Below, in pieces: positions 1-64,000 of a DNA stretch of 64,000 nucleotides. Made by a program: the position numbers and the translations under genes. The stretch covers positions 38,842,440 through 38,906,439 of the forward strand of contig OX485807.1 of the NCBI GenBank assembly GCA_950295325.1. The letters are read 5' to 3'. The DNA is from Polytrichum commune. Taxonomy: Eukaryota > Streptophyta > Polytrichopsida > Polytrichales > Polytrichaceae. Each line of letters starts with the position of its first letter. The stretch's first letter is position 1. The notes beneath the pieces were generated by a model. It did not search any database. It saw only the letters and a program-made list of their open reading frames with translations, and was not told where the DNA came from.

Positions 1-52
1 CTGCCGGATAAAGGACTGTTTGGCTAACTACATATTCAAGCAGGTTGCTTAC

Positions 53-3000
53 CTTAAAATCTTTGTCAGAAGCTTCCAACAACCCTCCACCTCCATGCTG
101 CCCTTGAAATACTGTCCGATAAAGTACAGATGTATCCCTGCAGTACTTAGAGATGTTAACTACATGCAACTACCCTAAATTGTCCTACTAGTGTGGAGGA
201 AAGTTTGATATGAAAAAGTGGACCACTCTAATTGTCCAGTCAGGGTGGAAATAATGTGGGCCAAAGACCCGGGTCTTCCCCTAAGTCTTCCTGTACACTT
301 CCGACCAACACTTTTGAGTATCGGTTCACGAAAAAAAAGTAGCATAAAAAATACTGTGGCCCACACTAATTTTAAACTGGAGATTTAACATTCGTTGAAA
401 ATTAATGTGGGTTTTTAAGAGTTACTGCAGCCCACACTAACAGGACTACTTAGTGTACCTATCTATTGAGTTACATCCAATGCAATGGCAAACTTGACTA
501 GAGGTTAACGTTCTCAATGCAAGACTTGCACCATATTAAGTCCTAAGTTTATCTCATGGAGCAGGACAACAAATGTCTCAGGAAAGCATTCATTTCTTCA
601 TGTCAACAGTTTTCAAATCAAAACACGAGAAAGGTGTAATTCATAGAACACATTCCAATGACCCTGACAATGATGTTGGTGCAAACTATTATGTTTTATT
701 CTTGTGCCTTCAACATAATGCAAGAATGTACTTGGGCAATATTGACAGAAGGGGGACTGCATCACAGCTCAAAATTCAAATGTCACAAATGTGTAGAAAC
801 TCACAGAAGCTCATCAATGCGGGATTGTGTCATTCGTATTTCTTGGCACGTCTGATCCTCTCCATCCAAAATAAATTTCAGACTTGACCTTCTGCAAACC
901 CCAATTCCAATATAGAGATTTAGGGAACTGGATTCTACTAATGAAACATGAAAAATACAACCCCGAAATTTTGCACAAGATCAAAACATCAACCCTCTCC
1001 TGCCTAAGCTAAAATGACTATGAGGTCTATCAAATGAAAGTATGCAGAGATTATTGTAACAAGAGGACCCTACAAATTTCAAAACTTGTAGTGTATGAAC
1101 CTAATCTGATGTGCAAACAAGAATTATAGATTTGGTTACATCTTTTGCAACACCAAGGTGATATGCATTTATGTGCACTTTTACCTGCCTGCTGTTCTTT
1201 CCACAGTGAATGATTTCCCATTTATTGTTCCATCAATCCGCACTCGAGCACGCTTGGCAGCATGATGCACCACTTCACCTGCAGTTAGTCCACGAGCTGA
1301 ATCGGGTCGTGCATCAGTTGAACCTGGGCCCCATCACCCTTGTCAAATCCATTAAATCTTCAGCAAGAGTGATTTTTGGGATATGTATGTCATGAGTAAT
1401 TTGAGCACAATTCAAATTGATCGCAGAGAGCAGATAGGTTTAAGTATGAAAATGAAGGGCAGACCACACACGCTCCAAAACGCCGGTTTTGAGACGGAGG
1501 TTGTTGGACCAAGGTAAAAGAATTTTGGCCTTGAGATGTGCCTAACCTTGAGGAGCTTTGTTTCAAGGTTTGTCCCTCTATTTTGTGGTTTGAAGAGTCC
1601 TTTCCAACTCCAATCAGTAACCTGAGGTTTTAATCCTTGCAAAAACTGCCGTCTTGGACAATGAGCGATTTTGTTTATAAATAAAGGGAGAAGCATGCTG
1701 CCATACCTCAAAAGCCAATAGTAGGAAACTATTTTGCCCGCTCCCATGGGCATGCTCTAAGAAGTGCAGGAGGCAAAATATTGCATGCCTTGGAACTGAA
1801 ATGAAGTAGTAGAATTTCATAACTTTTTATGTCCATTTCTATGTAAGAACAAAGTCCTCTTCACATTTTCCATGAGGTACCTGTGAGAGCCCAAAGAGGA
1901 GCCATAACAAGGGTGGTCTTCCCAGCACCATTGCTATCAGCGCCTGTGGAGTCCATATTCTTCCCTGACACAATTCGTACACCTCGTTCTACAAGTGGAT
2001 ACTTTACCACTCCCAAAAATGTCCCAAAGCCCTCCAGTTCCACGCTCTCCAATTCACAATGAACTGCACAGAAAAGTGGACAAAAATTCCATTTTTTAAT
2101 TTCCAAACTGTTCAGCAGAGGAGCACTAGTAACAACATCCAATTGAGGTGCAGTTTGTAAGCAAAACATCAAAAGGTAGAACCTAATAGAACCTACTAGA
2201 ACATACAATGAAGTTGGATTGTTGGACCCACCTTGAGGCTTTTTGATGAGCTTAGCTGGAAAATTCAAGCTCCGAAGCATGTCGGTAGCCATCTTGGTAA
2301 TATTGTCATTCATTTCTACGCTCTGTGCATACAACTCAAATAGACCAAAAGCATCCTGCAACACACCAACGATAACATTAAGATTTGCCCAAGGTGGAAA
2401 ACATTTCAAAGATTTGTGTGCTATGTCTCAAAGGTAAAACCCCAAGAACAACACAAAATCATCCTGAAAATAAAAAACGAGGAAGTTTACAAGATTTTCA
2501 GCCTCCTTGATCCGTTGCTTAAAAGCAATTATTGGGAAGACCAAGTCGACAAGCACTCCCCTTGTTTGGAGTCTTTCCTGCAGTTCAATGAAAGAAGAAT
2601 TCAGTTTCATACTCGCGTACACGGCCACAATGATGTCCCGTTGGACATAATCAAGTAATTACAAGGATAGTGTAAAATGATTACCACTTGAAGTTTGACA
2701 GAGTCATCTAGAGTGCTTGATTGGAGGTGCCAGCGCACTCGATCGCCTTCTTGAATATTGTTAATATGATCCAAAGACAAGTTTTCATCTTGTGAAATAA
2801 TGAAGTGCCTTGGACCAATACTTAATGGAATCTCACCAATTTTCTGCAAAGTCAAATGGTCAAGAATACATTAATATGTACCCTTGTAGGATGGAAACGA
2901 CCACCACCCTGTACACTGTACACATGCTCAAATTGAGTAAATTACAATGACAGTAAAATTGAACCATTCAAACTGCTACTACAGTTACCTGCCAGGACTT

Positions 3001-6000
3001 ATCAAGGAGGAGGAAATGCTTAATCTGGCCACTTTCTCCAGCTGAAACTTGGTAAGGAGAACCCACATACTCAATTTGAGTACCCTTCACAACATGTGGC
3101 TTGTGATAGTGGCCAGTGTACACAGGTAGATTTTGTGGAAATACCGAAGGCTCAATCCCCTCCTTTGCTTGACTTGCTTCGTTCAAAAATGCTCCCACCT
3201 GAATTGAAACCACATCAATCGACAATTTTTTATCTTGACTTTGTCTTGTATTGACATGATGGGTTATGGTTATCCTTCCCACTCTCACAGGAAAAGTTGA
3301 TACTCATGCTCTCTCTGTAAATTTTCCTGGTGAGATGCACATGCCACCCAAACCATGTGGCTCAGTAACTCCAAAACCATCACAGCAAGCAAACTGACTA
3401 GGTAGTGGAGTAATAGTGCTAGTTGCGGTGGATAACCATTTAGAAATGTTAGTTTGATACCCTTGAAATGTCGTAGACCAAGAATGTGTCAAGTTTGCCT
3501 TAAGACAAGATATGGCTCAGGACAAAGTTGCCGATCAGTGAGCACATCGTGAAGAGTACGAAAACAATTATTTCAATCTGCTCATTGCAGACATGCTCTG
3601 AACCCATGGTTGCCTAATCCAGTTAATTTGACCACACTTGGCCAAGGGTGTGAATTTGCCAAAGCTTGTATTTTCCAATGTAGAGAGAACTTACAACATC
3701 CAGATGTGCAAAAATGGCATTTATGGGCCCACATTGCTGTATAGCCTGCTCAATAAGTGAGTGATCACGGCGAAATGGCATCCACAAAGCTCCCAAATAC
3801 TCCACAGGGTCGGACAACACCTTAATGTAGGGATTGGCTGCTTCAAGCACTTGTAGTGCATGCACTTGCCCACCTAAATTCACCTAAAACTCACAAGATG
3901 AAAAGTCTCAGACTACTTAATGTTTTGAGACATACATACCATCGCCATTATCTAATGAATTTCTTGACTTTTCTCTAGGCATAAAGAAAGGGGACCAGTA
4001 ATGTGAGAGTGTGTTCAAGGCATTTGTGATTTTTCTAGTGTGATTTGCCCACAAACTTTCAGATGAATCCCTGCCTCCTTGATCACCTCTACAATAAACA
4101 ACTATTATGAGGAAAAAATACTACAGACTATCAGAACTTGCAGACTTTCAGCAAAATTAACATTCAATAATGTCAATTCCTGTCTACTGCTGCACCCCAG
4201 CTGTAAAGAAGTGCAGTCTTATGTAGATGAGAAAACACTTCTAATCGGAGGGTAGGAGATGTAAAGAGAAAAATTCATTATGTTGCACAAGGAGTAATGA
4301 AGGCCTACCTGCAGATTATCAAACCCCTAAGCGACCAAGAGACGCAATCTGGGCCTCTCCATGCACAAAACTGTGTATTTGAGCTATATGATTCCATACT
4401 TAGCTAATTGTGTCAAAAGTGACCCTATTAAAGAATTAACTCATTCTACAAGTGTACTCTGGAAATTAATAGGACACCTGAATTTTATTAAAGATTTAGG
4501 TTCATATACACATCCTGGGGTGCCCTTGGATGCATATACATAATTCATATTTTGATCATTGATGTCATATATGAGTTTTGAACCCGTAAATATGAAAATT
4601 AAGTTCTTAAGATTTGGTGACGCTTGTAGAAATTGTGTATAGAGGTCATACAATAAGCCCCTTGGTCCTTTAAGGGTTAAGTATAGCTGAAACTTGTCAA
4701 GTTCACTGAGAACAAGTTAAGGCCATATGGAATAAACTCATATTTCTTAATGATAAGACCAGTGATACCAACCTGGTCATGATTTCCAGGTATGAAAATG
4801 GCAGGGCACTGCCAAGATTGCAGCTCCATAATCGCCACATTCAGAAGCTCGACAGGAAGGGCACCCCTTGAGTGCCAAAAGTCCCCAAGAAAGATAATAC
4901 CTGCATTTCTGCACCCTCAGCGATTTTTAAGATCTGCATTATATTCGGAACAAGCCAGAGAATGTTCCCCATTTTCAGGCAAAACGTAGCTTTTTTGCAA
5001 GGTTGCCCAACTTGTGTATTATCTTTGAGCTATGCTAAAGAACAAGCTCTGGAATAGGTTTAGGAACAAGCATTACAAAAATATGACTATGTCTATATCA
5101 AAATACATTTCACCACAAACACTCATGGTTTTCTGATTTGCAAATGCCATCGGACAAAAAGTCTTAAAATCTCACCTGGCTAGCGCTACAGCATGCACGG
5201 TTTGGAGCACTTGAAGACAGATGTCGCATGTGCGTCGGCTCAAATGTAGATCAGAGAAGACAACCCACGATTCGGGTTCTGCCCACATGTCTTTTTTCTG
5301 AGTCCACAACCACCAGAAGAAAACCTTAACTCTTTGTGCATGGATGCTTGCAGTGGAGGTGAAGAAATGCCCACTTTCCTATGGACACAGTTTTTATTCC
5401 TGCTTTGTTCTTCGAATTTTATTTCAATTTTGACTTTTTAGTGTTTTCAGCTCACCAATTATTTACAATTTTGTCTCCTTGGCGTTTCTGTGATTATGTT
5501 GGAAATGCTGACGTCTATAGGTTTAACAGGGTTCGGAGTTTAAATTTTCATGTTCCTCACACTTCAGTTGCATTCAACCTCCAAGCCCATGTTCATCTCG
5601 AAGGGTTTAAGCTTCGATAGTCTTCACGTTTCCGTTGCTTTCATTTCGAAACTCGTGTACAAATCAATTCACCTTATCCTCATCTATTTTATTGAAGCGA
5701 TCCCTAGGCTTAACAGGGCTCAGGGTTTAAGCTTAAAATTTCCGTTGCTTTCGATTTCGAAGCTCATGTTAAGTTCAATTCACCTTATCCTCATTTTTCC
5801 CCTGTTCTATCAATGCGATCCCTAGGGTTACCAGGTTCAGGGATTAAACTTTGATGCTCCTCACATTTCCGTTGCTTTCAAATTCGAAGCTCACGTCCAA
5901 TTCAATTTGCCTTCTCCTCATTCTTCACCTGTTCTATCAAAGCGATCCCTAAGGTTAACAGGATTCAGGGTTTAACCTATTATGTTCCTCACATTTCCCT

Positions 6001-6357
6001 TGCTTATGCTCACTTCAGTCCACTGATAATCCTAAACTAATACCATATAGACGCTTCAAAATGTAAGACTAATAGGTCGTTCTCCGCAAAAACACTTACT
6101 GCCGGTTTCGACAAAATTCGAGAGGAATTGGAGGAATTGGAGGAATTGGAGGAAGCCGCGGTGCTCAATCTCGAAGCTCGCGTGATATGCCAATTGAAAC
6201 TAACATCACAGAAAGGGTTTGCACGCCTTTCATGCAAAACCCGAAAAAGCAATGCTGCCCTGCGACCATGCCCAAATGCAGGCAAACTCTTGGTACATCT
6301 CGAACCCAAATGAAGCAGGGGCTGCCTCCATGTCTGCAACAGCGTGGTCGCCGCCAT
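53..6357 (-). CDS. SbcD-SbcC (Mre11-Rad50-like) fusion protein, organelle-targeted, 5' part only
   Basis: Predicted DNA-end-processing nuclease/ATPase. Exons in transcript order: 6100-6357, 5176-5378, 4773-4908, 3695-3883, 2989-3198, 2685-2843, 2491-2577, 2232-2355, 1881-2063, 1185-1323, 805-891, 53-137. All have GT-AG borders, and phase is kept for 620 codons. Residues 1-86 are rich in R, S and A and poor in acidic residues, like a plastid or mitochondrial leader. The phosphoesterase has SDLHL (D129, H131), GDFWH (163-166), GNHDQ (195-199), H259 and GHYH (291-294), so its metal site is complete. After a linker (about 333-455) an SbcC/Rad50-type ATPase begins, with P-loop NGAGKTT (500-506), then FTVER, ILDGED and RTVFQGQH segments typical of that family. 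Coiled coils, hook and Walker B must lie left of the window. The family is clear. The leader exon and the 5378 acceptor are less certain; without them translation would start at M117 (5288). Confidence 0.85.
5513..6005. repeat. Minisatellite, about 120-bp unit, in intron 1 of the SbcD-SbcC gene
   Basis: Four diverged units share the landmarks GATCCCTAGG-TTAACAGG-TTCAGGGTTTAA, CCTCACATTTCCGTTGCTTTC and TTCGAAGCTCA. The CCTAGG/TTAACAGG landmark recurs near 5515, 5702, 5822 and 5947, so later spacing is about 120-125 bp and the first interval is longer. If the 6100-6357 leader exon is real, the array lies inside intron 1 (5379-6099). Confidence 0.8.
6121..6157. repeat. GGAATT/GGAGGA microsatellite
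   Basis: Short hexamer-type run (GAGGAATTGGAGGAATTGGA and onward). On the minus strand it falls in the leader exon of the SbcD-SbcC gene and encodes its serine/asparagine repeat (SSNSSNSSNSS, about residues 69-79), so its length may vary between individuals without breaking the frame. Confidence 0.7.
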
Positions 6358-6754
6358 GCTTGAAGCAAAAGCTCAAATGGCGCAAAAGGCTCAACCTTAC
6401 AACCTCAAACGTATGCTACATGTCATTTCATGCAGCGATTCGCTTTTTTAATGTGAAATCAAGTGCAAAACAGAACTCTAAATTGATTTCTCAACTACGT
6501 GAGCGTAGGTGGAACAAGATAGTGGTTGAGAGTCCTTCAATTTCGCGCCCGTTTCAGGCAAATCCAAGAAGCCTCGGTGTTGTTCGTCGGGCAGGGGACG
6601 CATTGTCCGTCTCCGTTCATCTTCATTCGTTCACGAACGAACGAGTGGAAGAAACTTCATTCATCTTCGTCGGTCTTCGTTTTCCATCTTTGTATTGAAT
6701 CTCATGGTTTCATCTACAAAGTAAAGTAGTAAAGTAAAGTAGATGAAACCATAG
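6358..6754. other. 5' flank of the SbcD-SbcC gene; no gene recognised
   Basis: Contains plus-strand open frames (up to 159 codons, starting at 6219 and overlapping the leader exon) with no recognisable domain or splice support. It probably holds the promoter of the minus-strand gene. I see no convincing TATA box or named element. Near 6717 there is a short AAAGTAAAGTAGTAAAGTAA repeat. Confidence 0.5.
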
Positions 6755-7324
6755 GTTTAGTGCCAAACCCTGTACATCATGGACCATGAGGTCGTTGCTT
6801 GCTCCTCTAAAATATGTGATTGGCGTTGAACTCTTCCCTAGACCACTTCAATTTACATCAAGAAAAAAAATGTAAGAGTGACCATGGAACTTGAGGTCTC
6901 TGTGAGGTCTATTTTCAGGCCTACATTATCCACTATCATGGTCCAATGAGTTTTGTGGTGGGAGAGGCAAAAGAGGCTCTCTCGTTGCAAATGTCAAGGG
7001 ACCATGGCAAAGAAATGTTGTTATGATTTTTACAATTTTTTATTTATTTTTCAAACGTTTCCATAGTTACGAGGAAAGAAGGGGAGAAGGTCAAACATGA
7101 AGAAAATTCTCAAAATTACCCTTTTTGGATATGTATTAAAAAGACCAACACATCCACTTATGGGTGCATGGTCACTTCTCTTGATCCACATTCAATTTAC
7201 ACCTAATCAAGGGCCAAGGCCTTTCAATTTTAATTTTTAAGAAATTGGATCATGGAAGTGTGACCATGGAAAATTGCCCTCTGACATGGGCAACTTCATG
7301 GTCCCAACTTTTCTTAACACTTAA
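6755..7324 (-). mobile_element. Degenerate Harbinger-type MITE, same family as 52563-53155
   Basis: Both ends carry decayed copies of the subterminal CATGGACCATGAGGTCG / CTTCATGGTCCC sequence. Read on the minus strand, the 6755-6990 part matches the right half of the element at 52563-53155 over its whole length: GGCCTCTCCCA..., then TAATGTAGGCCT, TTCCATGGTC and CCAATCACATATTTTA in the same order. Outer inverted repeats have decayed, so exact ends and target duplication cannot be fixed. Confidence 0.65.
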
Positions 7325-7367
7325 ATTACAATACAGTGACATAGAGTGGTGTCAACTTATAAAATTT

Positions 7368-7580
7368 TGGCTTTCTAGCTTGTCCTACTAGGATGGGTGG
7401 GCCAATATAGCCTTGCATAGGTCAATCCAAGATTTGGGACAGGTCTCAAGTGCATACCCTATTTTAGATCCCAAAATATACTCAAAGTTTTGAGAGGTGG
7501 AAAGAGTAGGTCCCAAAAATTTCACCCAATTATCAAAATGGGCTCTAATACACAACTAGCTAACAAGCTCTTAACCCTTA
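7368..7580 (+). repeat. Dispersed repeat A, copy 1
   Basis: Starts CTAGCTTGTCCTACTAGGAT and ends near the CTCTTAA motif. A second copy in the same orientation is at 32431-32632, about 80% similar by eye. Both are followed further right by a shared CCTCTTTGAG-AACTTT segment (8713 and 32680), about 1.1 kb farther away here than in copy 2, which suggests an insertion in one copy. Coding capacity and class are unknown. Confidence 0.75.
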
Positions 7581-9022
7581 AATGCTCATGCGACCCGAAA
7601 TGGTTCGCTACCTAATATTTTAATGGGTTTGCAACCCACTGGGTGGCAATCTATGTAGATGGAAGGTATCTATTGGTGTAGGGTGGTGCCCACTACCATG
7701 TGGGCCAAAATAACATATAAAAACCTCGTACTTCAAGCATGTAAGATTTTTTGTTAGTTTGGCATTGCTTGTTTTGGGAGGCAATCCCACAAGCTGCCCA
7801 ATTGTTGGAGCCAATGTCTTTCACATCTGATGTCCACTTTGGTTGAGGTTTTCTTCCATTAGGACAAGGTGATAGTTGCACACAACTTGACCAGATGGAT
7901 TTGGAAAGAAATTAGTGCACATGTTGATTGCTCCATGAAAAAGGGTAAATCTCCCACAATGACCTCATGACTCCAACTTTGAGGGTGATGGCGAGTGTGT
8001 ATTTTTGAGAATTTTTTTGCAAGATTTTTTTTTTTAAATGCAAAAACTCACACCAAAATAATATGCACGTCAATTGACGCTCACAATTTAGATTTTGACA
8101 TGTAGTGTGACTTGTGAAGAAAAAAACCACATGTCAATTGACACTCTACAAATTGAAATGACACGTACTACTAGGCATGTGACATTGAGGTGACATTTTA
8201 GAAGAAAATGCAAATGTCAATTGACATTCTTATTTGTTTTTGAAAACGTCACTTGCCACTTTGGATTTGGAGTTGAATGTCAAATGAAATTTGTCCAACA
8301 TACACATTGGTGATGGCCTTCATCTAAATTTGCTCAAAAACCCCAAATTTTTGGGAGCAACTCATTTCTCATCCACATAACATATCATGGCAAAGTTGCC
8401 AACTTTCTAAAAATTTGTGGCATGACCGAAATGGACATGAAATGAGAAATTTCAGAGTTTTCTCCAACTACCACCCAAATGAAGGCCATGTTCATATGTC
8501 AATTTGACCTAGCAAATGTGGTGTGAATGACTTCAATTTTTCACATCAAGAATGTATGGTAGTCTAGTTCACATCCGTACAATTGGATTTCAAGAAAACA
8601 AAGTAGCTACGTAACAAAAATCTCCAACACTAGTGTTGAAAATGCTCGAAAATGGAACGTGAAGGCTTGAGCATTTAGGGGTTAATAGAAAGTTTTCTCG
8701 AAGAAGGATCAAACCCTCTTTGAGGAACTTTACGAATAACTCTGATGTGGAACAAATTTTGAGCACATTAACCCAGCCTATAAAAAACACATAAGGTCTT
8801 CATGGTGTTCATTCCTAGGTCAACATTCAACCCCACACTACTCAAATATAGGTGTCCAATGAAGCTTGGTAACCAAAGCAGACCTTTAAAGGTTTGCCAT
8901 ATATATATATATATAGATCTGGATGCCAACAGCAGCAGGACAATTGTCTTCCAACCCTAAAACCAGGCCTAAATGTGATCTGAGGAATAATGTTCTCTTC
9001 AGAATCTGCAACATTCATAGAA
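7581..9022. other. Intergenic stretch between the HROB-like gene and its downstream neighbour
   Basis: No gene recognised. From about 8070 to 8280 the motif TGTCAATTGACA/CACGTCAATTGACGCTC recurs several times, a short local repeat of unknown role. A TATATA run lies at 8901-8915. The 3' UTR and polyadenylation region of the HROB-like gene must lie just below 9023. Confidence 0.5.
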
Positions 9023-11480
9023 TTATGAATAGAAGTCATCAGCATCATCATTCAGAAGTGCCTCCATGTCATCTGTGAGATCCCAGCCTGCAAGCTTTGC
9101 TGCAGCAGCAGCTGTGTCATCTGACTGTGCCTGTGGCTGAGGTGGCATCTGAGGTGGCAGCGAGGGGGTCGGAGTAGGCTGCTGTTGTTGTCTCCTATGT
9201 TCTTGTGGCAGGCTTGAGTCAGCAGGAAAGACCTGCCCACAAACAATTTCTGGCATGAGCGAACACCCTTTAAAAAAATTAAAAATGAGTCCAATGTTAT
9301 TACCGGCATCCGTAGCATCATTCAGCTGCCCATTCTAATAATCTGAGTACATTCTAATAATAACAATACATTGCTTCACCTGAGTTTTTCAACATCAATC
9401 TGTCAATGCAATGCTCTACTAACATAATAAACAAAGTATAATTTTGAATAGAATCCGGATTATTTCTAGCCCCACCTAGCATAGAGTCATCTAAATAATC
9501 TTATGTGAATTACAGTGTTGCTTTATCTTCTACTCGATCTATGTCTATGTGAAATCCCAAAACAAGCATCATGAAAATTAGAGGGGCCCAAACACTTCAC
9601 TAAATATTCAATTTAGTGTCACTTACTATTGGAATACACAATGCTATATCTATTTAATGTATACCTCATATTTTGCCAACAAATGTCAAATTCTTATTTG
9701 AACATTATAGATTATTAACAACTTTACTTGATAAAAGATATAGCATTGTGTAACTCCAAATCACATTTAGTGTACTACCTCGTGTCAAAGGTGGAGAACT
9801 CTAACCAGGAATGAAACAATGGATCTACACTATTTTGACTAATTAGTGTGGGTTACCAATTGAAGTTACACATTGCTATAACATTTTACCGTGATAGTCA
9901 AATAACATCAATAGTTAGTATGCACCTCAAAGAACATGATATAACTTTACTTGATAAAAAAAAGGACAAGGTCAGCAAATCGTTGCAACACGTAACTCTA
10001 AATGTTAACCCACTCTAATTAGACAGAATAGTGTAGCATGATTGAAATGTACAAGATTAAAATGGACACTCATCAAAATGGAAACACACAAGGCATGTAC
10101 TCCTTAAATGGACACTTACCTTAAACGGTTTCTAACGCCTGTGTACATATCCAAAAGAAAACCATTAACGAATAGCACAAGGAGCACTTCAAGATATCAA
10201 TGGATATTCATCTTGACTCCAAGGTAGGAACGTCAATGCTCATGCTCCTTGTTTAAAATTGCTAATATGGCCATGTCCTTTTTACTTGTCCCAAAACTCT
10301 TAACCTATTGAAATGCAAATAGTATCCATTCAAGGGCCGCCCACCTTTGTAACCATCTCTCAAGCACCAACACAGAAACCAACCTAGAGCTTTAAGGTAG
10401 TCCACAAGATGTAAGAGAATGACGGGCACAACCTTCATTCTGATTTAACCTGTGGAGTAACTCTGGTAAGATCCTTGCAGTAACTTTACACCCACCCATC
10501 AAAAAAAAGCTCTGGGTTAACTGATATAAGTTCAGAGGAACAAACCTTAACAACATTCTTGATGGTAATGTTGATATAGTGTGCCAACGGATTGAAGATG
10601 GCAACCTGCAAAGGGTGATGGCAGAACTCCATTACCAACTTCTGAGAAGTGAACAAAAGTTAAGCTGATGAAATATCTATACATATATATGCAATTATTC
10701 TAGATTCTCCAGATACTCATTAAAAATGCTCAATACCAATGTTTCTTGAGCCTCCTCACAGCGAGACCTTAACCCTTAAAGCTCCGAGTCCCATTCTGGG
10801 CCTCAAGGAGTCATATGGAGGGGTTTGAGTTTACTTCTTGATATTTTTAGACAAAAGTGTCAGAAGTGGCCCTTTTAGCTAAAATTTGCAATTTATCATA
10901 CACATTTTTCCAATGAAAGCATACACACATGTGAATTGAATTATAGGGAGATTTGAGCTCTTATAAATGACTTAGACTCAGATACATACCACGTATATCT
11001 AATCACCATTGTCACATATGACTATATTTTAACTTCCTCTTTTTGAGAAGTATGGATTCAAATATCATATACCAAATAAAACATAATCTCAAACTTGTTG
11101 GGGGTTTGTACAAATTGTTACGTATCCAGTATTAACACACCCCTGACTTTGTAAGGGTTAATAAGTACTAGGTGTCATGCATTGAATGATGAGAATTAAT
11201 ACAAACTCGACAAACAACTTCAGAAATTGGACAAAGTTGTTAAAGCATCCAAAGCATGCAAATATGACAACATGCACCAAATAGATGTACCTTCTTCAGG
11301 ATGATCACAGCGCCTGGTGTGATGACCTTGCCAAACTCTGAGTCAGAGAACACCTTGTTGTTCACAACCCCTGAAACCGTACCCGTTGGATCCTGCACAG
11401 ATCTGGCCACACATCAACAACTGCACCACATGAAGTTCCATCCAAAATTTATGTCACAAAAAGTTAAGCATAATGAGATC

Positions 11481-11564
<84 letters not shown>

Positions 11565-14462
11565 TTAAATCAACCACATAGATTGTTAAAATGACCACAG
11601 AGACGCACAACAGTCACATGACCTGTCAAAATTTGAATTTTCATTGCACACATGAAGAGGAGCAAGGTATCAGCTTTGCTTCCTCTTTCTTTACATTTCA
11701 ACTTACAAGTGGAATTGCTCAAATTTTGACAGGTCATGTGACTGTGCGATGCATCTCCGTGGTCGTTTTAACCATTGTGTGATCCATTTGACAATCCCTT
11801 TAAAAAAAAAAAAGATATCACATATGTTTGCCAACACTAACATGAATTATAGAGTCTCTTCGCCTGCAGGCTGCTGTCTCAATTAAGTAGTGGACTCTTT
11901 CAAAAAGCCATAACCTGGGCAACTTGATCACCCACTGTTCCTCCCCTACCTAATGAGATCTTTAAAAAGCCTATGTTTGCCAACCCTCGCATGATTTCTA
12001 GAGTCTCTTCACCCGCATCCTACTGGCTAATTTAAGAGGTGGACTCTTTTCTAAAGATTGTCATTGGGGTAACTTGATCGCCCATTGTTCCTCCCCTCAC
12101 CAAGCCTTCTGGTAAGATGACCAGTTGCCCTGGTGACCAAGCAAAGTCATTTATGTTCTACAATGTCTGAACAACCTATTGAACTTTCGTTAGTCAAAAT
12201 TGAACCCGCTATGATTTACTGGACCCTAGCAGGTAACCCTGCAAGGTAGAGAAGAGTCCCAAACACTCAGGTTTCAACATGCACACCACGCCTCAATTAG
12301 GGGCATGCCAATAGAGGTTCAGAGAAAAAAGGACAAGTCCTAAGCTGCAAAAAGCAAGGCATATCAAAGGAGAGACCCATAATACCGTGGTGTGGATGAA
12401 ACCAACCCTAAAAATAAGGCAATATTCAAAAAACAAGTGAATTATCCCAAAAACCCAAGTGAAGGTAACATAGAAATAAAAGCAAGACTGGAGTGGAAAC
12501 GCTTGAAAGGATAATTTCAATGTTCCCAACCACTCAAGCAATTGCCTTGATGCTTAATGAGATCTACAGATATGCTCACCTTCAATGAAACCACCGCATC
12601 TCCGAATACATTGGAAGTCAGCTCCTTGATCACAGCTACAAACTGAGTCGTAGCAGAGAACAAAACTTAGTTAATTGTACTGGCATAACATCTATCGAAC
12701 AACTGACACTTTTGATGGAGTGGAAGGAAAGGCTGAAAACTATCCAAGTTCGCACATTTTTTGATGACACACCATATTTTCAAACTTCCTTTTAACATGA
12801 CCTCTGTGCACTGTAATGACAAAGCTGCTAATAAGAAGCAGAGAGACTCACATTTTGAACCTGTTGGATCTTGGAGGCTTTGATCCTGCTCACTGTCACC
12901 TTCAAAATTGCATACCTTCCTGGCCACATTCACCCCAAAGGATAACAGTCATTTCAATGTTTGGATGTTACAAATACAAACGTAGGCACTGATTGACAAT
13001 GACCATGGTAATTGATCAGGGTCACATGTGCCTTCATCACCTCATGCCCAAGGTTATTACTGATACAAGTTAAATTCAAGAGAAGTATGAATGAAGATTG
13101 ACAACATCATCTCAGGCACTCAAGCTCATATTCTAAATATCTTCTATTTCACCAAGTTCAAAACCTTATTGTCACCTGAATTCAAATGACTTAAAAACTG
13201 ATGCACCACCACAGGGCCCATAACAATTGATGTCACAGTTCATTTCAATGCTTGGATGTTACAAGTACAAATGTAGGCATGATCAAAGTCATGTGTGGAA
13301 TACCAACGGCTTCATCACTAGGGTTATTACAAATACAACTTATATCCAAATGAAGTATGTATGAAATCTGACAACATTGTCTCGTGCACACAAGCTCATA
13401 CATGAATTTTCTTCTACATGTTTCAGCAAGTTCAGAATCTTAATGTCATCTAACTTTAAAAGACTTAAGAACCTGTGCACCAGCACAAGTTCCATACCAA
13501 TTGATGTGATGTTCGGTGGCACCACATTGCACACATGGAAACAGGGACTCAGAAGCAGAAAAAACACTTCACATACAGAGTTTAGAGTTCAGGGATTAGG
13601 GTTTAAGGGTTACAATCCATTTACCAGGATCGAAATCTTCGACATTGAGACTGTGCAAGGCACTGAGCCAAGCGCCGCTGCGAAAAGCCTCATCATCACC
13701 GTCATCTCTATCTGACATGACAGCTTTTCCTTTGCCATCTGCCCCCACAGCAACACCTTCATCATCCTGCAAAAGAAGGTCACCTACGGGACCCGGAATC
13801 CGACTCTTTTTTTTGCGTGGCGGTCCCTCTGAGAAAGATCCTCTTTGAGGGGAATTGGAGCTTCTTGGTGGCGACGAAGAACCTCGTTGAGGGAAATACT
13901 TCCGGATGTCCGGACGCTTTGTAGGCACAACAACAGACGATGTCGGTCTCTCTTTCGACCAAAAGGCGCGTGGAGGTTGATTTGGTGCTGGCTGTGAGGG
14001 TAAAGAAGGAAGACCATCAACCATTGCCGGATTTCGATCTTGGTTTGCATTGTGATGATGATACACCGCAGGAGGAATTTGTGGGAGGTTAAGTTGAAGT
14101 TCCCTTGTTGCTGCTGCGGAGGGAATTTGTGATGGTGGATTGAAACCACGGTGTGCGCGGCGACGAGGGAGTTGAGGCTCGGCGGACGCATTCGTGGTGT
14201 TCAGGTTCGCCTGAATAATTTCGACATCGACATCATCATCATCATCATCAAGGTTTTTGTGAGGTTTTGGTGGGATTGCAGGTGGATCCCGTGGAGGAAG
14301 TTGTGATGATGATGTACGTGGTGGTGCCGCCGGTTCGGTTGAAACTGCAAGATTTTCAACCCTAACCTCCGTTTGAGGATGGGAGCTATTAGCACCAGTC
14401 TTGCTTGCAGATGCCCAAATGTCAGACACATCCAGGTCCAATTCTTCTTCCCATGTGTCCAT
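9023..14462 (-). CDS. HROB-like: HROB/MCM8IP-like homologous recombination OB-fold protein
   Basis: Six exons: 13625-14462, 12852-12892, 12580-12642, 11291-11392, 10546-10605, 9023-9232. All are phase-consistent and give about 437 aa. Residues 1-220 are disordered and Pro/Ser-rich, with acidic start EEELDLDVSDIW, poly-Asp 72-77 and basic PPRKKKSR (214-221), a likely nuclear signal. RIPGPVGDLL (221-230) is the family's conserved motif before the core. The OB fold spans about 280-370: RIKASKIQQVQN, FVAVIKEL...GDAVVSLK, DPTGTVSGVV, PGAVIILKK and HYINITIKNVVKVF. The tail is Gln/Pro-rich and ends in an acidic stretch (GWDLTDDMEALL then acidic residues). In animals HROB brings the MCM8-MCM9 helicase to recombination sites; a similar nuclear role is inferred. 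Human HROB is longer. The least certain border is the acceptor at 12892, chosen because only it keeps phase and the conserved RIKA core. Confidence 0.87.
9628..9764. mobile_element. Small inverted-repeat MITE in last intron of the HROB-like gene
   Basis: Left end ATTGGAATACACAATGCTAT and right end ATAGCATTGTGTAACTCCAA are inverted repeats. TTTAGTGT lies outside both ends and may be remnant target duplication. Related termini occur at 9841-10025, 41430-41480 and 54878-55078. Confidence 0.65.
9841..10025. mobile_element. Small inverted-repeat MITE, second family member in the same intron
   Basis: Left end CTAATTAGTGTGGGTTACCA and right end TGTTAACCCACTCTAATTAG pair as imperfect inverted repeats of about 35-40 bp, with inner GTTACACATTGC / GCAACACGTAAC. 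No coding capacity. Confidence 0.65.
11481..11560. repeat. Compound (TA)n(GA)n microsatellite in intron 3 of the HROB-like gene
   Basis: About 12 TA units run directly into about 27 GA units without interruption. It lies between the 11291-11392 and 12580-12642 exons. Confidence 0.95.
11581..11775. mobile_element. MITE with long (about 55 bp) terminal inverted repeats
   Basis: GTTAAAATGACCACAGAGAC at the left pairs with GGTCGTTTTAACCA at the right. The inner part GTCACATGACCTGTCAAAAT pairs perfectly with ATTTTGACAGGTCATGTGAC. The centre is about 85 bp and non-coding. The element sits next to the (TA)n(GA)n tract in intron 3 of the HROB-like gene. The class is not assigned, because no clear target duplication is seen. 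Confidence 0.8.
11823..12110. repeat. Two-copy tandem duplication, 149-bp unit
   Basis: Copies start TATGTTTGCCAACACT (11823) and TATGTTTGCCAACCCT (11972). Both contain TAGAGTCTCTTC, GGTGGACTCTT-type and CAACTTGATC-CCCA-TGTTCCTCCCCT blocks in the same order. The array lies within intron 3 of the HROB-like gene. Confidence 0.85.
12950..13515. repeat. Two-copy tandem duplication, about 291-bp unit, intron 1 of the HROB-like gene
   Basis: CATTTCAATG-TTGGATGTTACAA begins each copy (12950 and 13241). Shared blocks follow in order: GGTTATTAC-GATACAA, GACAACAT, AAGCTCATA, CAAGTTCA and CAATTGATGT. Copies are perhaps 75-80% similar by eye, so the event is not recent. Confidence 0.8.
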
Positions 14463-15240
14463 TGGACCAGATCAATCAAGGCCTTTCCATCATACCCACT
14501 GCAAATGTAGCTTCTCCCACCATACGCATAACTTGAATGTTTAGTACTCCGTTCAATCCCTTACCTCAATGCAAAAAATCTCCAAAAGGATGCACCTTAT
14601 CACAGTCCACTTAGGTTCAATCATTCCAGGCAAACACTTGTCTGGTTAATCATCATACCGAGAAACCCATCCAGACTTTAAATAAATAAATACCTGATGA
14701 AAAATCACAAGCAACAACAATTTCCTGTCCCACTGTATAGTTTGTCTGACACATCCAGGTCCAAAACTTGAATGTTCAGTACTCTGTTCAATGCCTTACC
14801 TTCAACATGAAAAAAATTCCAAACCAAACGGATGTCACCATAACCCCACTCAGGTTCAATTCTTGCAGGCAAACACTTGAAAATGGAAATGTGGGCTATT
14901 ATCACACCATGAGACCCATTAGATCAACCAATGCCTTTTCTTCACAACTGCAAATGTAGCCTCTGCCACCGCACTCAAATCTTGAATGTTCAGTACTCTG
15001 TTATATGCCTTCCCATCAATGCCCAAAAAATTCTCCAGAACCGATGTTATCATCACCCACTTAGGTTCAAATCTTGTAGGAAAACAGTTGCGTTTATGGA
15101 CATTGCCTCAAAGATTGTAGCTCCCCTGTGACAGAAATTGGGAAGAAGTGCACACAATGTATCACGAATGTCGCTTGCTTACATGAAATTTAAATGTAGT
15201 CTACCATCACACCGGGAAACCCAACAAGCAGATCCACCAA
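14463..15240. repeat. Tandem array, about 225-bp unit, upstream of the HROB-like gene
   Basis: The landmark CTTGAATGTT-AGTACTC-GTT occurs at 14533, 14766 and 14983 (spacing about 233 and 217). Each copy is followed by CAC-CTTAGGTTCAA(T) and GCAAACACTTG-type blocks. A partial fourth unit with TTTTCTATCCCACTG is near 15275. The array begins right behind the start codon at 14462, so it occupies the 5' UTR/promoter side of that gene. Confidence 0.8.
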
Positions 15241-16832
15241 CCCTGACTCGCTCCAAATGACCAGCACAACATTTTCTATCCCACTGTTTCAAGTTCGAGA
15301 AAGAAGGTACAGTAGCGGAATTCTCAACCAAATTAAAGAAGGCAAAAACAAGCACCTCCAGAAATATTGGGCAGTTGTAAGTATTGACTTAGTAATTTGT
15401 GCTCACCGTGACCAAGTGATCACTGCCACCCTTCGATGGACATTCCACGATATCCAAAATAGGAACAAAGCTCCCTTTAAGTATAGCCGAAGGTGCTACC
15501 TTTCCTTGAAACCCAATGTGAGCTCACCCAGTAACAACAAAGCTGGGAATTTACAGTCCTTGAAAAATCCAAACAAAATTCCCAAGTGCACAAACTGAGT
15601 TAGGGTTGCTCAGACCCACCAAATTTTTTTTGTCACTCAGTTCGAATCCAGCACAACTTTCGTTGGTTTCTTCTCTCCAGAATCAAATTCGCTTGTGGTG
15701 GCGGGAAGCAATTGTCATCCACGGAGTTCTGAAGACCAAATGGAAGGATGAAGGCTTGTCATCCATCCACATATGGCTTGTTGGTTACGCTGGGCTCTAA
15801 ATCACAGGTGCTACCTGGGTTGGAAGTTCATTTTTAAGGTTTGACGCTCATTGTGCTTGTTGAGAGTATCCACCCCCCCCCCCCCACTAATGCATGGAAA
15901 GAGGTCCACCTAATAATTGGGGGGATAAAATTATACTTGGTTCAATTTCTATGTTTATTTTTTACTTTAATCATTTAATGTTGACCAAAACAATGAGTTT
16001 GAGAACCGTAAAGACAGCAAGTAGAAATATGCGTCCAGAGATGAAGCCTTTGATTTCTCCAATCTCTAAGTTTTCTCCTACTACAAAGTTTTGAATCTAA
16101 GTATGTCCGTATGAGACTTGAACAAATGTTATGGTATGTCGAGTTGGGTAACCACACCTACTTGGCTTGCTTTTGTAGTTAGTGTCCCAGTTAGCAAACT
16201 TTGGAGTCGAAATCACAGGCTTGGTTGGGTAGACCCGGTGCCTACTCATTGGTTTGTAGGCTATTTTCAAGGTCTAAAACTCCTTGAGAAATGATGAATT
16301 CGAGAACGCATGTTGAAGGCAACTAACACGCATCACACAAAAGGGTCCAATATGTTATAAGAATTGGCTTGTGTGTTGGTCACCTACAAGTATAAGGTTT
16401 GGTTTGGAAACAAAAGCAAATGTCATGCCACGAGGTCATTTCATTGCTTCTATTATAAGAGTATGTTCTATGAAACTTGAAGGCTTGCTATACGAGGCTA
16501 CAAGCTAAGACACCACACCTAGTTTTTGGCTTTAAAGAACTTTTCATCTTCGTACTCCAAAATAAGGCAAGAGAATGATAAAGGGCCATGATTGTGAAGA
16601 GAATGTCTAATACAATGCAAAGGGATAGCCTTCTCTAAAATGGAAGGTAAGCAACCATTGCAAATTGTTTCTTCAATGTAACACATCATGCAGTTTTGTA
16701 TGGTAGCATTCAACACATAATTCACTACATTGGGTAAATTTTATTTCTTGAACCTAAAGTTTTGTGCTTTTGTATTGTATTATATTTTTGAACATTAAAT
16801 AGATTTTAATGTGATGATTTTTTTATACTTAG
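15241..16832. other. Intergenic; no gene recognised
   Basis: Open frames of 113 codons (15257-15598) and 64 codons (15606-15800) on the plus strand have no family signature. A C-homopolymer lies at 15872-15885. The first exons of the orphan plus-strand gene at 16833-17504 might be here, but I cannot find them. Confidence 0.4.
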
Positions 16833-17504
16833 GTCCAAAAGCAGCAGACGAAGATGGCATTGCAGGTAGGTTCCTCCCACCACAAACTGTCACTCAAATT
16901 GCATATGCAATGAGGAGGACTTTGAGTTTTAAACTAGGTGGTGATTGGACAAAAATATAGTATATGAAAATAATGAATGAGTTTTGATGGCGAGAGATTT
17001 GCTTGTAAAGTCCAACATTGTCTTGAGCCACTCATGCATTGTCTTCATTGGGAAGTTTTAATTGAAGCTCCTGCTTTCATTATGTGACATAAACTTGCAA
17101 ACACTTACACAACCTCTCCAGAATGAGATCTTCTAAGGTTCACTTGGTTAGGGCACTTAGAACATTTGCTATTGGTTTAGAAATTAGGGCACAATATATC
17201 CATCACTGGCATCAAGATGGTGAAGGGTATGAGATGCATTTTAATGAAAACTAACATCCAAATTGTCAATACCGTAGTGAATTTTCTTTGGGAAGGGAAG
17301 TTTCTAATTCATGGAGATACTTGAAAGGAAGCAAGTACTAAATACACATAAAATCTAATGAAATGTTTGTCCCTCTTGTTGTGCAGTATATGGTGGAAGC
17401 CCTCTTCAAGGATTAGTTCATACTCCGAGAAGATCGTCTACTCCATATCCACTTTTATCCCAAAGCCCGGTCGTTCAAGGGCGAACAGGCTGGTGTGAAG
17501 GATG
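16833..17504 (+). CDS. Orphan two-exon gene fragment of unknown function
   Basis: Exon 16833-16865 follows TTTTTTATACTTAG and ends CAG|GTAGGT. Exon 17387-17504 follows TTGTTGTGCAG and ends ATG|GTAAAG. Joined in the only fully open frame (entering at phase 1) they read PKAADEDGIAVYGGSPLQ, then a Ser/Pro/Arg segment with TPRRSSTPYP, and end RTGWCEG. Exon phases match without adjustment, which is unlikely for random sequence. I do not recognise the family. A further stretch starting at 17726 could add four codons and a stop in phase, or a longer open reading out of phase. It is either part of an undetected gene whose 5' exons I missed, or a gene relic. Confidence 0.4.
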
Positions 17505-19746
17505 GTAAAGTCCTTCCCATTTGTTGTCTTTTGAATCATGTCCAAATTATGAAAATTCCTACTAACTTACTTCTCAACAATTTGTAACCACATCACTAAT
17601 CTATTTAATCATATGTAATCACTACATAGTTTCACGTTGATTCAATCACATCAAACGACAAGTATCAATCAATGCCTACCCAACATAAGGTTGCAATTTT
17701 AATCTTGTGTTTATGTACTATATAGTTGCAAGACCTAAAGGTTCATCTTGGAGTGAAATCAATGCGGAAGGAATCATTAGCTAAATGCTCAATTGGCACC
17801 AAGGATATATTAAACCTTGAAGCATGTTATTGACATTTGGGTCCTTGCCTTGACTGATATGCAGCTTAGCCATTCTTTGTTGTTGCTGCCTTATAGACAA
17901 GTGTTGTTTGCTGCGATAAATTTTCAGTGTTTACACAACTGTTCCACAAAATACCATAGTTGAAAAAATTTATGCCATTTCAACCCTTCCAAGTGGTGCC
18001 ACGAGGACCAAGTAAGCTTACCTCGAAGAATAATCTTTACTACAAGGATCACAAATATGAATTTTTATGTGAAACGCAAATTGCAACATTAAGTGCCATA
18101 ATATCTTGATGCTTTGGAAGTCCCTTTGATATTCAAAAAAATGTCTACACTAGCCATGGGTTGCAGATTCATTCCTATAAACTAGAAGTCAATTTCTATG
18201 TGCCTCAAATGGCCTAAACATGAACATTGAGTAGCAAAGTTGACCATGTGATGGTTGGAAATGGTTCTGACCATCCTTTGAAATCTCCCAATTCATGCAA
18301 TTTCAATTGAAGCACTCTTCATTCTCAAGTTATGAAATAAGAAGTCTTGCCACATGCTACAAAAGTTATATGATTTATGGTTACCACTGCAACATATATA
18401 ACCTTAGGTTCACTTTCTTTGACAAAATGTTCTATGCCAACTTCTCATGCTCTTGCACATTGAGTCTAGGAAAGCATGCTGTTTTTTTCAGGTTTGCAAA
18501 CTGCCTCTTGAGCATTAGTCTTAATCCTTGAAAGCTTGGGCTTTCAACCTAAATCAAAGATGTATATTAGATTGCAGACATGTTTTTAGGGTTGGCATAC
18601 AAAAGAAAGTTGTAGAGACTAATTGTACACCACATCCATACGATCTTTAGAAGGATCAATATCCATGATCTCCATCAAATCATTTTAGCAGCAGTTTTCT
18701 TCAAAATGTAATCAAAATTTCAAGATGTATCAAAATCATCTGGTCTTCCATACAATTGGCTAAAAATATGATTTTTACAACTTGGTGGGAAAAATCAGAG
18801 AAATACATGTCAGTGACTTTGTTGCTTTCTACAAATAATAAATTCTTTAAGAAGACCAACAATTTAAGGATTTCTAACTGGCACTTCAAGGTCATACCTT
18901 AAAGTCATGAATACATATTTTCAATCGGGTCAGTGTAGACTCTACATGGTGTAGAACTTTATTAATTGAAAGTGCATTTAAGGAAACTCAGAAAAAAATT
19001 ATACAAGTTTGCTTTGAGGAATATGTATTTGAGAGATTCATTATTGGTTTATTTTGTCCAATTGATTCTGATTGTCCTACTCTAGCTTTTATTGTTCGAC
19101 ACATACCCTGCAAATTCACTACGTAGTTGCAACCCCAGGATATGGCCAAGCAACTGAATGATGTAGATAAACTGAAAACTGTAAACCAAGTCATGTAAGT
19201 TAGATCTGAATTTTGTAGTTACAACAAAGCACATACCATGAGAAAACTAACATCATCATAATGTTGTTGCAGTAGAAAGAAGATCAAACTGTAAACATCT
19301 CATGTGGATAAAGTAAATTCCCAGAATTCTGCTGCAATACGGAACATTAGTGTACATACATGGCTCATGGGTCTTGTTCAGACATAATCTAACACGTGCC
19401 ACATTGCCTAATGAAAATATTACAGTGATCTAGAACTACAGGGAGGAACCCTTCCCTGTTTTCATCTTTGACGTTAGAGCTTGGAATAAGACCAACTACT
19501 CTTTTACCAGATATCTCCAGGTGGATTCCGTTCTGTTGATTAATTCTACTTGAATGTCAGGTATCTCTGGGTGGAAATGTAAAACTAAAATCTCTTGCTC
19601 AATGCAGGTTAAGTACGGCTGTTCAATCCACTGTCAGCTTTGTATTTGCTGACAGGAATTCAATGACGACGTTCTAGTTATCAATGATTGGAATTCTCAA
19701 TATCTCACCACTACCCAAAATTGAGACAAAAGAGATGCTACTGTAG
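17505..19746. other. Intergenic; no gene recognised
   Basis: AT-rich sequence without a supported exon. On the minus strand, 18612-18680 shows a short open stretch (NDLMEIMDIDPSKDRMDVVY, then stop) with coding-like composition but no clear splice support or family. The 3' UTR of the TRM2-like gene must lie just below 19747. Confidence 0.4.
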
Positions 19747-22238
19747 CTACCTCTCAAAAAGCATAACCATTTCACAATGTTTGGTGTGAGGGAAAAGGTC
19801 AACAGCTGTCGATTTCACAGGCCGAAATGGCTCAGATGCGGGAAGGTTTTTAACCCTCCTTCGAGCATGTCCTAAGTTCGTTGTTCCCCTGAATCCTCCT
19901 CTTGCCTTCACCTTCTCAGGAGGGCCCTCTTTTATAGGCATGCACAACTCCACCGCATTCGCCAGCAAGCTTTCAGGGTTGCAGGATATGTACCTGCAAA
20001 GAAGCACAATCCAATACAAAAAGTTGATTAATATAAGCCAAAGAGGCAGAGTTACTCCCATTCTCATCTTTTGACAAATAGATGCCAAATTGTGTCTATA
20101 TTAGAGTTATCCCCAAACTCAACATCACTTTTGGTCAGGAGTTGGTTGTTTTGCCAACAACACTTCCCATGCTTGGCAAGTTTCCAGTGCCTGCGTGGAG
20201 GTAGTATGGACGTTTGAACAAAATCCATTCTCTACTCTTCATGGAGAATCAAACTCATTTTGGCATACTAAAGGTACTAAAAATGAGTTTGGCCCTAATG
20301 AACCGAAATAGGTTGCTCTTCATTCAAAATTTAAAAATACCTCTGAGCATGCACCACAAGTGGAAAGAAAATATTGATATTGTATGCAAAGCAACCAATG
20401 AAAAATCATAGAGCACCAACTCCTTACCAAAAGGCCCATTGAGTAAAAGGATAACTCCATTGTCTTTTTGCAGGTTTAACAAACCAAGGGCACCCACTCA
20501 TATGGCCACTTTTGAGCCAGGACAGTAAAGCTCAAATCAACAGCATTGACAAAAGACAACATTCTCTCATGGTAAACGTGGCTACTTCATATGGAATTAC
20601 TGAACTGCCTGCTATGTCCTACTCATACCCTATTCAGAAGCAAGTGAATGTATTAGCAACAGTAAAAAGACTTACACAAGGCGCCTCAACTGCTTGTGTA
20701 ACCTCAGTGTCCTCAATACCTGCATAGCAAAGGGATCAGATTAGGACCAGCGAGGAAACTTAACTGAGTGCACACACGACTTATTTTCAGACTTGATTGT
20801 GTGTCCAATCCAAGGATGTCAGTTTCTCACACTATGGTCATCCATCAGGATTCAGCTCTTATAGAAGCCAAGGCATTACCATACAGCAGAAAGATAAATA
20901 GAAAGTTGTGGCAGTCGTTCCTACATTTGAGAGTTAGGTTAGCAGGTAGGACGTTTCTCTGGACTTACCACATGGTGTAGCCCAACTCGGGGTGGATCAA
21001 CTATGGCCACAATATTCATAAACTGCCGCTTCTCCTTCTCAACTGGTTTAATTCCTTGCTTATCACGATTTCCTTGGCCTTTACCAGCTTTACCTTTATT
21101 TGTGGTTGTATTTGTACCAAGTGCATCAACTTGGTCTTTACCATTTACAGCTGTTGTTTCTGTTGTTTTTTCCTCTGATGGTTCTTCTACAGCATACTGC
21201 TTAAGAAGATCACCGATTACATCCTCTGCCTGCAGGTAGAATTGATCACATCATCCATCTGACTTATGGCCATCACTGTACATTCAGACTCTCATGATTA
21301 TTCAATTGCTCAAATAAACTTCATTACTCTACGGAATATCATTATCACCAGACATTAAGCATCAACGAGGCTCAACAACAACAAAAATAATGCAAAGAGG
21401 AAATTGGCACAAAATGCTTGAAGAAAAGTAGCAATTCCAAATAATCATATCTGCAGTGTAGCAGGATAGAAGGTGTGCTCTAAACAGAGCTCATTGGAAC
21501 CAGTCACCACCTAGCAGGACATTTGGTTCAAGCCTCTTACAGAATAACAATGTGATTGCACGGTTGGTGACTTCAAAACAAACTCAAACTGTAGAACAAA
21601 TCACAGCCACAAGCAAAACTGTTGAACTAATCTACTCAGATTCAAGTAAGGTTCAGAGCAGCCATTGTACATGTCATTCAATACCTTGCCACAGACAAAA
21701 TGACAGTTTGAGATTCCATTCAATTCTGCGTTCAGTTGTGCATCTGCCACTGCTGAAGCATTCATCTCAATCCCCACCACCTGAAGAAAGCCCCAGCCCC
21801 CAAGTGACAATGTCAAGAGATACTTGTAGTATCTAGAATCACTACATTCAAATAGCTGATTGAGGTAACCTTCATCCATCTCTAAATAAACCAGAAACTA
21901 TGTGAATGCAAAATGCTGCCTCAAGGAGTAACATTTTACAACATCACAACACTCTAAGAAAGAACTGATAAGAACTGAAGCTGAAGAGAAAGCAACAGAA
22001 CCAATTGGAAGGTGCTGGGTCCACAACTATCAAGTTCATAAGTTGAGAACACAAAGAGAAGAGTCTCTGTACCATTCCGACTCGTTTTGCAAGGGTAAGC
22101 CCAATGGCGCCAGTCCCACAGCATACATCAAATAACAAGGTGTCTGGACCAATCCCGGCCCAATCACCAGCTAGAGAATATAGCCTCTCAGCACCAGCTG
22201 TATTCACCTGGAATGCAAGGTAAACAGTATATCAAGTG

Positions 22239-22277
<39 letters not shown>

Positions 22278-25200
22278 AAAAAAGAAAAAAGACTCCAAAT
22301 GAAATGCAACTGTATTGAAGAGAGAAACATCCTTAAAAAATACTGTAATAAATGAAAGATGTGATGTAAGTACAGAAATTAGGAAGCACAAACAACCACC
22401 ATCAAGGCTGACAAGCATACACTACCAGATACATTGAGGATGTGATTTGGTGCTTCCAGCATGTTTCTACAATGAGTATATGGATACTTCACAAAGAAGT
22501 AGATCTGCTACTCCAGTAAGAATACCGCTTGAAGCTGGTCAATAACGGGAAGTACCTGGAAGAATGCAGTAGGAGAAATCCTGAAACGTAAACCATCAAT
22601 GTAATCATGAATATGAGCTAGTGGAGCTTGCTCTTCAACCCCTCCTTTAGTATGGATTTCATCCAACCCAGGAAGTGGCAAAGGATGTAAAGGAGAATCT
22701 GCTGGAGCTGCATTTGATACTCCCACATGATCCTGCAGGTTCATCAGAACAAAGTAAACAAAAATAAGCTCTTAAATGCAAGCAAATAAAATATTTAGCA
22801 CCTGCACATGTACCATTATCCATATATTATTGACAGGCTACAGACTACAATCAGAAACAATCTGGAAGAAAATAAACACCCTTCAACAAAGAAAATGCAA
22901 ATTTCACCGATATTAACAGATATTATGACAACATGTGCAAGGACTGGTATTTCTTTCAAGTGGCGACTAACCTGGACAAGAAGAGCCGTCAAAGGCAGCT
23001 GGGGAGTGGCTGTAGTTGCAGTCTCAATAAGTGCCTTAGCCATCTGTGAATACTCTTCTGCCCTTAGATCTGCAGGCACACCTGTGGGACACACCTGCAC
23101 AACAACTCAACACATGGAGTCAGCAGTTCAAACTTTGGGTGGTGCTTCAAGAGATTCTGGTTTACAGAAAATCAAACCCTTGCCACATATCATTTTTGAT
23201 GAAGAAAGCATTGGATCTCCGAAGTTTTGAGAACTGCAAGAGGTCAATCAATCTAGAAAGGACAGAATCACTCAAGTTTGCATGTCTTGAAGATTCATTA
23301 AAGTTCAGCCATCTTGATGTATTCTGGAGAAAAAATTGCAATTGCGTGATCATGTACCAGAAGCCTGCAGCACATATTCTGCTACATTTACTAAATAAGT
23401 CATGGATCACCATCATACCTGCACTATGAGCATAACTTCTGAAATCTCACTACTCACTTCAGCCCCAGGTACAGGTTTTCGACCCTCACGAATCTGCACA
23501 CACCAGCATAGTGGACCCTATTATCAGTTGCATGCAAGTTGCAACTAACAACACATGTCACTTTAGATCCACTATAGATATTGAAGTTCGATAAAGCAAC
23601 CTACCTTAACAAATAGAACCCAGAGGAAGCTTGACTAATTCCTGTATGCCCAGAAAAACAAGAAATAGGCAAGCACTCCATTAGATCGTCCTCATTCTAG
23701 GCCCAATCATTACATTGTATAGCATGTATAAAGACGTACAGTAAGCATTCGCCAGAAACCAGTGTTATCCGTTTTGTTCCAAACAGGGAGCTTTGACATC
23801 CGTATGAAACTCTGAAATGCTGCCACATATCCAATTGAAATTGATGACACATTGCGACAATTCCCCGGCTCCGCCACTGCATTTACACCCTCCCTGTTCC
23901 ATCCGCGTTCCCGTTATGGACAAACAAGCAGGAGAGTGGCGAATTCAGAGGAAATCATCAACATGGCTAAGGAAACAAACAACTCAATGTTTGGAGTAAA
24001 GAGTTCAAGTGGCATTCCAAATGTTAGGCACTCATACAAATAATAAATAACTGGTGGAAACAAACCTGACCTGAATGTACCCAACTGAAAGCCAACAACG
24101 CGTTTTCCATCTGGCCCAGACCCTATGCTGAATTCACACTTGTTACGGTAACCATCTACAAGAGGGGATGGTATAACTCCTTCAAAGTCACAAGGTAAAC
24201 CCTCTGCAAATACAAAACACCAACTGTTGGATTACATCCTGCAGGAATGGAGAACTAGCAGTCATGGCAAGAATTAATGTAGAAACTGATTTAATACCTC
24301 GATCCTTTGCAGCAGCCAACCAGTCCGGTAAAAGAATCCCAGGTGGGCATCCTTTCCGAATGCTTCGAGCCTGCAAAGATACAAAGACATTGAAAGACTG
24401 AAGGAAAAAAAGCACTGTATGCCTAACCCTGTAAAACAAACGAAGAAATTGGCAATGTTCTACGAATGGAACTCACATCAAAACAGTGTCTAATTATATG
24501 CATTTTCATGAAATATTAAGCAATGCATAGCACAATTTAGAAGGATCAAGATTCTGACATTATGTTTAACAGAAAGGTCATTTCATTCCCCTTGCCAGTA
24601 GTGTAAATCTCCACATGATATCGATGTTCAGAATATTTGAGTTTCATTCCAATGGCAAAGTCCAAAGAGGTCTCAAAAATGGGAAGGTGGTCTCATTCAA
24701 GGACTCAAGTTGAGGGGACGGAAAAGTAGTCCTTACAAGCCGCTTGAGTACATGCACAATGCCCTCTTTCTTTGTGCTGAGCTGATCTTCATACTCCAGG
24801 TGTGCAAGAGGTGTAACCACCTGTGCCACATCCCTATACGGCTCGAGAACCTTTTTGTCAGTTGCAACACCATCAGTAGGTTCATCTCCTAAACCGTCTT
24901 CATTAAGGTCCTCCCCTTCAGCATCCTTGTCCTCACCTTCAGCTTCCTTGTCCTTACTAGCATTAGCCAGTGCAGACTCTGTCACTCCAACTGCCTTTTG
25001 CTCCCATGCTCGTGGGAGCACATCTGCAAACTTCAGTCGCTTGTTTTGTACAGACATTCCATCCAATATCTGCAGGCTCCCAAATTGTAAAACTTAGAAA
25101 ACAGCAAGAACTATTCAGAAGATCACATATCTTCTTGTTTGTTGAAGATTAAGAGCTCGCCACAAAAAAGTCAGTGCAACCCAATCCAATTTGAAATAAA

Positions 25201-27509
25201 CAGAAATCTACACAAGGGACTCAGAAAGAAAAGAAACCTTGATGCTCTTATTTTTCGACTTTTAAACTTATACCAGCACCACGCAAGTCAGCAACTACAT
25301 TACCCAATTCCCAGATAACTTATTCAAAGAGCACCAGACTATACTAGTTTATCAATATCATCACATGAATGACATTATTATTACAACAAGCTCCAGATAG
25401 ATGTCCTCATCAAGCATTAATAGGTTACAGAATTCAGGAGAATCAGAGAAGCGGATATGGATTCCAGCATTTTACCTGGGCTGATTTTGTGACCTGCTCT
25501 TGACTATCGAAGCCAACAAAGCACACACTCATTGCCTTTCTCTTCTTTGCACTGGTGTATGGAACACCCTGAAAATAGAAAGCCACAACATACATGGATG
25601 TCATCTTCAAAACAGAAGAACTGATTATTCTCCACATAAACTACCACAAGAAATAGGACAAAAAATCAAGGAATATAACAAATTCAAGACAATGCCAACA
25701 ATATTGCACAGTGTTGCCACAAGAGACAGATATTTCTTGTAAGTAAAGGGCTGGTGGAATGTAAGAACTTTCTAAAAGAGATGCTCATGCAATGACTAAG
25801 CTCATCAGGTTTCAAATGAGGGATTGAACAATCAAAACAGAGGTGGTTTAAAAGAAAGTGTGAACATGTTAAAATATTGCAGAGCCAACAAGGAGTGCAC
25901 TATCTAGATAGTAATTTCAGTTAAATTCACAGACCCACACCCATAAAGAACTCCATGACACTAGGTCAAATTCCATAATTCTTAATTTCGCATATCAGAA
26001 GTTGGGTTTATCACAACGCACAGAACCTTGCATATAGAAGAAACAGACATAGCTTAAGCACCTCCAATAACGTGACCTCAAACAAGCTCAGAAGAATGTG
26101 ATCATAAGTTCATTGAATATATACAGCAAAAAAACTGCACTAGAAATTTAAATGAAAACCAGAACTACGCAGAGATGCAGGTTGGACATCTTCAGATTCG
26201 AAATATGGAAGGCGAGTTATTAGAAATTCCAGGTAAAATGAAGAGGGTAACGTTCAATCTCCATGCTTTATCTCAAAGCCTGGATGTTTAAACTGCTAAC
26301 CCTTTGTGTTGAAGCATTGATGTGGATAACAAGCAGCTTTGCGCACATTAATTCCACATAAAGATTGCTCTTGAGGATAGGGATCAGAAAGAAGATCCAG
26401 TAAGAGCAAATAACATCAACCTTTGACCAAATGTATGGTATTCGGGCCTTTCTCGGTTACTTTTTATAATCAGACACCTACATTTGAGTACGTATATTTT
26501 TCAGCTCAAAATTTGTTAACCATTCTAGGCTCGATAGTCAACATAATTGGAGGGACCAATATGACCATTTAATGGACACGAGAATCTTCGCTTTGACAAT
26601 TAATAAGCAATTGATATGAACTCCACACATTTATGAGGAAAATGGCTATGGCCACAATGTGAAATGGCAGTGAATAAGGCATTGAAACGAACTCCAGCAA
26701 TTATGAGGGAAATGGCCACAGACACGATTTGAAAATGGCAATCACCTCGCACTACTTGCATGTTTCATATCCTACAAGAAGTGCGTGCACAGCTAAAAGT
26801 GTCTGTTTAAGACCGGCTTGCGTTAGGTTATCCCAAACCACATCCTCAAGGCATACTTTAAGAAAATTATGAAAAAAGATCCTCAATCAATATGATTTTT
26901 CTGAACTTCATTTCAAATTTACTGGACATGTGAAATTGAATAGAAATTCGTCATGAGTACATGAAATGTGGAACCACTCACATGCTCATCAAGAAAGCTT
27001 TTCAATTTGATCTGACTCCAACCCCTGGGCACATGCACAAGACACTTTTGAAATTGGCCAGCTTGCTCAGGAGCCGCAGCACCACCGGAAACACTCTCCA
27101 TCTTCTCGACAGCAACAACATTCTTAGCCCTTTCCGAAGTGGGATCCCATGTTCCATCCGGCCTCTGCTGGAGCTCGCTCTCCCCATGTGCATACACACA
27201 ATTTTCCCCATGTCTACAACCTCTTTTGCGGAAATAAGAGCATAAACTCGTCTTCACTCTTGCCACATCAGGCGGCCTTTTAACTGCAGACACAGTTTCT
27301 GATACCCCATTTGATTCACCTGCTGCCACAACCATCCTTTCATCTTCGTCATCATCGTCGCTGCTCCCTTCTTCTACGACCGACTCTTCCAATTTCTCGC
27401 TCACCGCGTCCCCTCCACCATCATCGCCACCGACTAAGGTTTCCTTGGAGCTCCCGCTGGACGGGAGCAATTCATCGTCGACCAGCTGTGGTAATTTTGC
27501 AACCGACAT
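19747..27509 (-). CDS. TRM2: TRM2/TRMT2A-like tRNA (uracil-5-)-methyltransferase with CCCH zinc finger
   Basis: Makes 5-methyluridine (position 54 of tRNA in characterised relatives) using S-adenosylmethionine. Fourteen phase-consistent exons give about 823 aa: 26982-27509, 25476-25568, 24737-25069, 24298-24370, 24071-24203, 23740-23893, 23419-23493, 22972-23094, 22556-22732, 22073-22207, 21685-21780, 20969-21229, 20676-20719, 19747-19993. An acidic N-terminus leads to a C-x7-C-x5-C-x3-H finger (C90, C98, C104, H108), then an RRM-like region (about 167-240). The methyltransferase has GYRNKCEFSIG, ISPTAFFQV, SAM loop FDVCCGTGAIGL (589-600), VDPPRVGLH and VYISCNPES, with catalytic Cys at about 746. 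Architecture matches plant CCCH-type TRM2 proteins. A Lys/Thr/Gly-rich insert separates the SAM core from VDPPR (exon 20969-21229). All key residues are present. An upstream telo-box cluster fits genes of the translation machinery. Confidence 0.95.
22240..22274. repeat. (TA)n microsatellite in an intron of the TRM2-like gene
   Basis: About 17 uninterrupted TA units between the 22073-22207 and 22556-22732 exons. Confidence 0.95.
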
Positions 27510-27684
27510 GTCGACAAACTTCTGGCCGTTCTGTAGATACTCGACGGCGTGCTAAAGCTTGCGAGTCGTGACGAGAATTTGCGCGAGTTTTAAGTTAGTC
27601 CATGGCGAGAGTTGAGATTTGATGCGTTGAAGAACAGAGCATATTTCGATAGAAGTAGACAACCTTGTCTCTACTATGGCAATC

Positions 27685-27719
27685 GCTAAACCCTAAAACC
27701 CTAAACCCTAAAACCCTAC
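27685..27719 (-). promoter_or_regulatory. Telo-box cluster (AAACCCTAA) upstream of the TRM2-like gene
   Basis: Several near-perfect CTAAACCCTAAAACCC units lie about 180 bp upstream of the start codon at 27509. Telo boxes are known in plant promoters and 5' UTRs of ribosomal-protein and other translation or cell-cycle genes, so a regulatory role is plausible. It could also be a short interstitial telomere repeat. Confidence 0.7.
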
Positions 27720-28766
27720 ATCCTGAGGATTCCATTCCTATGGATGAACGTTGTTCATCCACGAAGACTCTTACATCCATTGAAAATATATGTTAATACT
27801 AACTCACAACCTAGGCCCACTTGATTGAATTTGTCAACCCAGGACATTCCTCAATATTTTGAGAATTATGCTCATATAAACTTCAAGATTATCCCACGTA
27901 AACTCCCATTGAACAATGAATTTGAGTTACTATATGAGTTGGCAAGCACTAGATATCATGAAGCTTTCTTCTCTAGTAATAACTTCCGCCTGCTTCTCCA
28001 AGTTCAAATCCACCCACTGGTTCATAAATTGCATCCCCATCAAGCAAAAGTGAATTAACCCCTTGTCTTTGGGCTTGGGGTTCGTGGCGTCTATGTAAAG
28101 TCACCTATTGTGGATGACGGGGCCTTGGTTAAAAACAAGTCCTCTACAAGGTTTAGGGCCAATTCATTTCAACTAGACTCCGATAGACTAATTCCTGCCT
28201 ATGATACCATTTTCGAGGTCAAATGATCTAGAACTAGTTGTTTTCATACTACAAAATAGTTTGTTGCGTTTTTACCTTGCTAATGGATGAGTTTACATAG
28301 ACACCATGAATCCCTAGCCTTTCTCTTTGGAGAAGACATGTTATTTCAAACCCCTATACGTGTTGTTCTAATAGTAGCTCATAGCGTTGTGTTCATAGTA
28401 ACAATGAATATGACAACACCATGAACTCCTCGTGGCCCTTTCCTTGTACTTGGTATGCAAGGCAATGTAAGTAAATGTCTTGCTTGGCTCCGTCCAAACA
28501 TCTTTTGTGTCTTCGATGTGCCTTCCCACTCAACACCGCCTTTTCATCCCTCACCACACATCGAAGTGTAATTCATTGAATTTGCAAAATGTAATGACTG
28601 TTTTTTCAATCAACACTATCTCTTATACTCAACAAAACTAATTCACTCTCCTCGCAATTACAATGTTGTTGCTAGAAGATGATTTTACATATTGTTATAA
28701 CAACAAGAGTTATAGGAGTTATTCATCACCCCACGATTAAGCATTTAAACATCTCCAACCATAGTA
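27720..28766. other. Intergenic; no gene recognised
   Basis: No exon, recognisable repeat end or domain seen. Open frames here are under 80 codons. Confidence 0.4.
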
Positions 28767-29050
28767 CTCCCTCCATCTCAAAATGATTGTCCTTATTCCC
28801 ATATTTTTTTGTCCCAAAATGATTGTCCAATTATCAACCTGCCATAAATTGAGCCTCAAAGTCAAATATTTTCGCACCGAACCTTCTTTATCAAGAAGTC
28901 TTTTGACACCGCAACTTCCTTGGGCGTTTCGGAGTAGTTGTTGTTTTTATTTATTTTAAGAGTCATACTTACAACTATTTGGTCAATGATAAGGGGGCCT
29001 TAATCTCGCCCAAGTTAGAAACACAAACAATTGTTTTGGGACACAAGGAG
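28767..29050. mobile_element. Stowaway-like (Tc1/mariner) MITE
   Basis: Begins TA|CTCCCTCCATCTCAAAATGA and ends TGTTTTGGGACACAAGGAG|TA. The CTCCCTCC...CCCAAAA terminal inverted repeat and TA target duplication are the hallmarks of plant Stowaway elements. The 284-bp body is non-coding. Confidence 0.85.
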
Positions 29051-30469
29051 TATCAAATCCCCCATGAAAACCATCCATCAATATGACATCAAATATGTAA
29101 CCCACCTCATCCTCAGCAAGACTCAAAAAACATCAACCACTAGTTTTCCAACCTTTACACCCCCCCCCCTTGGGCTTCCACTTATTGAAAGATAGGCAAG
29201 GTTTCTCAATGGTTGATGGCAAACAAACTTTTGTCAATGAACACATTAGTGTGTGTACACAAAGATGTTCTTTTCTCACACCATCATCATTATGTAGTTT
29301 GCACAATATATGCATTGGTTCTATATTCTACAAAATTACATCAATTTGTATAATTGGTGCATGTGATGTTAATTTTGTAGAGGACATTATGTTTCCACTG
29401 AAAACAATGCATATGATGCATTTTTTCTGCCACACATCAACCCTCTAATGAAACATATAATCCACGCATTCTAATTCCTCAACAAAATATTAATTTCGTT
29501 GTAATCCTCATCCGACAATGGATTTGATCCTTGAAAGACCAACCATGTACAAACTTTACATGTCGGGCTCTTAGACATATACATACACAACATTGTTAAA
29601 TGTTTTGTGGGAGTTGAGGGAAGGGACACCAATATCAAAGGAATCAATGGACATCCTCCAAAGAACAGTGGGTCAACCTATATCAACTATCAAAGAGTTT
29701 GTTTGCAATTGAAACTTCAAACCAAGCATAACTTACATGATTAACTTGGCTACAAATATCATCTCATCCTCAAACTTCTATTGCACGGGCATCCAAATTT
29801 CCCTTCACCTGACTAGGATGTTAGCTAGTGAAGGTGGCCAAATGACCATTACTAAGATGCCAAAAGCATCACGAAACTGACCTTTTTAACAATGCCACGT
29901 ACATCTACAATTGTGTATGAAAATGAGACCAAATTGAATAGTTTTGATCAATGCGAATGCCTAGAGCCTTTAAACAACTAAGGCTTTGACCAACCCAAAA
30001 GGGGGGAGCCACTTGCAAAAATTTAAGAAAAATGTGAAACAAAATGAAGGGTCTTGGTAAAGTAATATTGAGAATAAAGCTTACTTAAAGTCAAATATCG
30101 AAGTAACAAGTAATTGAAAAATTTCCAATTACATGTATTAAAGTGTCCTGTAAATTACTTGGAGTAGAATCGTACTTTTGCCACTATAGTCCGTGGTTAA
30201 TGAATGTCCATATTTTCTAGGGAAGGCTAAGTATCTAACATGGTGTATGGAATATGGATTTTGATAAAAAATTGTTTGCTATTTGTCCAAAATTGTAAAT
30301 GACATGTGCATAATGGTGCATTGTGGTGCTTATGCTTGCTACTTTGTTGTTGTTGAAGGTTTAAGTTTTCAATTGCTTGTACAATTTTGTAGTTCGGATT
30401 GCACATAGCTTTATGGTAAATCTATAAGTAATGTAGAGTGCTAGGAAATCCAAAGCGATCCATAATTTA
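29051..30469. other. Intergenic; no gene recognised
   Basis: AT-rich, with a C homopolymer at 29161-29168. A palindromic patch ACAAAATTACATCAATTTGT lies near 29330. No supported exon or mobile-element end. Confidence 0.4.
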
Positions 30470-31545
30470 TAAGTAATCAATGGCCACTAAATATATCACG
30501 GGTAGATCACTTAGTGCATTTTAAAAACGACGTGCGGCATAATATAGAGAGGATTAAAATCATTTGAAATAAAAATTATAAAGGAATTCCAAATAATGAA
30601 GGGGCCATTAAATGTAGACAATCCCATTATAAGTAAGTTAGATGGACATAAAACGTGGGCCTTTATTTTTGTAAAATTAATATAGGGGCTGAATATAAGG
30701 ATCGTAGAAGGTATGTTTAGTATGGTATGTAAATGGGTTCACAACGTGGGAGTCTGGGTAACTCCTGCTCTTAGATCATGAGATCTGTTTGTTTTTTGTG
30801 TAAACTGTTGGTATTTTGTCTTCCTCTAAACCCTAAACTCACATGCACATGCAACTCCATAATTACAGGACTCCTAAACCGCTGCCATTCTTCCCGTTTT
30901 CTGATGAGTTTGGGTTAGCATTTTGTAATCCACATGTTGTGTTTGTGAACATACGGACACTTTTCCTTTGTTTCCACCCTTACCCTATTTGTGGTGTACT
31001 TGGGGTTATTTTGTACGCGTTGTAACATTGTGGACTCCATCCCTAAATTGTAAATTCTAAACCCGCTTTACTATGCTCTGTGTTTTTGGTCACTTGCATT
31101 GCAATGACCGCTATGGTATTTGTGTTGGCATCTCCTATGTGTTTTCATCATAACAATGTTTGCAATGGTATTACTTTGTTATGGTCTCCTATGTGTTTTC
31201 GTCATAACTTTGTTTGCAATGGTATCACTGTTTGCACCCTTCTTTGTTTCCATGCTTTCCTTCAACACTCGTCAATTGCGTTAGGAAGTAGATTAGCTTT
31301 TATTAGTTAAAAGGAATATAGAGTACAAAAAATTGCAATGACTTGGACAATATAAGTAATGAAAGGGTGCAAACAAATGGGCCATTTTTGAAATTTAAGT
31401 AATTATAGGGAGGCTTTAATTCAACCCTTGAAGGTAAATAGCCCCCCCCCCCCAAAAAAAAAACCCCAGCCGCACGTGGTGCACAAAAATGCCTTAGAGT
31501 GATCTACCCGTGAAATATATGGGCTTTAGTGTAACTCTTTATAGT
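30470..31545. mobile_element. Putative TIR DNA transposon, about 1.05 kb
   Basis: CACGGGTAGATCACTTAGTG at 30498 pairs with AGAGTGATCTACCCGTG at 31496-31512, and the pairing extends inward (ACGTGCGGC / GCCGCACGT) and outward (CACTAAA / TTTAGTG). Total inverted repeat is about 60-80 bp, imperfect. The interior has an internal direct repeat near 31130-31225 (TCTCCTATGTGTTTTC-TCATAAC twice) but no transposase I recognise. Target duplication is not visible, so the superfamily is open. Confidence 0.6.
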
Positions 31546-32430
31546 GCAAGGGTCTCAAAAACTCCTACAATGCAAAATAATAATCCTCATTTAAATACAT
31601 GTTTACACACACGTATTCAAAACATAAACTTGAGGTCACCACCAAACCCCCCCCCCCACCCATAGGGGGTGGGGTCACCAACTTGTTGACTTCTTGTTCT
31701 ATAACAGTAGAATGACAACATTCCATGTTTCTCAAACATTAGTTATGTCATATGCATTACTGAAAGATTTACCCTTCGTGTCATTGTGAATGAACGTTGG
31801 TGTCGTCGTACCTAGTAATGCTCGCTTTTTACATTAAAATCTAGGTCCAAGAAACATGAGGTCCAAAACACTTTGGAATGGACCTTGCTTTCAAACTCAA
31901 TGTTCAACTCAAACTTAAAGATTTGTTTTTAAAAACTAGCAAGAGTATTTTCTTGAGTTGTGACCAACAAGGTTTGATGGAAAAGTGGTGCCACCACATT
32001 GAAACTTCATTGTTTACATACTTTGGACTCTGAACCCAGTGGTGTGTTCTCCTTGGATTTGTAATTTTGCTCTCGACCAATAAGATTGCTTAGGGTGGGT
32101 CTACTACACTAGGGTCCAAGACCAAGGAAAACTCCTCAAGCAAGCAATCCCATTGGTTGAGAGCATTTTTTTGGACCCAAAGAGTTTACACTAGGGTTTG
32201 GATCCAAGGTATGACAAAATTTGAAGCAACGAGATTGTGACATCACTTTTGATGAATCTTCGCAGTCTTAATTCAAGATTAAAGAGTTATTTGTGAAGAA
32301 ATGCAATTGAAACTATGGGTTTAGTCCCAAACCATGAGTTTATGAGAATTAACAAAGCATCACCTGATTTTTCTCAATGATTAAACTACCATACATAATG
32401 AGTGGTGTTGGGCTATTAAAAACCAATCCT
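31546..32430. other. Intergenic; no gene recognised
   Basis: Contains a C run at 31649-31659 and no supported exon. No mobile-element ends found. Confidence 0.4.
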
Positions 32431-32632
32431 CTAGCTTGTCCTACTAGGATAATTTTGCCAAACTAGCCTTGGATACGCTCATCCAGGATTGAGGACATCG
32501 GGTCACATGTGCATACCCTATTTCAGATTCTAAAATGTCTCAAAGTCTGAGAGGTGGAAAGAGGAGGTCCCAAAAGTTGCACCCGACCTTCAAAATAAAC
32601 TCCTATACACGATGAACTAACGAGCTCTTAAT
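32431..32632 (+). repeat. Dispersed repeat A, copy 2
   Basis: Direct counterpart of 7368-7580. Shares CTAGCTTGTCCTACTAGGAT at the left, GTGCATACCCTATTT-AGAT and GAGAGGTGGAAAGAG-AGGTCCC in the middle, and GAGCTCTTAA-type sequence at the right. Confidence 0.75.
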
Positions 32633-33924
32633 AAAAAAACAATTCTCAAAGAAATATCAAAACCCGCGATTTCATCCCTCTTTGAGAAACTTTCCAAATA
32701 ACCCTTATACTCCTCGTAGTTCGAGAAATCGTCCTCGAAGCTTGGGTTCGATCCTAAGTCCCAAAATACAGACCACAAAAAAGGTGTTTTGGACCCCAAA
32801 TTTCCTGGACCCAAACCCTAAGATGTTATGCACTTGTACATTTGAATAATGGTTACAATACATATGCCTATCTCATGAGATCTATCATGTCCATGCACCA
32901 TAAATTTCAACATCCCCAAAATCGCTCCGGCGGGCTCATATAAGACATGCAATGCCCGTCCAAAAGTCCGGTGCCGCAACCTCGGGAGAGGGTTTGCAAG
33001 TGAAGTTGACAAATGTTGACCTCTGAAGGGGCTTTAAGCCGTGCGAGCATTTTATAAGGATATATAGGCTCAAGGTTGTTAGAATTCCTTTGAAAAAAAC
33101 GGCTCCTCTTCACTAGATGCGGGTGGTGTGCCAAGGTTGTTTTGGCTCCAAAGTACACTCAACAACATGACGGTTTGAATGTGCAACGCCTTTTTGTACG
33201 TTGGAGTGTTGTGGGTTTTGTGATTGAATCATAGAGGGGCCCAATGCGAGGAGAGGGGCTTTTTTAATGTAGAAAAATGGGGGAGATGTGGCTTTCACGT
33301 GCATTTACATGCCTTGGAATTCTCAGACTTTCCCAAATGTATTGAAAGGTGAGTTGGCGTACAACATTCACAAAGGAGAACGCATGGAAGCTAATATGCT
33401 GACAAAAAATCATAAATCATTGCCTTCGCAATAGCCACCAACGTGGAACTTTGTCTTACATTCAACCCACAAAATTGTCGAAGCTAGCTAAACATTGGAA
33501 TGATCTACACAAATATATATATATTGAATCAAACTTCACTCAAAGTTGAAGCAACATCATAAGTCATGCTAAGGTAGACATGCCAAATTCCACCACAAGA
33601 ATAATTTGGACACTTGTATTTGAGGGGTATGTGGTTAGGTGTGGATCTAAGAATGGACTCCAAAAAGACATGTGTCTGAAAGAGTTTGGACTACGTGCTC
33701 AAAACATGCTAAGGATAATGGGTTCAATTGTCAACATGATTGGGGGGGGGGGGGGCTATATGACCAGTGATAATGAATAAGGTATTCAAACGAGCTCCTG
33801 AAATTATGAGGTACTGGCTACGGGCACGATTTGGATTTGCTAATAATATTGCACTAATTGCGTGCTTCGTATGATCTCAGAAATGGGTGCAGAGAGGAAA
33901 GTATGCAAATAAAACACGTCTACC
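32633..33924. other. Intergenic; no gene recognised
   Basis: Short open frames only. A G homopolymer lies at 33741-33754 and a TATATATATA run near 33518. Confidence 0.4.
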
Positions 33925-33927
33925 TTA

Positions 33928-34467
33928 GGGCCGCTTTACACCTAGAGGCCGGGCCAATTCATTGTGTAAGAGGCTTGAAATCCTTACTTGTGATTGGCCA
34001 AAAGGCTGAAATCGGCCCCAATCCCTTTACACCTAGAGGCGGGGTCGATTTGGTGGTATGATTTTTTTAATCAAAAAATGCATGGTATGACACGGCCCGA
34101 GCTTGTTGAATTGGGTGCACCCAAAATGGAAGGCCAATTCTTGGCCTTGGGGCCAATGTCAAATTTCAATAAATAAAAACTTTCTTTAACAAAGCATGAT
34201 TTTTTTAGCGAACCATATCCATTGGATTATGTGGAAATATGAACGGCTCTATACTAGATTATGCTAGATCCGTTGGATTGTGCTAGATTTATTGAATCGG
34301 CCTAGCTTCTTGGCCCTAAGGCCTTTACATATGGGAAAATTGCCCCCCCCCCATTATAACCTTATTATAATGTGTAGTTGAGGCCGGCCTCCAACCCAAA
34401 AGGAGCTGAAATTTCATGCAATCGGCCTCAAGGGGAATTGGCCCGGCCTCTAGGTATAAAGCAACCC
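33928..34467. mobile_element. Harbinger-type MITE, 540 bp, TTA target duplication
   Basis: Left terminus GGGCCGCTTTACACCTAGAG pairs with right terminus CTCTAGGTATAAAGCAACCC. The repeat continues inward through GGCCGGGCCAATTC. TTA flanks both ends (33925-33927 and 34468-34470), matching the TWA duplication of PIF/Harbinger elements. An internal copy of the terminus (CCCTTTACACCTAGAGGC) is near 34021. No coding capacity. Confidence 0.88.
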
Positions 34468-34470
34468 TTA

Positions 34471-34976
34471 GGCCCACTTCACACTATGGCCGAAGGTCGA
34501 GAGGCTGTCGATTTCCACTAATTGGATTGCTGGAAACCAAGAATTCGACCTCTCGACCCTTCACACTACAGGCCAAAGTCCAAAAGTTGTCGCTCTCCAA
34601 AATGCCTACATGGCAATACTTTTTATACCAAGGCGATGGACTCTCAAAGGAGGTTTGGGCCGGATAGGAATGGAAACCCAAACTATGGTTGAGAGATTGT
34701 CGGTTTTTTTTCCTAAAAAAATAAAACGTGACAAGATCTTGGCCATTAGATTAGAGGGGTTGTTTTGGACACAGAATAAAGTGGGATGTTCATGTTCCTT
34801 AGGTATGGATTTGGACTTTGGGTTTGGTCTTTGGAGGCTTCACACTATGCCCGGCTGAAGGCTCCAATTCCTTCATTTTATTGGCTATTTCAGCCCACTT
34901 CTTTTGGACTCTCAACAAAGTTTGGCCATTCAATCCCACGGCCTCTTGAGTTGGAAGCCATAGTGTGAAACGGCCC
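34471..34976. mobile_element. Second Harbinger-type MITE abutting the first, sharing one TTA
   Basis: Left end GGCCCACTTCACACTATGGC pairs with right end GCCATAGTGTGAAACGGCCC. TTA is at 34468-34470 and 34977-34979. Internal TTCACACTA-GGCC motifs near 34559 and 34839 repeat the terminus. Only one TTA lies between this and the preceding element, so the second to arrive used the edge of the first as its target. Confidence 0.85.
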
Positions 34977-34979
34977 TTA

Positions 34980-35864
34980 GTGTCAACGTGGAGTCATTTC
35001 TTTTACTCCTCTTCTATCGAATCCCACTAAATATGGAATTATAAAGACCCACATTTATAAGAGAGCACACCCTCCTTTAAAAAAAATTAAAAAAATTAGT
35101 CGATCTAGTTCCTCAGGCTGGTAAAAATTCATGTGGGCAAAAATTTACATCAACTATACCTCCAATGTACCCAACATGATGGTCACTTAAATCATATTCT
35201 AATGTAGAAGTGCCCAATTATGTCAGTGACCCAGTAATGGTGTATTGGCACTTTTTATCGGTCCCAAAGTGGACAACTACACACTTCTAAATCAAAGCTC
35301 ATGAAATTTTGTTCTAAGGATTAAAACAAAGAACTATAGTGTACAGCTTGAGAGAAGCCAAAAAAACCAATATTCCACATTATCGGCTTTGTGGGGGAGG
35401 GGGACTTCAAATATTAGACAAACCTTGATTTTTCATGGATCGTATATGGATCAAATGATGTCAAAATTTCATAAACTCAATTGCCTCAACTTCTTCATAG
35501 ACTTGGCTTAAGCCTTTGACATTTTCGGTGGAATTATTGTGGGCTCGTCTGTGAGAGTCTCCAGTGCTCAAAATGTTTGGTAGGGTAGCTTCTATCTTAC
35601 CAGGGTCGCATTGTCGGAGACTGATGACATTGTGAGGTCGTTCATTGTAGGTTCAAGGCTTTTGTGGTGCATCTCGGAGACCAAAACATGTTGATTCGAA
35701 AATGAGGCCCCCAAGTTGATGAATCATGGCCAGTTGAGAGTCATGCAGTTTTGTCGGGAATATGTAGGTGAACCTACCTTCCGATTCAAAATATCCAAAG
35801 CCATAGCCATGCAATGGTGCAGAGGTTGGTGCAATAAAATAGTCCACAATGCTTCATTCGTATT
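34980..35864. other. Intergenic; no gene recognised
   Basis: No supported exon or repeat end. Open frames under 70 codons. Confidence 0.4.
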
Positions 35865-36585
35865 CTCGGGTGCGTTCCATGTGTCATGTGTGAGTCATTA
35901 GTTTAAATAGTTTTCTTTTGAATAAGCTATCAATACATCATTACAGCTCCGACCGAAGGATTTGACTACTTGCTTCAAATTTCACTTATGTATTTTTATG
36001 TTCAAATATCCATGTATTTCAGTTGATGCATTCAAGATAATATCCAAAACAATCCAAATCAAATGGTGCCCAGATTGTACTCCGTAACTCGAATGTTTCA
36101 TTGCAAGGTTGCTAAGATAAAATTTACAAAAAAAGAGAAAAAAGAAAATAAGGCTTCAGTCATAGAAAGGAGTGTTCCATGCGTCATGTGTGCTCACAAG
36201 ATTAAGTTCTAAATGGTTCTCTTTTGAAAATAATAAGAAGAAATTGTTACAACTGCAGGAGGAGCTACTACTGAATGAGAGATTTGACTCCTTCAAAGTT
36301 CCGTGAATTTTCATGTTCCAGAAACGGAGACAACTTGAGTCCATGCAAGTGGCTTTATTCATATAAGGTGTTCTAGGCATCATGTGAGTCATCAGAATGT
36401 ATTATACACCTCTGACACACGAGCTTAAATTCTTTTGTTGTCAAAACTAATTAAATCAAAAAATCATTACGAGTGCAGGAGCTACCAAGAGAGTTGACTG
36501 CTCCAAAGCTCAATGTAGGTGATTAATTGTGTTCCGGAAATGGCGACAACTCAAGTCCACGCAAGTGGCTTCATGGCCACCCGAC
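35865..36585. repeat. Three-copy irregular tandem repeat (about 200-300 bp units)
   Basis: Copies begin with (G)TGTTC-A-G-GTCATGTG near 35874, 36172 and 36368. Each continues with a TTTAAAT/TAAATT-TTCTTTTG block, TTACAACTGCAGGAGGAGCT-type sequence, and GAC-CTTCAAAG-TC. The second and third copies share CGGAGACAACTTGAGTCCAT-like ends (GGCGACAACTCAAGTCCACG in copy 3). Confidence 0.75.
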
Positions 36586-38155
36586 CGTGATCTCAAATAC
36601 AAGAGGATGAAATACCAAACATTGAGAGGCATCTATTTCAGCATATATATGATTTTAGTCCTCCATTGCACTCCAAGACTGTCTGTCTCCCCAAATAAAA
36701 GTTTGTTCATTCGTCTCCAAAAAAATCAAATAAAAAGGCTGTCTGTCTCCCGGCTGTCTTCCCAAGTACAATCGAGATGCCAGCTGCTGGGGCACAAATT
36801 AAAGCATTTGGACTTGGAGACAAAAGTTGAGCATGCACATATGACCCGACAGCACCTGACCCGATGATGAGAGGCTTCCGGGAAAAGAAAAGAATAGAAA
36901 AACACTTCACATACACTATCATGTTCATATTTTTATAAAGAAATCAACCATGTTTAGGTACTCTCATGCCGCCCCGTCCAACTCCCGAACTGATAGGCAT
37001 GAGTTAGTTGGATACTTTTCTCTCTGCACCCACTTCACGTAGGATTATGAAACACACAATTAGTACAAGATGATTAGCAAATCCAAGTCTTGCCTGCAGC
37101 CGTAACGTTGCCTCACATTTTTCAGAGCTTATGTGGTTATCTTCTATATCAACAAAGTGAAGATTGTCATGTTCATTAAGTGATCATAGAGGTCCCTCAA
37201 TCAAGTTCACAAATGAACTAAAAATGGTCAGCATATTTTGAGCATGCAGTCGGATCTCTGGTGAACACTTGTCTTTTTGGTGTCCATTGTTAGATCCACC
37301 ACTAACCACTAACCGCATACCACTCAGATTTAGGTGTCCAGATTAATGTTATAGTGGATTTGGGCAGACATCTACCTTAAGTTTCCTTGGGAGTTTATTT
37401 CCTGCGAGCCTGAAATATACATGGCCTCGTGCAATTTTTGCGTTATTACTTTATTTTATTTTTGGGCGACCTTCGAATGTACGTCTTGCATGAACAATAT
37501 GTCAGGTGGGCGACATGTGAATGGCCATGATGATGTTCCAGCATTGCCCATGATTGCACCTCAAATGCACTTCCAGTAGGAAGTATCCACCAGCATCCAC
37601 TTAAGAGGATTGAGTATAGATGTGGAACTAAGGAATTAGTAAGGTTGGGAACTTCACAGATAATTTTGGCCATTGGATCGGGCCGTTCATCGAGTTAGCA
37701 ATTGGAGAAACATGAAGATAGTCTTTTCAAGTTTCAAAATGGGAGTTGAGATGCAAAAGTTTAAAGAGATCCAGTGAAGATTCTCATACTCTTAAAAAAA
37801 TCACATCAGCCCTTCCCAATTATGTTAACTATGAACTTAAAATGGTGTCAACGTTTTAAGCACATTGTCGAATCTCATCGTAACACACGCCATATTGGTG
37901 TTTGATAAAGAAGAGTGACGACATAAGGCTAACATAGCTTAACATAGTTGCTGCAAGAGCTCGCGAAGTTCACAATTTTTTACGGAACTTGCCAGGAGAA
38001 AAAGGGTTTTGTGGTGGAGTGCATGCCTTTACTTATCGATGCAGACCCATCATCGTTCTAGCTAGTGGTTGACGTCTCCTGCTCAATAAAACTCTGAACG
38101 TGCGGGCCGGTGTTGATTCAGCCAGGATCATCCTTCGTGGGCTTAAATTTCTTAT
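36586..38155. other. Intergenic; no gene recognised
   Basis: No supported exon. Around 37660 a segment (TTGGCCATTGGATCG, then GTTAGCAATTGGAG) resembles part of the 53697-54262 repeat, so a diverged dispersed copy is likely. Confidence 0.4.
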
Positions 38156-39345
38156 GTCAACTCTCGTACCCGGTGCTCATGCACAATATTGAACAATTAA
38201 TGAACATGAACTTGATCGGGGGTCCTATATTTTGGAAGCACTCTGCGTGATGTCGATGATGCGTTTTGATGAATTCATCATCCACATTCTTAATGTCCCG
38301 CCACTGAACCTCATGTATGAATGCACTCACAAAATCCTCGGCAACTTTAATCGGGCCCAAAGGGAAACCCAGATTCATCAATCGTTTATAGTTACAATAC
38401 ATGAACTTCAAGCAAACATGTGGTAAAGTCAGTGAACAGGGAGAACCAAGCGCTAGTTACAGATGAACCGATTGAGTTTGAGAAATACCGGTTGAAGTTC
38501 AAAACTTTAGGGAAATTGCCAATTATTTTGTGGGAATCTTTAGAATATACCTCAAATCAATAAAGAAACACCAAAAGATCACAACATGGAACCGGTTGGG
38601 CTTGGAATCACTAGGATTTTGACCGATTATGCCCGAAAATCTGCACAGACACTGGGTGAAATGGACAAAACCTGTTGAATATAGATATGGTGAATGAAAG
38701 GAGGCCTATCCACAAGGTTTTGTCCACTACTTTACCACATGTTTTCCCAGGATGTAAATAACCCAAAAATCCTTGTGGCTCGCCATCACCCTCTATTAAC
38801 TCAGAGTTGTCCTTTGAATCTTCGTAGTGCGCAATAAAACTACGGATGGTGTTTTGATGCACCCAAATTTATCGTTCGCGTGTTTAATTAACCATGTCGA
38901 CTTATGATGAACAATAAATTGTGAATTCAATGCTCCAGAGTTCATAATTTTGGAAGCACTTTGGGTATCTCGATGCATTTGATAAATTCATCATCCACAT
39001 GTCTTATGATTACATTAAATGTCTTCTCAATGACCATGAAGGGAAAGATGTGGTGAAGTGGACAAAACTGGGTGAATGGCGAGTGGTGAGTTATTGGAAG
39101 GCCCTTCATCAGCTTTTATTCGCTTTTTTACACATATTTCTCTCTAGGTGGCAAATGGCCCAAGATTGTGCTCCAGGTATCTTCTCGATGCTTAATGAGA
39201 CTCTGGACAGTGTTTAGGTTCAGCCAGATTCATCATTCGCAGGCTCAATCATGTCGACATAAGTTACAAACCCGGCGCTTATGAACAACAAATCATGAGG
39301 GACATGATGTTCAGGAATTCTCTAATTTTCGGAAGACAAGAAACT
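38156..39345. repeat. Three diverged direct repeats plus dispersed repeat C
   Basis: A segment with CGGTGCTCATG/CGACTTATGATGAACAATAA, TTTTGGAAGCACT and GAATTCATCATCCACAT recurs near 38170-38300 and 38895-39005, with a shorter relative at 39250-39340. Between them, 38505-38645 carries dispersed repeat C (GAATCACTAGGATTTTGACC then TATGCCCGAAAA), also found at 54505-54625. Confidence 0.65.
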
Positions 39346-41616
39346 CTGTAATTTGAAGTGTTGGATCAGATCAATGGATTTCATGTAATCATGGATGCTG
39401 CACTCTGGGAATCATCACATGTTTTGATCCAGCCCATCTAAGTTGAGTTAGGGATCCATAATTTAATCCTGGAGTTTTCTGGACTCGATCAAGTACATAT
39501 TTTGAACCCTGAATCACCATTTGGGCAGTCAGAATTGAGTCAGTGACTAAAATCGACGTGTCACATGACATTCAACCTTCAGATTCTTCTCACCACCATC
39601 CTGATTCCTGATGTGTATGAACAAGTCTCACTTGCCAGTGACAGTGGTAGAACCAGCTACTACACTGAATGTTGTATTAAATGTCATATGGTATTTTATG
39701 CCACTGTGGTAACAATTTAAATGACACTTCCTAAGAATAAGTTGACAAGTATGTATCGTCATCCCCACTTGCTTTTTAGTTCATCCAAATGCCAACTATT
39801 GAGACAAAAGTTTGGAATATTTGCACGCTAACATTTTTGTAATGAAATATTGTCATGGATAATTAAAAATTGGATGAAAAAAGTAAAAATGTGATGTTAA
39901 AAAATCTATAATGTCCAAAAAAAACTTAACAAGGAATGACAAATTATGTTAGCTTTATATTTACTATTGGCAACACTACACGGGCGGTTCACAATTGGTA
40001 TTCAGCAAGACAAACATAATTGAACTGGTGACACTAAATACAATATTTAGTGTAGTTGCAAATGAAGCGGTTCGTTTTCCCAAATTAATGATTCAAAATC
40101 GAGATTGTAGGAAATCGACTGAATCTAACTCGAGAGGAAATAAGATTTATATCGAGTAAAAATACAAGAAATAACCAACGCATTTCAATGAATAGGTGAT
40201 TGATAATAAAGAAACAAGGATAGTGATCGAGTTAGCTCAAATTTCTCCCCATTCACAGGTTGAATCGTCACCACATTATCAATTGAAGCCACCATGCGCA
40301 AGTTACTTATTCCTCAAATGAGGTGGTGTGATCGGACTCATTTGCAGCTAATTGCAATTATTAAGTTACACTCTAGATTCTTAAAAGTAGATGCAAGTAT
40401 AACTCACTCCATAGATTGGCTCTGTGTAAAGTGTTGTGCACACTGTAGAGACATGTGTCCACAATATGTAATACTATACGTTTATTATTGGATTTCATCA
40501 TGTGGACATAGAGTCATTGTAATCTTGTAAATTCTTTGTTGTAACATTGTGAAGTGTTGAAGGCCGGGACAAACATTTTTGTTTAGGCACTTATGATTGC
40601 CCAACTAACATACAAATTTACGTTATAATCATATGGTTATGGGCATGTCAATGGTTAGATATTTGTATGAACAATCCAATCTTTACAAGATGTCATCTAT
40701 ATAGTCATATTCATCTCAAGATGTGCTATTTAATTTTCTTTGATGAGTTGTTGAATTGAAGTGAATTGTTTTGGGTGATTTTGGGGAGATTTTGGTTCAA
40801 CTTTTTTGAGGTAAAAGGCTCCATATATGGTGTGAAGAGGAATCTCGATGATTTGGTGTCATTCTAGTGGCTATGAAGAGGATGGTCGTACCCCATAACC
40901 ATATCCCCTCCGGATTAGTGTACTAAAAAACTCTAAAATCAAATAAAATAAAACAAATGATAGGGAATCTTGATTACTCTTGATTCTCACTCATGCCAGT
41001 TATGTATGATCACCAACACATGTCGTCCGACTATGGGGTAATAGTCATGCCCACTCAACACTCCTGCAACTTAGTGAAGGGAACACTAGCTTCGCCTGTT
41101 GGTCATCATACTCTTTTGGGATCACCCATCAATAAAGAATAAAACAATCATTTTAACAAGAATGTTGAATTGATTCCACACCTAAACAGGTTCAAACTAA
41201 CTTACCAAGGTATCATTTGCCCGAAATTTGCTAGTTTGCCTAAATTGTCCGTTTAGGCAAATGGGTTAGCATATAACTTGGGTGTTATTGGAGTTATGTG
41301 TTGTTGTAACTTCGTATTCAGGTTATCATTTTGTAAGGCTCAGGTAAGACAAACAATTATTATGCATGTCAAGGAACATGAGGTAACTCACTTTTAAAGA
41401 ATTTAAAGAACTCAAATTATTTATTTATTTTTAAGTCATAGCATTGTGGAACTCCAAATGATAACCCACACTAATAGGCCTGATAGGTATAGTTTCCAAT
41501 TATGTTCTAGGCATTGTACGAATACACTAAAGCTCATATTCAACTACCTAAGGAATTAGGATTGACAAGCACGACTACACAATTGAAAGCAAAATAAAGA
41601 GCGAGCATTCACATAC
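39346..41616. other. Intergenic; no gene recognised
   Basis: No exon supported. Around 41435-41490 there is one end of the CTAATTAGTGTGGGTTA-type MITE family (here ATAGCATTGTGGAACTCCAA followed by TAACCCACACTAATAGG), without a clear partner. Confidence 0.4.
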
Positions 41617-41619
41617 TAA

Positions 41620-42055
41620 AGGCATGCTCACACTAGTCACTAGTGACCATGACCACCACTCTCTAAAATTTCTTATTGGTTGACAAATGAGTGGTGGTCC
41701 CACTTCATTTCACATAAGGTCGGTGGAAATAAAACTGATCATGGGTGAACATGTCATATTATGGATGAGGAAGTGACTTAGAAAGAACATGGAACCCGAT
41801 ACATCCATGCATGAATAACATTTGGCAGTCACCCGAATTGAAACTCCATTCTTTAGACAATTTCATTTTCATTTTCATCAAAAACACTACATCTCAGTCT
41901 AAGTCCACTGCACACTATGTCCCGTGACCAAGGCATATGAAAAGTGACATGGATTTTTCTCGTAGTCGTGCATGGACTTCGGACCGCCAACCATGACCAC
42001 AAGAAATCCTAAATCATTTTTCTCACGGCCATTGGTCACGTGTGTAAAATGGCCC
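41620..42055. mobile_element. Harbinger-type MITE, TAA target duplication, degenerate ends
   Basis: Left end AGGCATGCTCACACTAGTCA pairs imperfectly with right end GTCACGTGTGTAAAATGGCC. TAA lies at 41617-41619 and 42056-42058. The subterminal GTCACTAGTGAC is itself a palindrome. Non-coding. Confidence 0.7.
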
Positions 42056-43236
42056 TAAACCTGCCCACTCATTCCCATTTCCTTCACCTGACGCCCGAGT
42101 CTGGAGGGAGTTGAAAATCGTTGGTCAATATACTTATTTGGAGTTTAACCCAAGAGTTGCATAAATTTTTGCAAAGTAAAATTTATGGCTCAAACCTGCA
42201 TGTTATAATCGCGTAATGTGAAGATACTTATGAGCACCAGCTATATATAGCCTCCTTTGGAACGACATTATGGAGATGCTCCAGTTAAGGTTTATGATCG
42301 GGATGACTCACATGAAGATTGTTATTGCAATGTAAAAGTTAGTGTTTGTTTTGGAAGACCCGGTTCATTTAATGGAGAAACTACATACAACGAACCTGAG
42401 AATCATAATATTAAGGCCTAATCCCACATGACTTTAGCTCCCATGGGTCTTAAACTCTAAAATCGTCCTTGTCTCTAGGGTTGGGCCCGTTCACATAGGC
42501 CTAGGCTCGACTCTAGATATCATGTAGGAGTGGGATTTTAGGCCACCTTTTTTCTTTTAATTTCTTTTCCTATCTCCCTAGCATTGTAGTCGCCGTTGTG
42601 GCATCCCCCTTCTCCATTTGTGGAGCTTTTTATCCAACCTCTTTGTTGGTGCAAGCCTTCTCGATATCTCCGGCCCAACACTCTTCCACACAACATCTAT
42701 GTGGTGAACATTCGGTAGTGCTCCATTCCAATTCTCCAAGGAGGAGCCCAAGAATTCAACTCATACACGATTTGAAGCGGTTAGACTTCGACACCTTGAT
42801 ATTTTTGTGTTTTTATCCCCCCTTACTCCTGCTCATTCACTCTTCCTCAACCATGTTGTCCCAAAAACCTAGCCACCGGCTACCAAGTGACTAGTTCCCG
42901 TGACTATGGTGCCTCGTATTCAAATGAAGATGCCAAAATTTGAAATCTCGCCACGTTTTGCAATACCCCGTTCTTCACCTGGCAGTATGTAAACCCTAAA
43001 ATAAAATTAATTTAAAAAAAAAAAAGCATTCTAGCATGAATTTCAGTTGCCACTCCCAATGCGAAGTGATGTGACGTTCAAAAGCTCTGGGAGATGGCAG
43101 GGAGTTAGAGCAGAGGGGAGGCAATATTGGGCAAATTCTAGGAGCCAAAAAGTGGAAGATCGTAACATGTAACTGGTTGGACTAGGAAACCACTGGAAAA
43201 AATCCCGAGAAAGCTAAAGAGACTGTGGGCACAGAG
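42056..43236. other. Intergenic; no gene supported
   Basis: Includes a 98-codon open frame at 42598-42894 (plus) with a hydrophobic C-terminal part but no family, splice or codon support. An A-rich tract lies at 43012-43025. Confidence 0.4.
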
Positions 43237-43782
43237 GCGAGGAGGGCGTGAGTACTGGAGTCAGAGTGCGAGTGCAGCAGAAAGCATTGAGAACGTCACC
43301 TGTCGGAGACGGAGTGAAGGCAGGAGCACCACCGAAGGCGGCCCAAGAAACTCCCCCGGGTTGCCATCCTTGTGGGCTGTAATCGAATTGAATTTGTGGT
43401 TAGCTGCGCAGATGAATTTGTGAGTTTCGGCAAGGCATTTGGTTACCCGGGTGGACCGAGCTGTTGGGGGTTCACTGCCAGAGTTTAGGTCAGCATGCGA
43501 TGAGGGTGTGACTACCAGAGTCAGAGTGCGATTTCAATAGAAACCTTGGAAGGGATGGAGAACGGCACATCTCGGCGACGGATTGAAGGCAATTGGAGTG
43601 CCCACCGAAGGTGAGCCAAAAACTCCCTTGGGTTTGCCATCCTTGTGGATTGTAATCGAATTGAATTTGTGGTTAGCTGCGCAGATGAGTTTGTGAGTTT
43701 CGGCAAGGCATTTGGTTACCCGGGTGGGCAGAGCAGTTGGGGTTTGCTACCGGAGTTTAGGCCATCAGAAGGCAAGCCGTTG
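43237..43782. repeat. Two-copy tandem duplication, 273-bp unit
   Basis: AATCGAATTGAATTTGTGGT occurs at 43381 and 43654. About 110 bp around it are almost identical, through GTTAGCTGCGCAGATGA-TTTGTGAGTTTCGGC and TGGTTACCCGGGTGG. The flanks (CAGAGTCAGAGTGCGA near 43258 and 43519) are less similar. Both copies keep one open plus-strand frame across the conserved core (VVSCADEFVSFGKAFGYPGG in each). Confidence 0.85.
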
Positions 43783-44747
43783 GCGCTAAAACCTCGTAAC
43801 CACCACCGCTTAAAGATAATGGAGGTTTTTCCTCTCACCATTAGCCAATACCACAATCTAACCAATGAGAGCGCTTGGACTTGGTAGCATTAAAGACCCC
43901 AAGTTATACGCTGATATGCCAACCACACCGAGAGGTCCAACCAGTGCGGACCCCCCCCCCCCCCAACCCCGCCCACAATTGGAGCCGCCCATCCAAGTCA
44001 AATGGGACAACGTCCCAAAGAGCCCCTGCTGGCTAGTTACAACCCACCCAAGTTATACAGCGAAGGAGCTAGAATCTTAAAGTGAACCCTGAAGCTTGGG
44101 ATGTTTTAAACTGTGCTTTAGCCTGTGGCCATGTAAGTTTGGAAAGTAGTTAAGTACTGTGGTTTGGAAAGCCATTTACCTAAGGTTGTCGTCAAAGCTT
44201 AAAACCGTGGAGTTAGGGTCAGCTGGGGCAGGCCCTTTAGAAACATTCGAATCGATTTCAAATTACAGTTAGGTGTGCGTTTCATTCATGTATGCCATGT
44301 GACCTCATAATCATGTTTCAGCCTGAAATAGGCGATCTGTTGCGGCAATCACAAAAGCGCCACTGACAGAGTTGGAAAACTCAGTGGAGAGAAATTTGAG
44401 CGCCTAAACTACCAACCGAATTGAGAGATCGATACAAGACAGTGATGCGGCACTTGAGTTGAATCGGTGGGCCTTTATTATGTGTGTTGACAGTCTCCTG
44501 ATTTGCCGACTTCGAGTATGGTTTTCAAGGAACCTCACATGCACTCCGGACTTCCCAACAAATATGTGCAGCACATTCATCCGTTCACATTATGTATGTT
44601 ACGAAACACGTCTCGATTCGAAGGCTTCGACGGCCTCCGATTTGGAAGAAAGCTTGAAATAAACGGGGTAGCGTTTACTATAAGGTAGGTATATGTGTGT
44701 TATGTGGTTGTTATTATTATTATTATTATTATTATTCATATCCATAA
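43783..44747. other. Intergenic; short open frames and a (TTA)n microsatellite
   Basis: A C homopolymer lies at 43951-43963, and (TTA)9 at about 44711-44737. No gene recognised. Confidence 0.5.
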
Positions 44748-44749
44748 TT

Positions 44750-44868
44750 GTGGTGTGTGGGACTGACAATATTTTGTAGAATATTCCTCACATTCGGTCT
44801 GAATGTGGGGAATGTTCTGCATAATCGTGTCAATTTCACATAACACTACTATGGACCTTAACAATGTT
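44750..44868. mobile_element. Short inverted-repeat MITE, degenerate (family with 45895-46049)
   Basis: CCATAATTGTGGTGTGTGGG at the left pairs imperfectly with TTTCACATAACACTACTATG at the right. The inner part GAATATTCCTCACATTCGGT and CTGAATGTGGGGAATGTTCT folds back on itself. Non-coding. Confidence 0.6.
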
Positions 44869-45894
44869 ATGAGTATTAAGATTTACAAGATGAATTTTTC
44901 AAGTGTCGCATCAACAACTATACTTTGAAGTATCCACAAGAATTGAATTGAAAATCAAGCCTCCTCTAGTTTAGATATGGTTATTATACAATACAAGCAT
45001 ATGAGTCATGAACGACTTGCTTTGCATCGGTCAAAATCATATTGTGTGATTGAAAATTCTAGAAATCTACCAATGGAGTATATTTGATAAAATATCAATT
45101 TTCTAAAAAAAAATTAAGAAAAACTAAGTGATGCAAGACAAGTTGTGTTGGGTCTCGTATGTTTGTAGTGAGATGTGCATGTTTGTTGGTTCCTAGTTTG
45201 AATGCATCAGTCCTCCCAATTGTGCTCATTGTTGAGTGTGGAATAGTTTTTTTTTTTAATATTTTGAAAATGTAGTCCAATCTCTTTTGAACATGTGTCT
45301 TTATGATGGTTGTTCATTGATCTTCACCTGACCACGTATCAATCAAATACATGTGTCCGATTAAGAAGAGTAACCAAATAACACATGCACAACCCTATTC
45401 CAATAATGTGACTCGTGAAAGTTATTTCCAAAGAACTCGTACTCTAAATTCTCAATTTCAAAGTTCATGCACTGTGTGGCTGACAATCAGTTTTTTAGGC
45501 CAACATATTGTCAAAATTTGGAAACCTCTGGACATCGTGTAACTATGTTGAGTTTGGCTATACCCCAAATCTCAAGTGGGCTATGCAACCCCTAAAGGCA
45601 TGCGGGGTTCAAAGATGCATCAAAAACTACACTATGAACTTATTCCCTGGATTTGACATACAAAACAATGTTTTATCGGGTTTTTTTAGATAACATATGT
45701 ATGTTTGGAACAAAGAAATGTTAGTGGTGAAACTCTGTAGCATTATTACACACCTAATTAGTTATTTCTTTTTTAATGATCATACATTCTATTTTGAGTG
45801 AAACGGCTTGACCTTTAGTTTGATTGGCTCAAGAGTTCCGTTGCATAACATGGTTGGGATTAAAATAACTATGAATTTTCATATCAAGAATCTC

Positions 45895-46049
45895 CATAAC
45901 ATTATTCAAATTCATAACATTGTTCTATGGGACTAACAGTAGTCCATGGAATATTTCTCGGATATTCCATCACATTCGATTATTCGGGGATATTCGAGAG
46001 AATATTGTCAGTCCCACATAACATTGTTATGAATCTGAATAATGTCATG
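45895..46049. mobile_element. Foldback MITE, 155 bp
   Basis: Almost the whole element is an inverted repeat: CATAACATTATTCAAATTCA at the left pairs with TGAATCTGAATAATGTCATG at the right. The inner GGGACTAACAGTA / ATATTGTCAGTCCC and GATATTC motifs also pair. Such a transcript would form a near-continuous hairpin. Confidence 0.8.
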
Positions 46050-46959
46050 TCATCACTTTTCATAATAGGAGATTTTTCTAAACAGAAAAATTGTAAGGGT
46101 CATTGGCATATAGTCAATTTCTCATACGAATTTGCCCATTACCTATCCACGGAGAAAGGATCCATGGCGAAGTAGCAAGTTACCGACAATTATAGGACGT
46201 AGATTGCAATCCCAAAAGTGCAAATCAACGGTTAACATGACTTGCATTTTGAAAGGTTACGATTGAACTGTTAAGTGACAATACAAAGAAGTGATTGGGA
46301 GGGAAAATGAGATGTTCCCGGTCAACGCATTAGGAAATTAATAACATACCAATTTTAGGTCTCTCAGGCCTTAAAGGTATGTGGTCTTTATGCACCATTT
46401 TTGTTGATTGGACAACTACACCTAACTCATTTGAGCCGCGGTGTCTTCCTGGGCTTGTAGTTAAGAATGAACACCAAAAGACACGTGTTACGATGATTTT
46501 GGACTATGTGTTCACATTATGTATAATCATTATAGGTTCGACAATCAACACAATTGGAGGGAAGTATGTATCATAGCTCAAAGAGAAAGAGGATCTTCAC
46601 TTTGAACTACTTTAACTTTTGCGTCTCAACTACAATTTATAAAAGCTTGGAGCGTCATGCATTTGCATGAATTTCAAGTGCTCGTCGGGTGAGATGATTG
46701 CCGATCCGATCCAATGGCCAAAATTGCATGTGGGTGTGGCGTAGTGAATGTTCACTTTAGGATAAGCATGTGGGTTTCTTAATTGGTGTATGGGGTGTCC
46801 ACTTTTAGATAAGTATCTTACACAAGGTGTCTATGTTGAATCCTGGTTGTTTGGAAAAGACATTGTCTGAAGATAAGTAACAATGAGGTTTCAACTATTC
46901 AAAGCTCGCCACTTGGCAATGCTTGGCATCCAATCAAGGACCTTGATTCGTGTATTTAC
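46050..46959. other. Intergenic; no gene recognised
   Basis: Contains no supported exon or element end. Near 46705 TCCGATCCAATGGCC resembles the 37675 and 53755 repeat family. Confidence 0.35.
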
Positions 46960-47395
46960 TATTGAAGCTAAGAATAGAAAGACAATTTTATATACATACG
47001 TAGGAGTGCTACAAGTAATGCACACAATATTGCATTTGAACCAATGTTAGACTCGTATACATGCGAATGCATGGTATCAACAATGAAAATCAACAGCGGA
47101 ATAAAAAAACCATCCGTGGGTATCATAAACTGTAATACCAGTCAACTATCAATATTGGTGGGCATGTAAAATGAGCAAATTTATGGGCACATGAGTTATC
47201 ATTTGGGTCAACACCAGTCTACACCATATTAACACTAGGGTGCTTGTACTTGGGTATAGAAGTTCATGCATGGTATATAAACCCAAATGATGTCAAAAAC
47301 AAAAAGTATGTCAAATCCTCATACCCTAATTGATATAAGACAAAAAAGTTTAAATCCTCATTATGAATATCCAAGTGGAGCCAAATTTAATATGA
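46960..47395 (+). repeat. Dispersed repeat B, copy 1
   Basis: Shared with 49905-50310 and 60950-61275, same orientation. Landmarks in order: ATGGTATCAACAATG, TGGGTATC, TATCAATATTGGTGGGCATG, CCATATTAACACTAGGGTGC, ATAAACCCAAATGATGTCAA and a tail TCCTCATTATGAATATCCAA. Two copies are non-coding and the class is unknown. Confidence 0.75.
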
Positions 47396-47610
47396 TACTG
47401 ATTCAACACTGACCATTTCAACCAAAAGAGGGATTCAAAAACTCCACAAACGCCGTGCAGGAAAGGGGGCATGTCAATTGGTCATCAGGCAAAATTTGCC
47501 TCCGATTCTATGGCCCACGGTAATAGGTATAGGCCCATATGGTCGTCTGAGGTCCCTAATTGCGTGGTGCCTTTGGGTGTCAGGAAGGCATTAGGGTTTC
47601 CAACTTCTAA

Positions 47611-47947
47611 GGGCCGCTTCACACGTGACATTAAAGGCCCCTAGCCATTGCATTCTAAGATCTCTCATTGGTCACAAAGATCGAGACCGTCCAAGTTCGT
47701 TTCACTCTAGAAGGTGGAAGGCCTAAGGGTCCGAGAATTATCATGGATGAAAAGTCTATGTAGATTTTTACATGGCAGACTACAAATGATGTTTCATGGG
47801 CAGCTGGAATTTACATCAGGCCCACCTCCAAGAAGTAGACCTGACGCAAATTGTGGCAAACTATGTGAAGGGTATATCCTTTGGATGAGAATTAAGGGCC
47901 CTCACAAGTGCATGGTCGTGACTCTTGACTCATGTGTGAAGTCGCCC
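47611..47947. mobile_element. Harbinger-type MITE, 337 bp, TAA target duplication
   Basis: GGGCCGCTTCACACGTGA at the left pairs with TCATGTGTGAAGTCGCCC at the right. TAA is at 47608-47610 and 47948-47950. Internal TTTCACTCTAGAAGG resembles a terminus copy. Same terminal theme (GGGC...TTCACAC) as 34471-34976. Confidence 0.85.
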
Positions 47948-48296
47948 TAAGTAAGCTAAGTTAGTAAGGTAAGTCACTCATTCACAACGAGTTAAACAAT
48001 TTAGCGTATCTACAGTTTAGGTGCGATCAAAGAAAAATTATCGTTATTGATAATTGTGGCACCTTGATATGGTTGCAATCTAAACCTAGTTCTCAACTTA
48101 GCCGTTGACATTTGGTTAAGTTGGATTTCAACCATGAGATGTCAACAATCATTGGAGATTGGTATTGTGCTGCACATAATTAGGTTGCCCTAAGCTTTGA
48201 GAATGGGGTGGTGGTCAGGAATGGGTTGCTTACCTTAATGTGAATGCTTGTGAATGCTTGTGAATGCTCATCATGTGGCTTTCATGTAGTGCAATA

Positions 48297-49720
48297 AGTA
48301 ACTTAGAGTAGAGGCGCCATAACCAATCACTTAAGAGAGTATGTGCCAAGTTTGGAGAAGTATAAGGCAGTGCAAATTTTTCACATGTAGAAAGATGGAA
48401 ATCAAGAGGATTGCAACATTTTAGCAGTTCTATTCCTTACATTAAAATTGTTGCGAATTCTTGAAGCTAAAAGTTGGCCCAAACATATTACCAATGTCCA
48501 GAGTCCACCAATACTGCTCATTTAAATTGCTCATTCGTCCTCATTTAGCATTCAAACCCGTGACATGTGTCATGGCACTATTGGTTCCAGCCTTATCAAA
48601 CTTAAGTTCTAGCATGATTGAAATCTCGGTTGCCTATACATTGCCGATGGGGTCATGATCGGGAATAAGTGCCTTTACTATAATTGCCTCTTGTCATTAA
48701 TTAACCTATTGCAAGGCATCCCGTTCTAGAATGATCCATGTTCTTCAAGGTTACTTAGAGTAGAGGCGCCCATCACTAATCACTTAGGAGATTTTGCACC
48801 GAATCTAAAAATATATAAGGTGATACAAACTTTTATCATGTAGGAAGATAGTAATTAGGAGGATTGCGAGTTTTTTGGTAATTTTTTTCTTTAAAATAAA
48901 ATTATTGAGAATTTTTGAAGCCAAATGTTGGCCCGAACATATTACCAATGGTTGGAGTTTGCCATAACTGTTCATTTTAACCGTTCATTCCTCATCACTT
49001 TAGCACTAAAAAACAAGGACATGTACCATGGCACTATTGGTTCCAACATGATCAAAATCTGGCCCCAACCTTATCAAATTCCAGTCTTGGCTTGATTGAA
49101 CTTTAACCCCAACCCTGATGGAAATTCATTCCCACCCTTATTGAAATTATGGGTACCCTATAGATTGTTGATGGGTTCATGATTGGGAATAGGCACCTCT
49201 TCTACAATGACCCCTTTATTAGGATTAACTTAAAGGGATAGGCATAAGGAAATGATCAGTCAATTAGAGTGGAGGCGCCCATAACCGATCACTTAAGAGA
49301 CTCTACGCCAAATTGAGAGAACTATAGAGCAATGCGATTTTTCCATGTGTAAGAAGATTGAAATCATGAGGACTCTCATTTTTTCGGTAAGTTTATTCCT
49401 CTAATTGAAATTAATGTGATTTTTTGAAGTCAAAATTTGGCCGGAACAAATTATCAATGTCTAGGGTCTGCCATAACCGCTCACTTTAACCACTCATTCC
49501 TCCTCCCCTTATCACTCAAAACCAGGACATGTGTCATAGCACTATTGATTCCGGCCCGATCATAATTTAATCCCAGTCTCATTGGAAATTCAATCCCAGC
49601 CTGATCGAAATTGCAGTACCCTATAGATTGCCAATGGGGTTGTGATTAGGAACAGGCACCACTATTATGCTATGGCCTAATCACAGTTCTGCATGTTGGT
49701 TAATTAACAAGATTTTTCAG
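48297..49720. repeat. Three-copy tandem array, about 450-505 bp unit
   Basis: Copies start at about 48297, 48749 and 49256 with TTAGAGTAGAGGCGCC / TTAGAGTGGAGGCGCC. Each contains AATCACTTA-GAGA, a GTAGAAAGAT/AGAAGATTG-AAATCA-GAGGA block, TTGGCCC-AACATATTACCAATG, GACATGTG-CATGGCACTATTGG and a GATTG-CGATGGGGT-ATGATCGGGAATA ending. Copies are about 75% similar, so the array is old. Function unknown. Confidence 0.85.
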
Positions 49721-49904
49721 GAAACGTACCATTCCTTCCCTTTTCTAAGTTCACTATAAAGGTGTCATTATTTGACCTTGGGACTTCCCCCTTCAGAAAG
49801 TGGAACTACAAAGCCTTTGTTTCACTATGGCAGCTTTTCTTGCACTGGTAGATTTTAGAGCTATTAATGACGTTAATGGTGAGATGAGTTGTATAGGACT
49901 CATA
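49721..49904. other. Spacer, nothing recognised
   Basis: Short AT-rich spacer between the tandem array and dispersed repeat B copy 2. Confidence 0.4.
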
Positions 49905-50310
49905 TGTTTGTAAATTGTGGTGTTCCATTCAAATCATTCAACCATGGCCAAAGGTTCATTCCAATGTTGGACCAATATACATGGGAATGTATGGGTCTCA
50001 ATAACTAACAACAATACGGGTCTCAAAGAACATACATGTGGGTATCGCAACTATAATATCAATCAAATATTAATATTTGGTGGGTATCTCAAAGCAAAAG
50101 AGTCTTTGCATACCCTAGTTAACATCTAGACTAGTACCAATCCGAACTGCATTGATACTAGGACAATTTTATCTATATATGAAGTGTGCTCACACTGCAT
50201 AAACCCATATGACATCAAAAACAAAACAAAATTGTCAAACTCTCCTACCTTGTAGATATAAAAAATGTGAATCATTGTTATAGATACCCAAAAAGTATAA
50301 GGAACAAACA
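49905..50310 (+). repeat. Dispersed repeat B, copy 2
   Basis: Matches 46960-47395 with TGTGGGTATCGCAACTATAA, TTAATATTTGGTGGGTATCT, CATAAACCCATATGACATCA and TTGTTATAGATACCCAAAAA in the same order. Confidence 0.75.
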
Positions 50311-52559
50311 CGATATTTGTCTAACTTTGGTTCATTTCTCCTGCTACAACACTTATTTTGATTAGTGCGGTTCTTGATTAGGTCGAACCACGTCATCCAA
50401 AATCAACTTCTCTTTTGGTCCTTGATCATGTGTGCAAAGTGGCCCTCGATGGTGAACATAACCCATGTAAATCTTACGTAGTTGTCTTAAGAGAGAGAAA
50501 ATCTTCCATAACATTAATAAGCTAGTGGGAGTTGCACCCCTAACTAATACAAGGGGGTTTACTAAACAACAAGACTTGGGGGGTTTTAGGGCTTTGATTA
50601 GCAAGGAGTTATGGTCATGTAAAACATATACATGTCTAGTAAATACATGGGGTTTATATGATGGTCACCTCCCACACTCGGAGTTGTCCATAGTGGGTCC
50701 GACTAGCTAGGTTTCTTCTCTCTAAAAGTAGCCTTGTAGGGCTCGAACTACCCACCATGCTAGAAACCTCTAGGAGTCGGTATCCCTAGCTAGCGGTGGA
50801 CCATACAATGGGGTGAACAATGCTCAACTTAGCATGGCCACATTCCGGGGGAAGCCCAACATAACCGGGGAATAATTCCATTGTGATGCATGGACCCACA
50901 ACGATTGAGTAATGTTGTATCATATAGTTGATTAAACTCCTACAAAGTGTGATGCACTGTTCAAGATTGAAACCCTCATATGAGTTTCATTTTGAAGGGT
51001 TTTCAAATTGCAGCCCTTCCATTGAAAGGTTGGTCCAAATCCAAGACGTCAATCCAAGAATATAGAAATGAAATACAAAACTCATATTAAACTTGTGTAT
51101 GAATTATATGGTACATGCTTCCAATATAATGTGAAGAATTAAGAATCAACAGTGCTAGTTGGGATCACAAGTATGGCTTGCCATAGCGGCATTAGAGTTG
51201 GCCAATTAATCACGATCTCCTAGTCATTGCCACACAAGACCCAAGCTTCGTGCATACCTCGGTGTTCACAAACAGACGATAGCATCTCCACGAATTGATC
51301 AACAAGGTCATCGCTCCAACAAAAAATGTGTCACCAACCGGTTTAGCCATTGCATTGTTAATGTCCGTCTATCTGATTCTTCTACGGGACAATGCTTCGG
51401 GCTAAAAAAACTAACCGCATTGAATAATTAACATCTCGTAGTTAGTTCTATCCCTAGGCTCATGGTAATCCACCCCCCCCCCCTTGCTTCCATGCATGCA
51501 TGCCCGTCTGTCCCCTACTAGTGTGAAGTAGATTGGATCGGAAGCAACCAATTCAACGTGTCCGAATGGCAACCAAAACAAATCGATCCAACATGCTTCT
51601 CATTGTTGAAGTGTGTGGTGATGGAGACGAAGCAAATGGCGGATCCAGAGGAGAGGGGCATCCAAGGGCAGTCTAAGACATTACAAGTTTAGGGACAGAC
51701 GTGGTAGCGAGGAAGCAAAAGGGAAGGACTCTCGACTCGCGACTCTCGAGTCTCCACTCTCCAAGGACGAATGAAATTTGGCTGATCACTTTCCACAGGA
51801 ACAATGCTTGAGAAACAAATTATATTGAGGACTTCAAGTGACGTCTTTGTTTTCAATTTGGGGTGGCGTTTCGAAGGACTATCTTTAAAGATGTACATTT
51901 TCAAGGGCATTGAAGACTTCTATTTGGAACACCGGTGGTCCGGTGTAATGCAACTCAACTCCGAATCTAAACTATTAAAAAGAGAATCCTCATTATTAGC
52001 GGTTACTAATCGGAGTAGATATTCTCCCAAGCAAACCCAATGGCCACATAACCCAAAGGCACGTACCTTTAATCTGAAATTTACTTGTGAAAAAGTCAAA
52101 ATTTCTGAATATATATGAATGGGAAAATGTCAAATGCAACAGCGAGTGCACGTGAGCGGGCAAGGGAGTGGTAATTATAGTAGCTGGGGCTGGGTCTCAA
52201 CCCTAATATTATTATAATGACCTAAAGCTAACAAACATTCAGTGACACACGCGGCCGTTGTCCGATCCCCTTTGGCAACAGCAAATCCAACTGAGACGGC
52301 GGTAGACACAGGTTGACTTAGTTAATAGCAGTTTAGCTAAGCTTAGCTTATATAAAGTCCTCATCCACCATGAGCATCCTCACCTACACTCTAAAGAAAG
52401 AAGTAGCCGTAGTGAGGGCTGATGAGGCACCACCTGACTCAGATTTGCCGTCCTTCCGCTTTTCGTAGCAAGTCCCTAAGTAAACCGGTGGATGTCGGTC
52501 ACGGTCACTCGGTTAAATAAATCCGTTTTAAAATAGCTTGTTTACACTCGTAACATTAC
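50311..52559. other. Intergenic; no gene recognised
   Basis: Open frames reach 104 codons (51804-52118, plus) without domain or splice support. A C homopolymer lies at 51472-51483. A segment around 50390-50445 (TGATCATGTGTGCAAAGTGG) resembles one Harbinger-MITE terminus without a partner. Confidence 0.4.
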
Positions 52560-52562
52560 TAA

Positions 52563-53155
52563 GGGCCGGTTTACGCCGTGGACCATGGAAGATGGTCTTT
52601 TGTCCATGGTATGCTTTGATGGTCTCACATCCATGGCCTGATTTCTTAAAAAATCAATTTATAATGTCTTTGGGTCCCTCACTAGATGTAAACTGAATGT
52701 GGACCAAGAGGGATGACCATGCACCAAAAATTGAATGTACCAGTTTTTTTTAATATATGTCCAAAAAGGGTAGTTTTGAAAGAAGAAGAAAATTTAAAGT
52801 TTTATCATTTTATTTTTTGGTATTCTCTTGTCTTCGTCTTCCCTTCCCCAAGGGATAAATAAATAAATAAATAAAAATCCTTTAAATTCTATTATGACAA
52901 TACTTCTTTGCCACGGGCCCTTGCCATTTTCTACCAGAGCACCTTTTTTGGCCTCTCCCATCGCAAAACATGTTGGACCATGTCAATGGACAATGTAGGC
53001 CTTAAAATATGTCTTTTGGGGACCTTGAACTCCATGGTCGCTCTGGCATCTTTTCCTTGGTGTAAATCAAAGTAGTCATGGGACGAGTTCAACAACCAAT
53101 CACATATTTTATAGAGTTTTGGGACAAATTCATGGTCCATGTGGTAGACAACCCC
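52563..53155 (+). mobile_element. Harbinger MITE, 593 bp, TAA target duplication
   Basis: GGGCCGGTTTACGCCGTGGA with GGTTTAC-CC-TGGACCATG at the left pairs with CATGGTCCATGTGGTAGACA at the right. TAA is at 52560-52562 and 53156-53158. The outer and subterminal parts match the 56858-58019 element, including the CCTTGGTGTAAA and TAGGCCTTAAA-TAT blocks, but it lacks the transposase segment. It is thus a non-autonomous relative. Confidence 0.88.
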
Positions 53156-53696
53156 TAAGAGGTGGGTCTTGTTCTCTTTTTCAACGTTGGGTACAACCTT
53201 TATGCTCTACAATGTCAAAATGAGCACTCGTCGTTGATATCTCTATGTTGAACTCATATTCGGACTGAAAGATTTGAGATGTCATGGATTTCATAGCTAG
53301 GTTTTCGGATCTCAATGTTTTAATTTTTGGGCCCATATAACAAGCTCACTTGGTTGAAGTATGTTATGTTAAATGCATTAGGCCATGGCTCTTAAATGAC
53401 CACGATACCCCACTTTTTGGATGAGAGCATAGAGAAGTCTTGGCCTATAACCCAAAGTCTTTTTGAGTTTATAAGCCCTTGTAAGTGTAAACCCAAACTC
53501 CTGCCGCACATTCCACCGTGCCTACTTTCAAGAGTTGTCATGAAAATTCCCCTACAATCTTGGCTAACATTACCCAAATCTGCCATGTGGAATTACATGT
53601 ATGGGCTAAAATGTTATGGGCTATAGTTTAAGATTGCCTTCAAGGGTTTTCAATAGCCATGGCATAATGGCTTTTGTTCTAAGTGCACCCTAAAGT
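53156..53696. other. Spacer; no gene recognised
   Basis: No supported exon. Overlapping open frames on both strands near 53392-53626 carry no signature. Confidence 0.4.
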
Positions 53697-54262
53697 TAAG
53701 GCATGTGACCCTATCATAGACACTTCCTACTCCACAAACAATTTGGGTTGTTGGATCATATCGGAATCAATACATCCAATTATCGATTGTGAATCTCAAG
53801 GGTTGTCAATTCAAGTTTCATAAGTGGAGATGTCAAGGTTATAAGAGGTCAAATGGGTGGAGAGCTCCATTCTCTTCACATGTGATCACATAGACCTTCT
53901 CATTTATAAAAAAATGTTGAGCCTATCATCAGTGTCTATTGTAGGGTGATGTATGGTTCGACAAAAATAATCAACAGGCCTCAAGCTAAGGTGTGTGGCC
54001 ATATTATAGCCACTTCCCACTCTATAGACATCTTGGCCATTGGATCAAACCGGAATCAACCCATCCAATTAGCAATTGCAAATCACAAGGCTATCATTTT
54101 GAGTTCCATAAATGGAGATGTAAAAGTTATCAGAGGTCAATTAAGTGCATAGTTTCATTCTCTCCACATGTGATCACATAGACCTTCTCATCTACAGTAT
54201 GTTAAATGTGTGAGCCTATCGTTGGTGTTTACTGTAGGGTGATGTATGGTTCAACACAAAAC
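53697..54262. repeat. Two-copy direct duplication, about 290-bp unit
   Basis: Copies start AAGGCATGTGACCCTATCAT (53697) and AAGGTGTGTGGCCATATTAT (53985). Both end with CACATGTGATCACATAGACC, then TTCTCAT-TA and GTAGGGTGATGTATGGTTC. Shorter relatives, limited to the first 60-70 bp (AAGGCATGTGGCCCTATTGT, ATTGGATCGAACCGG), lie at 55540 and 55728. Confidence 0.85.
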
Positions 54263-54504
54263 AATCAAATTTTTGAATTTTTTTTTTGCCACGTGTTGTA
54301 TTCACATCGATCAACACCGTGGTCAATGGAAAGATTGAATATCGCATACAAGTGTACCCCTCCTTTCAACATAAAAAGTCAACATGTGTCATCATATCAT
54401 TCGCTCTTGCTAGCCGTACACCCCCCCAACACAATCTTTCTTCCCATCAGCCATGAACTTTGTGTCGGTCAAGCATATGGTAATTTATATATATATCCCA
54501 TCAA

Positions 54505-54870
54505 TTTTAGAATAATCCGTAGAATATACCTTAAATGCATAAAGCAAAACCGGAAGATGCGAAGATGTAACCGGCTGGATTTAGAATCACTAGGATCTTG
54601 ACCGACTATGCCCGAAAACTTCCCGGGTTGGCATTAGCTTTTTTGGCCTTCAGTCTGAATATTATTTTTAAAAAATATTTTTAAAAAACTTCCCGGGAAC
54701 TGGTTCCCAAGTCCAACTGGTCCCACGTTGTGATCTTTCGGTTTCTCTTTATTGATTTGAAGTATAAATTCATAGATTTACCCATACATTCCCCTAAAAG
54801 GATCCGTAATTTCCCCAACGTCTCGAACTTCAACCGGTTATTTCTCAAGCTCAACCGGTTCATCTAAAAC
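54505..54870. repeat. Inverted pair of dispersed repeat C
   Basis: Left arm 54505-54625 (AGAATATACCTTAAATGCAT, CTAGGATCTTGACCG, CCCGAAAACTTCCCGGG) faces a reverse copy at 54690-54870 (CCCGGGAACTGG, GATCTTTCGGTTTCTCTTTA, CAACCGGTT). A further plus-strand copy is at 38505-38645. The 54640-54690 centre is an AT-rich patch with TTTTTAAAAAA palindromes. Confidence 0.7.
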
Positions 54871-54877
54871 TACACTA

Positions 54878-55078
54878 ATCATCCCATTCAGTGTGTGTTC
54901 CTATACATAATTACGTGGTGCAATGTTTCACCTAAGAGAGTTCAATTTTCACTAACGAAAGTTCAAACATCATAGAACTTCATAAACGACTTTGCTTGAT
55001 AAAATATTACATTCTCATCAACTATGTATAGCACCACGTAACTCCAAATTATTAACACACACTAATTGGGATAATCGA
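54878..55078. mobile_element. Inverted-repeat MITE, same family as 9841-10025
   Basis: Left CACTAATCATCCCATTCAGT with TTACGTGGTGCAATG pairs with right CACCACGTAACTCC and ACACACACTAATTGGGA. The central part is non-coding. Confidence 0.65.
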
Positions 55079-55237
55079 CGTATCGCTCGGGTCTCCTCGT
55101 TCATTGTTGGGGAAGAACACATTGTAATGTTCTACTACCCTTGGAAACCGCGAGGTTATAAGGTACCTCCTACTCAAACGCCTATCATTCTTATCCATCA
55201 AAACCGGGAGTTGAAGGACAAGTCGTGACTAAGCGGC

Positions 55238-55293
55238 GATCGTTGAATCTAAGTTAAGGTCGGGCACTAAACCTTAACTTAGATTCAACGATC
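55238..55293. repeat. Perfect hairpin, 23-bp stem and 10-nt loop
   Basis: GATCGTTGAATCTAAGTTAA GGT is followed by a 10-nt loop (CGGGCACTAA) and by its exact reverse complement ending TTCAACGATC. Beyond the stem pairing stops at once on both sides, although GAAGGAC-type blocks recur in inverted order further out. It is too short and perfect to be an old element. Confidence 0.95.
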
Positions 55294-56857
55294 ACCACGT
55301 ACTTTGTGCCAACCTTAAGTTAATCGTCCTTCCCGCTAACCGGGACCACCTTTCCACGTGTTGTACAATGACTCGTTTCCTTTTCACAAAGCCTCGAAGG
55401 ACAATGTTGAGGAAATGGAGCCGTCCTTACAAAGGTTGCTTGTTAAAGTGCAACTCTATTTAACCTCCCACTTCGTCATGTGTCGTAGCATGCATCGCAT
55501 GCATGGGTGAAAGGGTGATGCTTTCTTACGCGTGGGAGGTAAGGTATAACGCCCGCCCTATTGTGAGCCCATTGGATCGAACCGGGGGTTTGATCCAACG
55601 GTCAATGTTCTTTGTAGGGTTGGAAGCGGCCCGGTGGGGACACGTTTCTTAGGTGTTGTTCTTTGAGTCAAGGATTCTCGCCGATCCTCTCGAGGTAACT
55701 TATCCCATGCACACGTTCTTATGTGTGGGTAAGGCATGTGGCCCTATTGTGGGCCCATTGGATCGAACCGGTAGTTTCAATCCAGTGGTTAGTATTGTTT
55801 ATGGAGTTGCTTTATCACTTTGCTCTTTTGCAATGTATAAGTCCTCCCAAAAAGGCCTACTTCAAGGCCTCGTATAAGAGCCTTGGCAAACGCCATGGCT
55901 AGATGGCTTGCTCTTTGAATTGGGTCCCCCACCGACCTCGAGAGGTGAAGGAAGTATAGGAACATCCACCCTCCCAACGCTTTGTAGTATTTTGTACATG
56001 TTCATGGGTCGGGTGAGGTCGGCAAGGCCCACAATTGAATGCCATTTGCTTTGAGTTTGTAAATGAGGCATAGTTTAAACAAGTCCATAGTTTTGGGGTC
56101 GAACAATGTTGTTGGATTAAGTTGGAGATTTTGAAGCTCCTTTTGGAGTTTTGAATCATTTGTAGTTGACTACGTTTTCAACTTAGATAACATTGATTTT
56201 GTGTGTGTGTGTGTGTGGGGGGGGGGGTAATAACAAGACATTTAGTTGTGGCCAATAGCAATCCTAGCAAGGATTATCACATACATATTTAACTCATCAC
56301 GGAACATTGAGCTCTTGATTTGGGATGGAGAAAAAAAGGTTGTTGAAATCCCAACACACCTCCAAAACCATGTAGTGTGGTCACGGACCCTCAAGTGTAG
56401 TGTGAAGGCATATGTGACCAACCCTTTAATCAAGTGCTATTTCAACGAATGTCTATTCATGTAGGTCCTCACACATGATACAATAGAATAAATCAACGGT
56501 TGTGAGCATTCGGAGTACCGTGGTCTCCCAGTTTTGTGTTAGGCCTACCTCCAAGAGATGGTTTTTGAAAATAATCCAAGTGACCATGAAACATGATCCA
56601 TTGGATGCCATGTAGGAATTCCATGCAGACTTTACATCCATCTTGCATTCACATACTCCATCGGTCCCTCAAGCATAGTGTGAAGCAAACTTGGACCGGC
56701 TCCGCCTTGAAGTGTAATGGGTACGGGCTCTCAGTCTCGTGTGTGAAGTGGCTCTAGGTGTGATAATTCCCATGACATAAAACTCAAAAAAAAACTGAGT
56801 AAATATTAGACTTTAGGTATTTCTCCAAGTTCAGTTTCAGTTTGTAACAACTACTAA
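55294..56857. other. Intergenic; repeat relics, no gene
   Basis: Includes two partial copies of the 53697 repeat (55540 and 55728), a (GT)n/G-run at 56200-56226, and two facing segments with CCTCAAG-GTAGTGTGAAG-type termini (56388 and 56668) plus GTGTGTGAAGTGGC at 56739, which look like relics of another Harbinger-type MITE. Confidence 0.45.
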
Positions 56858-58019
56858 GGGGCGGTTTACACTATGGACCATGAAGTCGTCCCACGTAAGA
56901 GGCCTATTTTGCATGGGACGACTTCATGGGACGACTTCCATGGTCCGAGTTACTAAAATATTAGTTTTCATGGTTCATGGGCCCTTCACTAGGTGTAAAC
57001 CGAATGTGGACCATGAAAAATGACCATGCACCAAAAAGTGGAGGTGCTGATTTTTTTAATAATTAAAAAAAAAACAGTTTTTGGAAAAAGTCAAGTTTGA
57101 CCATTCTCTTCACTTCTATTGACTTCTCTTCTCTTCACTTCTTTTCTCTTCATTTGTCTTGTAGTTTTTGCTTGCTTGAACCTAAAATTTCAGCAAGCAA
57201 TGGAGGAGAGGAGGAGGACATTTGTTTTGCTTTTAGGATTGTACATGTTTTTGTACATGCTCATAAAGCATGTGGTAGATATTCAAGCGCTGATTTTGCA
57301 AGGAGAATGGGAGAAGATAGCAATTTTGAGCTTGGTTTATGAGAATATGGGGTATAGAGAGAGGAGTATATGGAGTCAAGAACGGATGATTGGATTCGTA
57401 GACCGCTTATTGTTGGGTTCGTGGACGGAGAATGAATTTAGAAAGCGAACTCGAGTGACACACAATACATTCAGATTTTTGTGTGAGAGGTTAGGTCCAT
57501 ATTTCAGAAGAAAAAAAAATACTCAATTTAGGGTTACGGTGCCGGTGCAAGATAGGATAGCAATGTCATTGCATCGGTTGGACAGTGATGAAACGAACAA
57601 ATACAAACGATCAATTTCTTGCAAAAAAACGGGCCTTTTCTACTGTGCTTTCAACCATAACGGAAATATGTATTTACAGTATTACAGCCTTCTAATTGTA
57701 GCCGAAGAAAATCATTAATTAAGTCGGAAAAAAATCATTAAAAATCATTAAAAATCATTAAAACGGCATTTTTATGACATGGGCCCTTGCTCTTTTTCCC
57801 GGACCACCTATTTTGCTTGTCCCAACGGAAAACCCGTTGGACCATGGCAGTGGATAGAGTAGGCTTAAATATATATATTTTGTGGACCTCAACCTCCGTG
57901 GTCACTCTGCCATTTTTTCCTCGGTGTAAACCCAAGTCGTCCCGGGACGACTTCAACGTCCAATCACATCGCTTAGACGGCCGTGGGACGACTTCATGGT
58001 CCATAGTGTAAACCGCCCC
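56858..58019 (+). mobile_element. PIF/Harbinger transposon, internally deleted, 1162 bp
   Basis: The termini are perfect inverted repeats of at least 35 bp: GGGGCGGTTTACACTATGGA at the left matches the reverse complement of the right end, continuing through CCATGAAGTCGTCCCA. TAA flanks both ends (56855-56857 and 58020-58022), the target duplication of this superfamily. The subterminal GGGACGACTT motif is repeated four or more times. Inside is a truncated transposase frame (57200-57718). The perfect termini point to recent movement, but it could move only with a transposase supplied from elsewhere. Confidence 0.93.
57200..57718 (+). pseudogene. Truncated PIF/Harbinger transposase (N-terminal part only)
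   Basis: Open frame of 172 codons starting MEERRRTFVLL. It holds the family's N-terminal region: FRKRTRVTHNTFRFLCERLG (about residues 101-120), then RVTVPVQDRIAMSLHRL, typical of the HARBI1-like segment before the catalytic core. Right after this the sequence jumps to an unrelated stretch and stops, so the DDE nuclease domain is missing and no catalytic residues remain. A second in-frame ATG lies upstream at 57119. Length is about 40% of a normal plant Harbinger transposase. Confidence 0.85.
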
Positions 58020-58022
58020 TAA

Positions 58023-59094
58023 GCGTGCCCCTCTTAAACTTGTTATCAATTTGATACAATTTGGTCCTTCTAATTTGAATCGAAGTCTTTAATCCCACCA
58101 CAAATTGGGAACTTAGTGGAATAAAAATAGAAATAAGCGGACTCTACAATATTTAACTGGGTGCAAACATGGTAAAGTGGATCAAAAAAGTGCTTTGGTA
58201 TACTAAAACCATAATTTTTTGGTCAAAGGCCTAAAAGTAGTAGCAAAGAGTTATTTAAATTGGAATCTTTTTTATGATGACCTCTATTGTTGTGTTAAAT
58301 ACTCAAATGTAGAATATCAAGTTGAGATCTTCAATACTTAGCATCAAAAGTGATGCTCAAAAACAAATGGTTGAGTCTGGTTTTGGATGTAGATTTCATG
58401 ACCTTAACTATTTTGAAGTTAGAATTTTTTTATATTCCTTGAATTCATTATCTACTTGAGGGCATCACCACAAAACTTTGTAAAAAACCATCAATTTAAT
58501 GTAATTTTATCATATTTTAAACAAATTTTAGACAGTCACTTATTCAATATCACCTACTTGCACGCCACTTGCACCGCCTTCTGAAATAGGTAGACTTTTC
58601 TTGAAATTCTTTTTGTCATCATAAATTGCTTGGCTTTGTAGATCAAGATGTTTTTAAAATGTCTATGGTTTATTTCTTCACAATTTTCAAAGTTAGTACA
58701 TAAAATTGAATCACTTTCACTTAACACTAGGCAGGGATCATGAGTTGTCCACTTTACCGTGCTTGCACCCAACTGTGTTTCACTTCGTCTGTGCTCCAAA
58801 AGGTTACCAAGAAGTTGTTGACCATCTCATAAGTCAGGCCAACAACTTTTGAAGGGGACAACCACACAAGTTGAAAGGGACAACTAATAAGGAGTTTCAA
58901 GTAATGTATGCTTTGAAAACAATGTTCGAGAGTCATTTATATTGTATGGATGATCACTTGATGTAGACACATTGCAATTTAGGGCGTCGAAAGTTGTTAG
59001 AGGTGACGGGGCTTGACCCTTGTCCTTGTGTCGGGAATCCGTGGACAAACTTTGTTATAGAAGTGCATAGCCTTGGAAGTACTAAGTTCCTCGT
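58023..59094. other. Intergenic; no gene recognised
   Basis: AT-rich. A 35-bp phrase on TTTACC-TG-TTGCACCCA recurs in inverted form near 58160 and 58750 (GGGTGCAAACATGGTAAAGTGGA versus CCACTTTACCGTGCTTGCAC), so 58155-58775 may be a decayed inverted-repeat element. Confidence 0.4.
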
Positions 59095-59180
59095 GGAGAG
59101 AGAGAGGGTTTTTATAACGTATGAGAGAGTACCTCTCATTCATCCAACATAAATGTCTTGGAATAGTATGCAACCCATGC
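59095..59180 (+). repeat. Left arm of a 2.7-kb-spaced inverted repeat
   Basis: ACCTCTCATTCATCCAACAT, then AAATG-CTTGGAATAGTA, repeats in reverse orientation at 61741-61800. Both arms adjoin an AGAGAGAG / CTCTCTCT run on the outer or inner side. They may be the termini of one larger DNA element (59095-61830) that has since received two MITEs and repeat B. Confidence 0.7.
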
Positions 59181-60338
59181 GTTATTTATATAAAGGGGAT
59201 TTGACATTGGAAGTAGTTTCGAATTTCTTGAATTTGAGCTCGCCTGGGTCATTTGAGATGATATAGCCACAAACTTACACGGGGTCAAGTTTTTCTTATG
59301 AAGGATATTAGATGAGAGGTATGTTTGTATGTGATAGTCCCTCTCGTTGTTCTTCAGTAGGGTCATGCATTCAAGGTGACTGTATAAAGGTGAAAACGAC
59401 GGGAACCCTGTTTGGTTTGCATGTTTTGGTACTTAAAAAAGGGGGCACGGCCTTTAGCATTCGAGACCTTGATTTAAATGGTGAGATCATGTTAGTAGAT
59501 ATCCCGTACCTACTCAATAACTAATAGAATCATGTTAGTAGCAAATGGGTCTTAACTGGTTAGTTTTTATGACTAGCTCACTTCTCCTAGCATATGAAAC
59601 ACATGATGAGTACTGGATGGTTAAATCCCAAATTTGTTGATTATTGACTTAAAATGATTATCATATTCTGAACATGCAATCCAATATTTTTAAACACATG
59701 TTTTTTTTTTCCTTAAAAAAAACCCGTTCTTGGAGCCACACCAAACGACATACCAGTCAAATCTAGTTGTCCTAATAAGAGAGTTAACCGAAAAAAACAA
59801 GGTTGTCTACCTTACTACACTTCATAGCAGGTCTATAAACTCATCATACTCGGTTGGAGTTTTGCCACTAGAATTATTGTTTGTGTGAAATGGCAATACA
59901 TAACTATAGAGTACCCTATATGGCGTCGTCATACATATGATATGTACACCTAATTTATTTCAAAATCATGTTCAAAGTACGCCACATGGCCGGTGTGAAT
60001 GTCGTTAGTACCAATGTAGGTGAACCTACTTGAACTTTTGGCCCCAAAGGCGAAGCCGTCATTTATCCGGCCGTGGTACAATACGTAAGCTAATAACATT
60101 ACATGTATATTGGTAATTAGGGCTGCTTTACACACGGGCTTTACGTTACGTGTATTGCTATTATGAGGTTGATAACTCGTCCAAGAGTGCGTTGGGCTCT
60201 GTATTTGGTGTACCCAACAACATACCGCTCAAAATGTGATGAGATCAAGGGTGTGAACCACAAGGCTTCCGATAAGAAACGGAAAACGGGGTTATATTCT
60301 TGTTAAATACTTTTGGGATACATGATCCTCAAAACACC
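59181..60338. other. Stretch inside the inverted-repeat-bounded region; no gene
   Basis: Open frames under 80 codons with no domain. TTAGGGCTGCTTTACACACG at 60118 resembles a Harbinger-MITE end without a visible partner. Confidence 0.4.
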
Positions 60339-60685
60339 TTGGGCTAGATCACATGTTCATTCGGTTGGGCCCCGCCCCTCCCACATCTCATTTAGTGCAT
60401 GGTCTTCTTGCCCTCACCTATGTGGGAACGCTTCCCCATTGGAAACCAATGCGATAATATCTAGTCGCTTAAGCCATTGAGCTCCTTTGACATGTGCAAG
60501 AACTTCATCGATTAACTTGGGAATAATGGAAGTGATGTCAACTTGAATATATATAGTTTTGACCGGGTATTGTTCACATTGGTTCCCAACGAAGAAGTGT
60601 TCCCACACAAGTGCGGGCAGTGAAGGAGGCGTGGGAGGGGCGGGGCCCAACCGAATGTAGATGTGATCTAGCTTGGGGGGGCAAA
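60339..60685. mobile_element. Long-TIR MITE D, copy 1
   Basis: CTAGATCACATGTTCATTCG and GGGCCCCGCCCCTCCCAC at the left pair with GTGGGAGGGGCGGGGCCC and GATGTGATCTAG at the right. The pairing continues (CCAATG / CATTGG) for about 110 bp per arm, so only the centre is unpaired. The GC-rich arms contrast with AT-rich surroundings. The open frame 60414-60755 on the minus strand is a by-product. Confidence 0.85.
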
Positions 60686-60949
60686 ATTGCCATTGCACAA
60701 AGAATACAAGTCCAATTGACGAGAGACGAGCTAACTTATGTTTCTTGAAATTCAATTTTTAGGGGGAAGAAAAAACTTCATCCTATTGTGAACTTTAAAT
60801 TCGGAATTTTTTTTCTTTCCCAAATGGCATTTTTCATTATGCATTGTGCAACCAACTTGTAAATACTCATAAATACCTCCTCCCCCGCCCTAGATAAAAT
60901 AAAATAAAATAAAATATCTTGATTGATACCATGCTAACCTATCTATCAA
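60686..60949. other. Spacer, nothing recognised
   Basis: Short AT-rich spacer with an (AAATA)n run at 60895-60916. Confidence 0.4.
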
Positions 60950-61275
60950 TCAAACATTGGTATTCTGGATCAACAATGGACCCAATATATAGGTAAATGC
61001 ATGGACATCAATGACAATATTCATACTTGGTGGGTATGTCAAGGTGGGAGATTCTTTGTATACCTACATAAGTCATTATTTGGGACTATTTTCATCCTAA
61101 TATCACATTGATAGTAGGGGGATGCTTTGTAAGCATGAGGATTCGTGCATGATACATAGATCCAAATGGTCTCAAAAAAATAAATCCTTCAAATCCCATA
61201 CCCTAATAGTATAGAAAAGGTGCAATCCTCGTTACATATACCCAAATGGTGCAAAAAGAAGAAGAGATGATACCA
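60950..61275 (+). repeat. Dispersed repeat B, copy 3
   Basis: Same order of landmarks as copies at 46960 and 49905: TCAACAATGGACC, CATACTTGGTGGGTATGTCA, ATATCACATTGATAGTAGGG, CATAGATCCAAATGGTCTCA and CGTTACATATACCCAAATGG. Confidence 0.75.
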
Positions 61276-61339
61276 ATCCAAGGAGAGAGAGGTAACTTTG
61301 AATGGTAACCCACGCTAATCAGACAAAAAAAATTGAAAT

Positions 61340-61700
61340 TCCGGGCCCACGCTAGATCACATCTTCATTGGGCCAGACCCTGCCCCTCCCACGTCTCCTT
61401 CACTGCCCGGTCTCCTTGCCCACACCTGCGTGGAGACTCCTCCTCATTAGGAACCAATGTGACAATACCCGCTCAAAATTACAAATATTCAAGTTGACAT
61501 CACTTTCATTATTCCCAAGTTCATCGGTGGAGTTCCTTCACATGCCAACAAAGCTTAATGGCTTAAGTGACTAGGTATTGTCACATTGGCTCCCAACAAG
61601 GAAGAGTTCCCAGGCGGGTGTGGGCAAGAAGACCGGGCAATGAAAGAGACATGAGAAAGGCGGGTCCCAGACGAATGAAGATGTGATGCAGCCTGGAGCC
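61340..61700. mobile_element. Long-TIR MITE D, copy 2
   Basis: CTAGATCACATCTTCATTGG at the left pairs with GAATGAAGATGTGATGCAGC at the right, and AACCAATGTGACAATACC pairs with GGTATTGTCACATTGG. Overall layout equals copy 1 (60339-60685), in the same orientation and about 80% similar by eye. Confidence 0.85.
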
Positions 61701-61740
61701 AAAACTCCAGTGTCAAATCAACTAAACAAAGTAACCTTTC

Positions 61741-61830
61741 AACCACATACCGGTACTATTCCAAGCCATTTATGTTGGATGAATGAATGAGAGGTACACT
61801 CGATCATTAATCTCTCTCTCTCTCTCTCTT
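61741..61830 (-). repeat. Right arm of the 2.7-kb-spaced inverted repeat with (CT)n
   Basis: TACTATTCCAAGCCATTTAT, then GTTGGATGAATGAATGAGAG, mirrors 59128-59180. A (TC)9 run at 61811-61829 mirrors the GAGAGAGAG at 59097. Confidence 0.7.
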
Positions 61831-64000
61831 GGTGTTATGACCATGTCCATATACATACATACATACATAAATGGAGATTGTTGAACTAGAAAATCTAGTC
61901 TCACCTGTAACGCAAATCATTTGGTCAGAGCATGAAACCGAACATGTGAGAACCTTGTGGTTTAACTTACTATAGTAGGTAAGTAAGTAAAAGCCACCAT
62001 GGCCAGTGATGGCCATGCACTCGCACATTCACTTTAACTACAATGTGCATGATGAATGCCCCCATCATCCCGTCCTCGTAGACTCCCTCCTTTATTACGT
62101 TTTTACTCCAACAAAGTGTGCCTTCCCACATGCAAAGTGGAGGTGGACGTGGTGGGTCCCGCATGCGTAAATGGCTCGGGATGATTCTCCTTGTTGTCTT
62201 TTTTTTAAAAGTTGTGGGATTTTGAGTTCGATACGGTGATGCGAATCCCATATACTTAAGTTCAAATCATTTCACTTGGGGAGATTCGAACATGCGACTT
62301 GAGATTGGCATGATGGTGGTGGGTATATACCTTTAGTGTTCCTTGGACGGTTTTGGGCGCATGTTCAACTCGGTTTTGAAGTAAGTCTAGATTTATGCAT
62401 GAAATTTGGACATAATGAGATTGTTTGCGTGCATTTTTACTGGCAAGCTTTATGATAGGAATAGCATAAATTGATTTTCGCTATGGACATTGCACTTCTT
62501 CATTTGTGAACATGGTTTATTTGCATGCATTAAACTATCGTATCCATTACTCTGATGTGCTACGCCAAATCCCATGCCATATAATATATTTACTTTAGAA
62601 AATTACTCACATTGACAAAGAGTGGTATATTGATGACTAACTTAAGTGATGTTTCTAGTTCTTTGGGCACTTTAGTGTAACCTTTCGTAAATAGTGTACA
62701 TGCCACTATCTTCCTCCCCTCCCCCTTCCCCCTGAAAGCCCTTTATTGCTATTTCATCTCAATTGTGCCTCAATGCACTAATTTGGGGTCTTTGAAGCTA
62801 ACTAAAATAATAGACAAACAAACTAAAAGCAATACACTCATAGCTACCAAGAATATCATGATGTTTTAGTTGGTTGAATGAGAAGTATGCTTGATTATGC
62901 AACAATTCCCTCTTGCCATTTTGTAATTGACAAAAATTATATAGCAATCATCATTGGCCTCTTTTAGTAACATGAGTTCCCTAGTCTCTTAGATTGTTTT
63001 CTACATGGACATGACTCACATGAATCCACAAATATTGGGTTAGTCATATACCACTTGCTCTCATCTTAGCCACATCTGCTCATTTCTTCAAGGGAATCTT
63101 GCACGTTTCATTGTAGCCACATTGAAGGGGGAGGGGGGGGGGGGGGGCTAAAATAAAATTCCACTTGAAAACCAAATTCAACTCTAAAAGTTTTGAACTA
63201 AATAATGCATGCAGTCAAAAACATCTAAGTAGAGACGTTCCCTTCCAATTATGATCACCCACCCAATGATTTTGTTCCTTCTTTGTTTCCGTCGATTTAT
63301 TACGTTTAATATGTAGGTGGGACAAACCTAGATACCTCATAACATGTTGTTCTTACAAGCATGATATAGGTATATTGAAATCTACATAACTCAACATTGT
63401 ATCCCATTCTTGGTTGGACAATAGATCATTGCTCCATTTAGTTGTTTTGTAATATGTCAGTACCATGTTGTATGCGAGTCGGGAGCCGGCACCCTATAGA
63501 ACCCCATGGTACGGGCATGGAACCTACCTTTCAATCTTAAAAGTGCAAATTCAAAGAGGATGGTACAAATACCCAACTAGATGTCGCATATCTAGATAGA
63601 TGAACTACCATTCCCTCTGGGGTTGGCACATTGGCCTAGCTTTGCTGCCCCACAATTGTTTTTCGCCGTTGGGGAGGCAAGGCAGCCATGTGAGCAACTG
63701 TACAACACATCAAAAAAGTGGCTCCCGCCAAGGCAAGCCACTGCGTAGATTGTAGAATGTAGTAAGAACGCATACTACGTTTCACCCCAATGCTATAAAC
63801 ACATTGTCGGCGTTTAACCCGACGATGAATATAATCTTTTAACCACAAATGGTTATTGTCATGTTCAATTTTGTACTTTTAATTGTTTTAACCAAGGTCC
63901 TTCAAGGGCCACCCATGCTGTGGAAGCATGTGCCATGTGCCCAACCCTTCTAATTTACTTACTCTCCTTCCAATTTTGTTCCTTGTTTGTCCCCTTCTTT
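61831..64000. other. Intergenic to right edge; no gene recognised
   Basis: Contains (CATA)n at 61853-61868, a G homopolymer at 63126-63147 and open frames under 95 codons without family signature. I saw no mobile-element end that could be paired within the window. Confidence 0.4.

Follow-up and report, generated by a model that had tools for sequence, protein, structure and literature searches.

The window analysed here is a 64,000-nucleotide stretch of the Polytrichum commune genome (GCA_950295325.1, contig OX485807.1, forward-strand positions 38,842,440 to 38,906,439), at the left end of which lies a minus-strand gene of 21 exons and ~1192 residues that continues into the DNA adjoining the window on that side (L001). 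Its exons 2–12 (5378–53) form one open frame in which an Mre11/SbcD-like nuclease is followed by a Rad50/SbcC-like ATPase, and the original prediction of eleven consecutive in-phase exons was confirmed: all have AG..GT borders, and the joined frame contains no stop, including between the two domains, where a stop had been named as evidence against a fusion. The gene exceeds this interval both ways, probably beginning at 6357 and ending at L001:2438 (window -7562), with the terminal TGA the sole stop of the 21-exon frame. One nuclease–ATPase polypeptide, as predicted, can thus be traced to its stop; the predicted length of 620 residues fits exons 1–12, whereas the eleven exons from 5378 encode 534. 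The features are as follows:

6100–6357, minus strand: putative exon 1, 86 residues; GTAAGT donor in phase 0, fitting the acceptor at 5378
5176–5378, minus strand: exon 2; nuclease motif I SDLH at 5255–5244; alternative start ATG (MWAEPE) within
4773–4908, minus strand: exon 3; GDFWH at 4886–4872, GNHD at 4787–4776
3695–3883, minus strand: exon 4; AHLD at 3709–3698
2989–3198, minus strand: exon 5; GHYH at 3114–3103; YVGSPYQV
2685–2843, minus strand: exon 6; capping region
2491–2577, minus strand: exon 7; capping region
2232–2355, minus strand: exon 8; helix-loop-helix and 11-residue linker NFPAKLIKKPQ at 2265–2233
1881–2063, minus strand: exon 9; ATPase start, P-loop SNGAGKT at 1935–1915
1185–1323, minus strand: exon 10; RGLTAGEVV region
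805–891, minus strand: exon 11
53–137, minus strand: exon 12; Q-loop FQGQH at 109–95
L001 9509–2438, minus strand: exons 13–21; zinc hook CDKC, LSGGE, LLVLDE, stop TGA
1–1785: window end of tandem duplication copy A, its edge in intron 9

Splice sites were picked by reading frame and homology, from the genome sequence alone. A first model of 1186 aa was rejected, as nine extra residues had been included at exon 20 and some were missing at exon 10; the acceptors of both exons were revised after alignment with phage proteins, and that of exon 10 is ambiguous between 1323, 1296 and 1278, all three in phase. The first-model protein served as the query for tblastn, the curated cut-off comparison and the PDB sequence search described below.

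The polypeptide is ordered as nuclease, capping region, helix-loop-helix, linker, ATPase N-lobe, arm, hook, return arm and C-lobe, the limits of the linker having been set by aligning unfused nuclease/ATPase pairs. The predicted nuclease motif set (SDLH, GDFWH, GNHD, AHL and GHYH) and intact P-loop (SNGAGKT) are both present, and a search beyond the left edge of the window, which the original prediction had proposed, recovered the zinc hook, signature and Walker B motifs. An outgoing arm of ~180 residues leads to the CxxC hook, CDKC, which aligns with the phage CxxC, and the C-lobe retains the signature (LSGGE), Walker B (LLVLDE) and the D-loop. GDFWH has His in place of the last Asp of the published GDxxD, a His common to most phage relatives. 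The H-loop reads SQAH, and because the His of relatives directly follows S, E or T, an ungapped reading puts Gln at this position.

The nearest relatives found are unfused neighbouring gene pairs of viruses, not the plant’s own standard repair genes. With the corrected protein, the SbcC-like profile phrog_77 matches the ATPase part (E 2.1e-50) and the SbcD-like profile phrog_100 the nuclease part (E 1.3e-26), while a single tblastn piece of the first model, residues 139 to 1157, spans a pair of neighbouring Lactobacillus phage 3-521 genes that share one frame (E 2e-15). Since this piece crosses both phage genes and the phage profiles match both parts, the in-phase joining of nuclease and ATPase is, as judged from sequence, more than chance. 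The earlier SbcD/SbcC-type label is not quite accurate: the first model fell below the curated cut-offs for SbcD (28.2 vs 77.65 bits) and SbcC (17.6 vs 478.5 bits), whereas gp47/gp46-type profiles match strongly. Neither the rad50 nor the mre11 NCBIfam model was among the first-model matches to E 0.1, a PDB sequence search gave weak matches only (best E 0.014, an SbcD), and a viral scan with one protein, a 540-residue piece of the first model, gave no match. At the level of the genome, the sbcd family search returned no match, and the fusion gene, the exons of which are short, was not among the Metallophos and AAA_23 matches; the Mre11_DNA_bind search was uninformative, with no match in this genome or in any control genome.

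Relatives for phylogenetic analysis were collected with profiles that include the moss sequence, using 80 of the 282 viral matches confirmed in one search and 80 of 218 in another; one relative search covered only genomes with one of two exact peptide patterns. The 169 nuclease-plus-ATPase rows (including moss, E. coli and T4, and excluding ATPase ORFs below 450 aa) were reduced to 140 by de-duplication, from which 40 rows for a first tree and 21 for a second were hand-picked on profile score, with outgroups added. The present gene is the only plant, algal or diatom fusion in these trees, and Mimivirus R555 is absent. In the 21-row tree the moss protein, a long branch, groups with nine unfused IMG/VR rows (support 98/99), T4 is placed elsewhere, and a single clade of the four fused rows (moss and three IMG/VR) is rejected (p-AU 0.00067); the grouping with unfused IMG/VR rows recurs in the 40-row quick tree. 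The nucleases of three IMG/VR relatives (L014, L015 and L017) share 31–33% identity with that of the moss, and at all four loci scanned (L173, L181, L182 and L183) a neighbouring gene encodes a phage-type DNA polymerase and/or a UvsX-like recombinase. The canonical genes lie away from the fusion gene, with RAD50 exons on C2 (7 matches) and MRE11 exons on C7 (5 matches), none of which attains a whole-protein cut-off singly because the matches come per exon.

Could the fusion be an artefact of exon choice, misjoining separate nuclease and ATPase genes? Splice sites were assigned manually, intron 8 contains an ATTAAA at 2100, and the closest relatives found are unfused, yet we consider this very unlikely: exon 8, which bears the helix-loop-helix and linker, ends in phase 1 and its last codon is completed by exon 9, no stop intervenes, and the moss fusion already published has an identical domain order, as given in the extracts of PMC3175470. 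The ATPase part begins without Met, and the closest upstream in-frame Met falls within the Mre11-type helix-loop-helix, so that a separate ATPase start is itself unlikely. Somewhat less implausible, but still improbable, is a gene in decay. It is touched by a perfect 16,146-bp tandem duplication (C5:38828079-38844224 = 38811565-38827710), the second copy (B) of which holds exons 10–21 without exons 1–9; a fragment with stops lies on C6, and the duplication and the odd H-loop could be read as signs of lost function. However, exons 1–21 of copy A contain neither a stop nor a frameshift, and the other motifs checked are retained. Because the repeat is perfect and reaches into the gene, it may point to an error in the assembly, although exons 2–9 are present once among the genome matches. 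Contig C8, carrying psaB, measures 146,561 bases; the usual moss plastome is smaller.

The destination of the protein is the more evenly balanced question. Putative exon 1 is Arg/Ser-rich, with two acidic residues among its first 60, and is presequence-like in composition; in a weak composition control of 116 ORFs, three (one, expectedly, exon 1 itself) match it in few acids and many Arg, and 16 reach its net charge. Should exon 1 be unused and translation begin in exon 2, the product would be a nuclear enzyme beside MRE11-RAD50, which we regard as a serious contender while leaning against it. The MWAEPE ATG lies 11 residues ahead of motif I, close to the start position of phage nucleases, and what follows it has no presequence character. 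Set against such a start, the open frame of exon 2 extends 30 residues above this Met, in phase with the presequence-like exon and its GTAAGT donor, and canonical RAD50 and MRE11 are already present in the genome. Possible organelle targeting would also suit a plastid-endosymbiont SbcCD retained in the nucleus and fused, a reading we strongly disfavour and rank the least probable of all: among 292 genomes of the cyanobacterial phylum, no close relative was found with a profile made from four nucleases (moss and three IMG/VR), a choice biased toward their kin; the best match reached 37.2 bits, against 359.5 bits in one Myxococcales MAG, and any match at E<=0.001 occurred in 28.

Taken as a whole, the explanation we hold to be very probable is a complete nuclear gene for a phage gp47/gp46-type Mre11/Rad50 fusion, its organelle targeting and its function being predicted. 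Chains would pair via the nuclease and the ATP-bound heads, with the arms tethered by the hooks; ATP would gate the cleavage of DNA ends or hairpins, and a 1:1 ratio of nuclease to ATPase would be set by the linker. With lower confidence, the source may have been a phage-like recombination cassette, with fusion of the nuclease–ATPase pair either following its acquisition or having occurred in a source not sampled here; the precursor may enter the plastid or mitochondrion for end processing in recombination-dependent repair. Bacterial-type RECA and RECG act in moss organelles, where loss of either leads to microhomology rearrangements, according to extracts of PMC8159992. A more specific and rather doubtful proposal is that mosses took up a phage-like replication/recombination cassette pair, fused it separately from the sampled viral fusions and added a presequence, the product processing double-strand ends of plastid or mitochondrial DNA beside RECA/RECG. 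Counted against the preferred explanation are the SQAH H-loop, the GDFWH His, the putative presequence exon, the long moss branch, the size of C8 and the tandem duplication. Literature searches on this subject turned up no functional study of the moss Mre11/Rad50 fusion protein. With the gene intact and its N-terminus presequence-like, a direct test becomes possible of which nuclease processes moss organelle DNA ends; if the explanation is true, the protein would be one more phage-type component of replication or repair in the eukaryotic organelle toolkit.

The original prediction also stated that nuclease and ATPase are separate in bacteria and eukaryotes, which as a general rule is not supported, as Mre11/Rad50 fusions were published in 2011 for Physcomitrella, algae, slime moulds, bacteria and viruses (Yoshida et al., PMC3175470). 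Canonical MRE11/RAD50 and SbcD/SbcC share the overall architecture and presumed chemistry of the moss fusion, but as two separate proteins. In its published description, Physcomitrella A9RK34_PHYPA resembles the present protein in having an Mre11-like N-terminal and a Rad50-like C-terminal part in one protein; both mosses possess separate canonical genes too, as, in the extracts of that paper, does every cellular fusion carrier except Deferribacter. The 11-residue linker falls inside the 9–12 residues after the helix-loop-helix that Yoshida et al. describe as fitting known structure. Viral, plasmid and bacterial fusions, including Mimivirus R555, have the same domain order in that account, and R555 shares the His at the last Asp of GDxxD, but has Asp for one catalytic His where the moss protein keeps GHYH. 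The three fused IMG/VR ORFs fall in a clade other than that of the moss protein in the 21-row tree. Unfused gp47/gp46-type pairs (L014, L015, L017, L182, L183 and others) resemble it in their two domains, gene order and zinc hook, but comprise two genes rather than one, with T4 gp47/gp46 more distant. The moss gene belongs to a published kind of fusion, and what is added here is the full gene model, the phage-type profiles, the tree grouping, the lack of a close match in the 292 cyanobacterial-phylum genomes and the neighbours of its relatives.

The window lies at G000:C5:38842440-38906439, on contig C5 of the 407.8-Mb moss genome. Reading the minus strand of window 1-6500 together with L001, the 10 kb leftward of the window, yielded a 21-exon gene model for a nuclease–ATPase fusion, in which the eleven exons of the original prediction, with limits 5378 and 53, were recovered as exons 2-12, and in whose genomic sequence all exon joins are in phase. 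Exons 13-21, in L001, encode a zinc hook (CDKC), signature (LSGGE), Walker B (LLVLDE), D-loop (HLDGEG) and a TGA stop, and the Walker B, signature and zinc hook, which were to be looked for beyond the left edge, are thus all present. With the exon-10 acceptor at 1323 the protein comprises 1192 residues; the two alternative in-phase acceptors would shorten it to 1183 or 1177. Features outside exons 2-12 are as follows.

Window 6357-6100, minus strand: exon 1 (inferred), 258 bases, 86 residues, ending at GTAAGT, with a phase-0 join to exon 2
L001 2534-2551 (window -7449 to -7466), minus strand of the window: H-loop VVSQAH, at which relatives have SH, EH or TH
G000:C5:38811565-38827710 and 38828079-38844224: tandem copies, 16,146 bases each, with 0 mismatches

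The first 60 residues of exon 1 include 8 Arg and 2 acidic residues. In a composition control of 116 ORFs (60 residues or longer) taken from the window, L012 and L013, three match exon 1 in Arg and in paucity of acidic residues, one of them presumably the ORF of this very exon, and 16 are as high in net charge. As judged from this composition, the exon 1 product is suggestive of a presequence.

An alignment with five pairs from phages or plasmids shows that the nuclease motifs SDLH, GDFWH, GNHD, AHL and GHYH are retained in the moss protein, as are the P-loop, Q-loop, CxxC, signature, Walker B and D-loop of its ATPase. Its H-loop reads SQAH; in relatives the His directly follows S, E or T. The helix-loop-helix ends at residue 444 and is followed by an 11-residue linker, with the ATPase part starting at 456 with a Val that aligns near the Met position of unfused ATPases; the ATPase arms are ~181 and ~226 residues long.

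In a genome search with the protein from residue 118 onward, exons 2-9 each gave one match, and exons 10-13 and 15-21 each gave two, separated by 16,514 bases; exon 14 (44 bases) is absent from the matches, yet lies inside the identical stretch. Repeats of 368-374 bases, about 99% alike, mark the duplication junction, and the upper edge falls at window 1785, in intron 9, placing window 1-1785 within the duplicated stretch. The second copy holds exons 10-21 only, without nuclease or P-loop exons. Because the copies are identical, the duplication either arose very recently or is an artefact of assembly, and exons 1-21 of the first copy read alike under both. On another contig, a fragment at G000:C6:32789715-32789891, 78% identical to query residues 852-910 and with two stops, is a broken partial copy. 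Contig C8 (146,561 bases) carries psaA and psaB, and its initial 10 kb are N; the usual moss plastome is smaller than this contig. Among the best 60 of 170 PDB matches, the psaB protein scores highest with chains 7ksq, 6l35 and 8htu (1687 bits), ahead of 9lut (1650 bits) and the remainder (at most 1617 bits), which points to a moss: 7ksq and 8htu are Physcomitrella chains, and 6L35 goes with the Physcomitrella PSI work of PMC7884438.

PHROG 77 (SbcC-like; E 2.1e-50) and PHROG 100 (SbcD-like; E 1.3e-26) both match the corrected protein, in which the exon-10 and exon-20 acceptors were changed. Against the first model (1186 aa), Pfam Metallophos scored 24.8 bits, above its cut-off of 21.5, while SMC_N, SbcC_Walker_B, AAA_23, sbcd and sbcc fell below their respective cut-offs. 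A tblastn search with this model (E<=1e-3) returned 1119 phage and 657 plasmid records, all below 60% identity. Closer nuclease-ATPase pairs came from scans of IMG/VR, the viral status of these contigs being the label given by that collection; the nucleases of the unfused pairs L014, L015 and L017 are 32%, 31% and 33% identical to that of the moss. Matches to both domains, using two profiles, were found at 172 of 194 loci, a count in which contigs from several scans recur, and three of the 172 (L054, L102 and L120, from IMG/VR) carry nuclease and ATPase in one ORF, spanning 960-1096 aa from stop to stop.

The genomic contig scan, which reaches only genomes carrying one of two peptide patterns, gave eight loci with a single strong one, L173 in a Myxococcales MAG (CP070713.1; E 7e-31), whose ATPase ORF is short (513 aa). 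Ten of the larger ORFs flanking the pairs at L173, L181, L182 and L183 were scanned; at E<=0.001, PHROG families were hit by eight of them and by neither of the other two, with DNA polymerase found at three loci, a UvsX-like recombinase at three, and a weak single-strand-binding match at two. The flanks of L173 are those of L182, an unfused IMG/VR pair (polymerase, SSB-like and UvsX-like, in the same order), and the Myxococcales locus may therefore be a prophage.

Origin from the plastid ancestor is disfavoured, the best score in 292 genomes of the cyanobacterial phylum being 37.2 bits versus 359.5 bits in the Myxococcales genome, with a search profile that comprises the moss and three IMG/VR nucleases and therefore favours their kin. 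In the phylum of L174 (Candidatus Obscuribacterales), which we take to be the cyanobacterial one, 28 of these 292 genomes had any match at E<=0.001. As for the fusion itself, a tree of 21 rows places the moss protein with nine unfused IMG/VR rows (98/99) and the three fused IMG/VR ORFs in a separate clade (100/99), and a single clade of all four fused rows is rejected (p-AU 0.00067). A 40-row quick tree concurs: the moss protein has 16 unfused rows as its neighbours (SH-aLRT 99), and the Myxococcales MAG falls within the unfused group. As the branch of the moss row is long (1.67), the rows were chosen with profiles that include the moss protein, and the moss protein is the sole eukaryotic fusion in trees that lack R555, the safe reading of these sequences is that the moss fusion is separate from the three sampled viral fusions; a plant origin of the fusion does not follow.

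In Mre11-Rad50, the heads, once they have bound ATP, clamp DNA and control access of the nuclease to it, while arms are tethered through the hook. The moss sequence shows the nuclease motifs, short linker, hook, and ATPase motifs except the H-loop, and the fusion would operate likewise. The linker would fix the nuclease:ATPase stoichiometry, and the substrate may be DNA ends or hairpins; the site of action, the least certain element, might be the plastid or mitochondrion. Moss organelles without RECA or RECG undergo microhomology-based rearrangement, according to PMC8159992, in whose text a word-start search gave no occurrence of Sbc, Mre11 or nuclease. A literature search on the fusion, with most subscription papers outside its coverage, found no functional study of the moss protein.

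Yoshida et al. 2011 (PMC3175470) describe thirteen Mre11/Rad50 fusions: among eukaryotes in Physcomitrella, Phaeodactylum, two Micromonas and two slime moulds, and beyond them in five bacteria, one Bacillus phage and Mimivirus (R555). They report separate canonical genes for all cellular carriers except Deferribacter, and propose a viral source. Canonical exons are also found in the present genome, with seven RAD50 matches on contig C2 and five MRE11 matches on C7. At the final position of the published motif GDxxD the moss protein has His, as do most aligned phage relatives, and as is reported for Mimivirus R555.
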